This document shows, piece by piece, positions 1 through 64,000 of a stretch of DNA of 64,000 nucleotides (the stretch's first letter is position 1; the number at the start of each line of letters is the position of its first letter). The DNA lies in assembly GCA_003225315.1 (NCBI GenBank), contig QHZD01000024.1:1-64000 (forward strand), written 5' to 3'. Source of the DNA: Acidobacteriota bacterium (lineage in GTDB: Bacteria; Acidobacteriota; Terriglobia; Acidiferrales; UBA7541). The notes beneath the pieces are model-generated. The model was not told the DNA's origin. It saw nothing but the letters and a program-made list of their open reading frames with translations, and made no database searches. Made by a program: the position numbers and the translations under genes.

Positions 1-95
1 CGGACCATTTCCTCCAGCTCCTCCGTAAAGAACTCTTTGCACTCCGCCCGGTTCAGCTTAAGATGACCGTTGCCGAGGACTTTCAGTTCTCGCAT
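1..95 (-). CDS. Partial small hypothetical protein (N-terminal 31 codons)
   Basis: A reverse-strand reading frame starts at ATG 95-93 and runs off the left edge. A strong ribosome binding site, GAGGAGGT on the minus strand (112-105), lies 9 nt before the ATG, which makes this a credible gene start despite its length. The visible peptide begins MRELKVLGNGHLKLN and continues into an acidic stretch (EFFTEELEEM). No family can be recognised from so little sequence. Confidence 0.5.
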   Translation of the reverse strand, partial: MRELKVLGNGHLKLNRAECKEFFTEELEEMV

Positions 96-296
96 TTAGG
101 GTGTACCTCCTCTTGGGGTTGGCGCTCCAGAGAAAGTACGCCCTTTTTTTCTGCTCCAAAAACCGAATTTACACAAAAGAAGTTACGCTACCTTGTAAGT
201 GGTTTGGATTCTTACGGATAGCGAGCCGTCGTCCTAGAGGCGGCGCAGGCGGAAGTCTGTGCTACTGTTGGCCGGATTTTAGGTAGAGGTGGCTGG

Positions 297-1901
297 ATGA
301 AGATGTGCACGAGACTTGTGATGGCTTTGACCGGAGCGGGAGTGGCGTTTGCAAGCACAGCTAAAGCGCAGAGGCCGCCGCTGTTGCCGGAGAAAGACGT
401 GGCGGCGCTGGCGAGCGAGTTGAGCGGGGAGACGGCGAAGAGGAATTTGGAGGGGATTGCGCGGTTTCACCGGCAGCGCGGGTCGCAGGGATTTCATGAA
501 GCGGCGGAGTTGGTGGCGGAACGGTTGCGAACTTACGGATTGAGCGACGTGGCGATCCTGCAGTTTCCGGCGGATGGGAAGATCTTTTATGGAACGCAGA
601 GGTCACGGCCAGCGTGGGACGCGGAAGTGGGGGAATTGGCACAGTTTTGGTTTGAGTCTGGCGAGTCTTCGCGGCTCTGCCGGGAGGGATGGCCGAAGAA
701 AGTAGACGAGTTGCATGCCGAAGGGAAAATAGGAATCACGATGGTTTGTCTCAACGTGAACGTACTCGCGAGCTACGAGGCGGAGCCGATTGTGTTGGCG
801 GAGGATAGCGAGAGCGCGGATGTAGTGGCGGATTTAGTGGATGTCGGCGAGGGGACGAAAGAGAGCGACTACGCGGGGAAGGATCTGAAGGGAAAGATTG
901 TGCTGGTGAGCGCGCAGCCGGGAGCGGTGCAGGATTTGGCGGTAGGGAAATTTGGGGCGGCAGGGATTGTGAGTTACGCGCAGAACCAGAAGACGGTTTG
1001 GTGGGGCGAGGATGAGAATTTGATCCGCTGGGGGCACCTGGAGACATTTTCAGAACACAAGACGTTTGGGTTCATGGTGTCGTTGAAGACGGCGCGGGGG
1101 ATGAAGGAGCGGCTGACGCGCGGAGAAAAGATCCGGCTGCATGCAATTGTGAAGGCGGGGCAGCATGCGGGGAATTATGAAGTGGTGACGGCGACGATTC
1201 CGGGAGCGGATGCGAAGTTGAAAGAGGAGGAGATTGCGTTTTCTTGCCACCTGGATCATCAACGGCCGGGAGCGAATGACAATGCGAGCGGGTGCGTGAC
1301 GATTCTGGATGTGGCGCGGACGCTGCAGAAGTTGATAGGACAAGGGAGCTTGGCACGGCCGGCGCGGACGATTCGATTTTACTGGCCTCCTGAAATTGAG
1401 GGAACGATGGCGCTGCTAACCTCTCCTCCGCGCACGTACAAAATGGAACTTGATACGAAACGGAGCTTCGACGGCTCGGTTCCACTGCCACAGTCTGGCG
1501 GGGGCTCCTTGACGCAAACAGGTCCGGCTTTAGCCAAGCGAGTCAAAGCAGTGGTGCACATGGACATTGTTGGCGGAGGGCCGGAGACGAAGGCGGTGTT
1601 CCACATAACACGCGGGCCGATGAGCTTGCCGAGTTTTGTGCATGACGTGGCGTGGGCGTTCGCGGAGTGGGTAAACGAGGAGTCGTACAAGTTCGCCGCA
1701 ACAGGGAAGGCGGAGTATCCGATGGTGGCCCCGGAAGGCGGGAAGGAGCCGCTGCGCGCGGAGTATTCAGCCTTCACGATGGGGAGCGATCATGACGTGT
1801 ATCAGGATTCGTCGTTCGGGATACCGGCGATTTATTTGAATGACTGGCCGGACCGCTACATTCATACGAATCTCGATACGGCGGCGAATATGAGGTCTTG
1901 A
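297..1901 (+). CDS. Secreted M28-family zinc aminopeptidase, 3' part damaged
   Basis: Exported metallopeptidase of the M28 (aminopeptidase Y/S) family, expected to remove N-terminal residues from peptides in the periplasm or outside the cell. A signal peptide ends near ASTAKAQ (residue ~25). A protease-associated-like segment lies near residues 190-240. The catalytic domain follows: His in SCHLDHQ (~318), Asp in GANDNASG (~328), the glutamates of WPPEIEG (~362-364), Asp in VHMDIVGG (~423) and His in YIHTNLDT (~523). All expected zinc ligands and the acid/base glutamate are therefore present. The frame stops at 1899-1901, just after DTAAN, whereas relatives continue with a helical tail. A typical M28 tail segment appears in another frame directly downstream (1889-2014), so the gene has lost DNA or shifted frame. 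The start at 297 follows GAGGT; ATG at 303 is an alternative. Confidence 0.8.
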   Translation: MKMCTRLVMALTGAGVAFASTAKAQRPPLLPEKDVAALASELSGETAKRNLEGIARFHRQRGSQGFHEAAELVAERLRTYGLSDVAILQFPADGKIFYGTQRSRPAWDAEVGELAQFWFESGESSRLCREGWPKKVDELHAEGKIGITMVCLNVNVLASYEAEPIVLAEDSESADVVADLVDVGEGTKESDYAGKDLKGKIVLVSAQPGAVQDLAVGKFGAAGIVSYAQNQKTVWWGEDENLIRWGHLETFSEHKTFGFMVSLKTARGMKERLTRGEKIRLHAIVKAGQHAGNYEVVTATIPGADAKLKEEEIAFSCHLDHQRPGANDNASGCVTILDVARTLQKLIGQGSLARPARTIRFYWPPEIEGTMALLTSPPRTYKMELDTKRSFDGSVPLPQSGGGSLTQTGPALAKRVKAVVHMDIVGGGPETKAVFHITRGPMSLPSFVHDVAWAFAEWVNEESYKFAATGKAEYPMVAPEGGKEPLRAEYSAFTMGSDHDVYQDSSFGIPAIYLNDWPDRYIHTNLDTAANMRS

Positions 1902-2014
1902 ATTTTGCGGATGGGAAGCGGAATGCGCAAGAGATTCGCGACGCGGTTTCGGCGGAGTATGGGCCAGTGCCGCTGGAGATGGTGGCGGAGTACTTGAGAG
2001 CGCTGGAAAGATAG
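1889..2014 (+). pseudogene. Out-of-frame C-terminal remnant of the M28 peptidase
   Basis: Read in the frame of positions 1889-1891 this stretch encodes YEVLNFADGK, then an EIRDAVSAEYGP segment and a leucine-rich end before TAG at 2012-2014. From memory, this is how acidobacterial M28 peptidases of this subgroup normally end. It has no start codon or ribosome binding site of its own and overlaps the last codons of the peptidase in a different frame. It is read as the severed C-terminus of the preceding gene, with the linking helical region missing. Confidence 0.7.
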
Positions 2015-2114
2015 GCGTGGTTGAACAGGCGAAATGAACAGAAAAGTTGGAGTTTCGCTGTGCTGACAGCATCGTGAATCAGATTTAGAATCGCACGGTT
2101 GATGGGAGGTTGCC

Positions 2115-2531
2115 GTGCGCCTACTTTTTGCCGCTGCACTTCTTGGAATTTTGTTTGTTTGTGCGCCTGCCAGCACTGGTCAAAAGAGCGCGGCTGAGCA
2201 ACCGGATATCAGCCGATCAGGCCGCGACTTCTTGGAAGTCTGTTCTAGCGCAGGGAGTGAAGGGACTAGGGACGCTGTCGGCATCCAACGGGATGCTCTG
2301 TGCCTGGGCTGGGTGCAAGGCTTCACCGATGGCTTCCTGGTGTACGGGGAGCTGCTCAGCGTTCCGAGAAGGGACAGGATGGCCTGCGTACCTCGCGGAG
2401 TAACGACGACCCAAATCGTTCGCGTGATTAAGAAATACCTTGCCGACGATCCTGGGAAAGCGCACCGCCCGACACGGTACATAGCGTCGATTGCGTTGGC
2501 TGGCGCATTTCCGTGCAAAGCAGGAAAGTAG
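2115..2531 (+). CDS. Rap1a/Tai-like secreted protein
   Basis: A 138-residue exported protein resembling the Rap1a/Tai immunity family, whose characterised members are small periplasmic proteins that neutralise type VI secretion amidase effectors in self-immunity. The GTG start at 2115 is preceded by GGGAGG. A signal peptide (MRLLFAAALLGILFVCAPAS) occupies residues 1-20. Family-typical elements follow: GRDFLEVCSS, a CLGWVQGFTDG segment, a paired cysteine in RMACVPRGVT, and a C-terminal AGAFPC. Four cysteines could form two disulfides. No T6SS gene or cognate effector is visible nearby, so an immunity role is unproven; many bacteria carry orphan members. Confidence 0.65.
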   Translation: MRLLFAAALLGILFVCAPASTGQKSAAEQPDISRSGRDFLEVCSSAGSEGTRDAVGIQRDALCLGWVQGFTDGFLVYGELLSVPRRDRMACVPRGVTTTQIVRVIKKYLADDPGKAHRPTRYIASIALAGAFPCKAGK

Positions 2532-2587
2532 AAGAAGGAAGAGTCAAGACCGCACACGCTAAACCCCGCGGATGGGTCACGCCGCGC

Positions 2588-2612
2588 GGTCGGGGCAAGC
2601 CCCGCCACTACA
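2588..2612. repeat. Small palindromic intergenic element (GGGGC-aa-GCCCC)
   Basis: A short perfect palindrome, CGGGGC-AA-GCCCCG (2591-2604), followed by CCACTACA lies between two convergent genes. It looks like the repeated extragenic palindromes common in acidobacterial genomes. It could also act as a bidirectional stem-loop at the convergent gene ends. Its copy number cannot be judged from one window. Confidence 0.4.
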
Positions 2613-2654
2613 AGTTCTGGCTGCGGATGATGCGGAGGTTTCCGCGATTTCGCG

Positions 2655-3071
2655 CTAGATGAACAGTTCGGCGCTGACATGGAAAAAGCGGGCTAGCTTT
2701 TTGGCCTGGGTCTTGCTTATGGAACGCTTGCCATGGAATACCTCTGAAGTAATGCCTTTCGATCCGAAGATTTTCCAGAGATCTTTCTGAGTGAGGTTGC
2801 GAGCTTCCATGAGATGGTGAAGAGTCTGCCGGGGACTGGATTTGGGGATGGGGTAACGGCGCTCCTCGTAATCGTCAATCAAGACGGTCAGCAATTCGGC
2901 AAGCTCCTTTTCTTCAGGCGAGGGAGTCTCGAGTTCATTGAGGCGAAGCAATTCACTGGTGAGGCGCTCGCATTCGTCATCCGTGCGGATGATATGAGGA
3001 AGCGTCCGCCGCAGCAATTGCCCGTATGCTTTCTGGTCCAGCTCTGGGGTGATTGTGCTCATTGTTTCCAC
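2655..3071 (-). CDS. higA: HigA-like antitoxin, XRE-family helix-turn-helix
   Basis: Probable antitoxin of a type II HigBA module, 138 residues. The N-terminal half is acidic and helical. The C-terminal half (residues ~83-138) is a Cro/C1-type helix-turn-helix containing LMEARNLTQKDLWKIFGSK and a GKRSISKTQAKKLARFFHV segment, as in HigA proteins. It would bind its own promoter and neutralise the toxin encoded just upstream. Its start overlaps the end of the toxin gene by 13 nt, the usual toxin-first order of hig operons. The HTH-type family assignment is secure; pairing with the toxin is inferred from overlap. Confidence 0.85.
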   Translation of the reverse strand: METMSTITPELDQKAYGQLLRRTLPHIIRTDDECERLTSELLRLNELETPSPEEKELAELLTVLIDDYEERRYPIPKSSPRQTLHHLMEARNLTQKDLWKIFGSKGITSEVFHGKRSISKTQAKKLARFFHVSAELFI

Positions 3072-3346
3072 GTCCCTCGGTCATATTCGGAGTGCGTCAG
3101 GAGATGCAAGACAAAGACGATTTGCGCCCTGTAATTCACGCGGGCAACCAAACGGTACTTGTTCCCGGCGATGTTGAAGACGGTTCTGCGGCCGACCAGA
3201 TCGGCGTTGCGGTAGACCTGCTTCAAATCGGCGGGCGTCTTCCAGCTCGCGCTGCGCACCACGGCGTACCAGGATTCGAGACTTGGTTTTGCGTCCGGGT
3301 GCTCTTGCCAGAACGCTTCCAAAGCGCCGCGCTTGATGACGCGCAT
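3059..3346 (-). CDS. higB: HigB-like toxin, ribosome-dependent mRNA interferase
   Basis: Probable toxin of a type II module. HigB proteins fold like RelE and cleave mRNA on translating ribosomes. The 95-residue product begins MRVIKRGALEAFWQEHP, followed by ESWYAVVRSASWKTPADLK, FNIAGNKYRLVARVNY and a C-terminal THSEYDRG motif, all typical of the family. Start at 3346 is preferred because homologues begin MRVI; an in-frame ATG at 3364 would add six residues (MRTCAL). It is the first gene of a two-gene operon with the antitoxin. Confidence 0.85.
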   Translation of the reverse strand: MRVIKRGALEAFWQEHPDAKPSLESWYAVVRSASWKTPADLKQVYRNADLVGRRTVFNIAGNKYRLVARVNYRAQIVFVLHLLTHSEYDRGTWKQ

Positions 3347-3439
3347 GAGAGCGCAGGTTCTCACAAAGAGAACTAGAAGTCAAGAGATAAGAACGGCTGG
3401 AGACGCAGCTATCGAGGTTAGCAGAAGGGGGGAACTCCG

Positions 3440-4240
3440 CTAGAAATGGAAGACGAGACCGGCGCCGACTTGAACGCTGTTCTGGCCGGAGGAGTAAAGC
3501 TGAGAGCGAACATAGTCGGATTCGATACGGAGCGAGACGAGCGGTTTCAAGGGATAGTCGACGCCGCCGCCAAGCTGAAGGGCGAAGCCGTTGATGCCCG
3601 AGGCCAACTGCGGGTAAACGTGAATCCCGCCGGCGAGCGCGTGGGCCCAAGGTTGCCACGTTCGGCGATCCCAAACCATGCGCGGACCCGCGCCATAGAG
3701 CACCACATGCGAGTGTTCATTGGCAAAATTTGAAGAGCCAAAGGCGGCGATGACGCTGCCCTCGATGCCCAACCAGTCGTTGCGGAAGTAAGTGAACGAG
3801 GTGTGCAAACCGCTGAGACTCGCGTAAAAGGGCGAGGAGCGGAAACGGACGAATTCGTAGCCGACGCCGACCTGAAAAGCTCCCCTCTCAATGTTCCTTT
3901 CGCGGGAGCGCGACGCCGGGCCGGGGACGGGCGCAGACACGGGTGACGATGGGACGGGGCGCGAGCTGTACGATACGGAATCCGCGAAAAATTCTGGATG
4001 TGCAGCATCTTGCGCTTGAGTAGTACAGGCGCAGGCAATGCACAAGGCCGGACCTGGCGAGCCGAGCGCAGCGTCCGTTGTAAGAATGGATGCGGAGGCG
4101 ATGGAGATGGGTTGCCGGAACGTTTCGGTGCGTGCAATGGTGGACGGCTCAAGAGAAGTCTCGCGCAGTGTGGATGTGCTAGCATCGGGGTTTGTGTGTT
4201 GAGCGAGAGACGAGGCAGATGGCGGGGACGATGAAAGCAT
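3440..4240 (-). CDS. Outer-membrane beta-barrel protein (start uncertain)
   Basis: The C-terminal ~165 residues form a small beta-barrel of the OmpA/opacity type. Alternating amphipathic strands such as FQVGVGYEFVRF, SFTYFRNDWLGIEGSV and VSLRIESDYVRS run through it, and it ends in the aromatic VGAGLVFHF expected for Bam-dependent insertion. The N-terminus is unclear. The frame stays open into the divergent tdh gene, the ATG at 4240 would overlap tdh by several bases, and the only export-like segment (ALCIACACTTQAQDAA) sits ~80 residues in with no good start codon in front. A non-ATG start near 4040-4190 or an upstream frameshift is possible. Function beyond an outer-membrane barrel is unknown. 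Confidence 0.6.
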   Translation of the reverse strand: MLSSSPPSASSLAQHTNPDASTSTLRETSLEPSTIARTETFRQPISIASASILTTDAALGSPGPALCIACACTTQAQDAAHPEFFADSVSYSSRPVPSSPVSAPVPGPASRSRERNIERGAFQVGVGYEFVRFRSSPFYASLSGLHTSFTYFRNDWLGIEGSVIAAFGSSNFANEHSHVVLYGAGPRMVWDRRTWQPWAHALAGGIHVYPQLASGINGFALQLGGGVDYPLKPLVSLRIESDYVRSQLYSSGQNSVQVGAGLVFHF

Positions 4241-5274
4241 TGCGGAAAGTGCGGGCCGCGAGAGGCTTACAGATGGATACGGTCGCGGTGCCTTTGATCG
4301 GGCCGACCGAAGTGCTGGTGCGCGTGAAGACGGCTTCGATTTGCGGGACGGATCTGCACATTTATGGATGGGACCACTGGTCGCAAGCACGGATCAAGCC
4401 GCCGGTGACGCTGGGGCATGAATTCTGCGGCACGGTCGAGCGCGCGGGCGACGAGGTGCGCGCGGTCATGGCGGGAGATTTCGTCAGCGCGGAAATGCAT
4501 GTGAATTGCGGGCACTGCCATCAGTGCCGGCTGGGACAAGCGCACATTTGCCAGAACTTGCGCATCATCGGGATTGATCAGGATGGGGCGTTCGCGGAAT
4601 TTGTTAAGATTCCGGCGTCGAATATCTGGAGACTGGACGCGGCGATTCCAGAGCATTACGGAGCGATTCTCGATCCGCTGGGGAATGCCGTACACACGGT
4701 GCTGGCGGGGCCGATTGCGGGGCAGACCGTTTTGGTGACGGGCTGCGGGCCGATCGGGTTGATGGCCATTGCGGTGGCGAAGGCGTGCGGAAGCTCGACG
4801 GTTTTTGCGACGGAGACGAATGAAACGCGCCGCGCGATGGCGAAAAAAATGGGCGCGGAGGTCGTGCTGAATCCCGCGAAGGAAGACGCGGTGGCTAAAA
4901 TTCTTGCGGAGACGAACGGAACGGGCGTGGATGCGCTGCTGGAAATGTCTGGGAATCCCATGGCGATTCAGCAAGGGTTCAAAGCGCTGCGAGCGGGAGG
5001 TCGCGCTTCGTTGTTGGGAATTCCAACGGAAAACGTGCCGCTGGACCTGGTGAACGACGTGATTTTCAAGGGCGCGACGGTGCAGGGTATTTACGGGCGG
5101 CGCATGTATGAAACCTGGGTGCAGATGACTTCGTTGTTGAAGGCCGGACGGCTGAATCTGGAGCCCCTATTTGGAGAACGCGCTCCGCTGGACAAATTCG
5201 AGAATGCATTCACGTTGCTGCAGGGCGGCATGGCTGGTAAGATTTTGCTGTATCCGAATGGAATGCCGCGCTAG
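4231..5274 (+). CDS. tdh: L-threonine 3-dehydrogenase
   Basis: Zinc-dependent, NAD-linked medium-chain dehydrogenase that oxidises L-threonine to 2-amino-3-ketobutyrate. Catalytic zinc ligands are seen in ASICGTDLH (Cys) and LGHEF (His-Glu). The structural zinc site is the four-cysteine CGHCHQCRLGQAHIC. The nucleotide-binding loop is TGCGPIGLM. Length, 347 residues from ATG 4231, matches the family, whose proteins commonly start MKAL; ATG 4219 and 4192 are upstream alternatives. It lies about 100 nt before kbl, whose product uses its unstable intermediate, so the two form the threonine-to-glycine pathway. Confidence 0.93.
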   Translation: MKALRKVRAARGLQMDTVAVPLIGPTEVLVRVKTASICGTDLHIYGWDHWSQARIKPPVTLGHEFCGTVERAGDEVRAVMAGDFVSAEMHVNCGHCHQCRLGQAHICQNLRIIGIDQDGAFAEFVKIPASNIWRLDAAIPEHYGAILDPLGNAVHTVLAGPIAGQTVLVTGCGPIGLMAIAVAKACGSSTVFATETNETRRAMAKKMGAEVVLNPAKEDAVAKILAETNGTGVDALLEMSGNPMAIQQGFKALRAGGRASLLGIPTENVPLDLVNDVIFKGATVQGIYGRRMYETWVQMTSLLKAGRLNLEPLFGERAPLDKFENAFTLLQGGMAGKILLYPNGMPR

Positions 5275-5373
5275 GCGAATCGCCTTTCGCGCTTTCGAAT
5301 TTGTTTTGCTGCGAACCGCCCGCTGACGCACAATAGCTGTCCCCCCGGCCGAGTCCAAGTCAGGAGTGCCAAT

Positions 5374-6591
5374 ATGTCTGATACCGCAACGATTACATCG
5401 AGGCAGAATCCCCTGCAGTACGTCACCGACGAGTTGAAGGAATTGCGCGGGAAGGGGGTCGCGCCGAAGCTGCGGGTGCTGGAAGGGGAGCAGAAACCCG
5501 TATGTATTTTCGACGGGAAAGAAGTGATCAATCTCGCGTCGAATAATTACCTGGGGCTGACGACACATAAAGCGCTGCGCAAGGCCGCGCTGGACGCGGT
5601 GAAGAGGTATGGCGTGGGAGCAGGGGCGGTTCGAACCATCGCCGGCACCATGAAAATCCACATGGAACTGGAAGAGCAGATCGCGGCGTTCAAGAACGTG
5701 GAAGCCTGCGTGGTGTTTCAGTCAGGATTCACGGCCAACGCGGGAACGGTTTCGGCGGTGCTAGGCAAAGATGACCTGATCGTTTCGGATGAGCTGAACC
5801 ACGCGTCGATTATTGACGGTGGGCGCCTTTCGAAAGCGACAATCAAGGTTTTCAAACATAAGGACGTGCAGGATTGCGAGCGCATCCTGCAGGAGAACGC
5901 GAACTTTCCGGGGAAGAAGCTCATCATTACGGATGGCGTGTTTTCGATGGACGGCGATATCGCGCCGTTGCCGCAGCTTTGCGACCTGGCGGAGAAATAT
6001 AACTGCATCATGATGGTGGACGACGCACATGCTTCCGGCGTGCTGGGACGGGGCGGGCGAGGGACGGTAGACCATCACCAGTGCCACGGGCGCGTGCACA
6101 TCCAAGTGGGAACGCTGAGCAAGGCGATTGGCGCGATGGGCGGGTACGTTTGCGGCTCGCGCGACCTGATCGATTTCTTGTATCTGCGAGCGCGGCCGTT
6201 CCTTTTTTCGACTTCGCATCCGCCGGCTACTGCCGCGGCATGCCAGGCGGCTTTTGCGCTGCTCGATTCACCGGAGGGCGAGAAGCTGGTGAAGAAATTG
6301 TGGGCCAACACGAAAATGTTCAAGCGCGAATTGAAGAAGCGCGGTTTTCAGTTCAAGGTGAGCGAGACGCCGATTATTCCGATCCACGTTGGTGACGCGG
6401 CGAAGGCGTTTGAATTCTCGAAGAAACTGTTTGAAGCGGGCGTGTTTGCTCCGGCGGTGGGATACCCTACGGTGGCGGAAGGAAAAGCGCGGCTGCGTGC
6501 CATGGTGAGCGCGACGCATAAGCGCGATCAACTCCTGCGCGCGTCTGACATTTTGGCGGAAGTAGCAAAGCCGCTGGGAATCGTTTCCTGA
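5374..6591 (+). CDS. kbl: Glycine C-acetyltransferase (2-amino-3-ketobutyrate CoA ligase)
   Basis: PLP-dependent alpha-oxoamine synthase family enzyme that splits 2-amino-3-ketobutyrate with CoA into glycine and acetyl-CoA, completing threonine degradation started by Tdh. The 405-residue product shows NLASNNYLGLT near the N-terminus, DELNHASIIDG, the PLP-contacting DDAHASGVLGRGG, and the Schiff-base lysine in GTLSKAIGAMGG (Lys ~250). The start at 5374 follows an AGGAG ribosome binding site. The tdh-kbl order supports this over related family members such as 8-amino-7-oxononanoate synthase. Confidence 0.93.
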   Translation: MSDTATITSRQNPLQYVTDELKELRGKGVAPKLRVLEGEQKPVCIFDGKEVINLASNNYLGLTTHKALRKAALDAVKRYGVGAGAVRTIAGTMKIHMELEEQIAAFKNVEACVVFQSGFTANAGTVSAVLGKDDLIVSDELNHASIIDGGRLSKATIKVFKHKDVQDCERILQENANFPGKKLIITDGVFSMDGDIAPLPQLCDLAEKYNCIMMVDDAHASGVLGRGGRGTVDHHQCHGRVHIQVGTLSKAIGAMGGYVCGSRDLIDFLYLRARPFLFSTSHPPATAAACQAAFALLDSPEGEKLVKKLWANTKMFKRELKKRGFQFKVSETPIIPIHVGDAAKAFEFSKKLFEAGVFAPAVGYPTVAEGKARLRAMVSATHKRDQLLRASDILAEVAKPLGIVS

Positions 6592-6920
6592 GGGGAATCG
6601 TAGGGTTTTGGTTCTTAATTCCCCGATCAACGCATTGGCCCAGAAAAGCGCGTGGTTATGTCATGGTGGCGGGTCACCTTGCCTGCTCTGCAGGGGCCGA
6701 CCCGTATTGAAACTCGCCAATTCTACTTGTAAATCCTGCGTAGTACTCCTCCTTTTTCCAAGGTCAAAATGATCAACCGCGTTCGTAACTACCAGAAAAC
6801 AAAACCTTTATGCATCGGCATCATCCTTGCGACTATCAAAATGGTTCCATACATACCCTTATGACTGAAGCTAGAAAATCCAGCTCATTGCGAAGGCTCG
6901 TTTAAGGAGGTCTTACGACC
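6592..6920. other. Intergenic stretch with a nested hairpin
   Basis: No coding region is supported here. The notable element is a nested inverted repeat at 6670-6704: outer arms CGGGTC and GACCCG enclose inner arms CCTGC and GCAGG around a TCT loop. It sits 79 nt after kbl and could be its terminator, although the expected T-run is missing. The rest is AT-richer leader of the next gene, whose ribosome binding site AAGGAGG ends at 6910. Confidence 0.4.
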
Positions 6921-7916
6921 ATGAATCGCGCAGGGATGGCAATTGTTGTGGGGACATTTTTCTGCATGAGCGTCGCGGCACAGGCACAGACCGGGGCTCA
7001 GGCTGGCGCACAGAGCAGCAGCCAGGCGTCGGTGCAAGCGGGCCAGACGCAGGCGCAAGCATCGGGCAACGCATCAACGTCCACTTCGGCGTCGGCGCAG
7101 AACGGCCAGGCAAATGGTTCACTGGCGGCCGGCACGGCGTTCAACGCCGCGCTGAGTTCGCCAATCGATTCGAAAAAGTGCAAGCCGGGTGATGCGGTAA
7201 ACGCACGCACCACGGAAGCCGTGAAGTCCGAAGGGAGAGCCGTAATTCCGAAGGGCGCGAAGGTAGTCGGACACGTCACGCAAGCATCGGCGCGTGCCAA
7301 AGGCGAATCGGAATCGGCGCTGGGGATCGTGTTCGACAAGGCGATCTTGAAACACGGCGAGGAGATTCCATTGAGCGTGGGGATCCAGGCGATCGCTGCG
7401 GCGCAAAGCAGTGCTTCGGCTGCTGGATCGGACCTCGACGCTTTTGGCAGCGGGGGTGCTTCGGCGGCCGGGTCAGGAATGGCCGGAGGGCGCGGCGCAC
7501 TCGGCGGAGTGACATCCGCTGCAGGCGGCGCGGCTGGCGCGGTGACGAACACTGCATCTAATGTCGGTGGAGCTGCCGGCGGAGCGATGAATTCCGCCGC
7601 AAATGTAGGCGGGAGCATCGCGGGTGCTTCGAAGGGAGCCGTCGGCGGCTTGAATGCCGCAGGTCAGCTCACTTCCAATAGCCAAGGCGTGTTCGGCCTA
7701 AACGGTCTCAACCTGAGCGCGGCAGTTTCGAACTCCACGCAGGGTTCGGTGATTACTTCTGCGGGGAAAAACGTGCACCTGGACAACGGGACGCGGATGT
7801 TGCTGGTTTCGCAGGCGCAGGCCAGCGGACAGGGCGCGTCCAAGCAGCCCTCGGCGAATAAGCCGGAACCAAAATCCGAGCCGAAGTCTGAACCCAACAA
7901 GCCGAACAAACAATAA
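6921..7916 (+). CDS. Secreted low-complexity protein, unknown function
   Basis: A 331-residue exported protein. The signal peptide ends at AAQAQ (~residue 22). A Gln/Ala/Ser-rich low-complexity region (residues ~23-70) follows. A compact domain (~72-160) contains FNAALSSPIDSKKCKPGD and VIPKGAKVVGHVTQ, the pattern of a beta-rich TrbI/VirB10-like fold found in several acidobacterial secreted proteins. Next come Gly/Ala-rich imperfect repeats built on (V)GGAAGGA and SAANVGGS (~185-250), a stretch with KNVHLDNGTRMLLV that resembles the end of the same fold, and a Lys/Pro/Glu tail with KSEP repeats. The role is unknown. A strong AAGGAGG site precedes ATG 6921 and a strong terminator follows, so it is probably transcribed alone. 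Confidence 0.75.
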   Translation: MNRAGMAIVVGTFFCMSVAAQAQTGAQAGAQSSSQASVQAGQTQAQASGNASTSTSASAQNGQANGSLAAGTAFNAALSSPIDSKKCKPGDAVNARTTEAVKSEGRAVIPKGAKVVGHVTQASARAKGESESALGIVFDKAILKHGEEIPLSVGIQAIAAAQSSASAAGSDLDAFGSGGASAAGSGMAGGRGALGGVTSAAGGAAGAVTNTASNVGGAAGGAMNSAANVGGSIAGASKGAVGGLNAAGQLTSNSQGVFGLNGLNLSAAVSNSTQGSVITSAGKNVHLDNGTRMLLVSQAQASGQGASKQPSANKPEPKSEPKSEPNKPNKQ

Positions 7917-7936
7917 GACTTGGTTCTTACGTGAGA

Positions 7937-7972
7937 GGCCGCATAGGAATTCTCTCCTATGCGGCCTTTTTT
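7937..7972 (+). terminator. Rho-independent terminator
   Basis: A perfect 12-bp stem (GGCCGCATAGGA at 7937-7948 with its complement at 7955-7966), a six-base loop and a run of six T at 7967-7972. It lies 20 nt downstream of the secreted protein gene and insulates it from polA. Confidence 0.92.
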
Positions 7973-8042
7973 CATTTAGGTCACATCGCAGGTGCGACCA
8001 CAAGGTGTGAGGGCGCTCCGGCAATCCACATTCGGCGTTTGC

Positions 8043-8058
8043 TATACTCGCCCGCATG
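8043..8058 (+). promoter_or_regulatory. Putative extended -10 promoter directly before polA
   Basis: TATACT at 8043-8048 is preceded by TGC, giving an extended -10 element, and ends only 7 nt before the polA ATG at 8056. Transcription starting at the usual distance would begin at or next to the start codon. That implies a leaderless or nearly leaderless mRNA, consistent with the lack of a ribosome binding site there. No good -35 is visible. Confidence 0.45.
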
Positions 8059-10734
8059 CCTGCTCCTCCGAAAAAACTGTTTCTCGTGGATGCGATGGCG
8101 CACGTTTACCGCGCTTTTTTTGCGCCCATGCCGCAGCGCCTCACGGGTCCCAGCGGCATCCCCACGAACATCCCCTTTCTGTTTGGAAACATTGTGAAGC
8201 GGCTGATCAAGGATTATCAGCCGGACTACATTGGAATTGTTTTTGATCCTCCGGGAGCGACTTTCCGCGACAAGCTGTTCGAAAAATACAAAGCGCAGCG
8301 GCAGCCCATGCCCGACGAAATGCGCGTACAGCTTCCCTTTGTTCGACGGTTGTGCGAAGCGATGCGCCTGCCCATTCTGGAGCTTCAAGGATACGAGGCC
8401 GATGACGTTATTGGCGCGATAGCCACGCAGGCGGCCAAGCAAAATGTCGAAGTGCTGATCATTTCAAACGATAAGGACATGATGCAGCTCGTCAATGGCG
8501 GCGTGCGCATCTTGCGAACCGGTTCGGGCGGAGCGAAATCAGACGTCATCGTGGACACGGAGAAGGTGAAAGAGATTCTAGGGGTACCGCCGGAGAAGGT
8601 AATCGACGTAATGGCGTTGATGGGCGACGCTGTGGACAACATTCCGGGCGCGAAAGATCCAAATGAGCGGCTAGCCGAAGGGGAGCGTCGGAAGCCTGGT
8701 ATTGGGGAAGTTGGTGCTCGAGAGTTAATCCAGCAATTCGGGTCCGTTGAAGAGACGTTGCGAAGGGCGGGGGAAGTTAAAAGAGCAAGCTATCGCGACG
8801 CTCTTCAAAAATACGGGAAGTTTGTCCTTTTGAGCAAAGAACTCGCCAAGATAAGCACGCATGTCCCTTTTGAGATCAATCTTCCAGCGCTTGCGCTCCG
8901 CGAGCCAGATGTCAGTGCTCTTGCGACGCTCTATCGCGAGCTCGGCTTTAGTTCCTTGTTGAAAGAGCTGGGCACCGAAGCAGTAGCGGTACCGGCCCCG
9001 AGCACGGCGGATTCCGAACCGGCTGTGAAAGCGGACTATGCGCAGATTGCCAGCGCCGCCGAGTTCCACGAGTACCTGGCCAAACTCCCACCAAAAGAGC
9101 CGCTGGCGATTTGGCTGAACCTTGAAACAGGGGAGCGCGAAACGGAAGGATTTGGAACTTGCATCGCGTCGATCGAAGTTTCCTCCAAAGCCGGCGAGGG
9201 ACGCGCGGTTTGGATCGACGAGAAGGGCGAAGCTTTGAAAGCGCTCGCGCCGCCGCTGGCCGATTCGAAGCGGCAAAAGATCGTCCACGACGCAAAACTC
9301 TTTCAACTGCTTACTGGGCGGGCGGCGGGCATCCGGCACGCGACGCAGCTCTACTCGTATTTGTTGCGGCCCACGACCGCGAACCACAATTTCGTGGACG
9401 TGGTGATGCGGCAATTCAACGCGATGTTGGGCGGAGGGGCAGGCGAGCGCGCTGATTACCTACAGCGGCTTGCACCGGCTCTTGAGGCGCAAATACAGGA
9501 GCAAAAGCTGGAAGCCGTCTACGAAAAAATAGACTTGCCGCTCGCGCCAGTGATCGCGGAGATGGAGCGGACCGGCATCCGCGTGGACCCCAAAGAACTT
9601 GAGAAGATGTCGCGGTCGATGGAAAAAGAAGTCCGCCGCCTGGAAAAAGAGATCTGGAAACTGGCGGGCTCGGAATTCAACGTCAACTCCCCGACGCAGC
9701 TAGCTGAAATTCTTTTTGACAAGTTGAATCTGCAGCCCAACGCCCGGCGGGGGAAAGCGAAAGCGCGGTCCACCGCCGCTGACGTTCTGGAGGAATTGTC
9801 CGCGCAGCATCCGCTTCCCGCGAAGATCATCGAGTACCGGGAAATTGCCAAGCTTAAGTCGACCTACGTGGACGCACTTCCGAAACTGATTCATTCGGAA
9901 ACAGGGCGTCTGCACACCAGCTTTTCGCAGACCGGGACTGCGACTGGCCGGCTAAGCTCGAGTGACCCCAACTTGCAGAACATTCCCATTCGCACCGAGC
10001 TGGGCCGCGAGATTCGCGCCGCGTTCGTGGCCGAGAAGGGGAAAATCCTGCTGTCCGCGGATTACTCACAGATCGAACTGCGCATCATGGCGCATTTTTC
10101 GAAGGATCCCGTGCTCGTAGAAGCTTTCCGTAACGGTGAAGATATTCACGCGCGGACCGCGCAGGAAGTTTTCGGGGTAGGGCCGATGGCACAGAATGCA
10201 GAGCACCGCCGCGCCGCCAAGGCCATCAACTTTGGCATTATTTACGGTCTTTCGCCATTCGGGCTTGCACAGCAATTGGGCATCGAGCAGAAAGAAGCCG
10301 CGAAATTCATCAACGCCTATTTCACGCGCTATCGTGGAGTCAAGGATTACCTGGACAATATTATTACAGAGACGCGCAAGACCGGCGTCGCTAAGACTTT
10401 GTTCGGAAGAATCCGCCCGATTCCGGAAATCAATTCACCACAGATGCAGCTCCGCAACTTTGCCGAGCGCACGGCGCTCAATTCGCCGTTGCAGGGGACG
10501 GCAGCCGACTTGATCAAGCTGGCGATGATCAACATCGACAAGCGTCTGGCGAAAGAAAAATTCGAGGCCAAAATGATCCTGCAGGTGCACGACGAACTTC
10601 TGTTCGAAGCTCCCACAAAGGAGCGCGCCAAGCTGGAAAAACTTGTCCGGGAAGAGATGGAAGGGGTCCACAAGCTGGCAGTGCCTATTGTTGTGGAAAT
10701 TGGCTCCGGGCCTAACTGGCGCGACCTCGATTGA
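8056..10734 (+). CDS. polA: DNA polymerase I
   Basis: 892-residue family A polymerase for gap filling and primer removal. The N-terminal 5'-3' exonuclease (residues ~1-300) shows LVDAMAHVYRAFFA, EADDVIGAIA and NDKDMMQLV. The middle 3'-5' exonuclease-like domain (~325-480) appears degenerate: the DxE motif reads NLE in IWLNLETGE and the second motif reads VHDAKLFQ. The polymerase domain carries motif A (DYSQIELR, ~669), motif B (RRAAKAINFGIIYG, ~718-731) and motif C (QVHDELL, ~843). The enzyme should polymerise and cut 5' flaps but probably does not proofread, as in Taq-like polymerases. The start codon lies right behind a -10 element, see that entry. Confidence 0.95.
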   Translation: MPAPPKKLFLVDAMAHVYRAFFAPMPQRLTGPSGIPTNIPFLFGNIVKRLIKDYQPDYIGIVFDPPGATFRDKLFEKYKAQRQPMPDEMRVQLPFVRRLCEAMRLPILELQGYEADDVIGAIATQAAKQNVEVLIISNDKDMMQLVNGGVRILRTGSGGAKSDVIVDTEKVKEILGVPPEKVIDVMALMGDAVDNIPGAKDPNERLAEGERRKPGIGEVGARELIQQFGSVEETLRRAGEVKRASYRDALQKYGKFVLLSKELAKISTHVPFEINLPALALREPDVSALATLYRELGFSSLLKELGTEAVAVPAPSTADSEPAVKADYAQIASAAEFHEYLAKLPPKEPLAIWLNLETGERETEGFGTCIASIEVSSKAGEGRAVWIDEKGEALKALAPPLADSKRQKIVHDAKLFQLLTGRAAGIRHATQLYSYLLRPTTANHNFVDVVMRQFNAMLGGGAGERADYLQRLAPALEAQIQEQKLEAVYEKIDLPLAPVIAEMERTGIRVDPKELEKMSRSMEKEVRRLEKEIWKLAGSEFNVNSPTQLAEILFDKLNLQPNARRGKAKARSTAADVLEELSAQHPLPAKIIEYREIAKLKSTYVDALPKLIHSETGRLHTSFSQTGTATGRLSSSDPNLQNIPIRTELGREIRAAFVAEKGKILLSADYSQIELRIMAHFSKDPVLVEAFRNGEDIHARTAQEVFGVGPMAQNAEHRRAAKAINFGIIYGLSPFGLAQQLGIEQKEAAKFINAYFTRYRGVKDYLDNIITETRKTGVAKTLFGRIRPIPEINSPQMQLRNFAERTALNSPLQGTAADLIKLAMINIDKRLAKEKFEAKMILQVHDELLFEAPTKERAKLEKLVREEMEGVHKLAVPIVVEIGSGPNWRDLD

Positions 10735-10895
10735 TTCGGGACGGGGCTGTCGTCTAGGGTTCGAGAAGAGACCTTCCAAGCATCCTTTGTAATGCTTGCG
10801 GCCGCCAAACCTTTGAATTTAGAATTGGAATTCCCTGCCCGGTTTAGATTGATTCTGCAAGCGTAAGAGGCCCCGCCCTCAAAACGAGGCTCCCT

Positions 10896-13040
10896 ATGCG
10901 CCGTACTCTCTCGCTGATCGCCAGCCTGGCAATTTGTACGTACTTGATTTCCTGTAGCGGTACTAGTAACGGAAGTAGTGGGACTCCGCCTCCTACGACC
11001 AGCAGCGTGACCGTCGCGCCGGCCACTGTTTCGTTGAACAAGGGCGGGTCGCAGACGTTCACGGCGACGGTGAACGGGACAATGGATCAAAGCGTCTTTT
11101 GGGAGATTGTGGAGGCCACACCCAAGAGCGGCGATTCCACGCATGGATTTATCTCGAACGGAGGCGTGTACGTTGCGCCAACCACGGTCCCGGCGAACGC
11201 AACGATTAAAGCCGTATCGCTGGCGGACACAACGAAGTCTGGGACGGCAACCGTGACGATTCAGGCCGGACCTGCCACCAGCGTGTTGATAACCGGGGGT
11301 TCAAGCTCGGTTTCCACGTTCGGATCGACGCAATTTATTGCCACTGTCACCGGCAATCTGAACACGGCGGTAACCTGGCAGGTGAATGGAGTGAACAACG
11401 GGGGCCCGCAAACAGGAGCAATTTCAGCGACCGGACTCTTCAAGGCGCCGAATTCGGTCCCCGTGCTTGCGAGCGGAAACAACAGCGGACAAACGAGCCA
11501 GGTGGTGGTCACGGCAATTTCGCAGGCCGATACGACGGCGATGGATTCCGTGTTGGTGACGATCGTGCCGCCGCAACAAAATGCGCAGGGCGCAAGTTCG
11601 CCGCTGGGAGTCTCCGGTGGAAATGCGAAGGATTCCTCGACGGTGAGTGGTCAAACCTTGTGTTGTGGCGGAACGCTCGGCGCACTCGTATCTCGCGGGG
11701 GCGGTCTGTATATCCTCAGCAATAACCACGCCATTGCGCGCAGCGACTCGGCTACCGCGGGCGATCCGATTGTGCAGCCCGGCCTGATTGATAATAACTG
11801 TGCCGTGCCTCCAACGGTCGCCACGCTCTCTCAATTCTTCAACATGGAGACTGGGCCGGCGCCGAAAATCGACGCGGCCTTGGCGCTAATTAACACAGGA
11901 GCAGTGGATACGGCAGGCACGATCCTGCAATTAGGCGGCACTGCCAGCAACCCACCGGCAAACGGACCGCCACATGCCGGCTCCGGCGTTGCGCCGACGG
12001 TCGGTAGAGCTGTTGCGAAGAGCGGCCGATCGACGGGCTTGACCTGTTCTTCCATCTTTGCGACACAGGCGAATATCAACGTGGAGTACCAGAAAGGATG
12101 CGGCACGGGAAGCACGTTCAATGTTTCCTTCACCAACCAAGTCGACATTACGAACAATGGTTTTAGCGCGGAGGGCGACTCAGGGTCGCTGATTGTCACG
12201 CAGGATACGTCAGATCCGGTGGCTTTGCTTTTTGCAGGTAGCGGGTCCGACACAGTAGGCAATCCGATTTCTGACGTTCTGAATGGTTTGGCGGATCCGG
12301 CAAACCCCCAGTCCAAGCCCGTAATCGTTGGTGACTCCAGTCCCACGGGACATACCGTGGCCGCATGTAGTCTGCCGGGACCTCAGTCGGCCACGGCGGC
12401 TCGCTTGGCCGTGCAGAGAGCAGCAGTTTCCGCGGAGCCGATGCAGAGTGCCCTCACCGTGCGGGATGCGCGTCTCGCGGAATTGATGTCGCATCCTGAA
12501 GTGCAGGCCGTTGGGGTTGGAGCTAGCTACGACAATTCCAATGAGCCAGCCATCTTGCTTTTTGTGACGAAGGGGCAGCCCAGGAGCAATTTGCCTGCAC
12601 AGATAGATGGCATCCGGACTCGCATCGTCGAAGGAACCCTCTTCTCGCGGCGCGGCGCGATTACCGCGGCGGAGAGCACGGCCCTCGAGGAGGGCGCAGT
12701 GCCGCCGCAGCTTATTTATCCCATCTCCGATGCGGAAGTGGCGCGCGCGAAAATCGTGCTTGCGGAGCATGCAGATGAATGGATGAAGAAGGCCGGCGTG
12801 CAAGGAGTAGGCATCGGTTCCAGCGCCGACGCTCCGGGCGAAGCGGCGCTTGTCATTTTTCTGATACGCGGAGTTGCACACGAGCCGATTCCGCCGGTGA
12901 TCGATGGATTGCGCACGCGCGTCCGGGAATCGAGCCGCTTCCGCGCAGGTTTCGGTGACGCGCCGGCGAAGAGCGGATGTTCGATGCCTGCGGCAAGAAA
13001 AACGCCGCCACGCGTCTCCAATTCGCGGCCCAAACCATAG
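10896..13040 (+). CDS. Lipoprotein with Ig-like repeats, trypsin-like protease domain and duplicated C-terminal module
   Basis: A 714-residue lipoprotein. The signal peptide ends in the lipobox LISC (Cys ~23). Two bacterial Ig-like domains follow (~35-125 and ~130-220), the first with SVTVAPATVSLNKGGSQTF. A chymotrypsin-fold domain (~250-485) has a plausible catalytic triad: His in SNNHAIA (~278), Asp in KIDAALAL (~327) and Ser in EGDSGSLIV (~430). The C-terminal ~200 residues hold two copies of a module: VQAVGVGASYD ... AQIDGIRTRIVEG and VQGVGIGSSAD ... PVIDGLRTRVRES. Similar VGVG/IDG modules accompany trypsin-like domains of the NAL1-like kind. A surface-anchored serine protease is the best reading; its substrate is unknown. 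It is unlinked to neighbours. Confidence 0.72.
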   Translation: MRRTLSLIASLAICTYLISCSGTSNGSSGTPPPTTSSVTVAPATVSLNKGGSQTFTATVNGTMDQSVFWEIVEATPKSGDSTHGFISNGGVYVAPTTVPANATIKAVSLADTTKSGTATVTIQAGPATSVLITGGSSSVSTFGSTQFIATVTGNLNTAVTWQVNGVNNGGPQTGAISATGLFKAPNSVPVLASGNNSGQTSQVVVTAISQADTTAMDSVLVTIVPPQQNAQGASSPLGVSGGNAKDSSTVSGQTLCCGGTLGALVSRGGGLYILSNNHAIARSDSATAGDPIVQPGLIDNNCAVPPTVATLSQFFNMETGPAPKIDAALALINTGAVDTAGTILQLGGTASNPPANGPPHAGSGVAPTVGRAVAKSGRSTGLTCSSIFATQANINVEYQKGCGTGSTFNVSFTNQVDITNNGFSAEGDSGSLIVTQDTSDPVALLFAGSGSDTVGNPISDVLNGLADPANPQSKPVIVGDSSPTGHTVAACSLPGPQSATAARLAVQRAAVSAEPMQSALTVRDARLAELMSHPEVQAVGVGASYDNSNEPAILLFVTKGQPRSNLPAQIDGIRTRIVEGTLFSRRGAITAAESTALEEGAVPPQLIYPISDAEVARAKIVLAEHADEWMKKAGVQGVGIGSSADAPGEAALVIFLIRGVAHEPIPPVIDGLRTRVRESSRFRAGFGDAPAKSGCSMPAARKTPPRVSNSRPKP

Positions 13041-13179
13041 TTTTCCAGAGGGGGCGGTGATTCGCATCGCCCCTTTTCCATTCTTCTCTCTTTTCTTCCT
13101 GCGGGCGCGGGCGTAGAATTCGCACACAATCAAGCCGAACCCTACTCCTTCGGCCGGTCCATCCTGTCAGGAGGAAACT

Positions 13180-13644
13180 ATGCGCGGGACGCTCGTTGTT
13201 CTGGGTGCGTTTCTGCTCGCGAGCCTCGGGATCTCATCCGCCAAGCCAGATTTTACCCAGGAAAAGGCGGGATCTGCAGACTCAAAAATGACGCCTGAAG
13301 ACGCCGCAAAGAAAAATCCAGTTGCCTCGACTCCAGAGGGTTTGGCGGAAGTGCGCAAGCTCTATGGCTACAATTGCGCTATGTGTCATGGGAAAACAGG
13401 CGACGGTAAGGGCGATCTTGCCGCAGACATGAAGCTCGAGCTCCGCGATTGGCGCGACGCTAATACGCTTGAGAAAGTGACCGATGGCGAACTTTTTTGG
13501 ATCATCAGCAACGGCAAAGGAAAAATGCCGGGCGAAGGCGACCGCACAAAAGAAAGAGTACGCTGGAATTTCGTAAACCTGGTGCGGTCATTTGCCAAGA
13601 AAGATGCCGCAGACAAGCCGAAAACAGAGAGCCCGCAGGGCTGA
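13180..13644 (+). CDS. Periplasmic monoheme c-type cytochrome
   Basis: 154-residue exported cytochrome c. The signal peptide covers residues ~1-22. The heme attachment site is CAMCHGKTGDGKG (~68-72), and the likely axial methionine is in NGKGKMPGEGD (~117). The C-terminus is lysine-rich. It could carry electrons to the terminal oxidase encoded further on, but nothing here proves the partner. The start at 13180 is set by the ribosome binding site CAGGAGGAAACT. Confidence 0.85.
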   Translation: MRGTLVVLGAFLLASLGISSAKPDFTQEKAGSADSKMTPEDAAKKNPVASTPEGLAEVRKLYGYNCAMCHGKTGDGKGDLAADMKLELRDWRDANTLEKVTDGELFWIISNGKGKMPGEGDRTKERVRWNFVNLVRSFAKKDAADKPKTESPQG

Positions 13645-13770
13645 ATGGTCCTTAGCTTTTTGAGCCTACACCGCAGGATCTCAAAGTTGGAGCGTGTGGA
13701 GCCGAGCTCTGAAGGCCGCGCTGCCTGTGTTATTCTCACTGCAAATTGAATTGGCAGGAGGGAGATTGAA

Positions 13771-14142
13771 ATGGCGCATGCGCCGCAGTTCCTGAAGCTG
13801 GTCAACGAAGCAAAGAAAAAGATCAAGGAAACCAACGTGGCCGACGTGAAGCGCCGTGCCGATGCAGGTGAAAAATTCATCCTCGTGGACGTTCGCGAGG
13901 ACAACGAGTGGGCGAAGGGGCATCTTCCCGGCGCCGTTCATCTGGGCAAAGGCATCATCGAGCGCGACATCGAGCAGCGTGTTCCGGACACGAACACTAA
14001 GGTCATTTTGTATTGTGGCGGGGGATTCCGGTCCGCGCTGGTGGCAGACAATCTACAGAAAATGGGCTACAACAACGTCGAATCGATGGACGGCGGTTGG
14101 AAGGGCTGGCTGGAAGCGGGATTGCCGATTGCCAAAGACTAG
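13771..14142 (+). CDS. Single-domain rhodanese-like sulfurtransferase
   Basis: 123-residue cytoplasmic rhodanese domain. It has the CH2A-type motif LVDVREDNEWAKGHLPGA and the active-site loop YCGGGFRSA, where the cysteine (~91) accepts sulfur as a persulfide. It ends with the usual MDGGWKGWLEAGLP. Single-domain rhodaneses transfer sulfane sulfur to various acceptors; the partner here is unknown. The start follows a GGAGGGAG ribosome binding site. It is probably its own unit, with tRNA-Asn on the opposite strand downstream. Confidence 0.88.
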   Translation: MAHAPQFLKLVNEAKKKIKETNVADVKRRADAGEKFILVDVREDNEWAKGHLPGAVHLGKGIIERDIEQRVPDTNTKVILYCGGGFRSALVADNLQKMGYNNVESMDGGWKGWLEAGLPIAKD

Positions 14143-14171
14143 TGCGCCCAGCGTGCTCCGTCCGGGAGAAT

Positions 14172-14247
14172 TGGCTGGGGCGGAAGGATTCGAACCTTCA
14201 CCATCCTCATTAACAGTGAGGTGTCCTACCAGTTGGACCACGCCCCA
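14172..14247 (-). tRNA. tRNA-Asn (anticodon GTT)
   Basis: Reading the minus strand gives a complete cloverleaf. The acceptor arm TGGGGCG pairs with CGCCCCA, the D arm is GTCC/GGAC, the anticodon stem CCTCA/TGAGG encloses loop CTGTTAA with anticodon GTT, and the T arm GAAGG/CCTTC encloses TTCGAAT. Discriminator G and an encoded CCA end (14174-14172) complete it. All stems pair without mismatch. Confidence 0.97.
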
Positions 14248-14730
14248 GCGGCGTGCCACGGACCCCGGCCGGCGGGAACGCGCGGAATAGAGTAGGCTCC
14301 GCCGCAGAAAAGAGCGCCGGAGATACTTCTTAAGATACCACGATCTTGCCCTTGGCAAATACCCCGGTCAAAAATGGGGTGAAAAAATGTTTGAACTTCT
14401 CCATTCGCTCAAGCATCTCACACCGTGACGGTGGACGGGTGCGGACGAAAAGTGAAGTACGAGCGGATGGCGATCTGTTCGTTTTGACGTCGTTCATGGC
14501 CCTGGTTGAAACGAAGATCTTGTTTGAAAGTTTTGAACGTGCCGCGAAATCTGTAGAGGAAGTTGCAAGAATTATTTGAGAACAGGCGGGTGCGGAGGTT
14601 GCATTCCCGAAAGTTTTGTTGGACACTAGCGCGTCAAGCACGACCCGGGTTTGCACTGTCCGGTTAACTCGTGGGACGCCCTGACCGCAGCTCCATTCCG
14701 GAGCGCTCCCCCGCATTGTGCTGAAAAGAC
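14248..14730. other. Intergenic region before the respiratory operon
   Basis: About 480 nt between tRNA-Asn and actA. A forward open frame at 14346-14579 has no ribosome binding site and no recognisable motif, so it is not called. I see no convincing terminator or consensus promoter, though the promoter of the act-cox operon must lie in this region or immediately before 14731. Confidence 0.4.
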
Positions 14731-15390
14731 ATGGCCCAGATTTTTCATCGCAGTACAAATTTCATCGCACGATTCAGTGTGTTTTCTGCGATTTTTCTGA
14801 TCGGAATCGCGCTCGTGGCCGTGCTCGCGGTGGCGCGGTCGCCCTATATGACGCGGCAGAACATCACGCGTGAGCAGCCGGTGCAATTCAGCCACAAACA
14901 TCACGTCGGCGACGACGGCATTGACTGCCGCTACTGTCATACCGGTGTGGAAACTTCCGCCGTGGCCGGCATTCCGCCGACAAAAACCTGCATGAACTGC
15001 CATTCGGTGCTGTTCAACAACGCTTCCTACCTCGAGCCCGTTCGCGAAAGCTATCGCAGCGACAAATCCATCCAATGGGTCAAAGTTCACCGCTTGGCTG
15101 ATTTCGTCTACTTCAATCACAGCATTCATATCAACAAGGGCGTTGGTTGCTCGACCTGCCACGGGCCAATCAATCAAATGCCGTTGGTATTCCAGGCCAA
15201 CACGTTGCTGATGCAGTGGTGCCTCGATTGCCATCGCAATCCCGAACAAGTCCTTCGCCCGAAAGACCAGGTTTTCAACATGGACTGGAAAGCTCCGGAT
15301 AATCAGGCGGAAATCGGCGCAGAGCTGGGAAAGTCGTACAACCTTCGGACCACGGCCGAGCTGACGAGCTGCTCGACCTGTCATCGCTAA
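14731..15390 (+). CDS. actA: Alternative Complex III subunit ActA, pentaheme cytochrome c
   Basis: Electron-carrying subunit of Alternative Complex III, the quinol:electron-acceptor oxidoreductase that replaces the bc1 complex. An N-terminal membrane helix (residues ~15-35) anchors a periplasmic domain. Five CxxCH heme sites are visible: CRYCH (~67), CMNCH (~87), CSTCH, CLDCH and a terminal CSTCH. Histidines such as SHKHH may serve as distal ligands. Length and heme number match ActA. It is the first gene of a tightly packed operon; its stop directly abuts the actB start. Confidence 0.93.
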   Translation: MAQIFHRSTNFIARFSVFSAIFLIGIALVAVLAVARSPYMTRQNITREQPVQFSHKHHVGDDGIDCRYCHTGVETSAVAGIPPTKTCMNCHSVLFNNASYLEPVRESYRSDKSIQWVKVHRLADFVYFNHSIHINKGVGCSTCHGPINQMPLVFQANTLLMQWCLDCHRNPEQVLRPKDQVFNMDWKAPDNQAEIGAELGKSYNLRTTAELTSCSTCHR

Positions 15391-18300
15391 ATGGACGGTA
15401 TGCACGAACACGAGCAACGCGAACACGCCGGTGGCCAGCATGATCCTAACGATCTGGCCGGAGATGCGAAGTTGCACGAAGGTCCCATGGATTTAGCCGC
15501 CGTCCGCGCGAAGCTCCAATCGAAAACCGGTAAGCAGTATTGGCGCACGCTCGAGGAACTCGCCGGTGATCCGCAATTCGAGGAACTACTGCATCGTGAA
15601 TTTCCCCGCCAGGCGCCTTCGGAATGGGACGACTCCGTCGACCGCCGCGATTTCCTGAAGTTGATGGCGGCTTCGCTGGCGTTTGCCGGTCTTTCCGGTT
15701 GCGGGCGGACGCCTGAGCAGATCCTCGTACCGTATGTGAAGCAGCCCGATGGAATGACCCTCGGCAAGCCGCAGTTTTATGCCACGGCGATGCCGTTTGG
15801 TGCCGATGCCATCGGCTTGCTGGTGGAAAGCCACGAAGGGCGCCCAACGAAAATCGAAGGCAACCCAGACCATCCTTCGAGCCTGGGCGCGACAAACGTG
15901 TTCGCGCAGGCTTCCGTCCTGAATCTTTACGATCCGGATCGCGCGCAGACGGTGACGAAATTTGGAGAAATCCAGACCTGGTCGTTGTTCGTGGAAAGCG
16001 CGCAAGCCATTGCGGCAGCGATGAAAGGTTCAAACGGGGCGGGGTTCCGCATCCTGACCGGTATTATCACTTCACCGACGCTCGCCGCACAGATTCAATC
16101 GCTGCTGACGCTTTTTCCGAAAGCCAAATGGCATCAGTGGGAGCCCGCCGTTGGCGACGGCGCGCGCGAAGGCGCGAAGCTGGCCTTTGGCAGCTACGTT
16201 AATACGATCTATCGTCCGGAGAAGGCCGACGTCATCCTCTCGCTCGACTCTGATTTCCTAGGCAGTGGCCCGGGACACATCCGCTATGCGCGAGAGTTTT
16301 CGCGCCGCCGCAACTTGGACCAATTCTTCGAAGGGGACCGCAGCGGCCCTGAGATGAACCGTTTGTACGTGGTTGAACCCACACCCAGCGTCACCGGGGC
16401 CACTGCGGATCATCGTTTGCCGTTGCGAGCTTCGGATGTAGAAGGTTTTGCGCGCGCGCTGGCAGCCGAGCTCGGGCTCGGAGGCTCCGCGGTGCCACCT
16501 GCCGGGGCCGAAAAATGGCTCGACGCAGTCGCCAAAGATCTTCAGAACAACAAAGGTAAATCGCTGGTCGTAGCAGGCGAACAACAAGCCGCGGAGGTCC
16601 ATGCGCTGGCGCATGCGATCAATGCCGCGCTCTCCAACGTCGGCACGACTCTTTACTACACTGGGCCAGTCGAGGCGTACCCCGTCAATCACCTCGAATC
16701 GCTGCGCGAATTGTGCAGCGACATCTACGATGGGAAGGTCGAGACACTGCTGATCCTGGGCGTGAATCCGGTCTACACGGCGCCGCACGACTTTGACTTC
16801 GCTTCCAAGATCAAATTCGACGAAAAGAAAAATCAGAAGCCCGTCAAGAACACCATCTACGTCGGCTCGCATTTTGACGAAACCGCAGAACTCTGCGACT
16901 GGCACGTCGCCGAATCCCACTACCTTGAAACGTGGGGCGACGCTCGTGCGTTCGACGGCACTCTCAGCGTAATTCAGCCGCTGATCGCGCCGCTGTACCA
17001 TACGCACTCTGCGCGTGAAGTCCTCGGCGCTTTCGGCGACAAACCGGGAGTCTCTGACTACGACAACTTGCGCGCGAGGCTTGGCGCTGATGAACTGACA
17101 ATCCGAGTCGAGCAAAATTGGCGGAAATGGCTCAACGATGGACTTTTGCAGGGCAGCGCATCCCAACCGATCAACGTCACTCTCAAGTTCAATCCCGCGA
17201 GTCTCCCTCAGCCTAAATCCGTGCCGACTGGTCAACTTGAATTCATTTTCCGTCCGGATCCGTGCGTCTACGACGGACGCTTCGCCAATAACGGCTGGCT
17301 GCAGGAGTTGCCCAAACCGGTCACCAAGCTCACCTGGGATAACGCCGCGCTGGTCAGCCCCAAGACCGCGGAGAGGCTGCAATTAGCTCACAATGTCGCT
17401 TGGCGCGGCGGCGAGCACGGCAAGGTTTATTCGAACGTCATTGACATCGCACTTTCGAGCAGTAAAGTCGCAGCGGCGGCGTGGGTCGTGCCCGGTCAGG
17501 CCGATGGTGTTGTCGTTCTTCCTTTAGGATACGGCCGCAAACGCGCCGGCTACACCGGCACGAACAAGGGTTTCAACGCTTACGCCGTGCGCACTTCCGA
17601 TGCGCTTTGGACCGCCTCAGCCCCGGGCAGCGCCATCAAGAAAACCGGCCAAGACTATCCACTCGCATGTACCCAGTATCATTTCAACATGGAAGGCCGG
17701 CAGATCCTCGCGACCGGCACGCTCGCCGAATATCACAAGAATCCGAATTTCGCCAACGAGCTTGTGCCAATGCCGCCGAAGGAGCTCACGCTCTACAAAG
17801 GCGAAGCCGAATTCCCTTACAATCGCGACAAATGGGCGATGGCCATCGACCTGAACAAATGCAACGGCTGCAATGCCTGCGTGGTTGCTTGCCAGTCGGA
17901 GAACAACATTCCCGTGGTCGGCAAGGATCAAGTGATGCGCGGCCGCGAAATGCATTGGATCCGCATCGACCGCTACTACGAAAAGCTCAAGCCGGCAATT
18001 GGCGACGCGTCCGTGTACGACGACTCGCTCGACAACCCGCCGACCTTTTTCCAGCCGGTGCCTTGCCAGCAATGCGAGAACGCCCCCTGCGAACAGGTTT
18101 GCCCTGTTGGGGCCACCGTTCACAGCGCCGAAGGCCTGAACGACATGACATACAACCGATGCATCGGCACGCGCTACTGCTCGAACAACTGCCCGTACAA
18201 AGTGCGCCGCTTCAACTTCCTGCGTTTCCAAGATTGGGAAACTCCGCAACTCAAACTGTTGCGCAATCCGGAAGTCACAGTCCGCAGCCGCGGCGTCATG

Positions 18301-18579
18301 GAAAAATGCACCTATTGCGTCCAGCGCATCAACAACGCGCGCATTGAGGCGGAAAAAGCCAACGCTCCTATCCACGACGGCGCGATCGTCACGGCGTGCG
18401 AACAGGCTTGCCCGACCGAGGCCATTGTCTTTGGTAACGCCAATGATAAGAACAGCCGCGTTGCGAAGCTGAGAGCGCACCACCGCAATTACTCACTGCT
18501 TGGAGAACTCAACGCACGCCCGCGCACCACCTACCTCGCGGCCGTGCGCAATCCGAATCCAGAATTGGAGTCGGCATGA
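15391..18579 (+). CDS. actB: Alternative Complex III subunit ActB, fused molybdopterin-oxidoreductase-like and Fe-S subunit
   Basis: 1062-residue periplasmic subunit. A Tat-type signal (RRDFLKLMAASLAFAGLSG, residues ~87-105) is preceded by a ~85-residue N-terminal extension. Residues ~110-770 resemble the molybdopterin oxidoreductase superfamily; ActB proteins are known to lack the cofactor. The C-terminal ~250 residues are an NrfC/PsrB-like ferredoxin domain with cysteine clusters CNGCNACVVAC, CQQCENAPCEQVC, CIGTRYCSNNC and CTYC ... CEQAC, enough for several Fe-S clusters passing electrons towards the heme subunits. Its last codon overlaps the actC start (ATGA). Confidence 0.93.
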   Translation: MDGMHEHEQREHAGGQHDPNDLAGDAKLHEGPMDLAAVRAKLQSKTGKQYWRTLEELAGDPQFEELLHREFPRQAPSEWDDSVDRRDFLKLMAASLAFAGLSGCGRTPEQILVPYVKQPDGMTLGKPQFYATAMPFGADAIGLLVESHEGRPTKIEGNPDHPSSLGATNVFAQASVLNLYDPDRAQTVTKFGEIQTWSLFVESAQAIAAAMKGSNGAGFRILTGIITSPTLAAQIQSLLTLFPKAKWHQWEPAVGDGAREGAKLAFGSYVNTIYRPEKADVILSLDSDFLGSGPGHIRYAREFSRRRNLDQFFEGDRSGPEMNRLYVVEPTPSVTGATADHRLPLRASDVEGFARALAAELGLGGSAVPPAGAEKWLDAVAKDLQNNKGKSLVVAGEQQAAEVHALAHAINAALSNVGTTLYYTGPVEAYPVNHLESLRELCSDIYDGKVETLLILGVNPVYTAPHDFDFASKIKFDEKKNQKPVKNTIYVGSHFDETAELCDWHVAESHYLETWGDARAFDGTLSVIQPLIAPLYHTHSAREVLGAFGDKPGVSDYDNLRARLGADELTIRVEQNWRKWLNDGLLQGSASQPINVTLKFNPASLPQPKSVPTGQLEFIFRPDPCVYDGRFANNGWLQELPKPVTKLTWDNAALVSPKTAERLQLAHNVAWRGGEHGKVYSNVIDIALSSSKVAAAAWVVPGQADGVVVLPLGYGRKRAGYTGTNKGFNAYAVRTSDALWTASAPGSAIKKTGQDYPLACTQYHFNMEGRQILATGTLAEYHKNPNFANELVPMPPKELTLYKGEAEFPYNRDKWAMAIDLNKCNGCNACVVACQSENNIPVVGKDQVMRGREMHWIRIDRYYEKLKPAIGDASVYDDSLDNPPTFFQPVPCQQCENAPCEQVCPVGATVHSAEGLNDMTYNRCIGTRYCSNNCPYKVRRFNFLRFQDWETPQLKLLRNPEVTVRSRGVMEKCTYCVQRINNARIEAEKANAPIHDGAIVTACEQACPTEAIVFGNANDKNSRVAKLRAHHRNYSLLGELNARPRTTYLAAVRNPNPELESA

Positions 18580-19961
18580 GCGTTGAGCAACCGCCATTCG
18601 ACTCTCCCGAAATCCGCCGGCTGACCCCGGTGATCGGTCCGGGGCACACCTTTGGGTCCGTCACGGACAAGATCAGCTCGATTGTTCTGACTCGCCCGAC
18701 TTCCCTCGGTTGGTACATTGGATTTTTGATCGCCTTCAGCCTCATGGGCGTTATGACGGTCGCGATCGGCTGGCTGGTCATCAAGGGCGTCGGCATCTGG
18801 GGCATCAACATCCCCATCGGCTGGGGATTTGCGATTGTTAATTTCGTCTGGTGGATCGGTATCGGCCACGCCGGCACACTGATTTCCGCGATTTTGTTTC
18901 TGTTAAACCAAAAATGGCGCACCTCCATCAATCGCTTCGCGGAAGCGATGACACTTTTTGCCGTAGCCTGCGCCGGCATTTTCCCGCTCATCCACACCGG
19001 TCGCCCGTGGATGGCGTTTTATATGTTCCCTTATCCCAGCACCATGGGACTCTGGCCGCAGTTCCGCAGCCCGCTGATCTGGGACGTCTTTGCGGTTTCC
19101 ACCTATGGAACTGTTTCTCTGATGTTCTGGTTCGTGGGCCTAATTCCGGACTTGGCGACACTGAGAGATCGCGCTGTCAAGAAGCCCCTGAAAATCATTT
19201 ACGGCATGCTGTCGATGGGCTGGCGCGGCTCGGCGCGCCACTGGCATCGCTACCAGTCGGCGTATTTGCTGCTCGCCGGACTCGCCACGCCGCTGGTTCT
19301 CTCCGTGCACACCGTCGTGAGCTTTGACTTCGCGATTGCCATCGTTCCCGGCTGGCATACCACCATCTTTCCGCCATACTTTGTTGCCGGCGCGATTTAT
19401 TCCGGATTCGCCATGGTTCTGACCATCGCGATTCCGCTGCGCAAAGTCTATGGCCTCGAGGACTTCATCACCATGCGTCACCTGGACAACATGGCCAAGG
19501 TGATGCTGGCCACGGGGCTTATCGTGGCCTATGGCTACTTCTTTGAATTTTTCATGTCCTCTTACAGCGGCAACAAGTTTGACGTTTTCCTGGTCCAGCA
19601 ACGCCTCCATGGCCCGTACGCGCCCTTTTACTTTGCGCTGATTCTCTGCAACATCCTAACGCCGCAACTGCTGTGGTCTTACAAGATGCGGCACAACGTC
19701 ACCGTGCTCTTCATCATGTCCATCGTCGTGAATATCGGCATGTGGCTGGAGCGCTTCGTGATTGTGGTCATCAGCCTGACGCGCGACTTCGTGCCTTCTG
19801 CTTGGGGCCGCTATAGCCCGACGTTCTGGGACTGGGCCACGTTTATCGGCACGATTGGTATGTTCGTTACGCTGCTCTTCTTGTTCGTCCGCGTTCTTCC
19901 GGCGATTTCCATTGCGGAAATGCGTGAACTGGTCGCGGAGACGTCCGAGGAAAAGAAATAA
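18576..19961 (+). CDS. actC: Alternative Complex III subunit ActC, NrfD-like quinol-binding membrane protein
   Basis: 461-residue integral membrane protein of the NrfD/PsrC family with about ten hydrophobic segments. It is thought to hold the quinol site and part of the proton path in ACIII. Typical stretches are WWIGIGHAGTLISAILFL, GRPWMAFYMFPYP and the later RHLDNMAKVML. It overlaps actB by 4 nt and actD by 1 nt, indicating translational coupling. Confidence 0.93.
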   Translation: MSVEQPPFDSPEIRRLTPVIGPGHTFGSVTDKISSIVLTRPTSLGWYIGFLIAFSLMGVMTVAIGWLVIKGVGIWGINIPIGWGFAIVNFVWWIGIGHAGTLISAILFLLNQKWRTSINRFAEAMTLFAVACAGIFPLIHTGRPWMAFYMFPYPSTMGLWPQFRSPLIWDVFAVSTYGTVSLMFWFVGLIPDLATLRDRAVKKPLKIIYGMLSMGWRGSARHWHRYQSAYLLLAGLATPLVLSVHTVVSFDFAIAIVPGWHTTIFPPYFVAGAIYSGFAMVLTIAIPLRKVYGLEDFITMRHLDNMAKVMLATGLIVAYGYFFEFFMSSYSGNKFDVFLVQQRLHGPYAPFYFALILCNILTPQLLWSYKMRHNVTVLFIMSIVVNIGMWLERFVIVVISLTRDFVPSAWGRYSPTFWDWATFIGTIGMFVTLLFLFVRVLPAISIAEMRELVAETSEEKK

Positions 19962-20503
19962 TGCAGCACCGTTCACACATCTACGGTGTGATGGGCGAGT
20001 TCGGCACCCCTGAAGAACTCCTCCATGCCGTGGAGAAAGTCCGCGAGGCGGGCTACCGCCGCTTCGATGCCTTTGCTCCCTTCCCTGTCGAAGGTCTTTC
20101 GGAAGCTCTTGGCCTGAAGCGCAATCTGGTGCCAGCGATTACACTTCTCGGTGGCCTGGCGGGGGGCGTCGGAGGATTCTTCTTTCAATACTGGGCTATG
20201 GCGATCACCTACCCGTTGAACATCGGCGGCCGTCCCCTCAATAGCTGGCCCGCTTTTATTCCCGTCACCTTTGAGCTGACCATTCTCGGAGCGTCGCTCG
20301 CAGCGGTTTTCGGTATGCTCGCGCTGAACAAACTGCCCCAGCCGAACCATCCGGTTTTCAACGTGCATCGTTTCACGCATGCATCGTCAGACCGTTTTTT
20401 TGTTTGCATCGAATCCAAGGATCGGAAATTCGATCTTGCGGAATGCGCGCGCCTTCTCCAGGAAGTTCACGCGCACCATATCACCGAGGTGGCCCTTGAC
20501 TAA
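19961..20503 (+). CDS. actD: Alternative Complex III subunit ActD (DUF3341)
   Basis: 180-residue membrane protein of the DUF3341 family. The N-terminal soluble part (IYGVMGEFGTPEELLHAV) resembles a small sensor-like fold. Two membrane helices follow (residues ~48-75 and ~100-118). The C-terminal segment contains ASSDRFFVCIESKD. ActD is a structural subunit with no cofactor. ATG 19961 shares its A with the actC stop, and the 3' end overlaps the likely TTG start of actE by 8 nt. Confidence 0.92.
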   Translation: MQHRSHIYGVMGEFGTPEELLHAVEKVREAGYRRFDAFAPFPVEGLSEALGLKRNLVPAITLLGGLAGGVGGFFFQYWAMAITYPLNIGGRPLNSWPAFIPVTFELTILGASLAAVFGMLALNKLPQPNHPVFNVHRFTHASSDRFFVCIESKDRKFDLAECARLLQEVHAHHITEVALD

Positions 20504-21149
20504 CGCCTCGCGCTGCTTCGCTGCTGCTTGCGCCGTTGCTTCCTTGATTTTCGGTGGCGGTTGCGAATACATGCGGCAGGACATGGCCAACCAGCCGAAG
20601 AACCGGCCGCTTTCGCCCTCCGAATTCTTTGGCGATGGCCGCTCAGAGCGACCCCCGGTCGAAAACACCGTCGCGCGGGGTTCCCTTGCCGACGACGAAC
20701 TCTTTGTGCCGAAGAATTCGAACAATTTTCCTCTGACCGTGGACCTCAAACTTCTCGAGCGCGGGGAAGAACGCTTCAAGATTTTCTGCTCTCCCTGCCA
20801 CGGTTTGCAGGGCGACGGCAATGGCTTCGTGGTCATGCGCGGCATGAAGGCGCCGCCAAGCTATCATCAAGACCGCCTTCGCCAGGCACCCAATGGCTAT
20901 ATTTACGACGTCACGACCAATGGTTTCGGACAGATGCTGGGCTACTCAGCGCAGATTCCTCCACGTGACCGCTGGGCCATCATCGCGTATCTCCGCGCGC
21001 TGCAGCTCAGCCGCAATGCGAAAGCTGCCGATCTGCCGGCCGAGCTTCGCGAAAAACTGAACCAAGGCAACTCGACCGGCACAAAACCGGGTGGCGAACC
21101 GAAGCCGGAAACGGGCAGCACCAAAGACTCGGCCGGAGGCAGCGACTGA
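20496..21149 (+). CDS. actE: Alternative Complex III subunit ActE, monoheme cytochrome c lipoprotein
   Basis: Membrane-anchored cytochrome c subunit. A lipoprotein signal (CFAAACAVASLIFGGGC, Cys ~23) is followed by the FFGDGRSERP segment common in ActE and one heme site CSPCHGLQGDGNG. The tail is rich in Lys/Gly/Glu. The proposed start is TTG at 20496, with GAGG a few bases upstream, because it places the lipobox at the correct distance. The open frame extends back to an ATG at 20379, but that would bury the signal peptide 40 residues in and overlap actD extensively. It should pass electrons out of ACIII towards the oxidase. Confidence 0.88.
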   Translation: MTNASRCFAAACAVASLIFGGGCEYMRQDMANQPKNRPLSPSEFFGDGRSERPPVENTVARGSLADDELFVPKNSNNFPLTVDLKLLERGEERFKIFCSPCHGLQGDGNGFVVMRGMKAPPSYHQDRLRQAPNGYIYDVTTNGFGQMLGYSAQIPPRDRWAIIAYLRALQLSRNAKAADLPAELREKLNQGNSTGTKPGGEPKPETGSTKDSAGGSD

Positions 21150-22354
21150 TGGCTGTGCAGGAATACCAGGCGCCGGAAAGCGTTAGCCGCCTTCAGCAAC
21201 GCGCACTCTTGGTTGGCGGCGTCGCGCTGGTGGTGTCCATTCTCGGGGCTGTGCGCAGCCCTGGAGATTTCTATCAGTCCTACCTGATGAGTTTCCTGCT
21301 GATTCTAGGCTTGACGGTCGGCTCGCTAGGTTTGGTCATGCTGCAGCATCTCACTAGCGGCCACTGGGGCATCATCATCCGCCGTCCGCTGGAATCGGCT
21401 TCCCGCACGCTGCCGTTGCTGGCCATCGCCTTCTTGCCCATCGTGTTATTCGGGATGCACTATCTCTATTCGGGCCACGATGACGAGAAGGGCTGGCTCA
21501 ACGCGCCGCCAACCGGCGAGGGCGCTCTCTCGGACTTTCAAAAGAACTACCTTACGACCAGTGGTTTTTACGCTCGCGCAGCCATCTATTTCGTTGTCTG
21601 GCTTGCGCTGATGTTCATCTTTAATATTTTGTCGAAGCAGCAGGACGCCAATCCCGAAGACCGCGCTTTGCGTCTCCGCTTCAAAATGCTGGCCGGTCCT
21701 GGCATCATTCTTTATGTTTTTGCGATGAGCTTCGCAGCTATCGACTGGGCCATGTCTCTTTCGCCCCACTGGGCTTCCACCATCTACGGCTTCCTGTTCG
21801 TCGCCGGACAATTGATATCCTCAATGTCGCTCATGATTGCAGTCGTCGTGCTTCTGGCACGCAGCGAGCCTTTCGCCAGCGTCCTGCAGAAACGCCACCT
21901 GCATGACTTGGGGAAATTGCTCCTCGCTTTCGTGATGCTCTGGGCGTATTTCGATTTCTCGCAGCTGCTTATCATCTGGTCCGGTAACCAGCCCGAGGAA
22001 ATCAGTTTCTATCGCACACGGCTGTACGGCGGTTGGGGCGTCGTCGCGGTGATCGTCCTGGTGTTCCATTTCTTTGTGCCTTTTTTCCTGCTCCTTTCGC
22101 AAGATGTGAAGCGCAACGCGAGAGTGCTCCCGAGGATCGCTATCTGGCTCATCTTCATGCGTCTTGTGGACCTGTTCTGGATGACGCGCCCCGAATTCAC
22201 GTCTCGTGCCGTGCCGACCTGGCTGGATGTTGTTTTGCCCCTCGCGCTCGGCGGACTGTGGCTCGGCTTCTTTGCATTCAACTTGAAACAGTGCCCGCTG
22301 CTGCCGCTTGGAGACCCGGATCTTGCGGGGGCCATTGAGCATCATGAGCACTGA
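21149..22354 (+). CDS. actF: Alternative Complex III subunit ActF, membrane subunit
   Basis: 401-residue integral membrane protein with about ten hydrophobic helices, related to ActC but without a confirmed quinone role. Characteristic segments are LQHLTSGHWGIIIRRPLE, FAAIDWAMSLSPHWAST and DFSQLLIIWSGNQPEEI. Its ATG shares a base with the actE stop. Its 3' end overlaps the next small gene by 11 nt, so translation of the block is coupled. Confidence 0.92.
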   Translation: MAVQEYQAPESVSRLQQRALLVGGVALVVSILGAVRSPGDFYQSYLMSFLLILGLTVGSLGLVMLQHLTSGHWGIIIRRPLESASRTLPLLAIAFLPIVLFGMHYLYSGHDDEKGWLNAPPTGEGALSDFQKNYLTTSGFYARAAIYFVVWLALMFIFNILSKQQDANPEDRALRLRFKMLAGPGIILYVFAMSFAAIDWAMSLSPHWASTIYGFLFVAGQLISSMSLMIAVVVLLARSEPFASVLQKRHLHDLGKLLLAFVMLWAYFDFSQLLIIWSGNQPEEISFYRTRLYGGWGVVAVIVLVFHFFVPFFLLLSQDVKRNARVLPRIAIWLIFMRLVDLFWMTRPEFTSRAVPTWLDVVLPLALGGLWLGFFAFNLKQCPLLPLGDPDLAGAIEHHEH

Positions 22355-22796
22355 GTCCCACAACTCGGGTCACGAGCCGCGCCACGCGGACGTGTCGTTC
22401 GAAGAGCGCGACATCCAGGCTGGCGTGATCTACAAATATCTTTTTGCCTTGGGCGTAGCTGTCGTTGCCTCTGCATTTATCTGTATTTTTGTCCTGCGCT
22501 ATACCACAGCCTTTACGGCTTCGATCGATTCGCCTCCGCCGCCATCGCGCGAGACTCATCAACGGGAATTGCCGCCGGAGCCCCGGCTACAAGGCTTTGG
22601 TTTTCCTGGCCAGAAAGCCGATCCGCAGGCCGATCTGCGCAAAAAGATACAAGACGACACCGAGGCCAATGAAAAGCTGGAGTGGATTGATCGGTCCAGC
22701 GGCATCGTGCAGATTCCTGTCAAGGATGCGATGAAGATCGTCGCGGAAAAGGGTTTGTCCCCCGCGCCCGCAGCTTCGACGGAGAAGAAGAAATAG
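22344..22796 (+). CDS. Small single-pass membrane protein in the act-cox operon
   Basis: 150-residue protein starting at ATG 22344 inside the end of actF. One membrane helix (residues ~35-57, LFALGVAVVASAFICIFVL) follows a charged N-terminus with FEERDIQAGVIYKY. A proline-rich linker (SPPPPS) leads to a C-terminal part containing EKLEWIDRSSG followed by IVQIPVKDAMKIV. From memory, the W-hD..G..IP(V/I)..AM pattern recurs in unnamed proteins beside ACIII, SCO and cytochrome oxidase genes in several phyla. No cofactor motif is present. Position suggests an accessory or assembly subunit of the ACIII-oxidase system; this is inference. Confidence 0.75.
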   Translation: MSTESHNSGHEPRHADVSFEERDIQAGVIYKYLFALGVAVVASAFICIFVLRYTTAFTASIDSPPPPSRETHQRELPPEPRLQGFGFPGQKADPQADLRKKIQDDTEANEKLEWIDRSSGIVQIPVKDAMKIVAEKGLSPAPAASTEKKK

Positions 22797-22800
22797 CGCC

Positions 22801-23685
22801 ATGAAGGAAGTTCACCATATCGTCGCGACTGCCGCGCTCCTGCTCGCCGCTGGCACCACGCTGCGCGCGCAGTCGGTTCCTGCCAGTGCCGGCCCCGCGG
22901 CTTCGGCCATGCCCGCGGTTTTGCAAAACGTGGGATTCGAACCGCCGCTTAACGGGCAAATGCCGCTGGACCTCCCCTTCCGTGACCAAACCGGCCGCAG
23001 CGTTCAGCTTCGAGACTATTTCCAGCAGCAAAAGCCGGTGGTCCTGGCCTTCGTTTATTACGGCTGCCCCATGCTTTGCGATCAGGTCGAACAGGGTGTG
23101 GTCGGCGTGCTGAGAATGCTCTCGTTCAATCCCAGTCGCGATTATGAAGTTGTTTTTGTCAGCTTCGATTCCCGCGAAACTCCGGAGATGGCCGCCGAAA
23201 AGAAAAAGAAGGCGCTCGCTCATTTCCGCCGTCCGGAAACCGATTCCGGTTGGCACTTCCTAACCGGTTCGAAAGAATCCATCGAGGCCGCGACCAAAGC
23301 CGCGAACTTCCGTTTCTCTTTTGACGCGAAAAATAATCTTTTCTCCCACGCCAGCGGCGTGATGATTCTCACGCCGGACGGCCGCATCTCCCGCTACTTC
23401 TACGGCGTCGAATTCCCCGGCCGCGACATGCGCCTCGGACTCGTGGACGCCTCCGCGGGAAAGATCGGCTCGCCCATCGACCATGTTTTGCTTTTTTGCT
23501 ATCACTACGACCCCTCCACCGCCAGATACAGCGCTTCGATTCTCAAGATTATCCGCCTGGGCGGCGTACTGACGATTCTCTGTATTGTCGGAGGTATTTT
23601 GATTACCCGCCGCCGCGAATCGCTGGCGGCCGCCAGGAATTTGCGCCAGCCGCTTGCGGGTGGCCTGGAACGAGGAGCTCACTAA
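22801..23685 (+). CDS. SCO1/SenC-family copper chaperone for cytochrome oxidase
   Basis: 294-residue thioredoxin-fold protein that delivers copper to the CuA site of subunit II. A signal peptide covers residues ~1-24. The copper ligands are the cysteines of YYGCPMLCDQV (~88-92) and the histidine in LFSHASGVM (~183). A C-terminal membrane helix (GGVLTILCIVGGILIT) tethers it to the membrane, which is less usual than an N-terminal anchor. It lies directly upstream of coxB, whose CuA site it should load. Confidence 0.92.
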   Translation: MKEVHHIVATAALLLAAGTTLRAQSVPASAGPAASAMPAVLQNVGFEPPLNGQMPLDLPFRDQTGRSVQLRDYFQQQKPVVLAFVYYGCPMLCDQVEQGVVGVLRMLSFNPSRDYEVVFVSFDSRETPEMAAEKKKKALAHFRRPETDSGWHFLTGSKESIEAATKAANFRFSFDAKNNLFSHASGVMILTPDGRISRYFYGVEFPGRDMRLGLVDASAGKIGSPIDHVLLFCYHYDPSTARYSASILKIIRLGGVLTILCIVGGILITRRRESLAAARNLRQPLAGGLERGAH

Positions 23686-23688
23686 GCC

Positions 23689-24672
23689 GTGCAGTCGCAA
23701 TTGCCAATCTATCCTGAGCAAGCGTCCAACTTCGCGCCGCACATTGACGCGCTGATGCTCTTCATCACCGCGATTTGCGTGTTCTTTGCGGCCGCCATTA
23801 CTATTACTATTGTCTTTTTCTTCTTCAAGTACCATCGCAAGGAATCGACTGCCATCGGTATTGTCACCCACGAAGATTCGCGGCTCGAAGCCGTGTGGAT
23901 GATCGTTCCCCTCATTCTGGCCATGGCCATGTTCGGCTGGGGCGCCGTTGTCTACGTGGACTATCGCAACACACCGCACGACACGCTCGACGTCTACGTG
24001 GTCGGCAAGCAGTGGATGTGGAAAGCGCAACAACCCAACGGATTGAAGGAAATCAATGAATTGCACGTTCCCGTCGGCCGCAATATTCGGCTCATCCTCG
24101 CCAGCGAAGACGTCATACACGATTTTTTCGTTCCCGCATTCCGTGTGAAGATGGACGTCGTTCCCGGGCATTACAACACCATGTGGTTCCGCCCCACCAA
24201 GCCCGGCCGCTATCACTTTTTCTGCTCGCAGTATTGCGGCACCAACCACGCGCTGATGGGCGGATGGGTTACCGTCATGGAACCGTCGGACTACTCCGCA
24301 TGGCTTTCCGGCTCCTCCGGCGGGAGCACCAATCCCGCCGTTGCCGGCGAAAAACTTTTTGCCGAAAAAGCCTGCATCACTTGTCACGTCGCCAATGGCA
24401 CTGGACCTTCTCCCTCGCTTAACGGCGTATATGGCGCGCAAGTTCTCCTGGCGGATGGCTCCACCGTTACCGCCGACGAAGCCTATATCCGCGAATCTAT
24501 TCTTCAACCAAACGCAAAAATTGTGGCCGGGTATCCGCCGTTGATGCCCACGTTCCAGGGACAGTTGACGGAGGAGCAGATTTTCGCTCTGACCGCCTAT
24601 ATCAGGTCTCTGCAGTCGCAGCCGGTGCCCGCGAAGGGCTATGGAATTGCGCCGCCCACAGGGAAGAAATAA
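23689..24672 (+). CDS. coxB: Cytochrome c oxidase subunit II with fused cytochrome c (caa3-type)
   Basis: 327-residue subunit II. GTG 23689 starts 3 nt after the sco stop. Two N-terminal membrane helices (~20-50 and ~65-90) precede the cupredoxin domain. CuA ligands are visible in VIHDFFVPAF (His) and in CSQYCGTNHALMGG (two Cys, His, Met). A C-terminal cytochrome c domain (~215-320) carries CITCHVANGTG and a likely axial Met in YPPLMPTF. The fusion defines a caa3-type oxidase, which can receive electrons directly from ACIII or a soluble cytochrome c. Confidence 0.94.
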   Translation: MQSQLPIYPEQASNFAPHIDALMLFITAICVFFAAAITITIVFFFFKYHRKESTAIGIVTHEDSRLEAVWMIVPLILAMAMFGWGAVVYVDYRNTPHDTLDVYVVGKQWMWKAQQPNGLKEINELHVPVGRNIRLILASEDVIHDFFVPAFRVKMDVVPGHYNTMWFRPTKPGRYHFFCSQYCGTNHALMGGWVTVMEPSDYSAWLSGSSGGSTNPAVAGEKLFAEKACITCHVANGTGPSPSLNGVYGAQVLLADGSTVTADEAYIRESILQPNAKIVAGYPPLMPTFQGQLTEEQIFALTAYIRSLQSQPVPAKGYGIAPPTGKK

Positions 24673-24675
24673 GTT

Positions 24676-26355
24676 ATGAGCAACACGCCTCCAACGCCAG
24701 ACCTCGAATTGCCGGACGAACATTATTTGAACGCCACCTACGGCTCCGGCATCCGTTCGTGGCTGTTGACTACCGATCACAAGCGCATCGCCTTGCTTTA
24801 TCTCGCCTCCGTCACTGTTTTCTTTTTCATCGGGGGCGTCCTCGCCACCATGATTCGCATCCATCTTTTGACCCCCGGCGGAGCGCTGGTCACGCCGGAG
24901 ACCTACAACAAACTCTTCACCATGCACGGCGTGGCGATGATTTTCTTCTTTCTGATCCCCTCGATCCCCGCGGTCTTCGGGAATTTCCTCATTCCCCTCA
25001 TGATTGGCGCTAAGGATTTGGCCTTCCCGAAGATCAATCTCTTGAGCTGGTATATTTACCTCATCGGTGGTGGCTTCGTTCTGTATTCTTTCAGCACCGG
25101 CGGCCTGGATACCGGTTGGACGTTTTACACGCCGCTCAGCAGCGTGTATTCGAATTCCGCGGTCACCCCGGCGGTCATTGGTATTTTCATCAACGGTTTC
25201 TCGTCGATTCTTACGGGGCTCAACTTCATTGTCACCATCCACACCATGCGTGCCCCCGGCATGACTTGGTTCCGTCTTCCGCTGTTCGCCTGGGCGCATT
25301 ACGCTACCAGCCTCGTCATGATTCTGGGCACGCCCGTTGTCGCCATCACACTGTTGCTTGCCGGCCTCGAACGCATGTTCCATCTGGGTTTCTTCAATCC
25401 GGCGCTGGGCGGCGACCCGATTCTCTTCCAGCACCTCTTCTGGTTCTACTCTCACCCGGCCGTCTACATCATGATTCTTCCGGCCATGGGCGTGGTCAGC
25501 GAGATCATCCCGACTTTTGCGCGCAAGCCCATCTTCGGCTATGCCTTCATCGCGGGATCCAGCATCGCCATCGCCGTCATCGGCTTCCTCGTTTGGGCGC
25601 ACCACATGTTCGTTACCGGCGAATCCACCTACGCCGCGCTCACCTTTTCGTTCCTCAGCTACCTTGTGGCGATCCCTTCGGCGGTAAAAGTTTTTAACTG
25701 GACTTCAACGCTCTACAAAGGCTCGATCTCCTGGGATCCGCCGATGGTATATGCCCTCGGCTTCATTGGCTTGTTCGTGATCGGTGGCCTCACGGGGCTT
25801 TTCCTCGCGTGCCTCGGTTTGGACATTCACATTCACGACACCTATTTTGTCGTCGCCCACTTCCATTACATCATGGTCGGCGGCGCGGTCATGGGTTATG
25901 TGGGCGGCTTGCACTTCTGGTGGCCCAAGATTACCGGCAGGCTCTATCCGAAATCGCTCTCTCAGTTTGCCGCGATTATTCTCTTTGTCGGCTTCAATTT
26001 GACGTTCTTTCCGCAGTTCATCCTCGGCTACCTGGGCATGCCGCGCCGCTATCACACCTATCCGCCGGAATTCCAGGTCCTCAATGTGTTGTCCACTGCG
26101 GGCGCCTCGATCCTTGCGCTTGGCTACCTGCTGCCTATGAGTTATCTGATTTGGTCTATGCGTTATGGTAAAGTCGCCGGGCCGAATCCCTGGCCCGCCA
26201 CTGGCCTCGAATGGAAAACGGATTCGCCGCCACTGACGGAAAATTTCCACGTCACCCCGGAAGTTACCTGGGAACCTTACGACTTTCAGAACCGCCCTGA
26301 TTTAGGCTTGGCTGCAAGCGCGCGGCCCCTCGCGCCGGCTCATGGTGATGATTAA
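24676..26355 (+). CDS. coxA: Cytochrome c oxidase subunit I, A2-type
   Basis: 559-residue heme-copper oxidase catalytic subunit with twelve expected helices. CuB and heme ligands appear in [11 protein letters not shown], in the WAHHMFVTG pair and in [14 protein letters not shown]. Helix VI reads YSHPAVY, so the glutamate of A1 oxidases (HPEVY) is replaced; the Tyr-Ser pair is the known A2-family signature, which fits the cytochrome c fusion on subunit II. It reduces oxygen to water and pumps protons across the inner membrane. The start is 3 nt after coxB. Confidence 0.96.
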
Positions 26356-26370
26356 TGAGTTTGATCTTTA

Positions 26371-26400
26371 TGTAGGGGCGGACTTCAGTCCATCCCACAA
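26371..26400. repeat. Small palindromic intergenic element (GGACT-tc-AGTCC type)
   Basis: GTAGGGGCGGACTTCAGTCC followed by ATCCC sits in the 91-nt gap between coxA and coxC, the only sizeable gap in the act-cox block. The core GGACT/AGTCC is a short palindrome. It resembles extragenic palindromes seen repeatedly in acidobacterial genomes and may modulate mRNA stability inside the operon. Confidence 0.4.
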
Positions 26401-26446
26401 TTGGCCCAAGCCAGGCCCTGCGTTGGCTTAGGAAGAGGAGTACCGA

Positions 26447-27178
26447 GTGCACCGCACCGGCGATCTGTACGGACATTTTCAAACGCTCGAGCAGCAGAAG
26501 GAAACCGCCACGCTCGGGATGTGGATTTTCCTGGTCACCGAAGTTCTGTTCTTCGGCGGCATGTTCCTCACTTACACCATCAATCGCAGCGCGTTCAGCA
26601 CCGCTTTCGGTATCGGTAGCAATACTTTGGACATCACTTTGGGCGCCGGCAACACCGTTGTGCTGATTATGAGCAGTCTGACCATGGCCATGGCCGTCTG
26701 GTCCGCCCAGGTAGGCAAAAAGAAATTGGTCAGTATTTTCCTGATCGCCACACTTGGCCTCGGCACCGTCTTTCTTGGCGTCAAAGCCATTGAATACAAG
26801 CAGAAGTTCGACCACCACCTCATTCCCGGCCGCGGCTTTGACATGAAGTACCATCCGGCGCATCCCATGGCGGGCGATGACCTTAAGGAATTGGCCCTGG
26901 AGAAGAAGGAAGTGGATGAGGCTTTCGCCGTCGATCCCGACATCAACTTTCATGGCCAGCTCTATTTCTCCCTCTACTTCGGCATGACCGGGCTGCACGC
27001 CCTCCATATGATCGTGGGCGTTGGCCTCCTCATATGGCTCATCAAGGGCTCTTTCGGCGGGCGCTTCACCCCGCAGTACAACACGCCCGTCGAAATCGTC
27101 GGCTTGTACTGGCACTTCGTCGATATTGTGTGGATCTATCTGTTCCCGTTGTTATATCTGATTGACAGGCACCGGTAG
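26447..27178 (+). CDS. coxC: Cytochrome c oxidase subunit III
   Basis: 243-residue membrane subunit of the heme-copper oxidase with about five to seven helices. Family motifs include GMWIFLVTEVLFFGGMF near the N-terminus, FFSLYFGMTGLHALHMIVG-like (reads YFSLYFGMTGLHALHM) and a terminal YWHFVDIVWIYLFPLLY. A hydrophilic insert of ~60 residues (~120-170) separates helices. The likely start is GTG 26447, preceded by GGAAGAGGAG. It stabilises subunit I; it has no metal site. Confidence 0.92.
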   Translation: MHRTGDLYGHFQTLEQQKETATLGMWIFLVTEVLFFGGMFLTYTINRSAFSTAFGIGSNTLDITLGAGNTVVLIMSSLTMAMAVWSAQVGKKKLVSIFLIATLGLGTVFLGVKAIEYKQKFDHHLIPGRGFDMKYHPAHPMAGDDLKELALEKKEVDEAFAVDPDINFHGQLYFSLYFGMTGLHALHMIVGVGLLIWLIKGSFGGRFTPQYNTPVEIVGLYWHFVDIVWIYLFPLLYLIDRHR

Positions 27179-27189
27179 GAGGGTCGCGC

Positions 27190-27510
27190 GTGTCCGAGCA
27201 CATTGTTTCGCCAAAAGTTTATATCGTCATTTTCGCGTCCTTGATGCTTGGCACAGGCCTTACCGTTTGGGCCGCATTCCAGAACTTTCATCAATACAAC
27301 ATCGTCATCGCACTGGGCATTGCCACGATCAAGGCCACGCTCGTTGTTCTCTACTTCATGCACGCACGCTACAGCCCCGGGCGCACCCAGTTGGTGATCG
27401 TTTGCTCTGTCTTTTGGCTGGCGATCATGTTGGCTCTCACGCTCGCCGATTACGATACGCGGCCCCACGACATAACGCTTGCCGCGCCTCAGGTCTTTTA
27501 CTGCGTCTGA
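27190..27510 (+). CDS. coxD: Cytochrome c oxidase subunit IV (CyoD/CtaF-like)
   Basis: 106-residue protein with three membrane helices and a GTG start at 27190 behind GGAGGG. It contains FASLMLGTGLTVWAAF, the family-typical IKATLVVLYFMHARY and a final helix ending at ALTLADYD. It is the last gene of the act-cox block. The product is an accessory subunit thought to help assembly of CuB and subunit I. Confidence 0.88.
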   Translation: MSEHIVSPKVYIVIFASLMLGTGLTVWAAFQNFHQYNIVIALGIATIKATLVVLYFMHARYSPGRTQLVIVCSVFWLAIMLALTLADYDTRPHDITLAAPQVFYCV

Positions 27511-27870
27511 TCACGATATACATTTTTGACCCCGAACTCGCGTTCAAGCACACTTTCGCCGAGTATAGAATCCGGGGTGTTTGGGGTGTCGGCAACCCTG
27601 GGGAAGATCTTGGGTCACCCTTCGGCGAAAGTGTAAGGGGGGAGTAGCGAACCGGCCCAGCCCTCAATCCCCTAAAGGGATCCTCGGCTCGCCTCCCCCA
27701 CCTGCCTAACGGGTGCAAGCTCCAGGCCACTCTTAACATGTTTGTTTTCAACGAACTGCCGTGTGAATTCCAAGTAAAAAAGCTCTACCGCCCCCGAAAA
27801 TTTACCTGCCTTAGTACTTCGCAAGCGACAGTTCAAAGAACTCCGAATTTGCTGGAAGGAGAATTCCGGA
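27511..27870. other. Intergenic region with a long inverted repeat
   Basis: No gene is supported between the convergent coxD and TPR genes. CACTTTCGCCGA (27551-27562) and its exact complement (27622-27633) flank 59 nt, forming an 83-nt element that may fold as a terminator-like or REP/MITE-like structure. Downstream is G/C-rich sequence with short inverted pieces such as CCCCTAAAGGG. Confidence 0.4.
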
Positions 27871-29403
27871 TTACTCATGCAATTTACCCGACATTCCGGC
27901 CATTTGAGCGGCCTCCGCTGCTCCCTTCAAAGCATTTCGTCTTCCCGGCGCTGTAATTAATACCTGCCGGTATGCGGTCAGCGCCTCCTTCGGTCGGTTC
28001 ATTTCCATGAGCAAATCACCAAACAATTCCCGCGCGGGTCGGATTGCTCCGGGCGTGACGGCATGTTTTTCCCCGGCATCCTCGTGATCCGCCGCCATTC
28101 TTAGCAGACGAAAAGCGTCATACGTTCGATGCTCAGCGAACGCCACCCATCCGCCGGCTTCCTTGCCTTGAATAGTCACTTGCTCCGCCCAGTAAGCGTC
28201 GCCTTTTCCCTCTAATTCTCCCGAAAGTCTGCGCACCTGCTCTGTGTGTTGCCTCGCGGCTTGCAGATCTCCCGCGTGCACGGCTCCCAGCGCCGCCGCC
28301 CAATGCGAAATCGCCGCCACTTGCGGCTCCACCTCTGGATCGGGCTCCAGGTTTTCGGCTTCCTTCCATTGATGCTGTTCCAGCACGCACCGCGCGCGAA
28401 TGGCAGCTTTTGCATAGTGGATCTTGAACAGGGACGAAGGGTTTTCCTTTCCCACGGCAGGCAGGTTGTCCCTGATCTTTTCCGCCTCGTCATTCCGTCC
28501 CAATTGCAGGTAAGCGTAGACCAGATAATCCAGGGCATGAAACTCGTCACCCCGATCGCCGTGCTTTTGTGCTGCTGCTACCGCGGCCACGTTCGAAGAA
28601 ATCGACTCCTCCCACAATCCGAGCCGCGTGTAGATATGCGACGGCATGTGCAGCGCGTGTGGCAAGTCGGGAGCGATCTTGGAGTAGGCCCGTGCCACTG
28701 TCACACCCTGTGATGCGAGCGCCGGATTGTCATACGCATGGATCAGGTAGTGCGCCGCTCCGGGATGGTCGGGATGCGCGGCAAACAGGGGTTCCAGGAT
28801 CGCCGCCGCCTTCCGTTGATTGTCATACGTCTTGTCCTCCGGCGCAGCGGTCGCCACCAGCGCCAGCGCATAGAATATCGCCGCTTCCTGGTCTTTTGGA
28901 TTTCGCTCGTATACTCCTCCCATCGCATCGCGATAGGCTTTGGCGCGAGCCGCGTGGTCTTGCTTCTCCCGGCCGTCATAGAATTTGCCGAGCGCCTCGA
29001 TGAATTCTTTTTCCCGTGGGGTTGCCGGCTTCAGTTCCCGCGCCTTCTGAATCTCCGCGGAGCCGCGTTGCAATTCCGCCTGCCCTGGCCAGGGATCCCA
29101 TAGTTGATGGTATTCCGTCATCGCCAGTCCCCAGTGTGCCATCGCGCACCGGGAATCTCTTGCCGCCGCTTCGCGAAATGCCTCGGCGGACTCTTCATAG
29201 GTGAATGAATGCAGGAGCGCGATGCCGCGCGTGAACGATTCTTGCGCTTTGGCCGTGCACGACACCCGAAATTCCACGGTTCCGAGGGATCCCGCCGCTC
29301 CGTGCGTTCTATGCTCTTGTCCGCACGCGGCTTTGCAACTCAAAGGCAATAAGAGTCCGAGGGCGCACAACCGCTTGATCGTCTCTTTGCTCGTTCTTCC
29401 CAA
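27871..29403 (-). CDS. Secreted tetratricopeptide-repeat protein
   Basis: 510-residue exported helical repeat protein of unknown role. The TTG start at 29403 is supported by AGGAG 8 nt upstream, and a signal-like segment (LCALGLLLPLSCKAACG) follows. TPR-like pairs recur: ESFTRGIALLHSFTYEESAE at ~54-75, EHALDYLVYAYLQLGRNDEAE-like helices in the middle (reads FHALDYLVYAYLQLGRNDEA), and DLLMEMNRPKEALTAYRQ near the C-terminus. AHYLIHAYDNP and LHMPSHIYTRLG motifs are shared by a family of large bacterial TPR proteins. No enzyme motif is present; it probably acts as a periplasmic scaffold. Confidence 0.8.
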   Translation of the reverse strand: MGRTSKETIKRLCALGLLLPLSCKAACGQEHRTHGAAGSLGTVEFRVSCTAKAQESFTRGIALLHSFTYEESAEAFREAAARDSRCAMAHWGLAMTEYHQLWDPWPGQAELQRGSAEIQKARELKPATPREKEFIEALGKFYDGREKQDHAARAKAYRDAMGGVYERNPKDQEAAIFYALALVATAAPEDKTYDNQRKAAAILEPLFAAHPDHPGAAHYLIHAYDNPALASQGVTVARAYSKIAPDLPHALHMPSHIYTRLGLWEESISSNVAAVAAAQKHGDRGDEFHALDYLVYAYLQLGRNDEAEKIRDNLPAVGKENPSSLFKIHYAKAAIRARCVLEQHQWKEAENLEPDPEVEPQVAAISHWAAALGAVHAGDLQAARQHTEQVRRLSGELEGKGDAYWAEQVTIQGKEAGGWVAFAEHRTYDAFRLLRMAADHEDAGEKHAVTPGAIRPARELFGDLLMEMNRPKEALTAYRQVLITAPGRRNALKGAAEAAQMAGMSGKLHE

Positions 29404-29570
29404 GTCAGGACTCCTGCTGGAAAATCATTTGCCCTCGATGGTAGTTCTCATGGTCTAAAGCGTCAATCCAACCCTGATTTGTTGCATTCATTCCACCGCT
29501 TGCCGAAAACTTGTCGCACACCCGCGCACAGAGTAGACTTTTCGCCTGCATTAGCTTGGGAGGTATCTCC

Positions 29571-30470
29571 ATGCCCCGCACGGTTCGCTGTGGCCTGATT
29601 CAGGCACGATGTGAATGGTCTCCGGAAGGGTTTTCGCTCGCCGACATCAAGAAGAAAATGATCGCCAAGCACGAGCGCTTGATCGCCGACGCCGCCAAGA
29701 AAAAAGTGCAAATCCTCGGCCTGCAGGAACTCTTCTATGGCCCGTACTTTTGCGCCGAGCAGCAGACTCGCTGGTACGAATTGACCGAACGCATCCCCAA
29801 TGGACCCACCATCTCGCTGATGCAAAAACTCGCCAAAAAGCACCAGATGGTCCTCGTCGTCCCCGTTTACGAAGTGGAAATGACCGGCGTTTACTTCAAC
29901 ACTGCCGCGGTCATCGACGCCGACGGCCGTTACCTCGGCAAATACCGCAAGCACCACATTCCTCATTGCCATCCGGGCTTTTGGGAGAAGTTTTATTTCA
30001 CGCCCGGCAACGCCGGCTACCCCGTCTTCCAGACCCGCCACGCCCGCGTCGGCGTGTACATTTGCTACGACCGCCACTTCCCCGAGGGCGCGCGCATCCT
30101 CGGCCTTAACGGCGCGGAAATCGTTTACAACCCGTCCGCTACCGTCGCTGGCCTCTCCGAGTATCTTTGGGAACTCGAGCAGCCCGCCCACGCCGTCGCA
30201 AACGCTTATTTCGTCGCCGCCATCAATCGCGTCGGCACGGAAGCTCCCTGGAAAATCGGCGAGTTTTACGGCAAGAGCTACTTTTGCGACCCGCGCGGGA
30301 AAATCGTCGCCCAAGCCAGCCGCGATAAGGACGAACTGCTCGTTGCGGAATTGAATCTCGACGAGATTCAGAAAGTCCGCGACACCTGGCAGTTCTACCG
30401 CGATCGCCGCGCGGAATCGTATGGCGAAATCGTGCGCACGCAAGCCACGACCAGCGCCGCAGCCAGTTAG
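29571..30470 (+). CDS. Nitrilase-superfamily amidohydrolase, probable beta-ureidopropionase / N-carbamoyl amidase
   Basis: 299-residue carbon-nitrogen hydrolase. The catalytic triad is visible: Glu in LGLQELFYG (~48), Lys in LGKYRKHHIP (~124) and Cys in VYICYDRHFPEG (~165). ATG 29571 behind GGGAGGT is preferred over the earlier in-frame start at 29511. Such enzymes hydrolyse N-carbamoyl-beta-alanine or N-carbamoyl amino acids, the last step of reductive pyrimidine or hydantoin breakdown. Placement beside a nucleobase transporter and a dihydropyrimidinase supports that role over a plain nitrilase. Confidence 0.88.
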   Translation: MPRTVRCGLIQARCEWSPEGFSLADIKKKMIAKHERLIADAAKKKVQILGLQELFYGPYFCAEQQTRWYELTERIPNGPTISLMQKLAKKHQMVLVVPVYEVEMTGVYFNTAAVIDADGRYLGKYRKHHIPHCHPGFWEKFYFTPGNAGYPVFQTRHARVGVYICYDRHFPEGARILGLNGAEIVYNPSATVAGLSEYLWELEQPAHAVANAYFVAAINRVGTEAPWKIGEFYGKSYFCDPRGKIVAQASRDKDELLVAELNLDEIQKVRDTWQFYRDRRAESYGEIVRTQATTSAAAS

Positions 30471-30537
30471 GTTATGTTCCGCCTCCCGGCAAACGCAGTT
30501 GCGATTCGCGATAAGGAGATGGGAGCAGACCTTCACG

Positions 30538-31971
30538 ATGAGTGAAATTCACAGCGCCGCGCTTCGCGCCGAAACTATTCAGAACAGTTCGCTCTACAAC
30601 AAGGACCTCGCTCCCGTCCCCGGCGAACGCCGCGTCTGGCGCACCTACAATTACGCCGCCCTGTGGATTTCCATGAGCGTGAACATTCCCACGTACATGC
30701 TCGCCAGCGGCATGATCGCGGGCGGCATGAACTGGCGGCAGGCGCTCTTTACCGTTTTTCTCGGCAACGTGCTGGTGCTGATTCCCATGCTGCTCAACGC
30801 CCACGCCGGCGCGCAGTACGGCATCCCGTTCCCGGTTTTTGCGCGCGCGTCCTTCGGCGTTCTCGGCGCTAACGTTCCCGCCATTCTGCGCGCTCTTGTT
30901 GCCTGCGGCTGGTTCGGCATTCAAACCTGGATCGGCGGCGAAGCTATCAACGCCATGATAGTCGCGCTTGCGCCTTCTTGGGCGCGCTTTTCGTTCGGCC
31001 CGGCCATGTGCTTCGTTTTCTTCTGGCTCCTCAACGTTCTTGTAATTCTTCGCGGTATCGAAACCATCCGCTTCTTGCAAGGCATCTCCGCTCCGTTCCT
31101 GCTCCTCATCGGACTTGCTCTTCTTCTTTGGGCCCGCAGCAAGGCTGGCGGCTTCGGCCCCATGCTGGCCACGCCCTCGAAATTTCAAACCTTTGGCGAA
31201 TTCTTTCGCTTCTTTATCCCTTCACTCACTGGAGTAGTCGGTTTCTGGGCCACTGTTTCATTGAACATTCCCGACTTCACGCGTTACGCCCGCGGCCAGC
31301 GCGATCAAATCGTCGGCCAAGCCCTTGGCCTCCCCGCTACCATGACTTTTTATTCCTTCATCGGTATCGCCGTCACGTCCGCCACTATGATCATTTTTGG
31401 CCAGGCGCTCTGGGATCCCGTCGCCGTTCTCTCGCGCCTCGGCAATCCTTTCGCCGTCGTTCTGGCGATGATCGCCTTGCTGATGGCCACTCTCAACGTC
31501 AACGTCGCAGCCAACGTTGTCTCCCCGGCCAACGATTTTTCCAATCTGTCTCCACGCCGCATCAGTTTTCGCACCGGCGGCCTCATCACTGCCGTCGTAG
31601 GCCTCCTAATGCAGCCTTGGAAGCTCCTCGCCAGCTATGGCAGTTACATTTTTATCTGGCTCGTCGGCTATTCAGGCTTTCTCGGTCCCATCGCGGGCGT
31701 TCTCATCTGCGACTATTTTGTGGTGCGCAAAAAACTCCTCGTCGTTGAAGATCTCTACCAGCGCAATAGTGTCTACGAATACTCACGCGGCTTTAACTGG
31801 ACCGCCGTTGCGGCGCTGGCTGCTGGCGCGGCCGTCGCTTTTGTCGGCCTGGTGTTTCCGCCCCTGCGCGTCCTCTACAACTACGCCTGGTTCGTCGGCT
31901 TCCTGGTGAGTTTCCTCATCTACTTCGCGTTGATGAACCGCGTCGCGCCGGTTACGCAGCCAGCCGGGTGA
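30538..31971 (+). CDS. NCS1-family nucleobase/hydantoin:cation symporter
   Basis: 477-residue transporter with about twelve hydrophobic helices. Family features include an N-terminal NKDLAPVPGERRVWRTYNY, helix I WISMSVNIPTYMLASGM, the GIQTWIGGEAI segment and NIPDFTRYAR. NCS1 proteins import uracil, cytosine, allantoin or hydantoins with sodium or protons. ATG 30538 is chosen for the AAGGAG site and because homologues start close to it; an upstream start would overlap the amidohydrolase gene. It presumably feeds substrate to the neighbouring hydrolases. Confidence 0.9.
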   Translation: MSEIHSAALRAETIQNSSLYNKDLAPVPGERRVWRTYNYAALWISMSVNIPTYMLASGMIAGGMNWRQALFTVFLGNVLVLIPMLLNAHAGAQYGIPFPVFARASFGVLGANVPAILRALVACGWFGIQTWIGGEAINAMIVALAPSWARFSFGPAMCFVFFWLLNVLVILRGIETIRFLQGISAPFLLLIGLALLLWARSKAGGFGPMLATPSKFQTFGEFFRFFIPSLTGVVGFWATVSLNIPDFTRYARGQRDQIVGQALGLPATMTFYSFIGIAVTSATMIIFGQALWDPVAVLSRLGNPFAVVLAMIALLMATLNVNVAANVVSPANDFSNLSPRRISFRTGGLITAVVGLLMQPWKLLASYGSYIFIWLVGYSGFLGPIAGVLICDYFVVRKKLLVVEDLYQRNSVYEYSRGFNWTAVAALAAGAAVAFVGLVFPPLRVLYNYAWFVGFLVSFLIYFALMNRVAPVTQPAG

Positions 31972-32047
31972 GGAGGATCTGGAAGTAAGGAGTTGTAGGT
32001 AAATACTTATTTTGTTCTACGCTCGATTCAGGCATCTGTGCAGAAGA

Positions 32048-32092
32048 GTTGTCATCCTGAGGCCACGCTTTTTGTGGCCGAAGGATCTCAAC
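32048..32092. repeat. Hairpin repeat of the GTCATCCTGAG...AAGGATCT type
   Basis: Nested inverted arms GTTG/CAAC, ATCCT/AGGAT and GGCCAC/GTGGCC surround a T-rich loop. The flanking TCATCCTGAG and GAAGGATCTC match an extragenic hairpin family I recall from many acidobacterial and other genomes. It is non-coding and probably a REP-like element. It lies within the 295-nt gap between the transporter and flavoprotein genes. Confidence 0.5.
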
Positions 32093-32132
32093 GTTACACA
32101 TTCGCAGCGCCAAGAGTGCCCAAGGAGCACCC

Positions 32133-32249
32133 ATGGACTTCGGTATCACCATGGAGCCCGACATCTTTGTGGGACAGCCATTCCTGGCTGTCCTCCTACG
32201 ATCTAGTTCGCGCAGTTTTGGCGGGGATCACTCGCGGACCGACAGTTGA
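32133..32249 (+). pseudogene. Decayed duplicate of the 5' end of the downstream flavoprotein gene
   Basis: ATG 32133 behind AAGGAGCACCC opens a 38-codon frame beginning MDFGITMEPDIF. The gene downstream begins MDFGITIKPDIS. Over the first 34 nt the two copies differ at only four or five positions; similarity then stops close to a palindrome (32172-32193). The short frame ends at TGA 32247-32249. It is read as a truncated duplicate, or as a leader peptide that arose from one. Confidence 0.55.
32172..32193. repeat. Palindromic element GGACAGCCA-ttcc-TGGCTGTCC
   Basis: A perfect 9-bp inverted repeat with a four-base loop. It begins directly where the duplicated gene start loses similarity to the intact gene. 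Similar GGACAGCC palindromes recur in acidobacterial intergenic DNA, so a REP-type element is likely. Confidence 0.45.
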
Positions 32250-32266
32250 CGATTGGGGGAACTCGC

Positions 32267-33262
32267 ATGGACTTCGGCATCACCATCAAGCCTGACATCT
32301 CCATCGACCGCATCCTCAGCCTCACTCGCCAGGCTGAATCCTCCGGCTTCTCCTTCGGCTGGATTTTCGATTCCCACGTTATCTGGAAGGAGCCGTTTCC
32401 GCTCCTCACTCTGATGGCTTCCAATACCAAAAAAATGCGCCTCGGTACTTGCGTAACAAATCCAGCCGTGCGCGATGTCACCGTTTCCGCAAGCCTCTTC
32501 GCCACATTGAATCTTGCTTCGCACGGCCGCATGGAGCTTGGCATCGGGCGCGGTGACAGCTCCCGCCGCGTCCTCGGCAAGAAACCCACTACTCTCGAAA
32601 ACCTCGAGGAATTCGTCCGTATCTTCCGTAGCTTGAATGCCGGCAAAACCGTCGACCTCGATGGCATCCCCACAAAATTTCCTTGGGCCAGCGGCGAAAT
32701 TCCCCGCGTCTGGGTTGCCGGGTATGGCCCCAAAGCCTTGCGCACTGCCGGTCGCATCGGCGACGGCGTGATTCTCCAATTTGCCGACCTCGACCTCATC
32801 GACTGGTGTCTCGGCTTTGTCCGCGAAGGGGCTAAGGAAGCCGGCCGAGACTTCAGCAAAATCGAAGTCATGGCCGCCGCCCCCGTCTGGGCTTCCGAGG
32901 ACTTGAAAACCGCCCGCGAACACGTCCGCTGGTTTCCCGCCCTGGTCTCCAATCATGTGATAGACCTCATTTCCAAGTACAAGCCGGAGGAACTGCCGCC
33001 CGCGCTGACCTCTTTCGTCAAAGACCGCGGCAAGTACGACTATCTCCACCACTGCGAAGTGGGCAGCGACAATGCCGAGTTTGTCAGCGACGAAGTCGTC
33101 GACCGCTTTTGCATCATCGGCCCTATCGACGAGCACCGTAAAAAGCTGGACAGCCTTCGCAAGGTCGGGGTCACCCAATTCAATATCTATCTAATGTGTG
33201 GCGATGAAGAAAAAACCCTAGACGTGTATAAGCGCGAAATCGTGCCCCACTACACCCACTGA
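32267..33262 (+). CDS. LLM-class flavin-dependent oxidoreductase in the hydantoin cassette
   Basis: 331-residue luciferase-like TIM-barrel flavoprotein. It begins MDFGITIKPDIS and shows GWIFDSHVIWKEPFPLL, TCVTNPAVRD, a LGIGRGDSSRR loop and WVAGYGPKALRTAG, all standard for the F420/FMN-using methylene-H4MPT-reductase-like group. It resembles the subgroup named CPS_4043, which in memory occurs next to dihydropyrimidinase genes. ATG 32267 behind GGGGGA is chosen over the TTG at 32246. The substrate is unknown; an oxidation of a pyrimidine- or hydantoin-derived ring is an inference from context. Confidence 0.82.
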   Translation: MDFGITIKPDISIDRILSLTRQAESSGFSFGWIFDSHVIWKEPFPLLTLMASNTKKMRLGTCVTNPAVRDVTVSASLFATLNLASHGRMELGIGRGDSSRRVLGKKPTTLENLEEFVRIFRSLNAGKTVDLDGIPTKFPWASGEIPRVWVAGYGPKALRTAGRIGDGVILQFADLDLIDWCLGFVREGAKEAGRDFSKIEVMAAAPVWASEDLKTAREHVRWFPALVSNHVIDLISKYKPEELPPALTSFVKDRGKYDYLHHCEVGSDNAEFVSDEVVDRFCIIGPIDEHRKKLDSLRKVGVTQFNIYLMCGDEEKTLDVYKREIVPHYTH

Positions 33263-33570
33263 CTACTCCACCGCCCAGCTTTTTCTTGACATTCTCTGAA
33301 TTTGTGATATACTCCTTCTGTAGATTACTAGGTGTGGACTGCGGGAGTTTGCTCCGTTTTCCTTTTTTGAGCCGCAATTTCCGGTCAGGTGCTCCGAAAC
33401 AACCAAAAACCCGTCCTTTAGAATCAATCAAATACGAAATGCTTTTTCTGTAACTCTTTTCTTTTGATATTCATGCAAAATGATGGGGGGTGGGGGCCAG
33501 GTTTCGTCCCTTCCCACATTCGCTTCCGACTTAGTCAGAATCTGTTCCCGCTTCAGCAGAGGACTTGCAC
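33263..33570. other. Intergenic leader before the dihydropyrimidinase gene
   Basis: Holds the strong sigma-70-type promoter described separately, a weak hairpin with T-run about 30-45 nt after it (around 33340-33370), AT-rich sequence and a G-rich patch near 33483-33498. No protein-coding frame is convincing. Confidence 0.45.
33286..33313 (+). promoter_or_regulatory. Sigma-70-type promoter, near-consensus
   Basis: TTGACA at 33286-33291 and TATACT at 33308-33313 are separated by 16 nt, with TGA just before the -10. This is the best consensus promoter seen in the window. It lies ~255 nt upstream of the dihydropyrimidinase start, so a long leader or a separate small RNA would result. Confidence 0.7.
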
Positions 33571-34962
33571 ATGCGCTTTGACACCGTAATTCGCAACGGC
33601 ACGGTCGTAACCGCCACAGACACGTCCCTCGCCGACGTGGGCATCGCGGGAGACAAAGTCACCGCCATCGCTGCCCAACTCCCCACCGAGAACGCCACGC
33701 GTATCGTTGAAGCCTCCGGCTGCTTGGTCATTCCCGGCGGCATCGACGTGCACACGCACCTCGACATGCCCTTCGGCGGCACGACCAGCGCTGACGACTT
33801 TCAGACCGGCACCATCGCGGCCGCTTTCGGCGGTACCACCACGCTGATCGACTTCGCCATCCAGTACAAAGGCCAAACCCTCCGCCAGGCCTTTGACGCT
33901 TGGATGAAAAAAGCTCACGACAAAGCTGTCACGGACTATGCCTTCCACTGCATCATCACCGATCTCGGCTCCGCGCAGCTCGAGGAAATGGGCCAGCTCA
34001 TCCGCGAAGGCGTCACCAGCTTCAAGCTCTTCATGGCTTACCCCGGCGTCTTCATGCTCGACGACGCCACGATCTTTAAGGCCATGCGCCAGGCCGCCAA
34101 GCACAATGGACTCATCTGCATGCACGCCGAAAACGGCGGCGCCATCGACGTGATCGTCCAGCAGGCCCTCGCCGAAGGAAAACGCGCGCCGAAGTATCAC
34201 GCGCTCACTCGTCCCACCACCGCTGAAGCCGAAGCCACTTCCCGCGCCATCGCCCTCGCGGAAATGGCCGGCGCCCCCGTTTACATCGTCCATCTCTCCT
34301 GCAACGACGCGCTCGAAAAAGTCCGCGAAGCCCGCGACCGCGGCCTGCCCGCTTACGCCGAGACCTGTCCGCAATACTTGTATCTCTCGCTCGAAAATAT
34401 GGACGCTCCCGGATTTGAAAGCGCCAAATACGTTTTCACTCCTCCGCTCCGAGAAAAGTGGAACCAGGAAAAACTCTGGCAGGGCCTCGCCAAAGACACG
34501 TTGCAAGTCGTCTCCACCGACCACTGCCCCTTCTGCTTCAAGGAACAAAAGGAACTCGGCAAGGACGACTTCACCAAAATTCCCAACGGCGGCCCTGGCA
34601 TCGAGCACCGCTTAAGCCTCGTCTATACCGGCGGCGTCCACGGCAAGCATTTTTCGCCCAATCGTTTTGTCCAGCTCGTTGCAACCGCGCCGGCAAAACT
34701 CTTCGGCCTCTACCCGCGCAAAGGCACCATCGCCGTCGGCTCCGATGCCGACGTGGTCATCTTCGATCCCAATCACGAGGAAGTCATCAGCGCAAAGACC
34801 CACCACATGCGCGTGGATTATTCCATGTTCGAGGGCATCAAGATCAAAGGCGCGCCCAAAACCGTTTTCTCCCGCGGCCGCACCGTCATCGAGTCCGGCA
34901 AATTCGTCGGCCGCCCCGGCTCCGGCCAATTCCTTCGCCGCCAAACCTACTCGGGGATGTGA
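33571..34962 (+). CDS. hydA: Dihydropyrimidinase / D-hydantoinase
   Basis: 463-residue cyclic amidohydrolase that opens dihydropyrimidine or hydantoin rings to N-carbamoyl acids. The dinuclear metal site is visible: HTH in GGIDVHTHLDMPFGG (~59-61), the carboxylated lysine in TSFKLFMAYPG (~152), His in MHAENG and in VHLSCND, and Asp in STDHCPFCF (~317). ATG 33571 is preferred; an in-frame TTG lies 6 nt upstream. With the amidohydrolase, NCS1 transporter and flavoprotein it forms a catabolic cassette. No dihydropyrimidine dehydrogenase (PreA/PreT type) is seen in the window. Confidence 0.92.
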   Translation: MRFDTVIRNGTVVTATDTSLADVGIAGDKVTAIAAQLPTENATRIVEASGCLVIPGGIDVHTHLDMPFGGTTSADDFQTGTIAAAFGGTTTLIDFAIQYKGQTLRQAFDAWMKKAHDKAVTDYAFHCIITDLGSAQLEEMGQLIREGVTSFKLFMAYPGVFMLDDATIFKAMRQAAKHNGLICMHAENGGAIDVIVQQALAEGKRAPKYHALTRPTTAEAEATSRAIALAEMAGAPVYIVHLSCNDALEKVREARDRGLPAYAETCPQYLYLSLENMDAPGFESAKYVFTPPLREKWNQEKLWQGLAKDTLQVVSTDHCPFCFKEQKELGKDDFTKIPNGGPGIEHRLSLVYTGGVHGKHFSPNRFVQLVATAPAKLFGLYPRKGTIAVGSDADVVIFDPNHEEVISAKTHHMRVDYSMFEGIKIKGAPKTVFSRGRTVIESGKFVGRPGSGQFLRRQTYSGM

Positions 34963-34963
34963 C

Positions 34964-35386
34964 ATGGCCAACGAATATAAATTCCCAACCGCTCTGGAGA
35001 CCTTCTCTGCCGATTATTGGTTTCCGAAATTTGTCATGGGCCCAGCACTCCTTTATTCGGCATATATATTCTTCAATGCAGAACACCCGCTGAGCGCTAT
35101 TGCTGCTGCTCTTCCCTTTTCGTTGAGCCTTACATTCGTGTGGCTGAGCCGCGTAAAACCCGACGCGGAAACCCTAAAGTATAGAAGGCTCTTCCAATGC
35201 CGATCGCTCCCATACTCCGAGATCATTGGATGTACCACATTTTGGGTCTGGGGTCTGATCAAAACCAGACACTACAACTTCCCCTTCGGCAGAATCTATT
35301 TCGCGCTCCCTCGCGATAGAACGTATGACTATCGCTGGGACAAGGGAATAATTTCATTCATCCGAAGCAAAACTGGATTAACCTGA
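34964..35386 (+). CDS. Small membrane protein coupled to the dihydropyrimidinase gene
   Basis: 140-residue protein of unknown function. ATG 34964 lies 1 nt after the dihydropyrimidinase stop. Two membrane helices (~22-40 and ~45-65, ALPFSLSLTFVWLSR) precede a soluble part with LPYSEIIGCTTFWVWG, which resembles the PH-like domain of small bacterial membrane proteins, and basic residues near the end. Its position suggests co-expression with the cassette rather than a proven functional link. Confidence 0.7.
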   Translation: MANEYKFPTALETFSADYWFPKFVMGPALLYSAYIFFNAEHPLSAIAAALPFSLSLTFVWLSRVKPDAETLKYRRLFQCRSLPYSEIIGCTTFWVWGLIKTRHYNFPFGRIYFALPRDRTYDYRWDKGIISFIRSKTGLT

Positions 35387-35523
35387 GTCATGGGCAACCT
35401 AAAATTGATACCTCGGCCCTCTGCTTGACCCTGTTCTTTCCCTCCTGCTATTGTGAGAAGTTATCTTGGGCTTAGTGTACCTACTGAGCGCCGGGGCTCC
35501 TGTGGAGGGAGCGTTTCTGACTC

Positions 35524-38388
35524 ATGGGCCTGACCAAACTGGTAATCCGGGGCGCGCGCCAGCACAACCTGAAAAACATCAGCGTCGAAATCCCCCGGAA
35601 CAGCCTCACGGTCATCACCGGTCTTTCCGGCTCGGGAAAATCCTCGCTGGCGTTTGACACCATTTACGCAGAGGGCCAGCGCCGCTACGTGGAATCGCTT
35701 TCCGCCTACGCGCGCCAGTTTCTCGACCAGATGGAGCGCCCCGAAGTTGACGTCATCGAAGGACTCTCTCCTTCGATCGCCATCGAGCAAAAAACCACTA
35801 CGCGTTCGCCGCGCTCCACCGTCGGCACCATCACGGAAATTTACGATTATCTCCGCGTCATCTATGCGTCCGTCGGTGTTCCGCACTGTCCGAATTGCGG
35901 AAAGCCCATCACGCGCCAGTCCAGCGAGCAGATCGTTCAATCCATCCTGCACGGCGAAATCTGCAAGCCGGACGACCGCATTATGATCCTCGCGCCCATC
36001 GTCCGCGGACGCAAAGGCGCTTATCGCAAGGAGCTTGAAAAATTCGCGCACGACGGCTACGTCCGCGCGCGCATCAACGGCGAGCTTTACCAGTTGGATG
36101 AACTTCCGGTCATCGACAAGCGCAAGAACCACACCATCGAAATCGTCATTGACCGCCTGCTTGTCAAGCAAGGCATCGCCGCGCGCCTCGAACAATCCAT
36201 CGCCACCGCGCTCAAATTGGCCAGCGGTCTCGTCACCGTCGCCATCGTCGGCAGCAAGGAACACACGCTTTCCGAAAAGCTCGCGTGTTCCGATTGCGGT
36301 ATCTCCGTCCCGCAACTCGAGCCGCGCTCCTTCAGCTTCAATTCGCCGTACGGAGCATGCCCCGCGTGCAACGGTCTCGGCTCAAAATACGATTTCGATC
36401 CTTCAAGGATTATCAATGACTGGAGCCGTCCGCTTTTTGATGGCGCCCTCGGCCCAGGCTCCGGCTCCGCGATTCTCAAGCGCACGCTCGAACTGGGCGC
36501 CTACGCCCACGGCTTCGATCTGGAAACGCCATTTGAGAAATTCCCCGCGCGCATCCAAAACCTGCTCTTGTATGGATACCCTCCGTCGAACGCGCGATCG
36601 GATGGCGAATCAACACCGAAGAAATCAAAAACAGAAAAGGGTTTTCGCTTTCCGGGAATCCTGAAATTTCTCGAACGCAATTTCGAAGAGTCCAGCTCAG
36701 ACACTTATCGCGAGTGGATGACCCAATACATGTCCGCCACGCTTTGCGGCGTTTGCCACGGCAAGCGCCTGCGGCCAGAATCGCTGGCCGTCAAACTTGC
36801 CGGCTGTTCCATCGCGGATTTCACGGCGTTTTCGCTTAGCGCGGCGCGTCCTGCCGTGGACAAGATGATCGCGCAGCTCACCGAACGCCAAAAGGAGATC
36901 GCCGCGCGTCCGCTCGAAGAAGTCGCCGAGCGCATCGATTTCCTGCTTGCCGTCGGTCTTGGTTATCTCAGCCTGGACCGTTCTGCCGCCACGCTTTCCG
37001 GCGGTGAAGCCCAGCGCATCCGCCTGGCCACGCAAATCGGCTCGCGACTTCGTGGCGTTCTCTATGTTCTCGACGAACCCAGCATCGGCCTTCACGCGCG
37101 AGACAATGCGCGCCTCCTCGGCTCGCTCGAACATCTCCGCAATCTCGGCAATACCGTCTTGGTCGTTGAGCACGACGAAGACACCATCCGCCGCGCCGAT
37201 TTCGTGGTGGACCTTGGGCCCGGGGCAGGCAACGCCGGCGGCTACCTCGTCGCGCAAGGCAAACCCGCGCAAATCGAAGCCACCACCGAATCGCTCACCG
37301 GCCAATACTTAAGCGGCGCTGCGAAGATCGCAGTCCCCGAAAAACGCCGAAGTCTAAACGGCAAAGCGATACAAATTCTAGGTGCTAGCGCGAACAATCT
37401 CAAAGAAGTGGACATCACGATTCCGCTTGGATTGCTCACAGTCGTAACCGGCGTCTCCGGCTCCGGCAAATCCACGCTTGTCAACGACATTCTCTATCGC
37501 GCGCTCGCGCAGAAACTCTATCGCTCCTCCGAAGCGCCCGCCGCGCATCGCGAAATCATCGGAGCCGACCAAATCGACAAAGTCATCGAGATCGATCAAG
37601 CGCCGATCGGCCGCACGCCGCGATCGAACCCTGCGACTTATACCGGTGTGTTCGCTCCGATCCGCGATCTCTTTGCCATGCTTCCGGAATCGCGTGAGCG
37701 CGGCTATCGCCCCGGCCGGTTCAGCTTCAACGTAAAAGGCGGCCGCTGCGAAGCCTGCCAGGGCGACGGCCTCCGCCGCATCGAAATGAATTTTCTTCCC
37801 GACGTTTACGTGATGTGCGAAGTGTGCCGTGGACGCCGCTACAATTCGGAAACGCTCGCCGTGCGCTACAAAGGCCATTCCATCAGCGATGTTTTGAATC
37901 TGCCTTCTTCCGACGCGCTGAAGCTTCTAGAAAATATTCCGCAAATTCAGCAAAAACTTTCAACGCTCGTCGAAGTCGGCCTCGGCTACGTCACGCTCGG
38001 GCAATCCGCAACAACTCTTTCCGGCGGCGAAGCCCAGCGCATCAAGCTTGCCCGGGAACTCTCCAAGCGCCAGACCGGCCGCACGCTTTACATCCTCGAT
38101 GAGCCCACTACGGGATTGCATTTTGACGACGTGCGAAAACTTCTAGATGTTCTTCAGCGCCTGGTTGATCTAGGCAACACCGTGCTCATCATCGAGCATC
38201 ATCTCGACGTCATCAAACAAGCTGACTGGATCATCGACCTTGGTCCCGAAGGAGGCGAAGGCGGCGGCCGCATCGTCGCCCAGGGTCCGCCCGAACTCGT
38301 CGCCCGCACAAGAAAATCCTATACCGGCCAGGTCCTCGCCCGCGTACTCTCAGTGGGAACCTCCGGGACAAATGGCCACGGGAAATAG
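35524..38388 (+). CDS. uvrA: Excinuclease ABC subunit A
   Basis: 954-residue ATPase that detects bulky DNA lesions and loads UvrB. The first nucleotide-binding domain has Walker [11 protein letters not shown] (~31-40) and signature [12 protein letters not shown]. The second has GVSGSGKST (~643-651) and another [12 protein letters not shown]. Zinc modules are seen in [10 protein letters not shown] ... CPACNGLG and [11 protein letters not shown] ... [10 protein letters not shown]. Length and order match UvrA1. It lies alone, with uvrB and uvrC not in the window. Confidence 0.97.
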
Positions 38389-38418
38389 GATTATGTTCTT
38401 CACGGGACCGTGCAAGTG

Positions 38419-38859
38419 ATGGAAGCTCTTCTCTATTTTGGCGGAAAATTCCTGGCTTACTCGGCCTGGTGCTATTTTGGTTTGCGCGCTTTCCGGCCTG
38501 AGAATTCCCGCGTACTTGGCCGCGCCGTTCTTTACGGTGCTATTCGCCTGTCGCTCGGATTGTTCTTTGGCGTTCTGATTTATTTTCTCAGCAGCGCCCT
38601 GATCACGGCCCTGGTGCCCGGTCTTCCTGAAAACCTCATTGCGTATCTCTGCGTCTACGTTCCGGTGCGCTGGATTGAGTGGACCATCATGGCCCTTCTG
38701 ATTCTTCCCGGTCCTATTTCTCCTTTACAGTGGATCGCCGGAGGTGGGCGGGCGGATCGCTTGTGGCGATTGGGTGGAATCGTCATCTCGTGTCTGGCTG
38801 ACATTCCTCTCATTGTTTCCCTGGGTGGCGTCATCCCCGTCGGTCGGTTCTTGTGCTGA
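38419..38859 (+). CDS. Hypothetical membrane protein
   Basis: 146-residue protein with about four hydrophobic segments, among them LFFGVLIYFLSSALITAL and an IVISCLADIPLIVSLGG end. No motif is recognised. ATG 38419 follows two in-frame GTG codons (38410, 38416), any of which could start. It is placed 30 nt after uvrA on the same strand, so it may be read through from it. Confidence 0.65.
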   Translation: MEALLYFGGKFLAYSAWCYFGLRAFRPENSRVLGRAVLYGAIRLSLGLFFGVLIYFLSSALITALVPGLPENLIAYLCVYVPVRWIEWTIMALLILPGPISPLQWIAGGGRADRLWRLGGIVISCLADIPLIVSLGGVIPVGRFLC

Positions 38860-38950
38860 ACTGGGCCGGCAGACATCAAACGAACGCACCGGGCCGAAGC
38901 GCCTGCTGCTTGCAAGCGGCGGTGCTTAACCGTAGAGTGAAGCCCTTGTC

Positions 38951-39955
38951 ATGAGCAACTATTCCATCCAGCCTCTGTCTCTTGGCGCGGTGCGTACCTA
39001 TCCGCTCGCTTCGCGCAAAAGCAAAGTCAGTGTCCGCGATTTCGCGAAACCGGCCGGCACGAACAGCTCGCTCACACAATTTCTCGATTCACTGCCGGAC
39101 ATTCTTGCGGGAGAAGATCTACGCAACCTCCTCAGCGCGATTCACATTGCGCGCAAACAGCGTAAAGCCATTCTCTGGGGGATCGGCGGGCACGTCATCA
39201 AGGTCGGCCTCGGACCCGTTCTGATCGATTTGATGAAACGCGGATTCATCTCCGGAATCGCCATGAACGGCGCGGCGCTTATTCACGATTTTGAAATCGC
39301 CCTCTCTGGAAACACTTCCGAAGATGTGGATGCCGGTCTTGGCGAAGGCCAATTCGGCATGGCCGAAGAAACAGGACAATATCTCAACGAAATCGCCAAA
39401 CTTGCTCACCGCATTCGGATTGGCTACGGGGAAGCTGCCGGGCAATTTCTTTCCAGCGGCGTCATCGAAGTGAAACACGCCGATTTCAGCGTCCTCGCCG
39501 TGGCGTACAAACGCCGCATCCCCGTGACGATTCACCTGGCCATCGGCACGGACATCCCGCACATGCATCCAGCGGCTAACGGCGCGGCGCTGGGCGATGC
39601 CACGCATCACGATTTCCGTTTGTTCTGCGCGCTTGTGCAGCTGATGCATCCTGGAGGCGTTTATCTCAATTGGGGATCGGCGGTTCTTCTGCCCGAGATT
39701 TTTTTGAAAGCGGTTTCCGTCGTGCGCAATCTCGGCGTTCCACTCCGCCCTATTACCACTGCGAACTTCGACTTTATCCAGCACTACCGCCCGTTGCAGA
39801 ATGTAGTGAAGCGCCCCACCGCGCCAGCCCACGGACGCAGCGGACCTGAATCGCACGGCTACGCCATCACCGGCCATCACGAGTTGCTTATGCCGCTCGT
39901 CGCCGCCGCACTGGCTGCCGGCTGGCCCAAGAAAGGCCGAACTGGAAAACGATGA
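38951..39955 (+). CDS. Deoxyhypusine-synthase-like protein of unknown function
   Basis: 334-residue soluble protein. The core IARKQRKAILWGIGGHVIKVGLGPVLIDL-type region (residues ~65-95, quoted in part: WGIGGHVIKVGLGPVLIDL), SGIAMNGAALIHDFEIAL, TSEDVDAGLGEGQFGM and HLAIGTDIPHMHP show the layout of an NAD-binding Rossmann fold like deoxyhypusine synthase, but similarity is remote. Bacteria lack eIF5A, so a true DHS activity is not expected. Homospermidine-type chemistry or another NAD-dependent step is possible. Its last codons overlap the start of the CPBP protease gene. Confidence 0.6.
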   Translation: MSNYSIQPLSLGAVRTYPLASRKSKVSVRDFAKPAGTNSSLTQFLDSLPDILAGEDLRNLLSAIHIARKQRKAILWGIGGHVIKVGLGPVLIDLMKRGFISGIAMNGAALIHDFEIALSGNTSEDVDAGLGEGQFGMAEETGQYLNEIAKLAHRIRIGYGEAAGQFLSSGVIEVKHADFSVLAVAYKRRIPVTIHLAIGTDIPHMHPAANGAALGDATHHDFRLFCALVQLMHPGGVYLNWGSAVLLPEIFLKAVSVVRNLGVPLRPITTANFDFIQHYRPLQNVVKRPTAPAHGRSGPESHGYAITGHHELLMPLVAAALAAGWPKKGRTGKR

Positions 39956-40938
39956 GCCTCTTTGACGACAATCCGCTGAAGCCGCTCGAGCCGAATATCG
40001 ACTCGGAGCCTTTGGAAAGCGATGCAGCCGCATTATCTTCTGGGGAGCCGGTCTCTGCACCTCTTGGCGGCGACCCCATCTCTTTTGCGGCCGCCACTCC
40101 CTGCAAAGAAAAGCCTTTTCTTCCTGAAGACCTGTGCATCTCCTGGTCCTGGGTGCATCTCATTGTCTTTTTGATTTTTGGATTTAGCAGCCTGCTGATC
40201 GTTCAAGTCGGCGCCGTATTGCTGCTCTCCGCCAACAAGCACCTCACGCAAAAACAACTGCAGCAGATGATTGAGTCCAAGCCGCAATTCCTGGTCGGCA
40301 CAAACGTTCTCTGGTACGCATTGCTTTTCCTTTTTCTCTACATGACTCTCGCGGTCTTGCGCGGCCTTCCCTTTTGGCGTTCTCTCGGCTGGAAGAGACT
40401 CAGGTCCGATCCCACCACCGGCAAGGGCAGCCCGTGGATGTATTTCCTTTCCGGCTGCGGCTTGGCCATTTTCGTGGCCTTAGCCAGCTCGCGCGTCAAA
40501 AACGTGGATCACGTTCCCATTCAGGAGCTCTTCAAGAGCCGCACCGGCGCCATGCTGCTGATGGCCATGGCGGTTTTCGTCGCTCCGCTGGTCGAAGAAA
40601 CGGTTTTCCGCGGTTATCTGTACCCGCTTTTCGCCAGTAAATTTTCGGGCCTTGCGCAAAATGCTGGGGCCGATCCTCCCGGCGCCATCCGGTTCGGCAC
40701 TTTTGTCGGCATTGTTATCACTGGAACCTTGTTTGGCCTCATGCACGGCGCACAACTCGGATGGACCTGGGGCCTTGTGGGCCTCCTGACTCTCGTCGGC
40801 ATTATCTTCACGTTTGCACGGGCCTGGACCGGAACGGTTCTCGCGAGTTTTCTCCTTCACCTCGGCTACAATTCCATGATCGCGATCACCTCGATCATCG
40901 CGACCAAGGGCTTCACGCAGATGCCTCCGAGCCCCTGA
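39952..40938 (+). CDS. CPBP-family intramembrane glutamic protease
   Basis: 328-residue membrane protein of the CAAX-protease/bacteriocin-processing (Abi) family. A ~60-residue soluble N-terminus precedes about eight helices. Motif 1 is [12 protein letters not shown] with the catalytic glutamate pair and arginine, motif 2 is FGLMHGAQ, and the last motif is HLGYNSM. ATG overlaps the stop of the preceding gene (ATGA). Roles of bacterial members range from bacteriocin immunity to membrane protein processing; none is indicated here. Confidence 0.88.
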
Positions 40939-41011
40939 ATTTGCACGATGGCGCGATTCGTTTTCGGCCCCGGCCTCCGCTACAATTGAACTTTGCCAGG
41001 ATGACGACAGA

Positions 41012-42088
41012 ATGTACGTAGCCCAACCTATCAAATGGACGGAGCACGGCGTGGTCATGCTTGACCAGCGGCGGCTTCCCGCCGAAGAGGTCAGCTACAC
41101 GTACACGGATTACCGTGAAATCGCCAAAGCCATTCGCGAAATGGTCATTCGCGGCGCTCCGGCGATTGGGGTGGCGGCTGCCATGGGCGCGGCTCTCGGC
41201 GTTCTGCATTCCCAGGCAATTTCGGTGGAAGCGCTCCGCGCCGAATTCACGGAAATTTGTGAGACGCTTGCAAAAACGCGTCCGACGGCGGTTGATCTTT
41301 TCTGGGCGCTTGAGCGTATGAAGCGACGCTTTGCGGAATTAACTTCAAAGAGCTCGGACCTCGGCACGATCCGGCAGGGAATGGTCGACGAAGCCAAGCA
41401 AATTCATCTCGAGAAAAAAGCGACGGACCAAGCTATCGGAAGCTTTGGAGCGGAATTCATGCCGAGCGAAGGCCAGGTGATGACGCAATGCAACGCCGGC
41501 GCGCTCGCTACCGCTGGCATCGGCACGGCGCTCGGAGTAATTCGCGTGGCATTCGAGCAAGGAAGAAAGATCCACGTGCTTGTTCCCGAAACGCGGCCTT
41601 ATCTGCAAGGCGCGCGCCTCACCGCCTGGGAACTTCATAAAGGCGGAATTCCGCTCACCCTTATCACCGACAATATGGCGGGCCACTTTTTGAAATCAGG
41701 AAAAGTCGGCGCGATCGTTACCGGCGCGGACCGCATCGCCGCGAACGGGGACACCGCCAACAAAATCGGCACCTATCAGATCGCAGTACTCGCCAAAGAA
41801 AATAACGTGCCGTTTTATGTTGCCGCGCCCGTTTCTACTTTCGATTTATCCATAGCGGATGGCGAGCACATCCCCATCGAAGAGCGTTCCGCCGATGAAG
41901 TCACGCATCTCCAGGGCGTTCGCATCGCGCCGGATGTTCACGCCGCGCATCCCGCCTTCGACGTTACTCCCGCCCGGTACATCGCGGCGATCTTTACGGA
42001 ACGCGGTGTCGCCCGCGCGCCTTATATCGACTCGCTTCGCGCTCTCGCCGCTTCCCGCGACACCGTTGCCACCGCTCGCAGCTACTAG
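41012..42088 (+). CDS. mtnA: S-methyl-5-thioribose-1-phosphate isomerase
   Basis: 358-residue isomerase converting methylthioribose-1-phosphate to the ribulose form in methionine salvage or related 5'-deoxynucleoside salvage. It belongs to the eIF2B-like fold. The catalytic cysteine in [11 protein letters not shown] is residue 160 and the aspartate in [10 protein letters not shown] is residue 240, the same numbers as in the Bacillus enzyme. [12 protein letters not shown] and NKIGTYQ are also typical. No other mtn gene is in the window, so the downstream route cannot be read from here. Confidence 0.94.
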
Positions 42089-42116
42089 AGTCGCGATCCG
42101 TCGTGACTGGATTTTC

Positions 42117-42728
42117 CTACTCTTGTTTTATCGAAGCTCCGGCCTGCGTGATGCTTCCTTGCAGCAAGTCAGTTTTGATGGTCATTTTCTGATGCGCAAG
42201 CAGATTGACCTCTGTTTCGAAAGCTTGGTATCCGGCAAGAGCAATCTTGATGCGGTGTTTCCCGGGGCTGACGAGCATGCCGTGCCCCACGCCGCTGAAT
42301 TCAGTGACGGTTCCGGCGAAAGCGTCATCCACAAAAACCGCAGCCCGGTCTGGAGTGACTTTTAGTTTGATGAGAGAAGTAACAGTTGGCAGGCGAGTCC
42401 GAGGGTCCTTCAGCATCACAACTTGCACCTCGGTTTTCTTGTGCGGTTCCACGACGACCTTCTTCGTGAAATCCGTATACCCTGCCTGACGAATGGCGAT
42501 CTCGTGTTCGCCGGGCATAAGCAAGAGTTTCTTCTCAGACTTCAGTTCATCGACGTAGCCTAGATATTGTCCATCGACCCAAACTCCGGATGTTTTATCA
42601 GCTTTAGTCTTTCCGACCAATTTCACCTCGCCCAGGACCTGGCTCTGAGCGTGGGCTGTGAAAGGAACAATCAGGCGAGACAACGCAAGGCAGAAAACCA
42701 CATTGCGCACTACGAATTGAATATTCAT
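42117..42728 (-). CDS. Secreted PEGA-domain protein
   Basis: 203-residue exported protein with a signal peptide ending near FTAHAQS (~29). Two PEGA-like beta-sandwich units follow. The first covers VWVDGQYLGYVDEL ... LLLMPGEHEIAIRQAGY and the second covers AAVFVDDAFAGTVTEF ... LVSPGKHRIKIALAGY. PEGA domains are common in surface or periplasmic proteins of acidobacteria and are thought to mediate binding, with no catalysis known. It lies convergent to mtnA. Confidence 0.85.
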   Translation of the reverse strand: MNIQFVVRNVVFCLALSRLIVPFTAHAQSQVLGEVKLVGKTKADKTSGVWVDGQYLGYVDELKSEKKLLLMPGEHEIAIRQAGYTDFTKKVVVEPHKKTEVQVVMLKDPRTRLPTVTSLIKLKVTPDRAAVFVDDAFAGTVTEFSGVGHGMLVSPGKHRIKIALAGYQAFETEVNLLAHQKMTIKTDLLQGSITQAGASIKQE

Positions 42729-42875
42729 CCGCTACCCCCAGGAACGCGCTATCTGGAATTCTGAATCGCCTGGGTACGACTCAACTCCCCCTCGAACAGG
42801 GTGTAACCAGTATTCTAACCACAAACCTGGGCAATCGGCGCGTTGTTTTATGGCTGGGGACTGACCGGCGGGCGG

Positions 42876-45023
42876 TCAATTCTGAATTCCCATCTGGGTG
42901 AGAAAGTAGGCGTAATCAAACGCCGTCTCGCGCAAACGGTCGTATCGGCCGGAGGCGCCGCCGTGCCCGGCTGGATTCATGTTGGTCTTCAGGATCATCG
43001 TGTTGTGGTCGGTTCGAATCGCGCGCATCTTCGCGACGTATTTGGCCGGCTCCCAGTACATCACCTGACTGTCATTGAAGGAGGTCCGCACCAGCATGTT
43101 GGGATAGCTTTTCGGCTCAATGTTGTCGTACGGCGAGTAGGTAATCATGTAATCGAAAGCCGGTTTCTGCTTGGGATTGCCCCACTCCTCGAATTCGCTG
43201 ACGGTGAGAGGCAGAGATTCATCGAGCATGGTGTTCATGACGTCCACGAACGGAACGCCCACCAGGGCGGCGTGAAATAAGTCCGGCCGCATATTCAGGA
43301 CCGCGCCCATCAAGAGGCCCCCGGCGCTTCTTCCTTCGATCACCAGGCGGTCCTTCGAACCATATCCTTGGCCCACGAGATATTCAGCAGAGGAAATGAA
43401 ATCGGTGAACGTGTTTTTCTTATGCATCATGCGGCCGTCGTCGTGCCAGGCCTTGCCCATTTCGCCGCCGCCGCGAATGTGCGCGACCGCTGCTACGACC
43501 CCACGATCGACCATGCTGAAGAGGTTGGAGTTAAAACTGATGTCGTAAGGATAGCCGTAGGAACCGTAGCCGGTTAGATAAAGCGGACCCTTTCCATCCA
43601 GCTTGGCGCCTTTGAGATGTACGACGGTGATGGGAATCTTGATGCCATCGGATGCCGTCGCAAAAATGCGCTCCACTTGATAGCGCGTGCGGTCATAGCC
43701 TCCGGGTACTTCTTTCTGCTTGAGCAAGGTCGTGCTGCCGCTCGCCATGTCGTATTCGAACACCGACTGCGGAGTAATGAACGACTGGTAGCCATAACGG
43801 AACTTGGCCGTGTCGTATTCACGATTGAGGTAGGGATAGTCGACATAAGCCGGCTCCGGAAATTCGAGGCGACGGGACTCTCCGCTTTGCAGGCCGGTCA
43901 CGCGAATTTGCGGCAAGCCCTTCTCCCGTTCGTAAGAAATGTAATAGTTCTTGAAGAAATCCGTATCATCGAGCATCACATCGGCGCGATGCGGCACGAC
44001 CTCCTGCCAATTCTTGCTGCCGGGATCCGAGACCGGGGCTTTGACCAGACGGAAATTGCGTCCTGTGTCGTTCACGCGGATATAAAAGAAATTGCCATTG
44101 TGGTCCGGGTAGTACTCAACGTCCTGTTTGCGAGGTTCCATGAGTTTCCATTCCGCCATGGGCTGATCGGCGGGAATGTAGCGCGCTTCGCTGGTGGTGT
44201 GACTGCCGGAAATGAGCAATAAATAGGCTTTGCTGCGGGTCTTGCCGGTGCCAATGTCGAACCTTTCGTCCTTTTCTTCGTAGACGAGGGTGTCTGGAAC
44301 GGTGGTACCGACGTTGTGACGATAGAACTGATTAGAGCGTTTCGATACCGCATCCTCCGTGGTGTAGAAGATGGTTTTGTTGTCGTTGGCCCAGGCGACG
44401 GAGTCGACGCGCTCGGCGTGGTCCGGTAGCAGTTTGCCGGTGCGCAAATCTTTTACGGCCAGGGTGAACTGGCGGAATCCGGTGTTGTCCGTTGTGTACG
44501 CTAACAAGTTGCCGTCGTCGCTGACGTTGTACGCTCCGAGCGACATGAACTTCTGCCCTTTGGCCAGTTCATTTACGTCCAGCAGAATCTCTTCAGGAGC
44601 GTCCATGCTGCCCTTTTTCCGGCAACGGATGGCGTATTGCTTCCCGGCCTCGGTCCGCGTGTAGTAGAAGTAGCCGCCGTCCTTATAGGGCACCTCGACG
44701 TCCGTTTCCTTGATGCGGCTCAGCATTTCGTCGTACAGCTTTTTTTGTAAAGCTTCGGTGGGCTTCATCACCGCATCGGTGTAAGCGTTCTCGGCTTCCA
44801 GATAAGCTTTTACTTCGGGATTCTTCTTTTCGCGCAGCCAATAGTAGTTGTCTACCAGCGTATGGCCATTGATTTCCGTCGTCTTCGGAATTTTCTTCGC
44901 CGCTGGCGGTGCTGGAAGCGAGGAGGAAGAGTCGTCCGCCACGATGGCGTAGCCGGACGAGAGGATCAATGAGGCGAGGACGAGCAAACTCATTCGAAGG
45001 TAAGGCAAAGCAGGCTTTTTCAT
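42876..45023 (-). CDS. S9-family prolyl oligopeptidase / oligopeptidase B-like, exported
   Basis: 715-residue serine peptidase that cleaves short peptides. A signal peptide covers residues ~1-30. The N-terminal seven-bladed propeller (~80-430) contains TTEDAVSKRSNQFYRHN. The alpha/beta-hydrolase domain shows AHIRGGGEMGKAWHDDG, the nucleophile in IEGRSAGGLLMG (Ser ~565), Asp in TSFNDSQVMYWEPAK and His in NPAGHGGASGR. The motif set matches oligopeptidase B (protease II) more than classic prolyl endopeptidase. It is divergent from the large TonB receptor gene and shares its 120-nt promoter region. Confidence 0.92.
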   Translation of the reverse strand: MKKPALPYLRMSLLVLASLILSSGYAIVADDSSSSLPAPPAAKKIPKTTEINGHTLVDNYYWLREKKNPEVKAYLEAENAYTDAVMKPTEALQKKLYDEMLSRIKETDVEVPYKDGGYFYYTRTEAGKQYAIRCRKKGSMDAPEEILLDVNELAKGQKFMSLGAYNVSDDGNLLAYTTDNTGFRQFTLAVKDLRTGKLLPDHAERVDSVAWANDNKTIFYTTEDAVSKRSNQFYRHNVGTTVPDTLVYEEKDERFDIGTGKTRSKAYLLLISGSHTTSEARYIPADQPMAEWKLMEPRKQDVEYYPDHNGNFFYIRVNDTGRNFRLVKAPVSDPGSKNWQEVVPHRADVMLDDTDFFKNYYISYEREKGLPQIRVTGLQSGESRRLEFPEPAYVDYPYLNREYDTAKFRYGYQSFITPQSVFEYDMASGSTTLLKQKEVPGGYDRTRYQVERIFATASDGIKIPITVVHLKGAKLDGKGPLYLTGYGSYGYPYDISFNSNLFSMVDRGVVAAVAHIRGGGEMGKAWHDDGRMMHKKNTFTDFISSAEYLVGQGYGSKDRLVIEGRSAGGLLMGAVLNMRPDLFHAALVGVPFVDVMNTMLDESLPLTVSEFEEWGNPKQKPAFDYMITYSPYDNIEPKSYPNMLVRTSFNDSQVMYWEPAKYVAKMRAIRTDHNTMILKTNMNPAGHGGASGRYDRLRETAFDYAYFLTQMGIQN

Positions 45024-45130
45024 TGGATTTCCTCAATGAGACTACAAAACTGTCTCATTCTATACCAACATCCGCGCAGCCGCGATAGCGGCCGGGGCCC
45101 GAGCCATATCGTGCACAAAATAAACCTGCG

Positions 45131-45147
45131 TATAATGTTTCGCGATG
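45131..45147 (+). promoter_or_regulatory. Putative -10 element directly before the TonB receptor gene
   Basis: A perfect TATAAT at 45131-45136 ends 8 nt before ATG 45145. A transcript starting at the normal distance would begin at or near the ATG, and there is no ribosome binding site for this ATG or for the next one at 45166. No clear -35 is visible. Confidence 0.45.
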
Positions 45148-48100
45148 CCCTCCTGGTTCCGTGAAATGTCTCGTGCCTTCTTTCTCTTTCTGGTATTTCT
45201 GCCCATTCCTTCGTTGTACTCGGCTCCTTTGCCTTCTTTGAGTGGCGTGCTGCGCGAAGCTGGAGGAAATCCAGTTGGCAAGGCCACGGTCAAGTTGATT
45301 GCCGCAGACAGCAAACAGGAGTACTCCGCGACGACTTCTGCGAGTGGCCAGTTTTCGTTCACTGGAATCGCGGCGGGCAGCTACACGCTCACGGTAAACA
45401 CGGGGAACAGAATATGGACTGCAGTCGATCCAGTGATCACCAAAGAGGATGCCACGCTCACGGCTGAGGTTCGGCTCCCCGCAGAAGGGCAAGTCCTTCG
45501 CGTGACGCTCACTCAGAACACAGCTTCTCCCCAGGCGAGTGGGGGCGAACATCTCTCGACGGGCGAGGTCTCCAGCTTGCCGCTGAATGAACGGGACTTT
45601 AGCAAGTTCCTGCTGCTGGCCGCCGGCACCATGACGGACACCAACGGCGCGGCCAATTTCACGCAACAATTTGCGGTGAACGGTCAGCGCGGCTCGGCTG
45701 CCGTCTTCGCCATGGATGGAGCCGACACCACTGATCCGGAACTCGGCGGGGCGACGTTCTCAAACTTTAACGTCGATGCCATTCAGGAAGTGCAATCCAG
45801 TTCCGGCGTCATGCCGGCGGACACGGGACACGGCGCGGCGGGATTCACGAACGCGATCACCAAGTCTGGAAGCGATCAAGTGCACGGAAGCGTGTTTGAG
45901 TTTGTGCGCAATGCTTCTTTCGACGCGCGAAATTTTTTCGATCACAAGAGCGACTTGGATACACGGCGCCTCCCGCCGTTTGCGCGAAATGAATTCGGCG
46001 TGACCAACGGCGGCCCGGTCTTCGTTCCACATATTTACAATGGCCGGGGCAAGACATTTTACTTCGCGGAGTATCAAGGATTCCGGCAAGTTCTAGGGAC
46101 TACGCAGGTATTCCCTGTGCCGACGCTGGCGGAGAAGCAGGGAATCGACACGACCACTTTTCCCGGCGACACGCTAACGGTTCCGGTCAGCAGCAAGGTC
46201 GCGGCATTGCTGGCGAGCTATCCCTTGCCGAACGATCCTCAAGGGGCATTCGGGGCACGCACCTATGCCACGTCTTCCAAGGTTGCCACCCGAACGGATC
46301 AAGCCTCGCTGCGGGTCGACCATCGCCTCTCGGAAAAAGCCACGCTATTTCTGCGTGCAAGCCGCAACCAGGTCACCGGGCCGACGACGAACCCGGATCA
46401 GACCGCGCTGAATCCGGACTTTGGCGTGAAGTTCCTCGATCACCAGCGAAACGCGGCAATAAAATATTCGCGCGCGGCAACTCCACGCTTCAGCTATCAA
46501 ACGACTATTGGCTACATTAGGAGCACTCCTCTTTTCCTCACCAGCAACCAGACGCAGCCAGCGATCGCCTTTGGCGACGGCCTTTTTCAGGGTTTCAATT
46601 CCGCCGACGGATCCGTATTCGGTTCCTATGGAAACGTGTACCAATTCAAGCAAGACATGGTTTACTCGCGCGGCTCGCATTCCTTCAAATGGGGCGCGGA
46701 GCTGCGCTTCAATCGCGATACCACGATTTTTGGAACGAATCCCAACAGCCTGTACACGTTTGGAGGAGGCGCCGCGTATTCTCCCGTCCTGATTCCGTCG
46801 GCCAGCGGGCAGAATGATATTCATCCAGGAGACAAGTTGCCGGATTCATTGACCGGGCTACTTACTGCGACGCCTTATTCCTTCACGGTGACTGCGGCCA
46901 CGAGCCTGACCCCCAATGGAAATAAGTTTGACGAAGCGGCTGTCCGTCGCGAGGCTTACAATTTTTATTTCCAAGACACTTGGAAAGCCACGGCGCGATT
47001 AAGCATCCACTATGGGCTGCGCTACGAAGTGAACAGCCGGATTCGTGAAGCAAAGCATCGCACATCGCTGGCACTCCCTGTCGGGCCGAACGGAGAGCCA
47101 GCGGGATATTTGACTCCCGGCGCGACGCAGATCTACGTGTACAATCCGCAGCCTCCTTATGCCATGGACTGGAGCGGATGGGGCCCCCGGCTGTCTGTGG
47201 ATTTCGACCTGACCAAACACACGACGCTCCATGCCGGCGGCGCCGTCACCACCATTCTTCCCAACCTCTGGCTGCAGAACTATGTCACCGGCGCATTTCC
47301 CTTCGTGTTTCAGCCCTTGCTGATAGCGCAGCCCGGCTCTCCGCTGAATTTTCAGGATTCTGTCGCAACCCTCAGCCTTCCTCCGGTCTATACCACGCAG
47401 GGCGGGCTGCTGTTTGCGTCTGGAAGCAGCAGCAATGTTCCCGCGAACACGCCGATGGACGTGCAGCGATTTCAAAACGATTTGGCGGCGCTCACACCCG
47501 GCAATCAGGTGCAATTATTCACGGCGATCAGCTTTGATGCGCATTTTCATAACGGGTATATCGCCACGCAAACGGTGGGGATCGATCATGAAATCGGTAG
47601 CGTGAAGCTGAGCGCTTCGTATGTGGGCACTGCGGGAGTCCACCTTGCCAGCGTGCTCTCACCGAATGGTTACGGAGGAGCGGAGCCGGCCTTCGCGCCT
47701 TACACGCAATTCAATTCAGCCGGGCAAGCTATTGGAGGGTTCGGTCCTGAATCGGTGATGAGCTCTGGAGCGCATTCCAGCTATCACGCGCTGCAAACGA
47801 GCGCCAGCCAGAACAATTCCCGCGCAGGCCTCAGCTTTCAGGCCAGCTACACGTTTTCCAAGAGTATTGATGACACCAGCGCAGTGCCGGGGGGAATTTC
47901 CGGAAGTCCCGGCGTGATTTTGCAGACCTTGCCACAGGATCCCTTAAATCCAAGCGCCGACAAGGGGCCTTCCACTTTCGACGTAACCCACGTTTTCACA
48001 CTGAGCCTGATCCAGTCCTTGCCGTTGGAACGCGTTGGCTTTCTTCAGCCGCTGGGCAAGAAACTTACCAGAGGCTGGCAGGTCTTGAACATCACGACGC

Positions 48101-48573
48101 TGACGAGCGGCCCTCCCTTCACGGTGTATTCCGGACTCCAGCAAACCGGAATAGGCTTGGGCGCGACGGATCGCCCCGATCTTCTTGCCATGCCGATATT
48201 TTCCACGAGCCGCGCGGTGCGAGAGGACTACTTCGGCTTGGGCAAGGCAAACAGCTCTCTTTTTACAGTCCCAATCAACATCCCGGGCGGTACCGGACCG
48301 TTCCACGGCCGCTTCGGCACCCTCGGCCGCGACACGTTTCGCGGTCCGGGCTTCCACGATTTTGACCTGGCCCTGATCAAAGACACCCCGTTTGGTCACC
48401 GAGGAAATGGGGAGTTCGCTGTGCTGCAATTTCGGGCGGAGTTTTTCAATATTTTCAACGAAGTGAATTTTGGTTTGCCTTCCAACATCGTCCTGGGGAG
48501 CGGTTTTGGCGTCATCAGCAGGACGGCTGGGCCTTCGCGCCAGATTCAGTTCTCTCTCAAACTGAACTACTGA
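45145..48573 (+). CDS. TonB-dependent receptor with carboxypeptidase-regulatory N-terminal domain (Oar-like)
   Basis: 1142-residue outer-membrane receptor. A signal peptide ends near LYSAP (~28). A carboxypeptidase-regulatory-like beta-sandwich (~30-110, SGVLREAGGNPVGKATVKL) is followed by a plug domain (~130-240, FAVNGQRGSAAVFAMDGAD) and a long barrel ending in the aromatic IQFSLKLNY. Such Oar-like receptors are expanded in acidobacteria and are assumed to take up large organic compounds with TonB energy. No partner SusD gene or transporter is next to it. ATG 45166 (MSRAFFLF) is an alternative start. Confidence 0.88.
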   Translation: MPSWFREMSRAFFLFLVFLPIPSLYSAPLPSLSGVLREAGGNPVGKATVKLIAADSKQEYSATTSASGQFSFTGIAAGSYTLTVNTGNRIWTAVDPVITKEDATLTAEVRLPAEGQVLRVTLTQNTASPQASGGEHLSTGEVSSLPLNERDFSKFLLLAAGTMTDTNGAANFTQQFAVNGQRGSAAVFAMDGADTTDPELGGATFSNFNVDAIQEVQSSSGVMPADTGHGAAGFTNAITKSGSDQVHGSVFEFVRNASFDARNFFDHKSDLDTRRLPPFARNEFGVTNGGPVFVPHIYNGRGKTFYFAEYQGFRQVLGTTQVFPVPTLAEKQGIDTTTFPGDTLTVPVSSKVAALLASYPLPNDPQGAFGARTYATSSKVATRTDQASLRVDHRLSEKATLFLRASRNQVTGPTTNPDQTALNPDFGVKFLDHQRNAAIKYSRAATPRFSYQTTIGYIRSTPLFLTSNQTQPAIAFGDGLFQGFNSADGSVFGSYGNVYQFKQDMVYSRGSHSFKWGAELRFNRDTTIFGTNPNSLYTFGGGAAYSPVLIPSASGQNDIHPGDKLPDSLTGLLTATPYSFTVTAATSLTPNGNKFDEAAVRREAYNFYFQDTWKATARLSIHYGLRYEVNSRIREAKHRTSLALPVGPNGEPAGYLTPGATQIYVYNPQPPYAMDWSGWGPRLSVDFDLTKHTTLHAGGAVTTILPNLWLQNYVTGAFPFVFQPLLIAQPGSPLNFQDSVATLSLPPVYTTQGGLLFASGSSSNVPANTPMDVQRFQNDLAALTPGNQVQLFTAISFDAHFHNGYIATQTVGIDHEIGSVKLSASYVGTAGVHLASVLSPNGYGGAEPAFAPYTQFNSAGQAIGGFGPESVMSSGAHSSYHALQTSASQNNSRAGLSFQASYTFSKSIDDTSAVPGGISGSPGVILQTLPQDPLNPSADKGPSTFDVTHVFTLSLIQSLPLERVGFLQPLGKKLTRGWQVLNITTLTSGPPFTVYSGLQQTGIGLGATDRPDLLAMPIFSTSRAVREDYFGLGKANSSLFTVPINIPGGTGPFHGRFGTLGRDTFRGPGFHDFDLALIKDTPFGHRGNGEFAVLQFRAEFFNIFNEVNFGLPSNIVLGSGFGVISRTAGPSRQIQFSLKLNY

Positions 48574-48671
48574 CCTTCAAATGGAGTTAGGGTCTTGACC
48601 GCGGCCTCCTTTTGGGGGTAGCTTCACGCGTAAATTCCCGCATTCCAGTTTTGCATGTAAGGAGGCAACGC

Positions 48672-49229
48672 ATGGTTTCTCTCACGGCACTTTTGCTGCC
48701 CATCCTGCTTTCGGCCGTCATCGTGTTTGTAGCCAGCTCGATTATCCATATGGTGCTGAAGTATCACGTTAGTGACTACCGGCAGCTTCCCGAGGAAGAC
48801 AAACTTCTTGCCACTTTGCGACCAGCCGGTTTGACTCCGGGCCTCTATCATTTCCCTTATTGTTCCCATAAGGACATGAATTCGCCCGCCATGCAGGAAA
48901 AATTCAAGCAAGGGCCAGTCGGGTTTCTAACCCTGTATCCCAATGGCCCAGTGGCCATGCCCAAGTTCCTCGGCATGTGGTTTGCCTATTGCTTGCTCGT
49001 CGGCGTCTTTGTCGCCTATCTCACGGGACGCACCGTCACGCCCGGCGCGCCCTATCTGGCCGTATTTCGCGTCGCCGGTACCGCCGCGTTCCTTGCTTTT
49101 GGTCTGGGACCCTTGGTCAACAGCATCTGGAAAGGGCAGTCCTGGAGCATGACGCTCAAGGAAGCGTTTGATGGGCTCGTCTACAGTTTGCTGACGGCGG
49201 GGACGTTTGGCTGGCTCTGGCCGCGGTAA
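48672..49229 (+). CDS. Hypothetical integral membrane protein
   Basis: 185-residue protein of unknown function starting at ATG 48672 behind a strong AAGGAGG site. Helices are predicted at ~5-27 (LLLPILLSAVIVFVASSII), ~98-118, ~128-150 and ~165-182. A conserved-looking soluble stretch, EEDKLLATLRPAGLTPGLYHFP, lies after the first helix. It follows the receptor gene by ~100 nt on the same strand, with no evidence of a shared function. Confidence 0.7.
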   Translation: MVSLTALLLPILLSAVIVFVASSIIHMVLKYHVSDYRQLPEEDKLLATLRPAGLTPGLYHFPYCSHKDMNSPAMQEKFKQGPVGFLTLYPNGPVAMPKFLGMWFAYCLLVGVFVAYLTGRTVTPGAPYLAVFRVAGTAAFLAFGLGPLVNSIWKGQSWSMTLKEAFDGLVYSLLTAGTFGWLWPR

Positions 49230-49278
49230 GGCTGCCCAACGTAACCTTGCGCTGTCACTCGCGAGCCGTTTCCTTTTT

Positions 49279-49671
49279 TCATGCCGGACGGAGCACGAAG
49301 ACCGTGTGCTCGCGCTTGCGGAACTTTGCGAAGAAATCCAGCAACTGTTTCCATGGAAAATATTTGTTATTTAGCAAGCGCACTCCGCGCGCATCTTCTT
49401 CGCCGGTTACGATTTGCGCCTGCGCCTCGGCCCAGTTACCGAGCACTTTGCCGCGCATATCGCACGGCGCGATCTTTACGCGTGGATTGTTGCGAATGCG
49501 TTTGACTTTTCCGGAAACGCCGATCGTGTAGACATACAGCCTGGCATCTTTCGAATCGAGGCTCGACGACGAATCAGCCGCAAACCATACTGGCGTTTTC
49601 ACGCCCGTGCCATCTTTCTTGAAGGTTTCGAGGTTGAGATACTTGTGCCCGGCAAATGCCGTAAATCCCAT
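49279..49671 (-). CDS. PPOX-class F420-dependent oxidoreductase-like protein
   Basis: 130-residue split-barrel flavin/deazaflavin-binding protein. It begins MGFTAFAGHKYLNLETFKKD, with KTPVWFA and VKRIRNNPRVKIAPCDMRG typical of the small PPOX family annotated as F420-dependent. These proteins reduce quinones or other small electrophiles using F420 or FMN. The start at 49671 is chosen because homologues begin close to it; the open frame extends to 49710. It is a single cytoplasmic enzyme with unknown substrate. Confidence 0.78.
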   Translation of the reverse strand: MGFTAFAGHKYLNLETFKKDGTGVKTPVWFAADSSSSLDSKDARLYVYTIGVSGKVKRIRNNPRVKIAPCDMRGKVLGNWAEAQAQIVTGEEDARGVRLLNNKYFPWKQLLDFFAKFRKREHTVFVLRPA

Positions 49672-49736
49672 CGCATCGCTCCTGCGTTCACAACCCGCGT
49701 GACTACCCATTGGATGCGTGCCATTCTACACGGGTC

Positions 49737-49790
49737 ACAAACACAAAGGGCGCCCCGATACAGCCGGAACGCCCTTTGCGCCGTGTTTGT
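49737..49790 (-). terminator. Stem-loop after the VOC-family gene
   Basis: Paired arms ACAAACAC/GTGTTTGT and AAGGGCG/CGCCCTT form a long interrupted hairpin. It starts 7 nt after the stop of the VOC gene on the minus strand and separates it from the next minus-strand gene. A clean T-run is missing, so termination efficiency is uncertain. Confidence 0.6.
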
Positions 49791-49796
49791 CAAAGC

Positions 49797-50162
49797 TCAC
49801 TTTGCATTCTTGTCGGCTTGCATCACGCCAAAAAGATTTCCTTCGGTGTCCTCGAGGTATGCAAAATAACCTACTGTTGGGATCGGGGTCTTGGGCATAA
49901 CTAGTTTTCCGCCCGCGCTCTGCACCGTTTTCACCGCGGCGTCGACAGAATCCACCCCGATGGTGTTGGTAGTCGTCTTTACATCCGTATTTTTCATGAG
50001 GCCGCCGTTGATTCCCGGCGTTCCTTCCGCGCCGGTGTTCACCAGCCAGTAGTCCGTTGGGCCGGGCCATTTTTCAATCTTCCAACCGAAGGCCTTGCGG
50101 TAAAAATTGGCGGCGCGTTCCGGATCGCTCGCCGGTATTTCAAAATGGATGACGCGAGACAT
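49797..50162 (-). CDS. VOC-family (glyoxalase-like) protein
   Basis: 121-residue vicinal-oxygen-chelate domain protein. It begins MSRVIHFEIPASDPERAANF, where the histidine is a candidate metal ligand, then has FYRKAFGWKIEKW and the end motif YFAYLEDTEGNLFGVM with the matching glutamate. The two beta-alpha-beta-beta-beta modules are recognisable. Reaction unknown: family members include glyoxalases, dioxygenases and resistance proteins. ATG 50162 gives the family-typical N-terminus. Confidence 0.82.
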   Translation of the reverse strand: MSRVIHFEIPASDPERAANFYRKAFGWKIEKWPGPTDYWLVNTGAEGTPGINGGLMKNTDVKTTTNTIGVDSVDAAVKTVQSAGGKLVMPKTPIPTVGYFAYLEDTEGNLFGVMQADKNAK

Positions 50163-50214
50163 GGTTCTCCCCCTAACTGATCGAACGAAATTCTTGTATT
50201 GTTTCCTGCTTCTT

Positions 50215-50568
50215 CTACCGCGTTGCCGCCGCGGTTGAGGCCGCACCGTAGCGCTGTGTCGCGTAACCCACAATCAGTCCGACAATACTGCCGGGCAAAA
50301 TGATCTCGAAATAGTAGCCGTGCTGAAGGTAAGCAACGATGAACGCGAGCACAAATCCCACGGCCAGACCGAACAGAATGCCGAGAGGCACGGAATTTAC
50401 CTTGCGCGCGAAAATGCCGGCCGCTACTCCAGCGATCAATCCCTTGATCGTCGAGCCGAAGATGATTCCCACTAGTTGCGTTCGCACAGCGGGAGTGAAC
50501 CAGGCTGACCCGCCATCGATGGCGCCCAGCACGGCACCGAGCAGGAGCCCCAGGAGCACTTTGTTCAT
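50215..50568 (-). CDS. Small glycine-rich membrane protein
   Basis: 117-residue protein with three to four glycine-rich helices: LLGLLLGAVLGAIDGG, GIIFGSTIKGLIAGVAAGIFA, GILFGLAVGFVLAFIVAYL and ILPGSIVGLIVGYA. The pattern is that of small channel- or Gly-zipper-like membrane proteins. Function unknown. It precedes the VOC gene on the minus strand and could share a transcript. Confidence 0.65.
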   Translation of the reverse strand: MNKVLLGLLLGAVLGAIDGGSAWFTPAVRTQLVGIIFGSTIKGLIAGVAAGIFARKVNSVPLGILFGLAVGFVLAFIVAYLQHGYYFEIILPGSIVGLIVGYATQRYGAASTAAATR

Positions 50569-50637
50569 CGCGATCCTCCGATCGAATTCCCATTGCTTCT
50601 ATGGTTCTATACAACAAACTCTGGATTTCCTTTAAGC

Positions 50638-51675
50638 CTATCTGTGCAGAAAAAGCAGAATCAGGACGCGCATCGCCAAGTACGCTGCAATCAACAAGAT
50701 AAAGAAGCGATAGCGGCGGTAAAAGCGCCCGGCCTTCTCCAGAAGGGTCTCTTTGTGGGCGCCGACAGCGAGCCCGTCCAGGTAGCGCGAAATGTCCAGA
50801 GCCATCTCTTGAACGTCAGGATAGCGCTCTGCCGGAGACGCGGCGGTTGCCTTTGCACAGATGGCTGACAGCGATTTGTCGATGCGGACTGCTCCTGGCG
50901 CGGAGCCGCTTTCCCGGTCGCCGGTAAGAATGAATCGCAGCAGGGCGCCGAGGGAAAAAATGTCGCTCCGAGCGTCCAGGAGTTCCACGTCACCGCGAGC
51001 TTGTTCGGGGGACATGTAACCAGGGGTGCCCAGGATGGTGCCATGTCCAGTCACGCCAGAGACTTCCGTGGAATCGCCCGAAAGTGCAGATTGTTTTGGT
51101 TTCTCGAAAATTGTCGCATCGGGGTCGGCGACGCGAGTGGTCTTCGAGTCGCCGGAACGCAGAATTTTTGCGAGGCCCCAGTCCATCACCAGGACTTCGC
51201 CAAATGGACCGACCATGATATTCGCGGGCTTCAAGTCGCGGTGAAGAACGCCGCGCGCATGAGCGAATGCAACCGCATCGCAAATGCGAAGGAACAGACG
51301 CAAGCGGTCCGGAACAGAAGTAACCGACTCGATGTACTTGTCGAGGCGCTGGCCTTCGACAAATTTCATGGTGTAGAAGACGCGGCCATCGGCGAGCGTT
51401 CCCACATCGTGAACGGGGACAATGCCAGGATGCTCGAGAGCAGCCAGTACGCGAGCTTCGCGGACAAGGCGATTGGCGAGGTCGCCGTCTGTTCCCGGAA
51501 CGTCGAGTACCTTCAAGGCCACGCGGCGCTGAAGATTCTCGTCTTCCGCGGCGTACACAACGCCCATGCCACCGCGCGCAATGCGCTCCAGCAAGCGATA
51601 ACGCGTGCCGGCGAGATCGGGGGCCTCTGCGCCTTCGCGTAAACGTTCGAGAGCGCTGTCGGAAAGGAACTTCAT
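50638..51675 (-). CDS. Membrane-anchored serine/threonine protein kinase
   Basis: 345-residue Hanks-type kinase. The glycine loop is IARGGMGVVYAA, the ATP lysine is in VALKVLD, the catalytic loop is LHRDLKPANIMV, and the metal loop reads VMDWGLAK (DWG in place of DFG, frequent in this group). A single C-terminal membrane helix (~320-340, FFILLIAAYLAMRVLIL) ends the protein, with no periplasmic sensor. Its ATG (51675-51673) overlaps the stop of the sigma-factor gene (TGA), so the two are translationally coupled and the kinase is likely to act in the same signalling path. Confidence 0.92.
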   Translation of the reverse strand: MKFLSDSALERLREGAEAPDLAGTRYRLLERIARGGMGVVYAAEDENLQRRVALKVLDVPGTDGDLANRLVREARVLAALEHPGIVPVHDVGTLADGRVFYTMKFVEGQRLDKYIESVTSVPDRLRLFLRICDAVAFAHARGVLHRDLKPANIMVGPFGEVLVMDWGLAKILRSGDSKTTRVADPDATIFEKPKQSALSGDSTEVSGVTGHGTILGTPGYMSPEQARGDVELLDARSDIFSLGALLRFILTGDRESGSAPGAVRIDKSLSAICAKATAASPAERYPDVQEMALDISRYLDGLAVGAHKETLLEKAGRFYRRYRFFILLIAAYLAMRVLILLFLHR

Positions 51676-52430
51676 TTCGCATCCCAGCCAAAAGCGGCGC
51701 GCGCTTCGCGCTGGAATTCCTCTTCGCTGCCGCAAAGTTCGCGCAGACGGTCGAGAGCGATCTTTCGAAATTCGCGGCGCGCCCACGAGAGCGCGTTGGT
51801 CACGTCAGTCACGGAGATTCCGTAATCTTTCGAAAGCTGCTCGTAAGAGCTCTTCTCATTGCCTTCCAGGTCGTATGCTTCGAACAGCCGAAAGGTACGA
51901 GAGCGTTCGCGCTGCTCGCACAATTCGCGCAAGTCCTCCACGGCGAGGGCAAAGAGACTGCGTACCCATTCTTTCTCGAAGAACTCTTCGAGCGATTCCG
52001 GCGAGGCGATTTTCGCAGGATCGATCGCCGTTGCGCCCAGTTCTTCTTCTGCAGCGGCAAAATCCAGCGCAACATGCGGAATACTACCGCCGCGCCTCTG
52101 GCGCCGGCCGGCTCTGTCCTCGTTCATGACAAAGCTGTCCACGCAAACGCGCAGGTAGGTGCGCAGGCGGCTCTTGTTCGAATCGAATTTGTCGAGGAGA
52201 CCTCTTTCGAGCAGCTCCGCAAAGAATCCCTGGGTAAGATCCTGAGCCGCTTCGACCGGACGATTCCATCGCCACCGGACGTATTTGTAGACGGGCCTCC
52301 AGTACGCCGCGCAAAGCGCTTCGAGGGCTCGCTCGCGCTCCTGCGCGTCAATGCAGCGCGCCGCCTCGATTACGGAGCGCCGCGTCAGCGGAAAGCGATC
52401 TCCGCCCGGCTGAAAATCATCCTGCCTCAT
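51672..52430 (-). CDS. ECF-type RNA polymerase sigma factor
   Basis: 252-residue sigma-70-family protein. Region 2 covers ~35-100: RPVYKYVRWRWNRPVEAAQD with DLTQGFFAELLERG. Region 4 covers ~185-235, with YEQLSKDYGISVTDVTNALS as the helix-turn-helix. Between them lies an acidic linker longer than in standard ECF factors. It resembles ECF sigma factors that sit beside Ser/Thr kinase genes in planctomycetes and acidobacteria, where phosphorylation instead of an anti-sigma factor is proposed as control. No anti-sigma gene is adjacent. Confidence 0.85.
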   Translation of the reverse strand: MRQDDFQPGGDRFPLTRRSVIEAARCIDAQERERALEALCAAYWRPVYKYVRWRWNRPVEAAQDLTQGFFAELLERGLLDKFDSNKSRLRTYLRVCVDSFVMNEDRAGRRQRRGGSIPHVALDFAAAEEELGATAIDPAKIASPESLEEFFEKEWVRSLFALAVEDLRELCEQRERSRTFRLFEAYDLEGNEKSSYEQLSKDYGISVTDVTNALSWARREFRKIALDRLRELCGSEEEFQREARAAFGWDAK

Positions 52431-52779
52431 TGGTCTGCTTGTCCAAATTGTGTAGGAAACTTCGATAAGAGTCTAAGCAGGAAGAACGAAGCTGACAAGC
52501 GACGTTTCCTACGAAGCTGTGGTGGGAAATATTGGCGGACTGACGATTTTGGCACGCTACTCGCTGGCACGTCGCGCGATGCGCGTTGATCCGGGCGTAG
52601 CTCTGAGGTAGGAATGATGGAGGGCGGCGACACAGACCGCTTTCAAGAAGTAGACTGGCAAGGAATTCTTCGGCGCAAGGAAAGCATTCGAAACAATTGA
52701 ATCAGAAAATACAAAGGAAGCCGGAGCTGAGGGCTCCGGCTTCCCGTCGGCTAGCTTGCCATTGGGCTGGGGAGGCGCG
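52431..52779. other. Intergenic region between secreted-protein gene end and sigma-factor start
   Basis: On the minus strand this region contains the terminator of the secreted protein gene (52716-52744) and must hold the promoter of the sigma-kinase operon near its left end. No consensus promoter stands out and no gene is supported. Confidence 0.4.
52716..52744 (-). terminator. Rho-independent terminator
   Basis: Perfect 12-bp stem GGAAGCCGGAGC (52716-52727) with its complement (52733-52744) and a five-base loop. On the minus strand it is followed by TTTGTATTTT. It lies 35 nt after the stop of the secreted protein gene at 52780-53223. Confidence 0.85.
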
Positions 52780-53223
52780 TCACGGCCTGGCGGGGGACAG
52801 GCGAGCAAGCAGCGTAACTTCACCTTTCGTTTCGAAACGCGTAGACTGCGTGATTTCTTTTTCGGCTCGCGATTTCATGACTTCTCTTCCGCGGATGGAT
52901 CCTGCTCTCCAGACCTGCGAAAGGAAATAGCGATTGTCATATCGTTTGAAAATCAGCTTCGATTGGGTTGGTGTTTCGTTTGCCTGGGTAGCATTCGAGA
53001 GCACCACGGCGGCCGCCTTTGCGTCTGCGCAGCGAATCAAAACCACAGCGGAATTCCCGTCCAACTTCTCGACGCGATACTCACCGGCCGGCAGTGTCGC
53101 ATTGCCGGCAACGAATGCAAACGGAATGTTCACCAACATGGGTTCGTCCGCACGCGCAACCTGAGTCGCCACCATGCTCGCGAACACCAGCAAACCTGCC
53201 ATCACAAAGAGACGCTTTTTCAT
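52780..53223 (-). CDS. Small secreted protein, unknown function
   Basis: 147-residue exported protein; the signal peptide ends at VARADEP (~25). The mature domain has the pattern NIPFAFVAGNATLPAGEY followed by VEKLDGNSAVVLI, and later FKRYDNRYFLSQVWRAG. From memory this beta-rich pattern recurs in many copies in acidobacterial genomes, but no function is known. ATG 53223 is preferred over ATG 53241 because it begins the typical KKRLFVMAG signal. It is monocistronic, with its own terminator. Confidence 0.72.
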   Translation of the reverse strand: MKKRLFVMAGLLVFASMVATQVARADEPMLVNIPFAFVAGNATLPAGEYRVEKLDGNSAVVLIRCADAKAAAVVLSNATQANETPTQSKLIFKRYDNRYFLSQVWRAGSIRGREVMKSRAEKEITQSTRFETKGEVTLLARLSPARP

Positions 53224-53477
53224 GGGAACCTCCTCTTTCATTTTGATCAGCGCTATTTACGCTGGCTTTCTTTTGCTCCTGGCGCCCCTGATGCGTCATG
53301 AGATGTTTCGCACTTTCGCGCACTCGCGTTGGAAGCGCAATGCACTGCAGATGAACTGAAGGGAGTCTTTAGGTGAAGTCGGAAGTGCAAGGAGACTGAG
53401 AACTTAGGCAGACGCGCTGTGGCCCAAGCGTGGATTTCGAGAGCCGTGATATATTCGTGCGACGCATTGAGGTTTGT

Positions 53478-54149
53478 ATGTCGACGCCTGGCTGTCCCCC
53501 TCTTCTCGCACGCTTTGACGCTTTTGAAGTGGATTTTCGGGCCGGCGAACTCTACAAAGCGGGCCGCAAAATAAAGCTGCAAGTGCAACCTTTTCAAGTA
53601 CTTGCGGTGCTCCTGGAGCGTCCGGGTGAAGTCGTCACACGCGAGGAGTTTGAGAAAAGGCTTTGGCCCGGCGACACTTTTGTGGACTTCGAGCACAGCC
53701 TCAACACTGCAATCAAGAAGTTGCGCCAGGCTTTGGGCGATGACAAGAAGAAGCCGCGTTTCGTAGAAACCCTTCCGAAGCGCGGCTACAGATTCATCGG
53801 CAAAGTGGAACAGGCCGCGCGGGTTCCGACTCCCGCGAAAGCCACAAGTGGGACTTCGAAAGTGGGCCGCGTCGCAAAGCTCTGTTCTGAGAGCCAACTC
53901 TCATTTACGTTGGTGTCCGTCGACGAGGAAACCGCTACGGAGAGAGAGAAGCTCGATGCGGCGAATGACGATGTGGGGCTGTCTCTTCTGATCGCATCAC
54001 AAAGGCTGCTGATGGTGCCGAACGGGACCCAAGTGAGAATCCTGGAGGTCCACTCGACCCAGCCGCACTGCCAAGTGCGAATTCTGGATGGCGAGCACTA
54101 CGGGAAAACGGCCGTAGTGCCGCTCAAGCAACTCGCGGATTTGCACTAG
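53478..54149 (+). CDS. PhoB/CadC-type winged-helix protein with C-terminal SH3-like segment
   Basis: 223-residue DNA-binding protein. The winged helix (residues ~8-105) contains FDAFEVDFRAGELYKAGRK, LQVQPFQVLAVLLERPGEVV and the wing KKPRFVETLPKRGYRF. This type heads large acidobacterial TPR or kinase regulators, but here it is short. The C-terminus (~170-223) has VPNGTQVRILEV and CQVRILDGEHYGKTAVVP, the pattern of an SH3-like beta domain. No receiver domain or membrane helix is seen, so the input signal is unknown. ATG 53478 is taken; an in-frame ATG lies at 53430. Confidence 0.8.
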   Translation: MSTPGCPPLLARFDAFEVDFRAGELYKAGRKIKLQVQPFQVLAVLLERPGEVVTREEFEKRLWPGDTFVDFEHSLNTAIKKLRQALGDDKKKPRFVETLPKRGYRFIGKVEQAARVPTPAKATSGTSKVGRVAKLCSESQLSFTLVSVDEETATEREKLDAANDDVGLSLLIASQRLLMVPNGTQVRILEVHSTQPHCQVRILDGEHYGKTAVVPLKQLADLH

Positions 54150-54194
54150 TCTAATTTAGATTAGTTTGGACTAGCCCAATTTAGACTAGTTGCC
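54145..54194. repeat. Two tandem AT-rich imperfect palindromes
   Basis: Two adjacent 25-nt units share ACTAG...AATTTAGA.TAGTT (54145-54169 and 54170-54194). Each is close to palindromic, and the outer arms ACTAGTCTAA / TTAGACTAGT pair over the whole element. The stop codon of the winged-helix gene lies inside the first unit. Possible roles are a bidirectional terminator for the convergent genes or a protein binding site. Confidence 0.5.
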
Positions 54195-54224
54195 AACCTC
54201 GCGCTCGGCCGCTCCGTTCTCCTG

Positions 54225-55553
54225 CTATTCGTAGCGTAGGGCTTCAACGGGGTCGAGGCGGGCCGCCTTCCACGCGGGATAGACGCCGAAAACGATGCCA
54301 ATGAGGGCGCACATTATCAGAGCCGTGGCGATCCAGAAAAGCGAGAGGACTGCAGGCATTCTCAGGCCGTAGCGCATCAGCAAGGAAAGCCCGGAACCAA
54401 ACAGGACGCCGATAACGCCACCCACAGCGCTCAGGGTGACAGCCTCAATCAGGAATTGCGACAGAATGTTGCCGCGCTTGGCGCCGATGGCCTTTCGAAC
54501 GCCGATCTCGCGGGTGCGTTCCGTGACGCTAACGAGCATGATGTTCATCACGCCGATGCCGCCGACAATCAATCCGACTGAAGCGACGGCAAACATCAAA
54601 ATGAAAATCAGGCCGCTGATTTTGTTCCACAAATCGAGAAAATAGTCCGAAGTAAAGAGCGCGAAGTCGTCCGGCTTGTCGTTCGAAAGGCGGCGCTTGC
54701 GTCGCAGCAGGTCGCGCATTTCTTCGACGGCCTGGCCAACCTGAGCGGGGTCTGAAGCCTTGGCGAAAATAACGTAGTCTTTCTGGTTGGGATAAAGCTT
54801 GCGGAGCGTGGTCACCGGCATCATGGCGATGTTGTCTTCGGGATTCGAGCCGCCGGAAATTCCCTGCTTGCGCTTCTCGCAAGTGCCGATGACGCTGAAG
54901 AGCTGGCCGTTGATGGTGACTTCTTTTCCGATGCTGTCGGCGACAGACTCCGGGAAAAGGATTCTCGCTGTGTCGTAGCCGAGCAGCACCACCGGCATGT
55001 GGTGATCAGCGTCGGTTTCGTTGAACATCCGCCCGTATTCGATTTTGAGGTCGAAGATACGTCCGATCGAAGGCGAATTCCCCTGCAGGATCACGTTCTT
55101 GGCGCGGTAGACGCCGCGGCGCAAGTCCGCCGTGCCCGATCCGAATTGCGGCATGAAGATTCGCATGGAGGGGGAAGCGGCGGCGACATGCGGCAGCTTG
55201 GCCAAGTCCTCGGCCCATTCCGGCTGCAATTCCTTTCGCGTGAACCATTCGCTTGGAGGCCGTGAGAGCGAAGCCCAGGGGAAGCGGTAGGCGATGATGG
55301 TGTCCGAGCCCAGTTCGCGGATTCCGGCAAGCACATTGTCATTCAGGCCGTTGATCATAGCGCTGACGGTGATGACCGTCGTGATGCCGATGACGATGCC
55401 AAGGATGGTCAGCCCCGAGCGCAGCGGATTTTTCCGCAGCGTGTCCAGCGCCAAAAGAACTTCACCATGAAGCTTCAGGGCGCCTTCCTTGCGAATCAGC
55501 GAACGCACCGGGAGAACGGCAGTTTGCGGGAGTGTTTTTCCGAATGTAGCCAT
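54225..55553 (-). CDS. MacB-like ABC transporter permease
   Basis: 442-residue membrane permease. The first helix (SGLTILGIVIGITTVITVS, ~43-63) is followed by a ~240-residue periplasmic MacB core domain. Three C-terminal helices of the FtsX type include NIMLVSVTERTREIGVRKA. MacB-type systems work by mechanotransmission, exporting lipopeptides, toxins or drugs across the outer membrane. No ATP-binding subunit or membrane-fusion protein is in the window. It lies 12 nt downstream of a second similar permease, with which it probably pairs. Confidence 0.88.
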   Translation of the reverse strand: MATFGKTLPQTAVLPVRSLIRKEGALKLHGEVLLALDTLRKNPLRSGLTILGIVIGITTVITVSAMINGLNDNVLAGIRELGSDTIIAYRFPWASLSRPPSEWFTRKELQPEWAEDLAKLPHVAAASPSMRIFMPQFGSGTADLRRGVYRAKNVILQGNSPSIGRIFDLKIEYGRMFNETDADHHMPVVLLGYDTARILFPESVADSIGKEVTINGQLFSVIGTCEKRKQGISGGSNPEDNIAMMPVTTLRKLYPNQKDYVIFAKASDPAQVGQAVEEMRDLLRRKRRLSNDKPDDFALFTSDYFLDLWNKISGLIFILMFAVASVGLIVGGIGVMNIMLVSVTERTREIGVRKAIGAKRGNILSQFLIEAVTLSAVGGVIGVLFGSGLSLLMRYGLRMPAVLSLFWIATALIMCALIGIVFGVYPAWKAARLDPVEALRYE

Positions 55554-55565
55554 AAAGATGGTTCC

Positions 55566-56807
<1,242 letters not shown>

Positions 56808-56932
56808 AGAGCCTGGGGACACAAAAAGCACCTCATCCTAACATACGCGCTGGAGGCCTCTGGAATAACCTGCCTACCGGCCGCAAGGCGAGTCGTTTCA
56901 ATGTCCCGGGGCAGTGGGTGCACACTAGAAAG

Positions 56933-56966
56933 AAAAAAGGGCGCCCCGAACTGATGGGGACGCCCC
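56933..56966 (-). terminator. Rho-independent terminator after the broken TonB receptor gene
   Basis: On the minus strand GGGCGTCCCC pairs with GGGGCGCCC (one G-T wobble) and is followed by TTTTTT. It begins about 40 nt after the receptor stop at 57004, showing that the 3' end of that locus is still intact. Confidence 0.82.
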
Positions 56967-57003
56967 AAGCCACCGCCGCGCCGGTAGGCGCAACGGAAAG
57001 TAG

Positions 57004-59084
57004 TTAGAAGGTGAACCGCAACCCCAAACGGATGTTGCGGCTGAGTTGGTGCAGATACGGCTTGCCGTATTGGCTGTTGACGGTGATCGGACCCGGCGAA
57101 CAAGCACCGTTGCAAGACGTGTTGATCAGGGTCTTCCAGTCATACGCGTGCTCGTATGCAGAGTAAGCTTCGCCGCCGAAGTAGAACGGGACGCCACCGG
57201 GTGCGATGAAGTGCGAATAGTTTGCGGTATCAATCTGCGAGTAGTAGGCAGTTACAGCCCGCTGGTTGAACAGGTTAGAGAAAGTTGCCGAGAGCCTGAT
57301 GACCTTGCTCTCTGACACTTTGTAATTGTGCGACACATTGAAGTCCGATTGCGAAAACCACGGTGTGCGCCTGGCAGAGACGCTATTAACCGTGATATTG
57401 CCGGTCGTCAGGTCTTGCGTGATGTCTGCCCACTTGCCGCGGCCTGCGACATAAACCGGAAATGCGCCGCCGTTATAGCTGTAGCCCACATCGAGGTAGC
57501 TGCCCATTGGCGAGCCGCTATAAGCATAGGAAAAAAGCCCAAAATCAGTGGAGTTGTGCCTGCCTTCTCCAAACTCATAATACGCATAACCCTTGAAGGC
57601 ATGCGGGCGCCGAAGCAATTTCCGTTTACATCCTGTGTCGCAGCAGTTGCTGCCGAATTCCAGAAATAAGTGTCACCGGACGTCGGGAAGCCGAAGTCCT
57701 TGTAATTCTCAAAGAAATAACCGAAGCGAGTGGTAGCAACCAACCGGGGAGTGAGGGTAAAGTCCGCACCGACATTCGTAGTCTGATTGGGCGCGGTAAA
57801 CCCGAGACCATGCGCGAACACGAACAGCGGGGAAGTGCTGCTGACATTGAACAAACCAGTAGTGGAGTCAGCGTGAGGCAGAACTTGGCCACTTTCGCGC
57901 TGATACTGGTAGAGCCAAGACGCGAAGAGGCGAATCTTCTTCGAGACGTTTGCGTCAATCCGCGCGTTGGTATAGTAGGTCTGCTGGTTTTGGTCGAATT
58001 TCTGCAGCCCCAAACCTTGAGAGCTGAAATCCACTGTGCGGCGAAGTTTGGTAAGTTCGGGATTGAACCCAGCAAAGAACCAGAGTCGATCCCTCTTGAT
58101 AGGTCCGCCAAGCGTGATACCGGGCAAAAAGTCCTTGGTGCCGTCTTTCCTGGGTTGATAATCTTGATGAAGGGGATCGACCAATCCCCAAGATGGACTC
58201 GCACCCGGGCCCGCCGGGTCGTACCGGGAATAATCGTTGGGCGCGCCATTCATCGTATCCGAATTGTACTGGGCGACTACTGAGCCGTGCCAGGCGTTGC
58301 TGCCCTTCTTCATAACTACGTTGGCGACTCCACCAAGCGCGCCGCCATTTTCGGCCTCGATGCCCGAAGTCTTGACTTGCACTTCCTCAATGAAATCGAA
58401 TGGCACGTTTGTGTGAGAGTAACCGCCGATGACGTTGGCTGTATCTTGGCCCTCGACAAGGTAGCCGTTTTCCGAATCCGCAGCGCCCCCGACCTGGTAT
58501 CCGTTTGCGGCGCCATTTGTACAGCCTGTCGGAGAGCAGCCTCCTGTTCCGGGAGTTCCCATCCCCATCCCTCCCATTAGGGGCTCATTGCGTGCGGAGG
58601 GAGCGAACTGAAGAACCGACTGGAACGACTCACCATGGGGGATGTATTTGATCACGTCTTCGGTAATATTTGTCATAGTGCGCGAGGTAGTCACATCGAT
58701 TTGAGGAGCTGCGGAGGTTACCTCAACGATTTCCGAAGAGGCGCCGACCTCAAGAATCACGTCAACAGACGGAAGATGGCCAACCTCGATGACTAGACCC
58801 TCGCGCTTGAAAGTCTTAAAGTCCTTCGCCGTCACCGTGAGCCTATAAGTTCCCGGTGGAAGATTCGCGAAACGGTAGTAACCGCTCGCGTCTGTTTCGA
58901 TTTCCTTGCTGCCCACCAGCGATGAGCCGGTTACCACTACCCGGGCGCTCGGCACGACAGCCCCAGAAGGGTCCCTGACGGTGCCCTGCAAACCACCTGT
59001 CGTCTCCTGCGCAAGCGCCGACAGCGAGAAAAACGCGCAGAACATGAGCACCAAAATGCCCACGGGCCACCTATTCTTGAACAT
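57004..59084 (-). pseudogene. TonB-dependent receptor with internal deletion and frame change
   Basis: Oar-like outer-membrane receptor that no longer reads through. The 5' part starts at ATG 59084 behind AAGGAG. It has a signal peptide, a carboxypeptidase-regulatory domain (GLQGTVRDPSGAVVPSARV) and a plug (YQVGGAADSENGYLVEG), and continues into the barrel until DVNGNCFGA near 57605. The frame then changes, and the sequence continues as RPHAFKGYAYYEFGEG to the proper C-terminus NIRLGLRFTF at 57004. In relatives a long barrel segment separates these two motifs, so DNA is missing as well as out of frame. The unshifted frame ends at 57408 after about 65 unrelated residues. The product could be non-functional, or an assembly artefact could be responsible. 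Confidence 0.78.
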
Positions 59085-59445
59085 GCTGGAACTCCTTTCG
59101 ACACTCGCGAATTCGAGAAGTAAGTCTTGGCGTGCAAATCGAAATGAGGAAACCGCTGCTTCGGGAGCGTCCCCACCCCCCTCCCGCAACAGCGAGCAAA
59201 TACTCTCATAAAGCATGCATAAATTCTGCCAAAATTTGTTGCCGTTTAGACGTTTGATAAGGTATTTAGAATCACACAGATAGATACGATCTGGCAGATG
59301 GCCTTAGGAGCTCAGTGCAGTTTTAGACTCCCGATTTTTTGAGGAATATACGAAATTGTGGATTCTCAAAAGCCGGAGACACAGAGCGTAACTCCCATGG
59401 CGCGAAGACGTTTGATGCCAAATCTCGTTTTTGCGAGGTAGCTGC

Positions 59446-60102
59446 TCAGCCCTGGTGGCGGATGCGTTCGGCGAGGGAGCGTGCGCGCTGCCTCGCGATG
59501 TCGACAAACCGCGAATCGCCTGCGATCTGGTCGAGCATGGGCAGAACGCGCTGCGGTTCCGGCATAAGGCTGCGGTTAAGGTCGGATTCAAACTGGAGCA
59601 AGGCGTCATTGATTCCCAGCCGGTCGTACTTCATGCGGCGTGTAATCAAGTCTACGTGTTCCTGCTGTCGTGCCAAGCCTTCAAATATTTGCAAAAGCTG
59701 GGCGGCCGCAGAATTCAGCGTGTAATTGAATTTCGCCTCATGGACTTCGGTGCCGGATTCCCACCGAAATGTCTTTTCGCCGAGATTGGCGATCTTGCGA
59801 TGCACATCCAGATCCTGCCCTTGGAAATGCTTGAGTTGCGCCGCCAGATCGAACATCTTCGCGCGCCACGCCGCGCTCACTTGAAAAGGCAACGCGCCCG
59901 GATCTTCGTCCAACTGGCGGATTTCATACGCAGCGGTATCCGAATCTTCCCGCACGGTAATCTCGATGAATTCGGGCGAACTTCCCTTGAAGACGCGCCG
60001 AAAGGTCAGCTTGGCGCCGGAAGGCGCAGTGGCGGACAGCGCCGCACATGCCACCAGAGCGGCGGCAATCAGCAGAAAGAAACGGAGCAGCGAAGTCTTC
60101 AT
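59446..60102 (-). CDS. Secreted protein of unknown function
   Basis: 218-residue exported protein. The signal peptide LLRFFLLIAAALVACAALSA ends near residue 25. The mature part has FIEITVREDSDTAAYEIRQLD and GTEVHEAKFNYTLNSAAAQLLQIFEGL, then charged helices to the end. No domain is recognised. ATG 60102 is chosen because it gives a standard signal peptide. The frame stays open to 60183 across a 27-bp tandem repeat, which would add nine-residue repeats such as MTWTALRSH. Confidence 0.65.
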   Translation of the reverse strand: MKTSLLRFFLLIAAALVACAALSATAPSGAKLTFRRVFKGSSPEFIEITVREDSDTAAYEIRQLDEDPGALPFQVSAAWRAKMFDLAAQLKHFQGQDLDVHRKIANLGEKTFRWESGTEVHEAKFNYTLNSAAAQLLQIFEGLARQQEHVDLITRRMKYDRLGINDALLQFESDLNRSLMPEPQRVLPMLDQIAGDSRFVDIARQRARSLAERIRHQG

Positions 60103-60115
60103 GGTTCTTTGTGGC

Positions 60116-60190
60116 CGCAGAGCGATCAATGTCCTGTGTGAGCGCAAAGCGGTCCATGTCATGCGTGTCCGCAAAGCGGTCAACGCGTCG
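60116..60190. repeat. 27-bp tandem repeat, about 2.8 units
   Basis: Units 60116-60142, 60143-60169 and a partial unit from 60170 share CGCA(A/G)AGCG(G/A)TC(A/C)A and similar ends. The array covers the gap between the secreted protein start and the ruvC stop, and the ruvC stop lies in the last unit. In the frame of the secreted protein it would encode nine-residue repeats. Confidence 0.65.
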
Positions 60191-60848
60191 ATACGATGCG
60201 CGGCAGCCCGCCATGCGTTGCGCGGTTCGGGCGAATTTCGGCCGGCAAGCCGGTAGTACGCACTGCGGACCGCATCTTAAGTGAGGAGTCGTAATCCGGC
60301 AGCCCAAACCGCTGCCGAGCTTGTTCCTTCTGCAAATGGCAGAGCGCCACAGCCAGAGCGTCCGCGGCGTCTGAAGGCTCGGGCGTCTCGTTCATTGAGA
60401 GCAAGGCGCGCACCATCAGTTGCATCTGGCGTTTGTCGGCGTGGCCGTGGCCGGCCACCGATGCCTTCACTTCGCGAGGCGCGTAGCTGTGGACCAGGAC
60501 GCAGTGCTGCGCCGCGGCAAGCAAGATCACGCCGCGCACCTCGGCCAGCTTCAGTGCCGTGCGCATATTCAAAGCCGTGAATACACTTTCGATGGCCATG
60601 GCATCCGGAGAAAACTCCTCAATCAGGCTACACACGCGGGCGTGTATATCCTGAAGTGCCGCGCTCGCACATTCTCTCTGCCGCTTGGGAGTCACCTTCA
60701 GTGCCCCATAATGGAGCATTCGGCAGCGGCGCCCGTCGCTCTCGACGATCCCGAAGCCGGTTGGTCCTGCAGCGGCGGGGTCTATTCCCAGAACTCGCAT
60801 CCAGCCGTTCTTTCCGTTGCCTGTTCCGTTGAAGGTCGCTTCGCCCAT
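60180..60848 (-). CDS. ruvC: Holliday junction resolvase RuvC
   Basis: Endonuclease that resolves Holliday junctions with RuvAB. Acidic active-site residues are visible in RVLGIDPAAAG (Asp), MAIESVF (Glu) and SDAADALAVALCH (Asp). GHGHADKRQMQ lies before the last motif, as in the family. The C-terminus extends ~40 residues beyond the usual end (after CHLQKEQ), which is longer than typical. Start is either ATG 60848 or ATG 60800 (MRVLGIDP); the latter matches most homologues. It lies downstream of the yebC-family gene, a common arrangement, separated by a terminator. Confidence 0.9.
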   Translation of the reverse strand: MGEATFNGTGNGKNGWMRVLGIDPAAAGPTGFGIVESDGRRCRMLHYGALKVTPKRQRECASAALQDIHARVCSLIEEFSPDAMAIESVFTALNMRTALKLAEVRGVILLAAAQHCVLVHSYAPREVKASVAGHGHADKRQMQLMVRALLSMNETPEPSDAADALAVALCHLQKEQARQRFGLPDYDSSLKMRSAVRTTGLPAEIRPNRATHGGLPRIVSTR

Positions 60849-60920
60849 GGCACCAAGTCTACGGCGAACGCTCGACTCTCGCCAACCTTTTGTAGGTGTT
60901 TCGTTGCAGTTGTTCCACGG

Positions 60921-60956
60921 TAAAAAGGAAGAGGCCACCGCACCGGCGCAGTGGCC
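60921..60956 (-). terminator. Rho-independent terminator after the yebC-family gene
   Basis: On the minus strand GGCCAC and GTGGCC enclose a GC-rich inner stem, followed by TCTTCCTTTTTA. It starts 16 nt after the stop of the YebC-family gene. Confidence 0.75.
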
Positions 60957-60971
60957 CCAAGAGAAGAAAGT

Positions 60972-61727
60972 CTAATTGGCGCCGACGGCCGCCTGGATTT
61001 CGGATTCGTCGATGTCGAAGTTAGCGTAAACGTGTTGCACGTCGTCGTGTTCTTCGAGCGCCTCGACCAAGCGCACCATTTGCGTAGCCTGCGGGCCGGT
61101 CAGCTTAATGTAGTTCTGCGGGACCATCGCTATTTCCGCGGACGTAGGCGTGATCCCCGCCTTGGTCAATGCTTCCTTAACCTTTTCGAGTGCATCCGGC
61201 GGAGTCACGATGTACCACGAGGAGCCATCGTCCTTCAGGTCTTCGGCGCCCGCTTCCAGCACGAGATCCAGCAGCTTGTCTTCGGTGGCCGCTTCCTTGG
61301 ACACAGAGATCTCGCCCTTGCGGTGGAACATCCACCCGACGGCGCCGGCTTCGGCCAAGTTGCCGCCGTTCTTGCTCATAAGGTGGCGAAACTCGCCGAC
61401 GATGCGGTTGCGGTTCGTGGTTACCACCTGAATCAGCATGCCTACGCCGCCCGGGCCGTAGCCTTCAAACGTAGCTTCCTCGTACTGCTCGCCTTCCAGT
61501 TGGCCGGTGCCGCGAAGAATCGCGCGCTCGATGTTCTCATTCGGCATATTTTCGTTCTTTGCCGCCAAAATCGCCGTGCGAAGGCGAGGGTTGGAGTTTG
61601 GTTCGCCACCGCCGATGCGCGCAGCGATGGTAATTTCCCGGATGATTCGCGTGAAAGCGCGGCCGCGCTTCGCGTCGGTGGCCGCTTTCTTGTGTTTAAT
61701 TGTGGCCCATTTTGAATGCCCGGACAT
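60972..61727 (-). CDS. yebC: YebC/PmpR-family DNA-binding or translation-related regulator
   Basis: 251-residue protein of the YebC/TACO1 family. It starts MSGHSKWATIKHKKAATDAK, with RGRAFTRIIREI, a NPRLRTAILAAKNENMP segment and GYGPGGVGMLIQ, all family hallmarks. Members act as transcriptional regulators (PmpR) or help translation of proline-rich stretches. The gene often neighbours ruvC, as here. Confidence 0.94.
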   Translation of the reverse strand: MSGHSKWATIKHKKAATDAKRGRAFTRIIREITIAARIGGGEPNSNPRLRTAILAAKNENMPNENIERAILRGTGQLEGEQYEEATFEGYGPGGVGMLIQVVTTNRNRIVGEFRHLMSKNGGNLAEAGAVGWMFHRKGEISVSKEAATEDKLLDLVLEAGAEDLKDDGSSWYIVTPPDALEKVKEALTKAGITPTSAEIAMVPQNYIKLTGPQATQMVRLVEALEEHDDVQHVYANFDIDESEIQAAVGAN

Positions 61728-62012
61728 GACACATCCTCATTTGTTTCACGTGACCGCGGCCCACCGCGATCATCGAAATAGGAATTTTTGCGCCGCATAG
61801 CGGCTTCGCACGACGGCGGCGTCTTACGGTCGCCTATTAAAGACACCGGTGCGGAGACTTACGGTGAACCGCAAACCCCTGCGGACCCACGGTAGTTTAG
61901 CACACGCGCCCACCTCGGGAAACGGGTTATACTTCGCGGCGGGGCATCTCGTTGAACCCGACCGACTTCCTCAAGCCTGCCGCGCATCACGCCAAAAAAG
62001 CTGGTGCCCGCC

Positions 62013-63269
62013 ATGCCTGAGCGCCGGTACCGCATTCTGTTTGTCGCTTCCCATCCCGTGCAATACCAGGCGCCGCTTTTCCGCCGCATGGCTAAACAGT
62101 CGTCCCTGGATCTCCATGTTGCGTATTGCACTCTTCGAGGTGCGGAAGCTGGTCACGACCCGGAATTTGGCGCGAGTATTCAATGGGACGTGCCTCTTCT
62201 CGACGGCTACTCCTGGAGTCATGTCCTGAATCGCGGCTCCGGCGCGGAATCGTTCTTCGGCTTGTTCAATCCGGGGCTGTGGAGGCTCATCCGAGGCGGA
62301 AATTATGACGCGGTTGTTTCCTACGTTGGTTACGTTCGCGCGAGCTTTTGGGTCGCTCTCGCCGCTGCCAAACTCTCCAACGCTGCTTTCATTTTTGGCA
62401 CCGATGCTGTTTCCCTCACTCCTCGAGATGGGCCGGCCTGGAAGTCCAACGTGAAAAAGTTTTTATGGCCTCCGCTCTTCCGCCTCGCTGATCAAGTGAT
62501 AGTTCCATCCGCGAGTGGTGTCGATCTGATGCGCTCACTAGGAATCCCCCAGGAGCGCGTCGCGTTGACACCCTTCGTCGTCGATAACGATTGGTGGATG
62601 CAGCAATCGAAGCTCGTCGATCGCCCCGCTGTTCGCGCTGGCTGGGGCGCTGCGTCAGACACCCTCGTGATTCTTTTCTGTGCCAAGCTGCAGCCCTGGA
62701 AGCGCCCGCTCGATCTTCTCCGCGCCTTTGTAAAAGCAAATCTTTCGAATGCAATTCTTGTTTTTGCCGGCGAGGGCCCGCTCCGCTCCCAGCTCGAGTC
62801 CGAAGCCGCCAGCCTCGGCGTAGCTTCTCGCGTCCGGTTTCTCGGCTTCCTCAATCAAACGCAGCTTCCCGCCGTCTACACTGCCGCCGACGTTCTAATG
62901 CTGCCTTCCGAATTTGAGCCCTTCGGCTTGGTCGTGAATGAAGCCATGTGCTGCGGCTGTGCAGTTGCGGCAAGCGATCGATGTGGCGCGGCGAGAGAGC
63001 TGGTTGCACCCGTTGACTCCCGGCTTGTATTTCCCTGTGGTGATTTCGCGGCTCTTGCCAAAATATTGAGAGACGCCTCAACCGATCGCTCGCGTCTGCA
63101 ATCCACGGGGCGAATTGGGTTGGCCCATATCCAGACCTGGTCTCCCGAACGAAACATCGCTGCAACAACCGATGCCATTCGCAAGGCGATTTCCAGAATT
63201 GGACGAGCAGCAATTGAACGCCCTTCTGACTCCGTCGCTCCCGCCGGACGTCAGGGAATCCATCAATGA
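62013..63269 (+). CDS. GT4-family glycosyltransferase
   Basis: 418-residue GT-B-fold glycosyltransferase. The N-terminal half begins RYRILFVASHPVQYQAPLFRRM, an arrangement shared by sugar-nucleotide-dependent transferases of cell-surface polysaccharide clusters. The C-terminal half has LFCAKLQPWKRPLDLL, AILVFAGEGPLRSQLE and the nucleotide-sugar binding PSEFEPFGLVVNEAMCCG with the Glu-x7-Glu motif. ATG 62013 is preferred; a GTG at 62004 is also in frame. Its stop overlaps the acyltransferase start (ATGA), so the two belong to one unit. The donor and acceptor sugars are unknown. Confidence 0.88.
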   Translation: MPERRYRILFVASHPVQYQAPLFRRMAKQSSLDLHVAYCTLRGAEAGHDPEFGASIQWDVPLLDGYSWSHVLNRGSGAESFFGLFNPGLWRLIRGGNYDAVVSYVGYVRASFWVALAAAKLSNAAFIFGTDAVSLTPRDGPAWKSNVKKFLWPPLFRLADQVIVPSASGVDLMRSLGIPQERVALTPFVVDNDWWMQQSKLVDRPAVRAGWGAASDTLVILFCAKLQPWKRPLDLLRAFVKANLSNAILVFAGEGPLRSQLESEAASLGVASRVRFLGFLNQTQLPAVYTAADVLMLPSEFEPFGLVVNEAMCCGCAVAASDRCGAARELVAPVDSRLVFPCGDFAALAKILRDASTDRSRLQSTGRIGLAHIQTWSPERNIAATTDAIRKAISRIGRAAIERPSDSVAPAGRQGIHQ

Positions 63270-64000
63270 ACATGTCCGGATGGGAACCGCGCAACCTTAG
63301 CGCGTCGGCTTCCGCGCATCTGGACGTGATTCGCGCCGCTGCGGCTTGGGCAGTAATGTGGGGTCATCTCAGGACCTTGTTTTTCGTGGACTTTCAGCAT
63401 CTTCACAGTCCCGGCTGGCTTCTGGGGGCCCTGTATTTCTCCACTGGGTTCGGACACCAAGCGGTGATGGTATTTTTTGTCTTGAGCGGGTTTCTGATTT
63501 CAGCAACGGTCACTAAGAGCCACATGTCAGGAACTTGGTCGTGGCGTGAATACGCGATCAATCGGTCCACGCGCCTCTACGTTGTCTTAATTCCGGGCCT
63601 TCTTCTCGGGTCGCTCTGGGATTTGGCCGGAAGCGCTCTATTCGCCTCCACTGGCCTTTATACCCATCCCCTCAGCGACCTGGGACCAACGATCGCCTCG
63701 AACAACCTCAGTGTCGGCAATTTCTTTGGCAATTTGTTTTTTCTGCAGACGATTATTTGTCCCACATTCGGTTCAAACACGCCTTTGTGGAGCTTGGCAA
63801 ATGAATTCTGGTACTACGCACTTTTCCCTGCGGCGCTCTCTGCTTTGCTCGCATTTTTCAAGAAAGACATGCGCGTGGCAATGCCACTTGGGGTTGTCGT
63901 GGCTTGCCTCGCTGCCTTCCTTGGTCTCGACAAGCTCATGGGGTTTCTTGTTTGGATGTCTGGATGCGCCTTGGTCTTTGCCTGTTCTAAATTCCAGCTT
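63266..64000 (+). CDS. Acyltransferase 3 (OafA-like) membrane protein, partial
   Basis: Integral membrane acyltransferase that O-acylates surface polysaccharides; the reading frame runs off the right edge after 245 codons. The N-terminal signature HLDVIRAAAAWAVMWGHLR carries the catalytic-type histidine in its family position. GHQAVMVFFVLSGFLIS and YAINRSTRLYVVLIPGLLL are also typical, and LWSLANEFWYYALFP resembles the second conserved motif. Translationally coupled to the glycosyltransferase gene, it suggests that a polysaccharide modification cluster continues to the right. Confidence 0.88.
   Translation, partial: MNMSGWEPRNLSASASAHLDVIRAAAAWAVMWGHLRTLFFVDFQHLHSPGWLLGALYFSTGFGHQAVMVFFVLSGFLISATVTKSHMSGTWSWREYAINRSTRLYVVLIPGLLLGSLWDLAGSALFASTGLYTHPLSDLGPTIASNNLSVGNFFGNLFFLQTIICPTFGSNTPLWSLANEFWYYALFPAALSALLAFFKKDMRVAMPLGVVVACLAAFLGLDKLMGFLVWMSGCALVFACSKFQL

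Follow-up and report, generated by a model that had tools for sequence, protein, structure and literature searches.

A putative pyrimidine degradation cluster of an Acidobacteriota bacterium with a predicted F420-dependent replacement for the uracil-reducing enzyme

Within the analysed window, a stretch of 64,000 nucleotides of an Acidobacteriota bacterium (assembly GCA_003225315.1, contig QHZD01000024.1, positions 1 to 64,000; host genome G000 in our sampling), five open reading frames are located on the plus strand between positions 29571 and 35386. The first gene (29571-30470) encodes a carbon-nitrogen hydrolase of the nitrilase superfamily (PF00795, 215 bits) and not an amidohydrolase, as had been stated in the original prediction. 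Its best PDB relatives are Drosophila CG3027 and human beta-ureidopropionase, closely followed by plant N-carbamoylputrescine amidase, while the AguB equivalog cut-off is not reached (256 against 410 bits). The motifs LQELFYG, KYRKHHIP and YICYDRH, which probably contain the catalytic Glu, Lys and Cys, are present, and the protein is a predicted beta-ureidopropionase (PydC role). The second gene product (30538-31971) is an NCS1-family nucleobase:cation symporter (TIGR00800, 399 bits, cut-off 353; PF02133, 410 bits), predicted to import uracil or thymine. It is followed by a gene for an LLM-class protein (32267-33262) and one for a dihydropyrimidinase (33571-34962, DHP, PydB; TIGR02033, 622 bits against a cut-off of 393). 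The closest PDB chains of the latter are D-hydantoinases (E 1e-169) and a dihydropyrimidinase (3sfw, 1e-163), and the motifs HTH (61), TSFKLFMAY (149), CMHAENG (183), VHLSCND (240) and STDHCPF (315), likely to form the metal site, were found.

The last open reading frame (34964-35386) starts one base after the dihydropyrimidinase stop and encodes a predicted membrane protein, for which a coupled role had been implied in the original prediction. It matches no Pfam or NCBIfam model and gave no tblastn match (E <= 1e-5) in two sets of 55 and 32 fetched loci. It looks local to this genome and is probably not part of the cassette. The genes of the cassette are neighbours on one strand but not tightly packed, with gaps of 67, 295 and 308 bases. 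A 43-base near-copy (84%) of the start of the LLM gene (32258-32300) lies at 32124-32166 on the plus strand and is probably a duplication relic. The arrangement is not due to chance. All 20 close relative loci (L031-L050) keep the LLM gene with NCS1, 19 keep the carbon-nitrogen hydrolase and 16 keep DHP. The missing hydrolase (L045) and three of the four missing DHPs (L033, L046 and L047) are at contig ends, whereas L038 has 10 kb of flank without a DHP.

The LLM protein belongs to NCBIfam TIGR03842 (F420_CPS_4043), a family without an assigned function (410 bits against 295.45, positions 1-328 of 329). In a structural comparison of its AlphaFold model (pLDDT 85), the top PDB neighbours were all F420-dependent methylene-H4MPT reductases (Mer; 1z69, 8qpl; Z about 36, 26-27% identity), with which the motifs VTNPxVR and GIGxGD are shared. 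The first 15 entries were all F420-dependent enzymes, ahead of the FMN monooxygenases. A Mer function was rejected, since the protein scores far below the Mer equivalog cut-offs (TIGR03555, 132 against 348.7 bits; NF002619, 155 against 276). Position 6, mutated in Mer entry 8qq8 (E6Q), is T, V or C in TIGR03842. Residues invariant in 55 TIGR03842 sequences (the window protein and 54 of 56 loci that passed a full-length filter) include S36, W40, R95, Y153, Q171, W222, N229, H230, Y257, Y259 and H262. An FMN-dependent, RutA-like monooxygenase attacking uracil with oxygen is very unlikely, although it would belong to the same superfamily (PF00296) and RutA structures appear in the structural comparison at Z about 25. 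RutA is not among the 25 best of 27 NCBIfam matches of the window protein (the lowest of these scores 20.5 bits, the RutA cut-off is 498.3), and the product of RutA would not be expected to need a dihydropyrimidinase. The other two LLM genes of G000 scored 96 bits against RutA (contig C46) or gave no RutA match at E <= 1e-10 (contig C39); one LLM scanned in this comparison carried an out-of-frame leader.

The dehydrogenase of the classical reductive pathway was not found outside the window either. No PreA was found in the whole genome of G000 at E <= 1e-40, with 5 of 11 first-look candidates scored and without a separate search for PreT, while 37 of the 42 PreA-positive relatives score over 640 bits. 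Among 297 Acidobacteriota genomes, TIGR03842 was over cut-off in 24. All 24 encode DHP and none encodes PreA or a PreA-like protein (a class of 285-320 bits, below the 335 cut-off, defined after the data had been seen), in contrast to 57 of the other 81 DHP genomes. At the genus level, 13 LLM genera and 27 PreA/PreA-like genera were counted, none of which is shared. Of 78 genomes with a strong DHP (>= 560 bits, a threshold also chosen after seeing the data), 24 have the LLM, 35 PreA, 16 the PreA-like protein and three none of them, while no genome has two. The three types do not cover all DHPs, since 24 of the 105 DHP genomes have none of them, most of these with weaker DHP scores.

The occurrence of the LLM is linked to that of F420 biosynthesis. 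CofG is found in 20 of 24 LLM genomes compared to 22 of 273 others, and genomes with both DHP and CofG carry the LLM in 20 of 22 cases. Of 28 chosen genomes, CofD and CofE are encoded in 14 of 15 LLM genomes and in none of 13 PreA/PreA-like controls. The NADPH:F420 reductase NpdG, searched in 27 genomes, is over cut-off in 14 of 15 Acidobacteriota LLM genomes and in none of 9 controls. In G000, CofG (469 bits), CofD (324 bits) and CofE (256 bits), all over cut-off, and NpdG are encoded within 8 kb on contig C17, which suggests that the host makes F420, although CofH and CofC were not searched genome-wide. There are exceptions to this pattern. Four LLM genomes (G009, G125, G267 and G283) have CofD and CofE but no CofG match, G124 has CofG but no CofD, CofE or NpdG over cut-off, and the SAR324 genome G297, source of the LLM locus L054, has no NpdG over cut-off.

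In Actinomycetota, TIGR03842 was found in 52 of 246 genomes. Of these, 50 have DHP, compared to 3 of 28 LLM-negative genomes, which were not selected at random but mostly in list order, leaving out some small genomes. PreA was not detected in any of the 52 (0 of 80 in total), and since it is absent with or without the LLM, the exclusion is not informative in this phylum. Of the 55 LLM matches, 49 have DHP, carbon-nitrogen hydrolase or NCS1 in the fetched flank (neighbours were counted above a 38% identity floor set after seeing the data). No CofD match was found in G416 and G470, and only a broken one below the cut-off in G491. The LLM is not accompanied by Pyd genes everywhere, as no partner was found for 6 of the 55 Actinomycetota matches and for 3 of 16 Acidobacteriota loci outside the close relatives (L076, L077 and L080).

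A Leisingera plasmid (NZ_CP081074.1) carries the gene row cofG-cofH-cofD-cofC-cofE-npdG-LLM beside genes for a transhydrogenase, an aminotransferase, a Zn-hydrolase, a dihydropyrimidinase and NCS1. On a Streptomyces replicon (NZ_CP081497.1), LLM and DHP matches lie about 30 bases apart on the same strand. A Paracoccus plasmid has the F420 operon plus LLM, but no annotated dihydropyrimidinase within about 40 kb. A mere hitch-hiking of the LLM in F420-making lineages, which happen to keep it near DHP genes and to have lost PreA, might be considered, since relatedness of the genomes was not corrected for and a single genus supplies 11 of the 24 Acidobacteriota LLM genomes; in the one of these whose LLM and DHP were fetched (G102), the two are not linked. 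However, this appears very unlikely. Gene order and strand differ among loci while linkage holds (L051, L052, L053, L070 and L071), and the linkage recurs in Acidobacteriota, Actinomycetota and Rhodobacterales on separate, well supported branches of the LLM tree. Furthermore, within one family, the sampled LLM genomes (two genera) have CofG and lack PreA, while the PreA genomes lack CofG.

The neighbourhoods of related clusters, placed by tblastn, point to pyrimidines. A pyrimidine-nucleoside phosphorylase and a CNT transporter are encoded in L070, a nucleoside hydrolase and an MMSDH-family dehydrogenase in L053. PreA-like proteins stand in otherwise equivalent DHP/carbon-nitrogen hydrolase/NCS1 loci that lack the LLM (L082, L084 and L085). 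Together with the beta-ureidopropionase-like hydrolase, this makes it unlikely, but does not exclude, that the cassette degrades another cyclic ureide or pyrimidine-like ring (a hydantoin, a modified base or a nucleoside-antibiotic fragment) on which the LLM acts with F420. Such a substrate would be in line with the closest PDB chains of the dihydropyrimidinase being D-hydantoinases, with the scores of the NCS1 protein against allantoin permease models, which are below their cut-offs, and with an F420 LLM proposed for yanthine reduction in Chloroflexota (PMC12507026). It is also improbable that the LLM works after ring opening, for example by reducing malonic or methylmalonic semialdehyde with F420H2, with dihydrouracil coming from another, unrecognised source. 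F420-dependent LLM relatives do act on alcohols and sugar aldehydes (Adf and FGD), and most LLM clusters show no match to an MMSDH-family query (14 of 54 loci do). On the other hand, aldehyde dehydrogenases occur together with the LLM in other clusters (L053, over the MMSDH cut-off; matches of 42-47% identity in L094, L095 and L101), and the LLM is exclusive with PreA, the first-step enzyme, in DHP genomes.

The locus is best explained as a reductive pyrimidine degradation (Pyd) gene cluster in which the first enzyme has been replaced (probability about 0.8). In this reading, NCS1 imports uracil or thymine, and the LLM protein reduces the C5=C6 bond with F420H2, by a predicted hydride transfer from the deazaflavin, to dihydrouracil or dihydrothymine. 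Dihydropyrimidinase opens the ring, and the carbon-nitrogen hydrolase releases beta-alanine or its methyl analogue, CO2 and ammonia. F420H2 would be regenerated by NpdG, so that the net reductant is NADPH, but without the iron-sulfur/FAD PreTA complex. F420 as the physical cofactor, uracil or thymine as substrate and the reductive direction are inferred; no enzyme was assayed. The original prediction that the flavoprotein may carry out the missing redox step is supported, while its alternative, degradation of a related ring compound, is less likely. With somewhat less certainty, but more likely than not, the whole TIGR03842 family might be a non-homologous, F420-dependent dihydropyrimidine dehydrogenase, which would be the usual route in many Actinomycetota and in F420-making Acidobacteriota and, in Leisingera, would be carried as a self-contained plasmid island.

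If correct, this would assign a function to a widespread "hypothetical equivalog" family, supply a first step of pyrimidine catabolism in Actinomycetota and Acidobacteriota with dihydropyrimidinase but without PreA, and give F420 a role in the primary nitrogen metabolism of aerobic bacteria. A multi-cofactor iron-sulfur/FAD/FMN enzyme could then be replaced by a single TIM-barrel protein when F420 is available. By extrapolation, it might also indicate which bacteria reduce pyrimidine drugs such as 5-fluorouracil without PreTA.

We found no paper describing such a replacement, but related cases are known. SSGG-03002/NpsU, a putative F420/FMN oxidoreductase, reduces the uracil C5-C6 bond in mureidomycin (PMC10714638). 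This is supported by genetic evidence, while no product was detected in enzyme assays, and it concerns antibiotic biosynthesis with a uracil-containing natural product. In uricolytic clusters of Chloroflexota, a putative F420-dependent luciferase-family yanthine reductase was proposed from gene context to take the place of YgfK/UacX, the latter a PydA homologue, for the reductive dearomatisation of an N-heterocycle (PMC12507026). The idea is the same, but substrate and gene set (SsnA, XdhD and others) are different. The ferredoxin-dependent PydAc of Clostridium chromiireducens is a precedent for a swapped electron donor of the first Pyd step (PMC7332683). PydAc is still a PydA homologue, whereas here the whole enzyme is non-homologous, and neither F420 nor luciferase is mentioned in that study. 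With the Pyd pathway comprising NAD(P)H-dependent PydA/PreTA, as in E. coli (PreT-PreA), the cluster shares the dihydropyrimidinase, the beta-ureidopropionase-like hydrolase, the NCS1 transporter and the predicted chemistry (reduction, ring opening and hydrolysis), but PreA was not detected and the reduction is predicted to use F420H2 and a protein from an unrelated superfamily.

The five ORFs of the original prediction, which had described an amidohydrolase, an NCS1 transporter, an LLM flavoprotein, a dihydropyrimidinase and a coupled membrane protein on one strand, are present on the + strand, but their assignment had to be corrected in part after scans with NCBIfam and Pfam models. The first gene (29571-30470) encodes a carbon-nitrogen (CN) hydrolase (PF00795) rather than an amidohydrolase and is closest in the PDB to Drosophila CG3027 and human beta-ureidopropionase, with plant N-carbamoylputrescine amidase almost as close. 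The second gene product (30538-31971) is an NCS1 transporter, followed by an LLM protein of family TIGR03842 (32267-33262; 410 bits, cut-off 295) and dihydropyrimidinase (33571-34962; TIGR02033, 622 bits, cut-off 393). The putative membrane protein (34964-35386), the ORF of which starts one base after the dihydropyrimidinase stop, could not be assigned to any family and has no relatives in the fetched loci. A 43-base near-copy (32124-32166; 84%) of the start of the LLM gene lies 134 bases upstream of it and is probably a duplication relic.

The closest public relatives of the LLM (loci L031 to L049, 96-83% identity) are mostly found in metagenome-assembled Acidobacteria, many of which are labelled gp2 and one Acidoferrales. 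One of these records (L046) is titled Betaproteobacteria, but since its LLM is 86% identical to the acidobacterial one and the cluster is conserved, the genome is probably mislabelled or misbinned. The genome harboring the cluster studied here (G000) comprises 4.98 Mb in 57 contigs and is 97.6% complete. The dehydrogenase PreA (NF006183) was not found elsewhere in this genome, where no match was obtained at E <= 1e-40 with 5 of 11 first-look candidates scored. The two other PF00296 genes of G000 score best against the SfnG and alkanesulfonate monooxygenase models, albeit below the respective cut-offs, and are either far below the RutA cut-off or not matched by the RutA model.

The same 297 Acidobacteriota genomes (at least 80% complete) were searched for TIGR03842, PreA and dihydropyrimidinase. 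TIGR03842 is over cut-off in 24 genomes, PreA in 42 and dihydropyrimidinase in 105, while a shorter PreA-like protein (285-320 bits, below cut-off, a class defined after the scores had been seen) is found in 18. All 24 LLM genomes have dihydropyrimidinase, and none of them has PreA or the PreA-like protein. In contrast, 57 of the other 81 dihydropyrimidinase genomes encode one of the latter (40 PreA, 17 PreA-like), while 24 have none of the three. The dihydropyrimidinase genomes with LLM and those with PreA or PreA-like proteins fall in 13 and 27 genera, respectively, with no genus in common. When only dihydropyrimidinases of 560 bits or more were considered (a threshold also chosen after the fact), 78 genomes remained, of which 24 have the LLM, 35 PreA, 16 the PreA-like protein and 3 none of these, while none has two. 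The Fisher p-values for this pattern (5e-8 to 7e-16) ignore relatedness, and a single genus (g72) supplies 11 of the 24 LLM genomes. Within one family (f2), however, the sampled genomes of two genera (g5 and g6) have LLM and CofG and no PreA, whereas sampled members of five others (g2, g4, g7, g8 and g9), though not every one, have PreA, and none sampled in those five genera has CofG.

CofG is over cut-off in 42 of the 297 genomes, including 20 of the 24 LLM genomes. Among the dihydropyrimidinase genomes, the 22 with CofG comprise 20 with LLM, 1 with PreA and 1 with neither, while the 83 without CofG comprise 4 with LLM, 39 with PreA, 17 with the PreA-like protein and 23 with none. In 28 chosen genomes, CofE and CofD are over cut-off in 14 of 15 LLM genomes and in 0 of 13 PreA or PreA-like genomes. 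NpdG is over cut-off in 14 of the 15 LLM genomes and in 0 of 9 controls; of three further genomes reached through loci, two (G298 and G299) have it, while the SAR324 genome G297 does not. Four LLM genomes (G009, G125, G267 and G283) lack a CofG match although they have CofD and CofE, and another one (G124) has CofG but not CofD, CofE or NpdG. In G000, NpdG, CofD, CofG and CofE are encoded at positions 82551-89672 of contig C17. CofH and CofC, for which no genome-wide search was made, were not hit in the 17-kb stretch (L087) of this contig. A nucleoside hydrolase (15236-16201 of L087), 71% identical to the one in the pyrimidine cluster of locus L053, lies within 13 kb of the NpdG, CofD, CofG and CofE genes.

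All 20 close relative loci (L031 to L050) keep the LLM with NCS1, 19 with the CN hydrolase and 16 with dihydropyrimidinase; of the four loci without the latter, three are at contig ends and one (L038) is not. In L032 (at about 3210-3249) and L049 (at about 4257) the NCS1 gene matches in two overlapping or abutting pieces, suggesting frameshifts or assembly errors. Beyond these close relatives, 13 of 16 Acidobacteriota LLM loci have at least one partner, while three (L076, L077 and L080) have none. Order and strand of the genes vary, so linkage has survived rearrangement. Locus L070 also carries a CNT nucleoside transporter (TIGR00804, 442.4 bits against a cut-off of 442), pyrimidine-nucleoside phosphorylase (TIGR02644, 570 against 409) and a ureide-permease-like gene (PF07168). 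L053 carries a nucleoside hydrolase (PF01156, over its cut-off, while the NCBIfam equivalogs are below theirs) and an MMSDH-family dehydrogenase (TIGR01722, 567 against 448). In L048, the dehydrogenase encoded between CN hydrolase and NCS1 is below every NCBIfam cut-off listed.

Dihydropyrimidinase loci without LLM (L082 to L086) instead match PreA, PreT or PreA-like queries, which hit no other locus examined. In four of these loci (L082 to L085, from genomes G285, G101, G119 and G041), the shorter PreA-like protein (PF01180; the ORF of L085 is 374 aa), scoring just below the PreA cut-off, is encoded with dihydropyrimidinase and NCS1, and in three of the four also with the CN hydrolase. This protein, present in 18 of the 297 Acidobacteriota genomes (17 with dihydropyrimidinase), is possibly a third version of the first Pyd enzyme. 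Xanthine-dehydrogenase-like molybdopterin and FAD/2Fe-2S subunit genes are located near both an LLM-type and a PreA-like-type pyrimidine cluster (L072, 2566-4791, and L085, 13084-14445).

In Actinomycetota, TIGR03842 is over cut-off in 52 of 246 genomes. Of 80 genomes examined further (52 positive and 28 negative), dihydropyrimidinase is over cut-off in 50 of 52 against 3 of 28 and CofD in 49 of 52 against 18 of 28, while PreA is over cut-off in 0 of 80. Of the 55 LLM matches, 49 have dihydropyrimidinase, CN hydrolase or NCS1 in the fetched flank. Three of the six exceptions (L140, L143 and L152) are on contigs under 4 kb, and for a further one (L110) a dihydropyrimidinase lies about 12 kb away, outside the stretch. 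On a plasmid of Leisingera caerulea (NZ_CP081074.1), the LLM ends a cofG-cofH-cofD-cofC-cofE-npdG row, and divergently beside it transhydrogenase subunits, an aminotransferase, a Zn-dependent hydrolase, dihydropyrimidinase and NCS1 are encoded, making up a self-contained plasmid island with a full F420 synthesis row, NADPH:F420 reductase, the LLM, transhydrogenase and Pyd genes. LLM matches were found on 10 Leisingera plasmid records, and dihydropyrimidinase matches on 10. On the Streptomyces replicon NZ_CP081497.1, the LLM and dihydropyrimidinase matches are about 30 bases apart. This is in contrast to the Paracoccus alcaliphilus plasmid p402633, which has the same F420 row and LLM but no annotated dihydropyrimidinase within about 40 kb on either side; a DUF1330 gene flanks this row with the LLM, as one flanks the Pyd genes in Leisingera.

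The AlphaFold model of the LLM (pLDDT 85, pTM 0.87; 21 sequences) matches F420-dependent Mer best (Z 36, rmsd 2.6, 316 residues). The first 15 listed entries of the structural comparison are all F420-dependent enzymes, before FMN monooxygenases (best Z 28) and RutA (25). Nevertheless, the protein is not Mer by the curated cut-offs. Across 55 sequences, 45 positions are invariant, including polar and aromatic residues such as S36, Q171, N229, H230, Y257, Y259 and H262, which might bind the substrate, although residues 259-266 are below pLDDT 50 in the model. The LLM tree places the Acidobacteriota g72 sequence among Actinomycetota and the other Acidobacteriota together, and the well supported branches force at least two changes of that label.

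Taken together, the original prediction that the flavoprotein may carry out the missing redox step is supported. From the gene identities, the lack of a detectable PreA, the presence of F420 genes and NpdG, the linkage and the mutual exclusion, it is inferred that electrons are transferred from NADPH to F420 by NpdG and further to uracil or thymine by the LLM, that the ring of the resulting dihydro-compound is opened by dihydropyrimidinase and that beta-alanine is released by the CN hydrolase. Deazaflavin hydride transfer and the individual pathway reactions would be those typical of the respective enzyme families.

The gene cluster probably represents a known pathway with a predicted new kind of first enzyme. 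In a partial search of the open-access literature, no paper was found which assigns TIGR03842 or an F420 enzyme to uracil catabolism. A review on F420 (PMC8498797) has no word beginning with "uracil", and its pyrimidine passages, as far as examined, are about other topics. Related cases, however, are known. A ferredoxin-dependent variant of PydA has been shown (PMC7332683), and there is genetic evidence that a putative F420/FMN oxidoreductase reduces the uracil C5-C6 bond in mureidomycin, although no product was detected in enzyme assays (PMC10714638). Furthermore, an F420-dependent luciferase-family protein has been proposed to take the place of YgfK/UacX in uric-acid clusters of Chloroflexota (PMC12507026).
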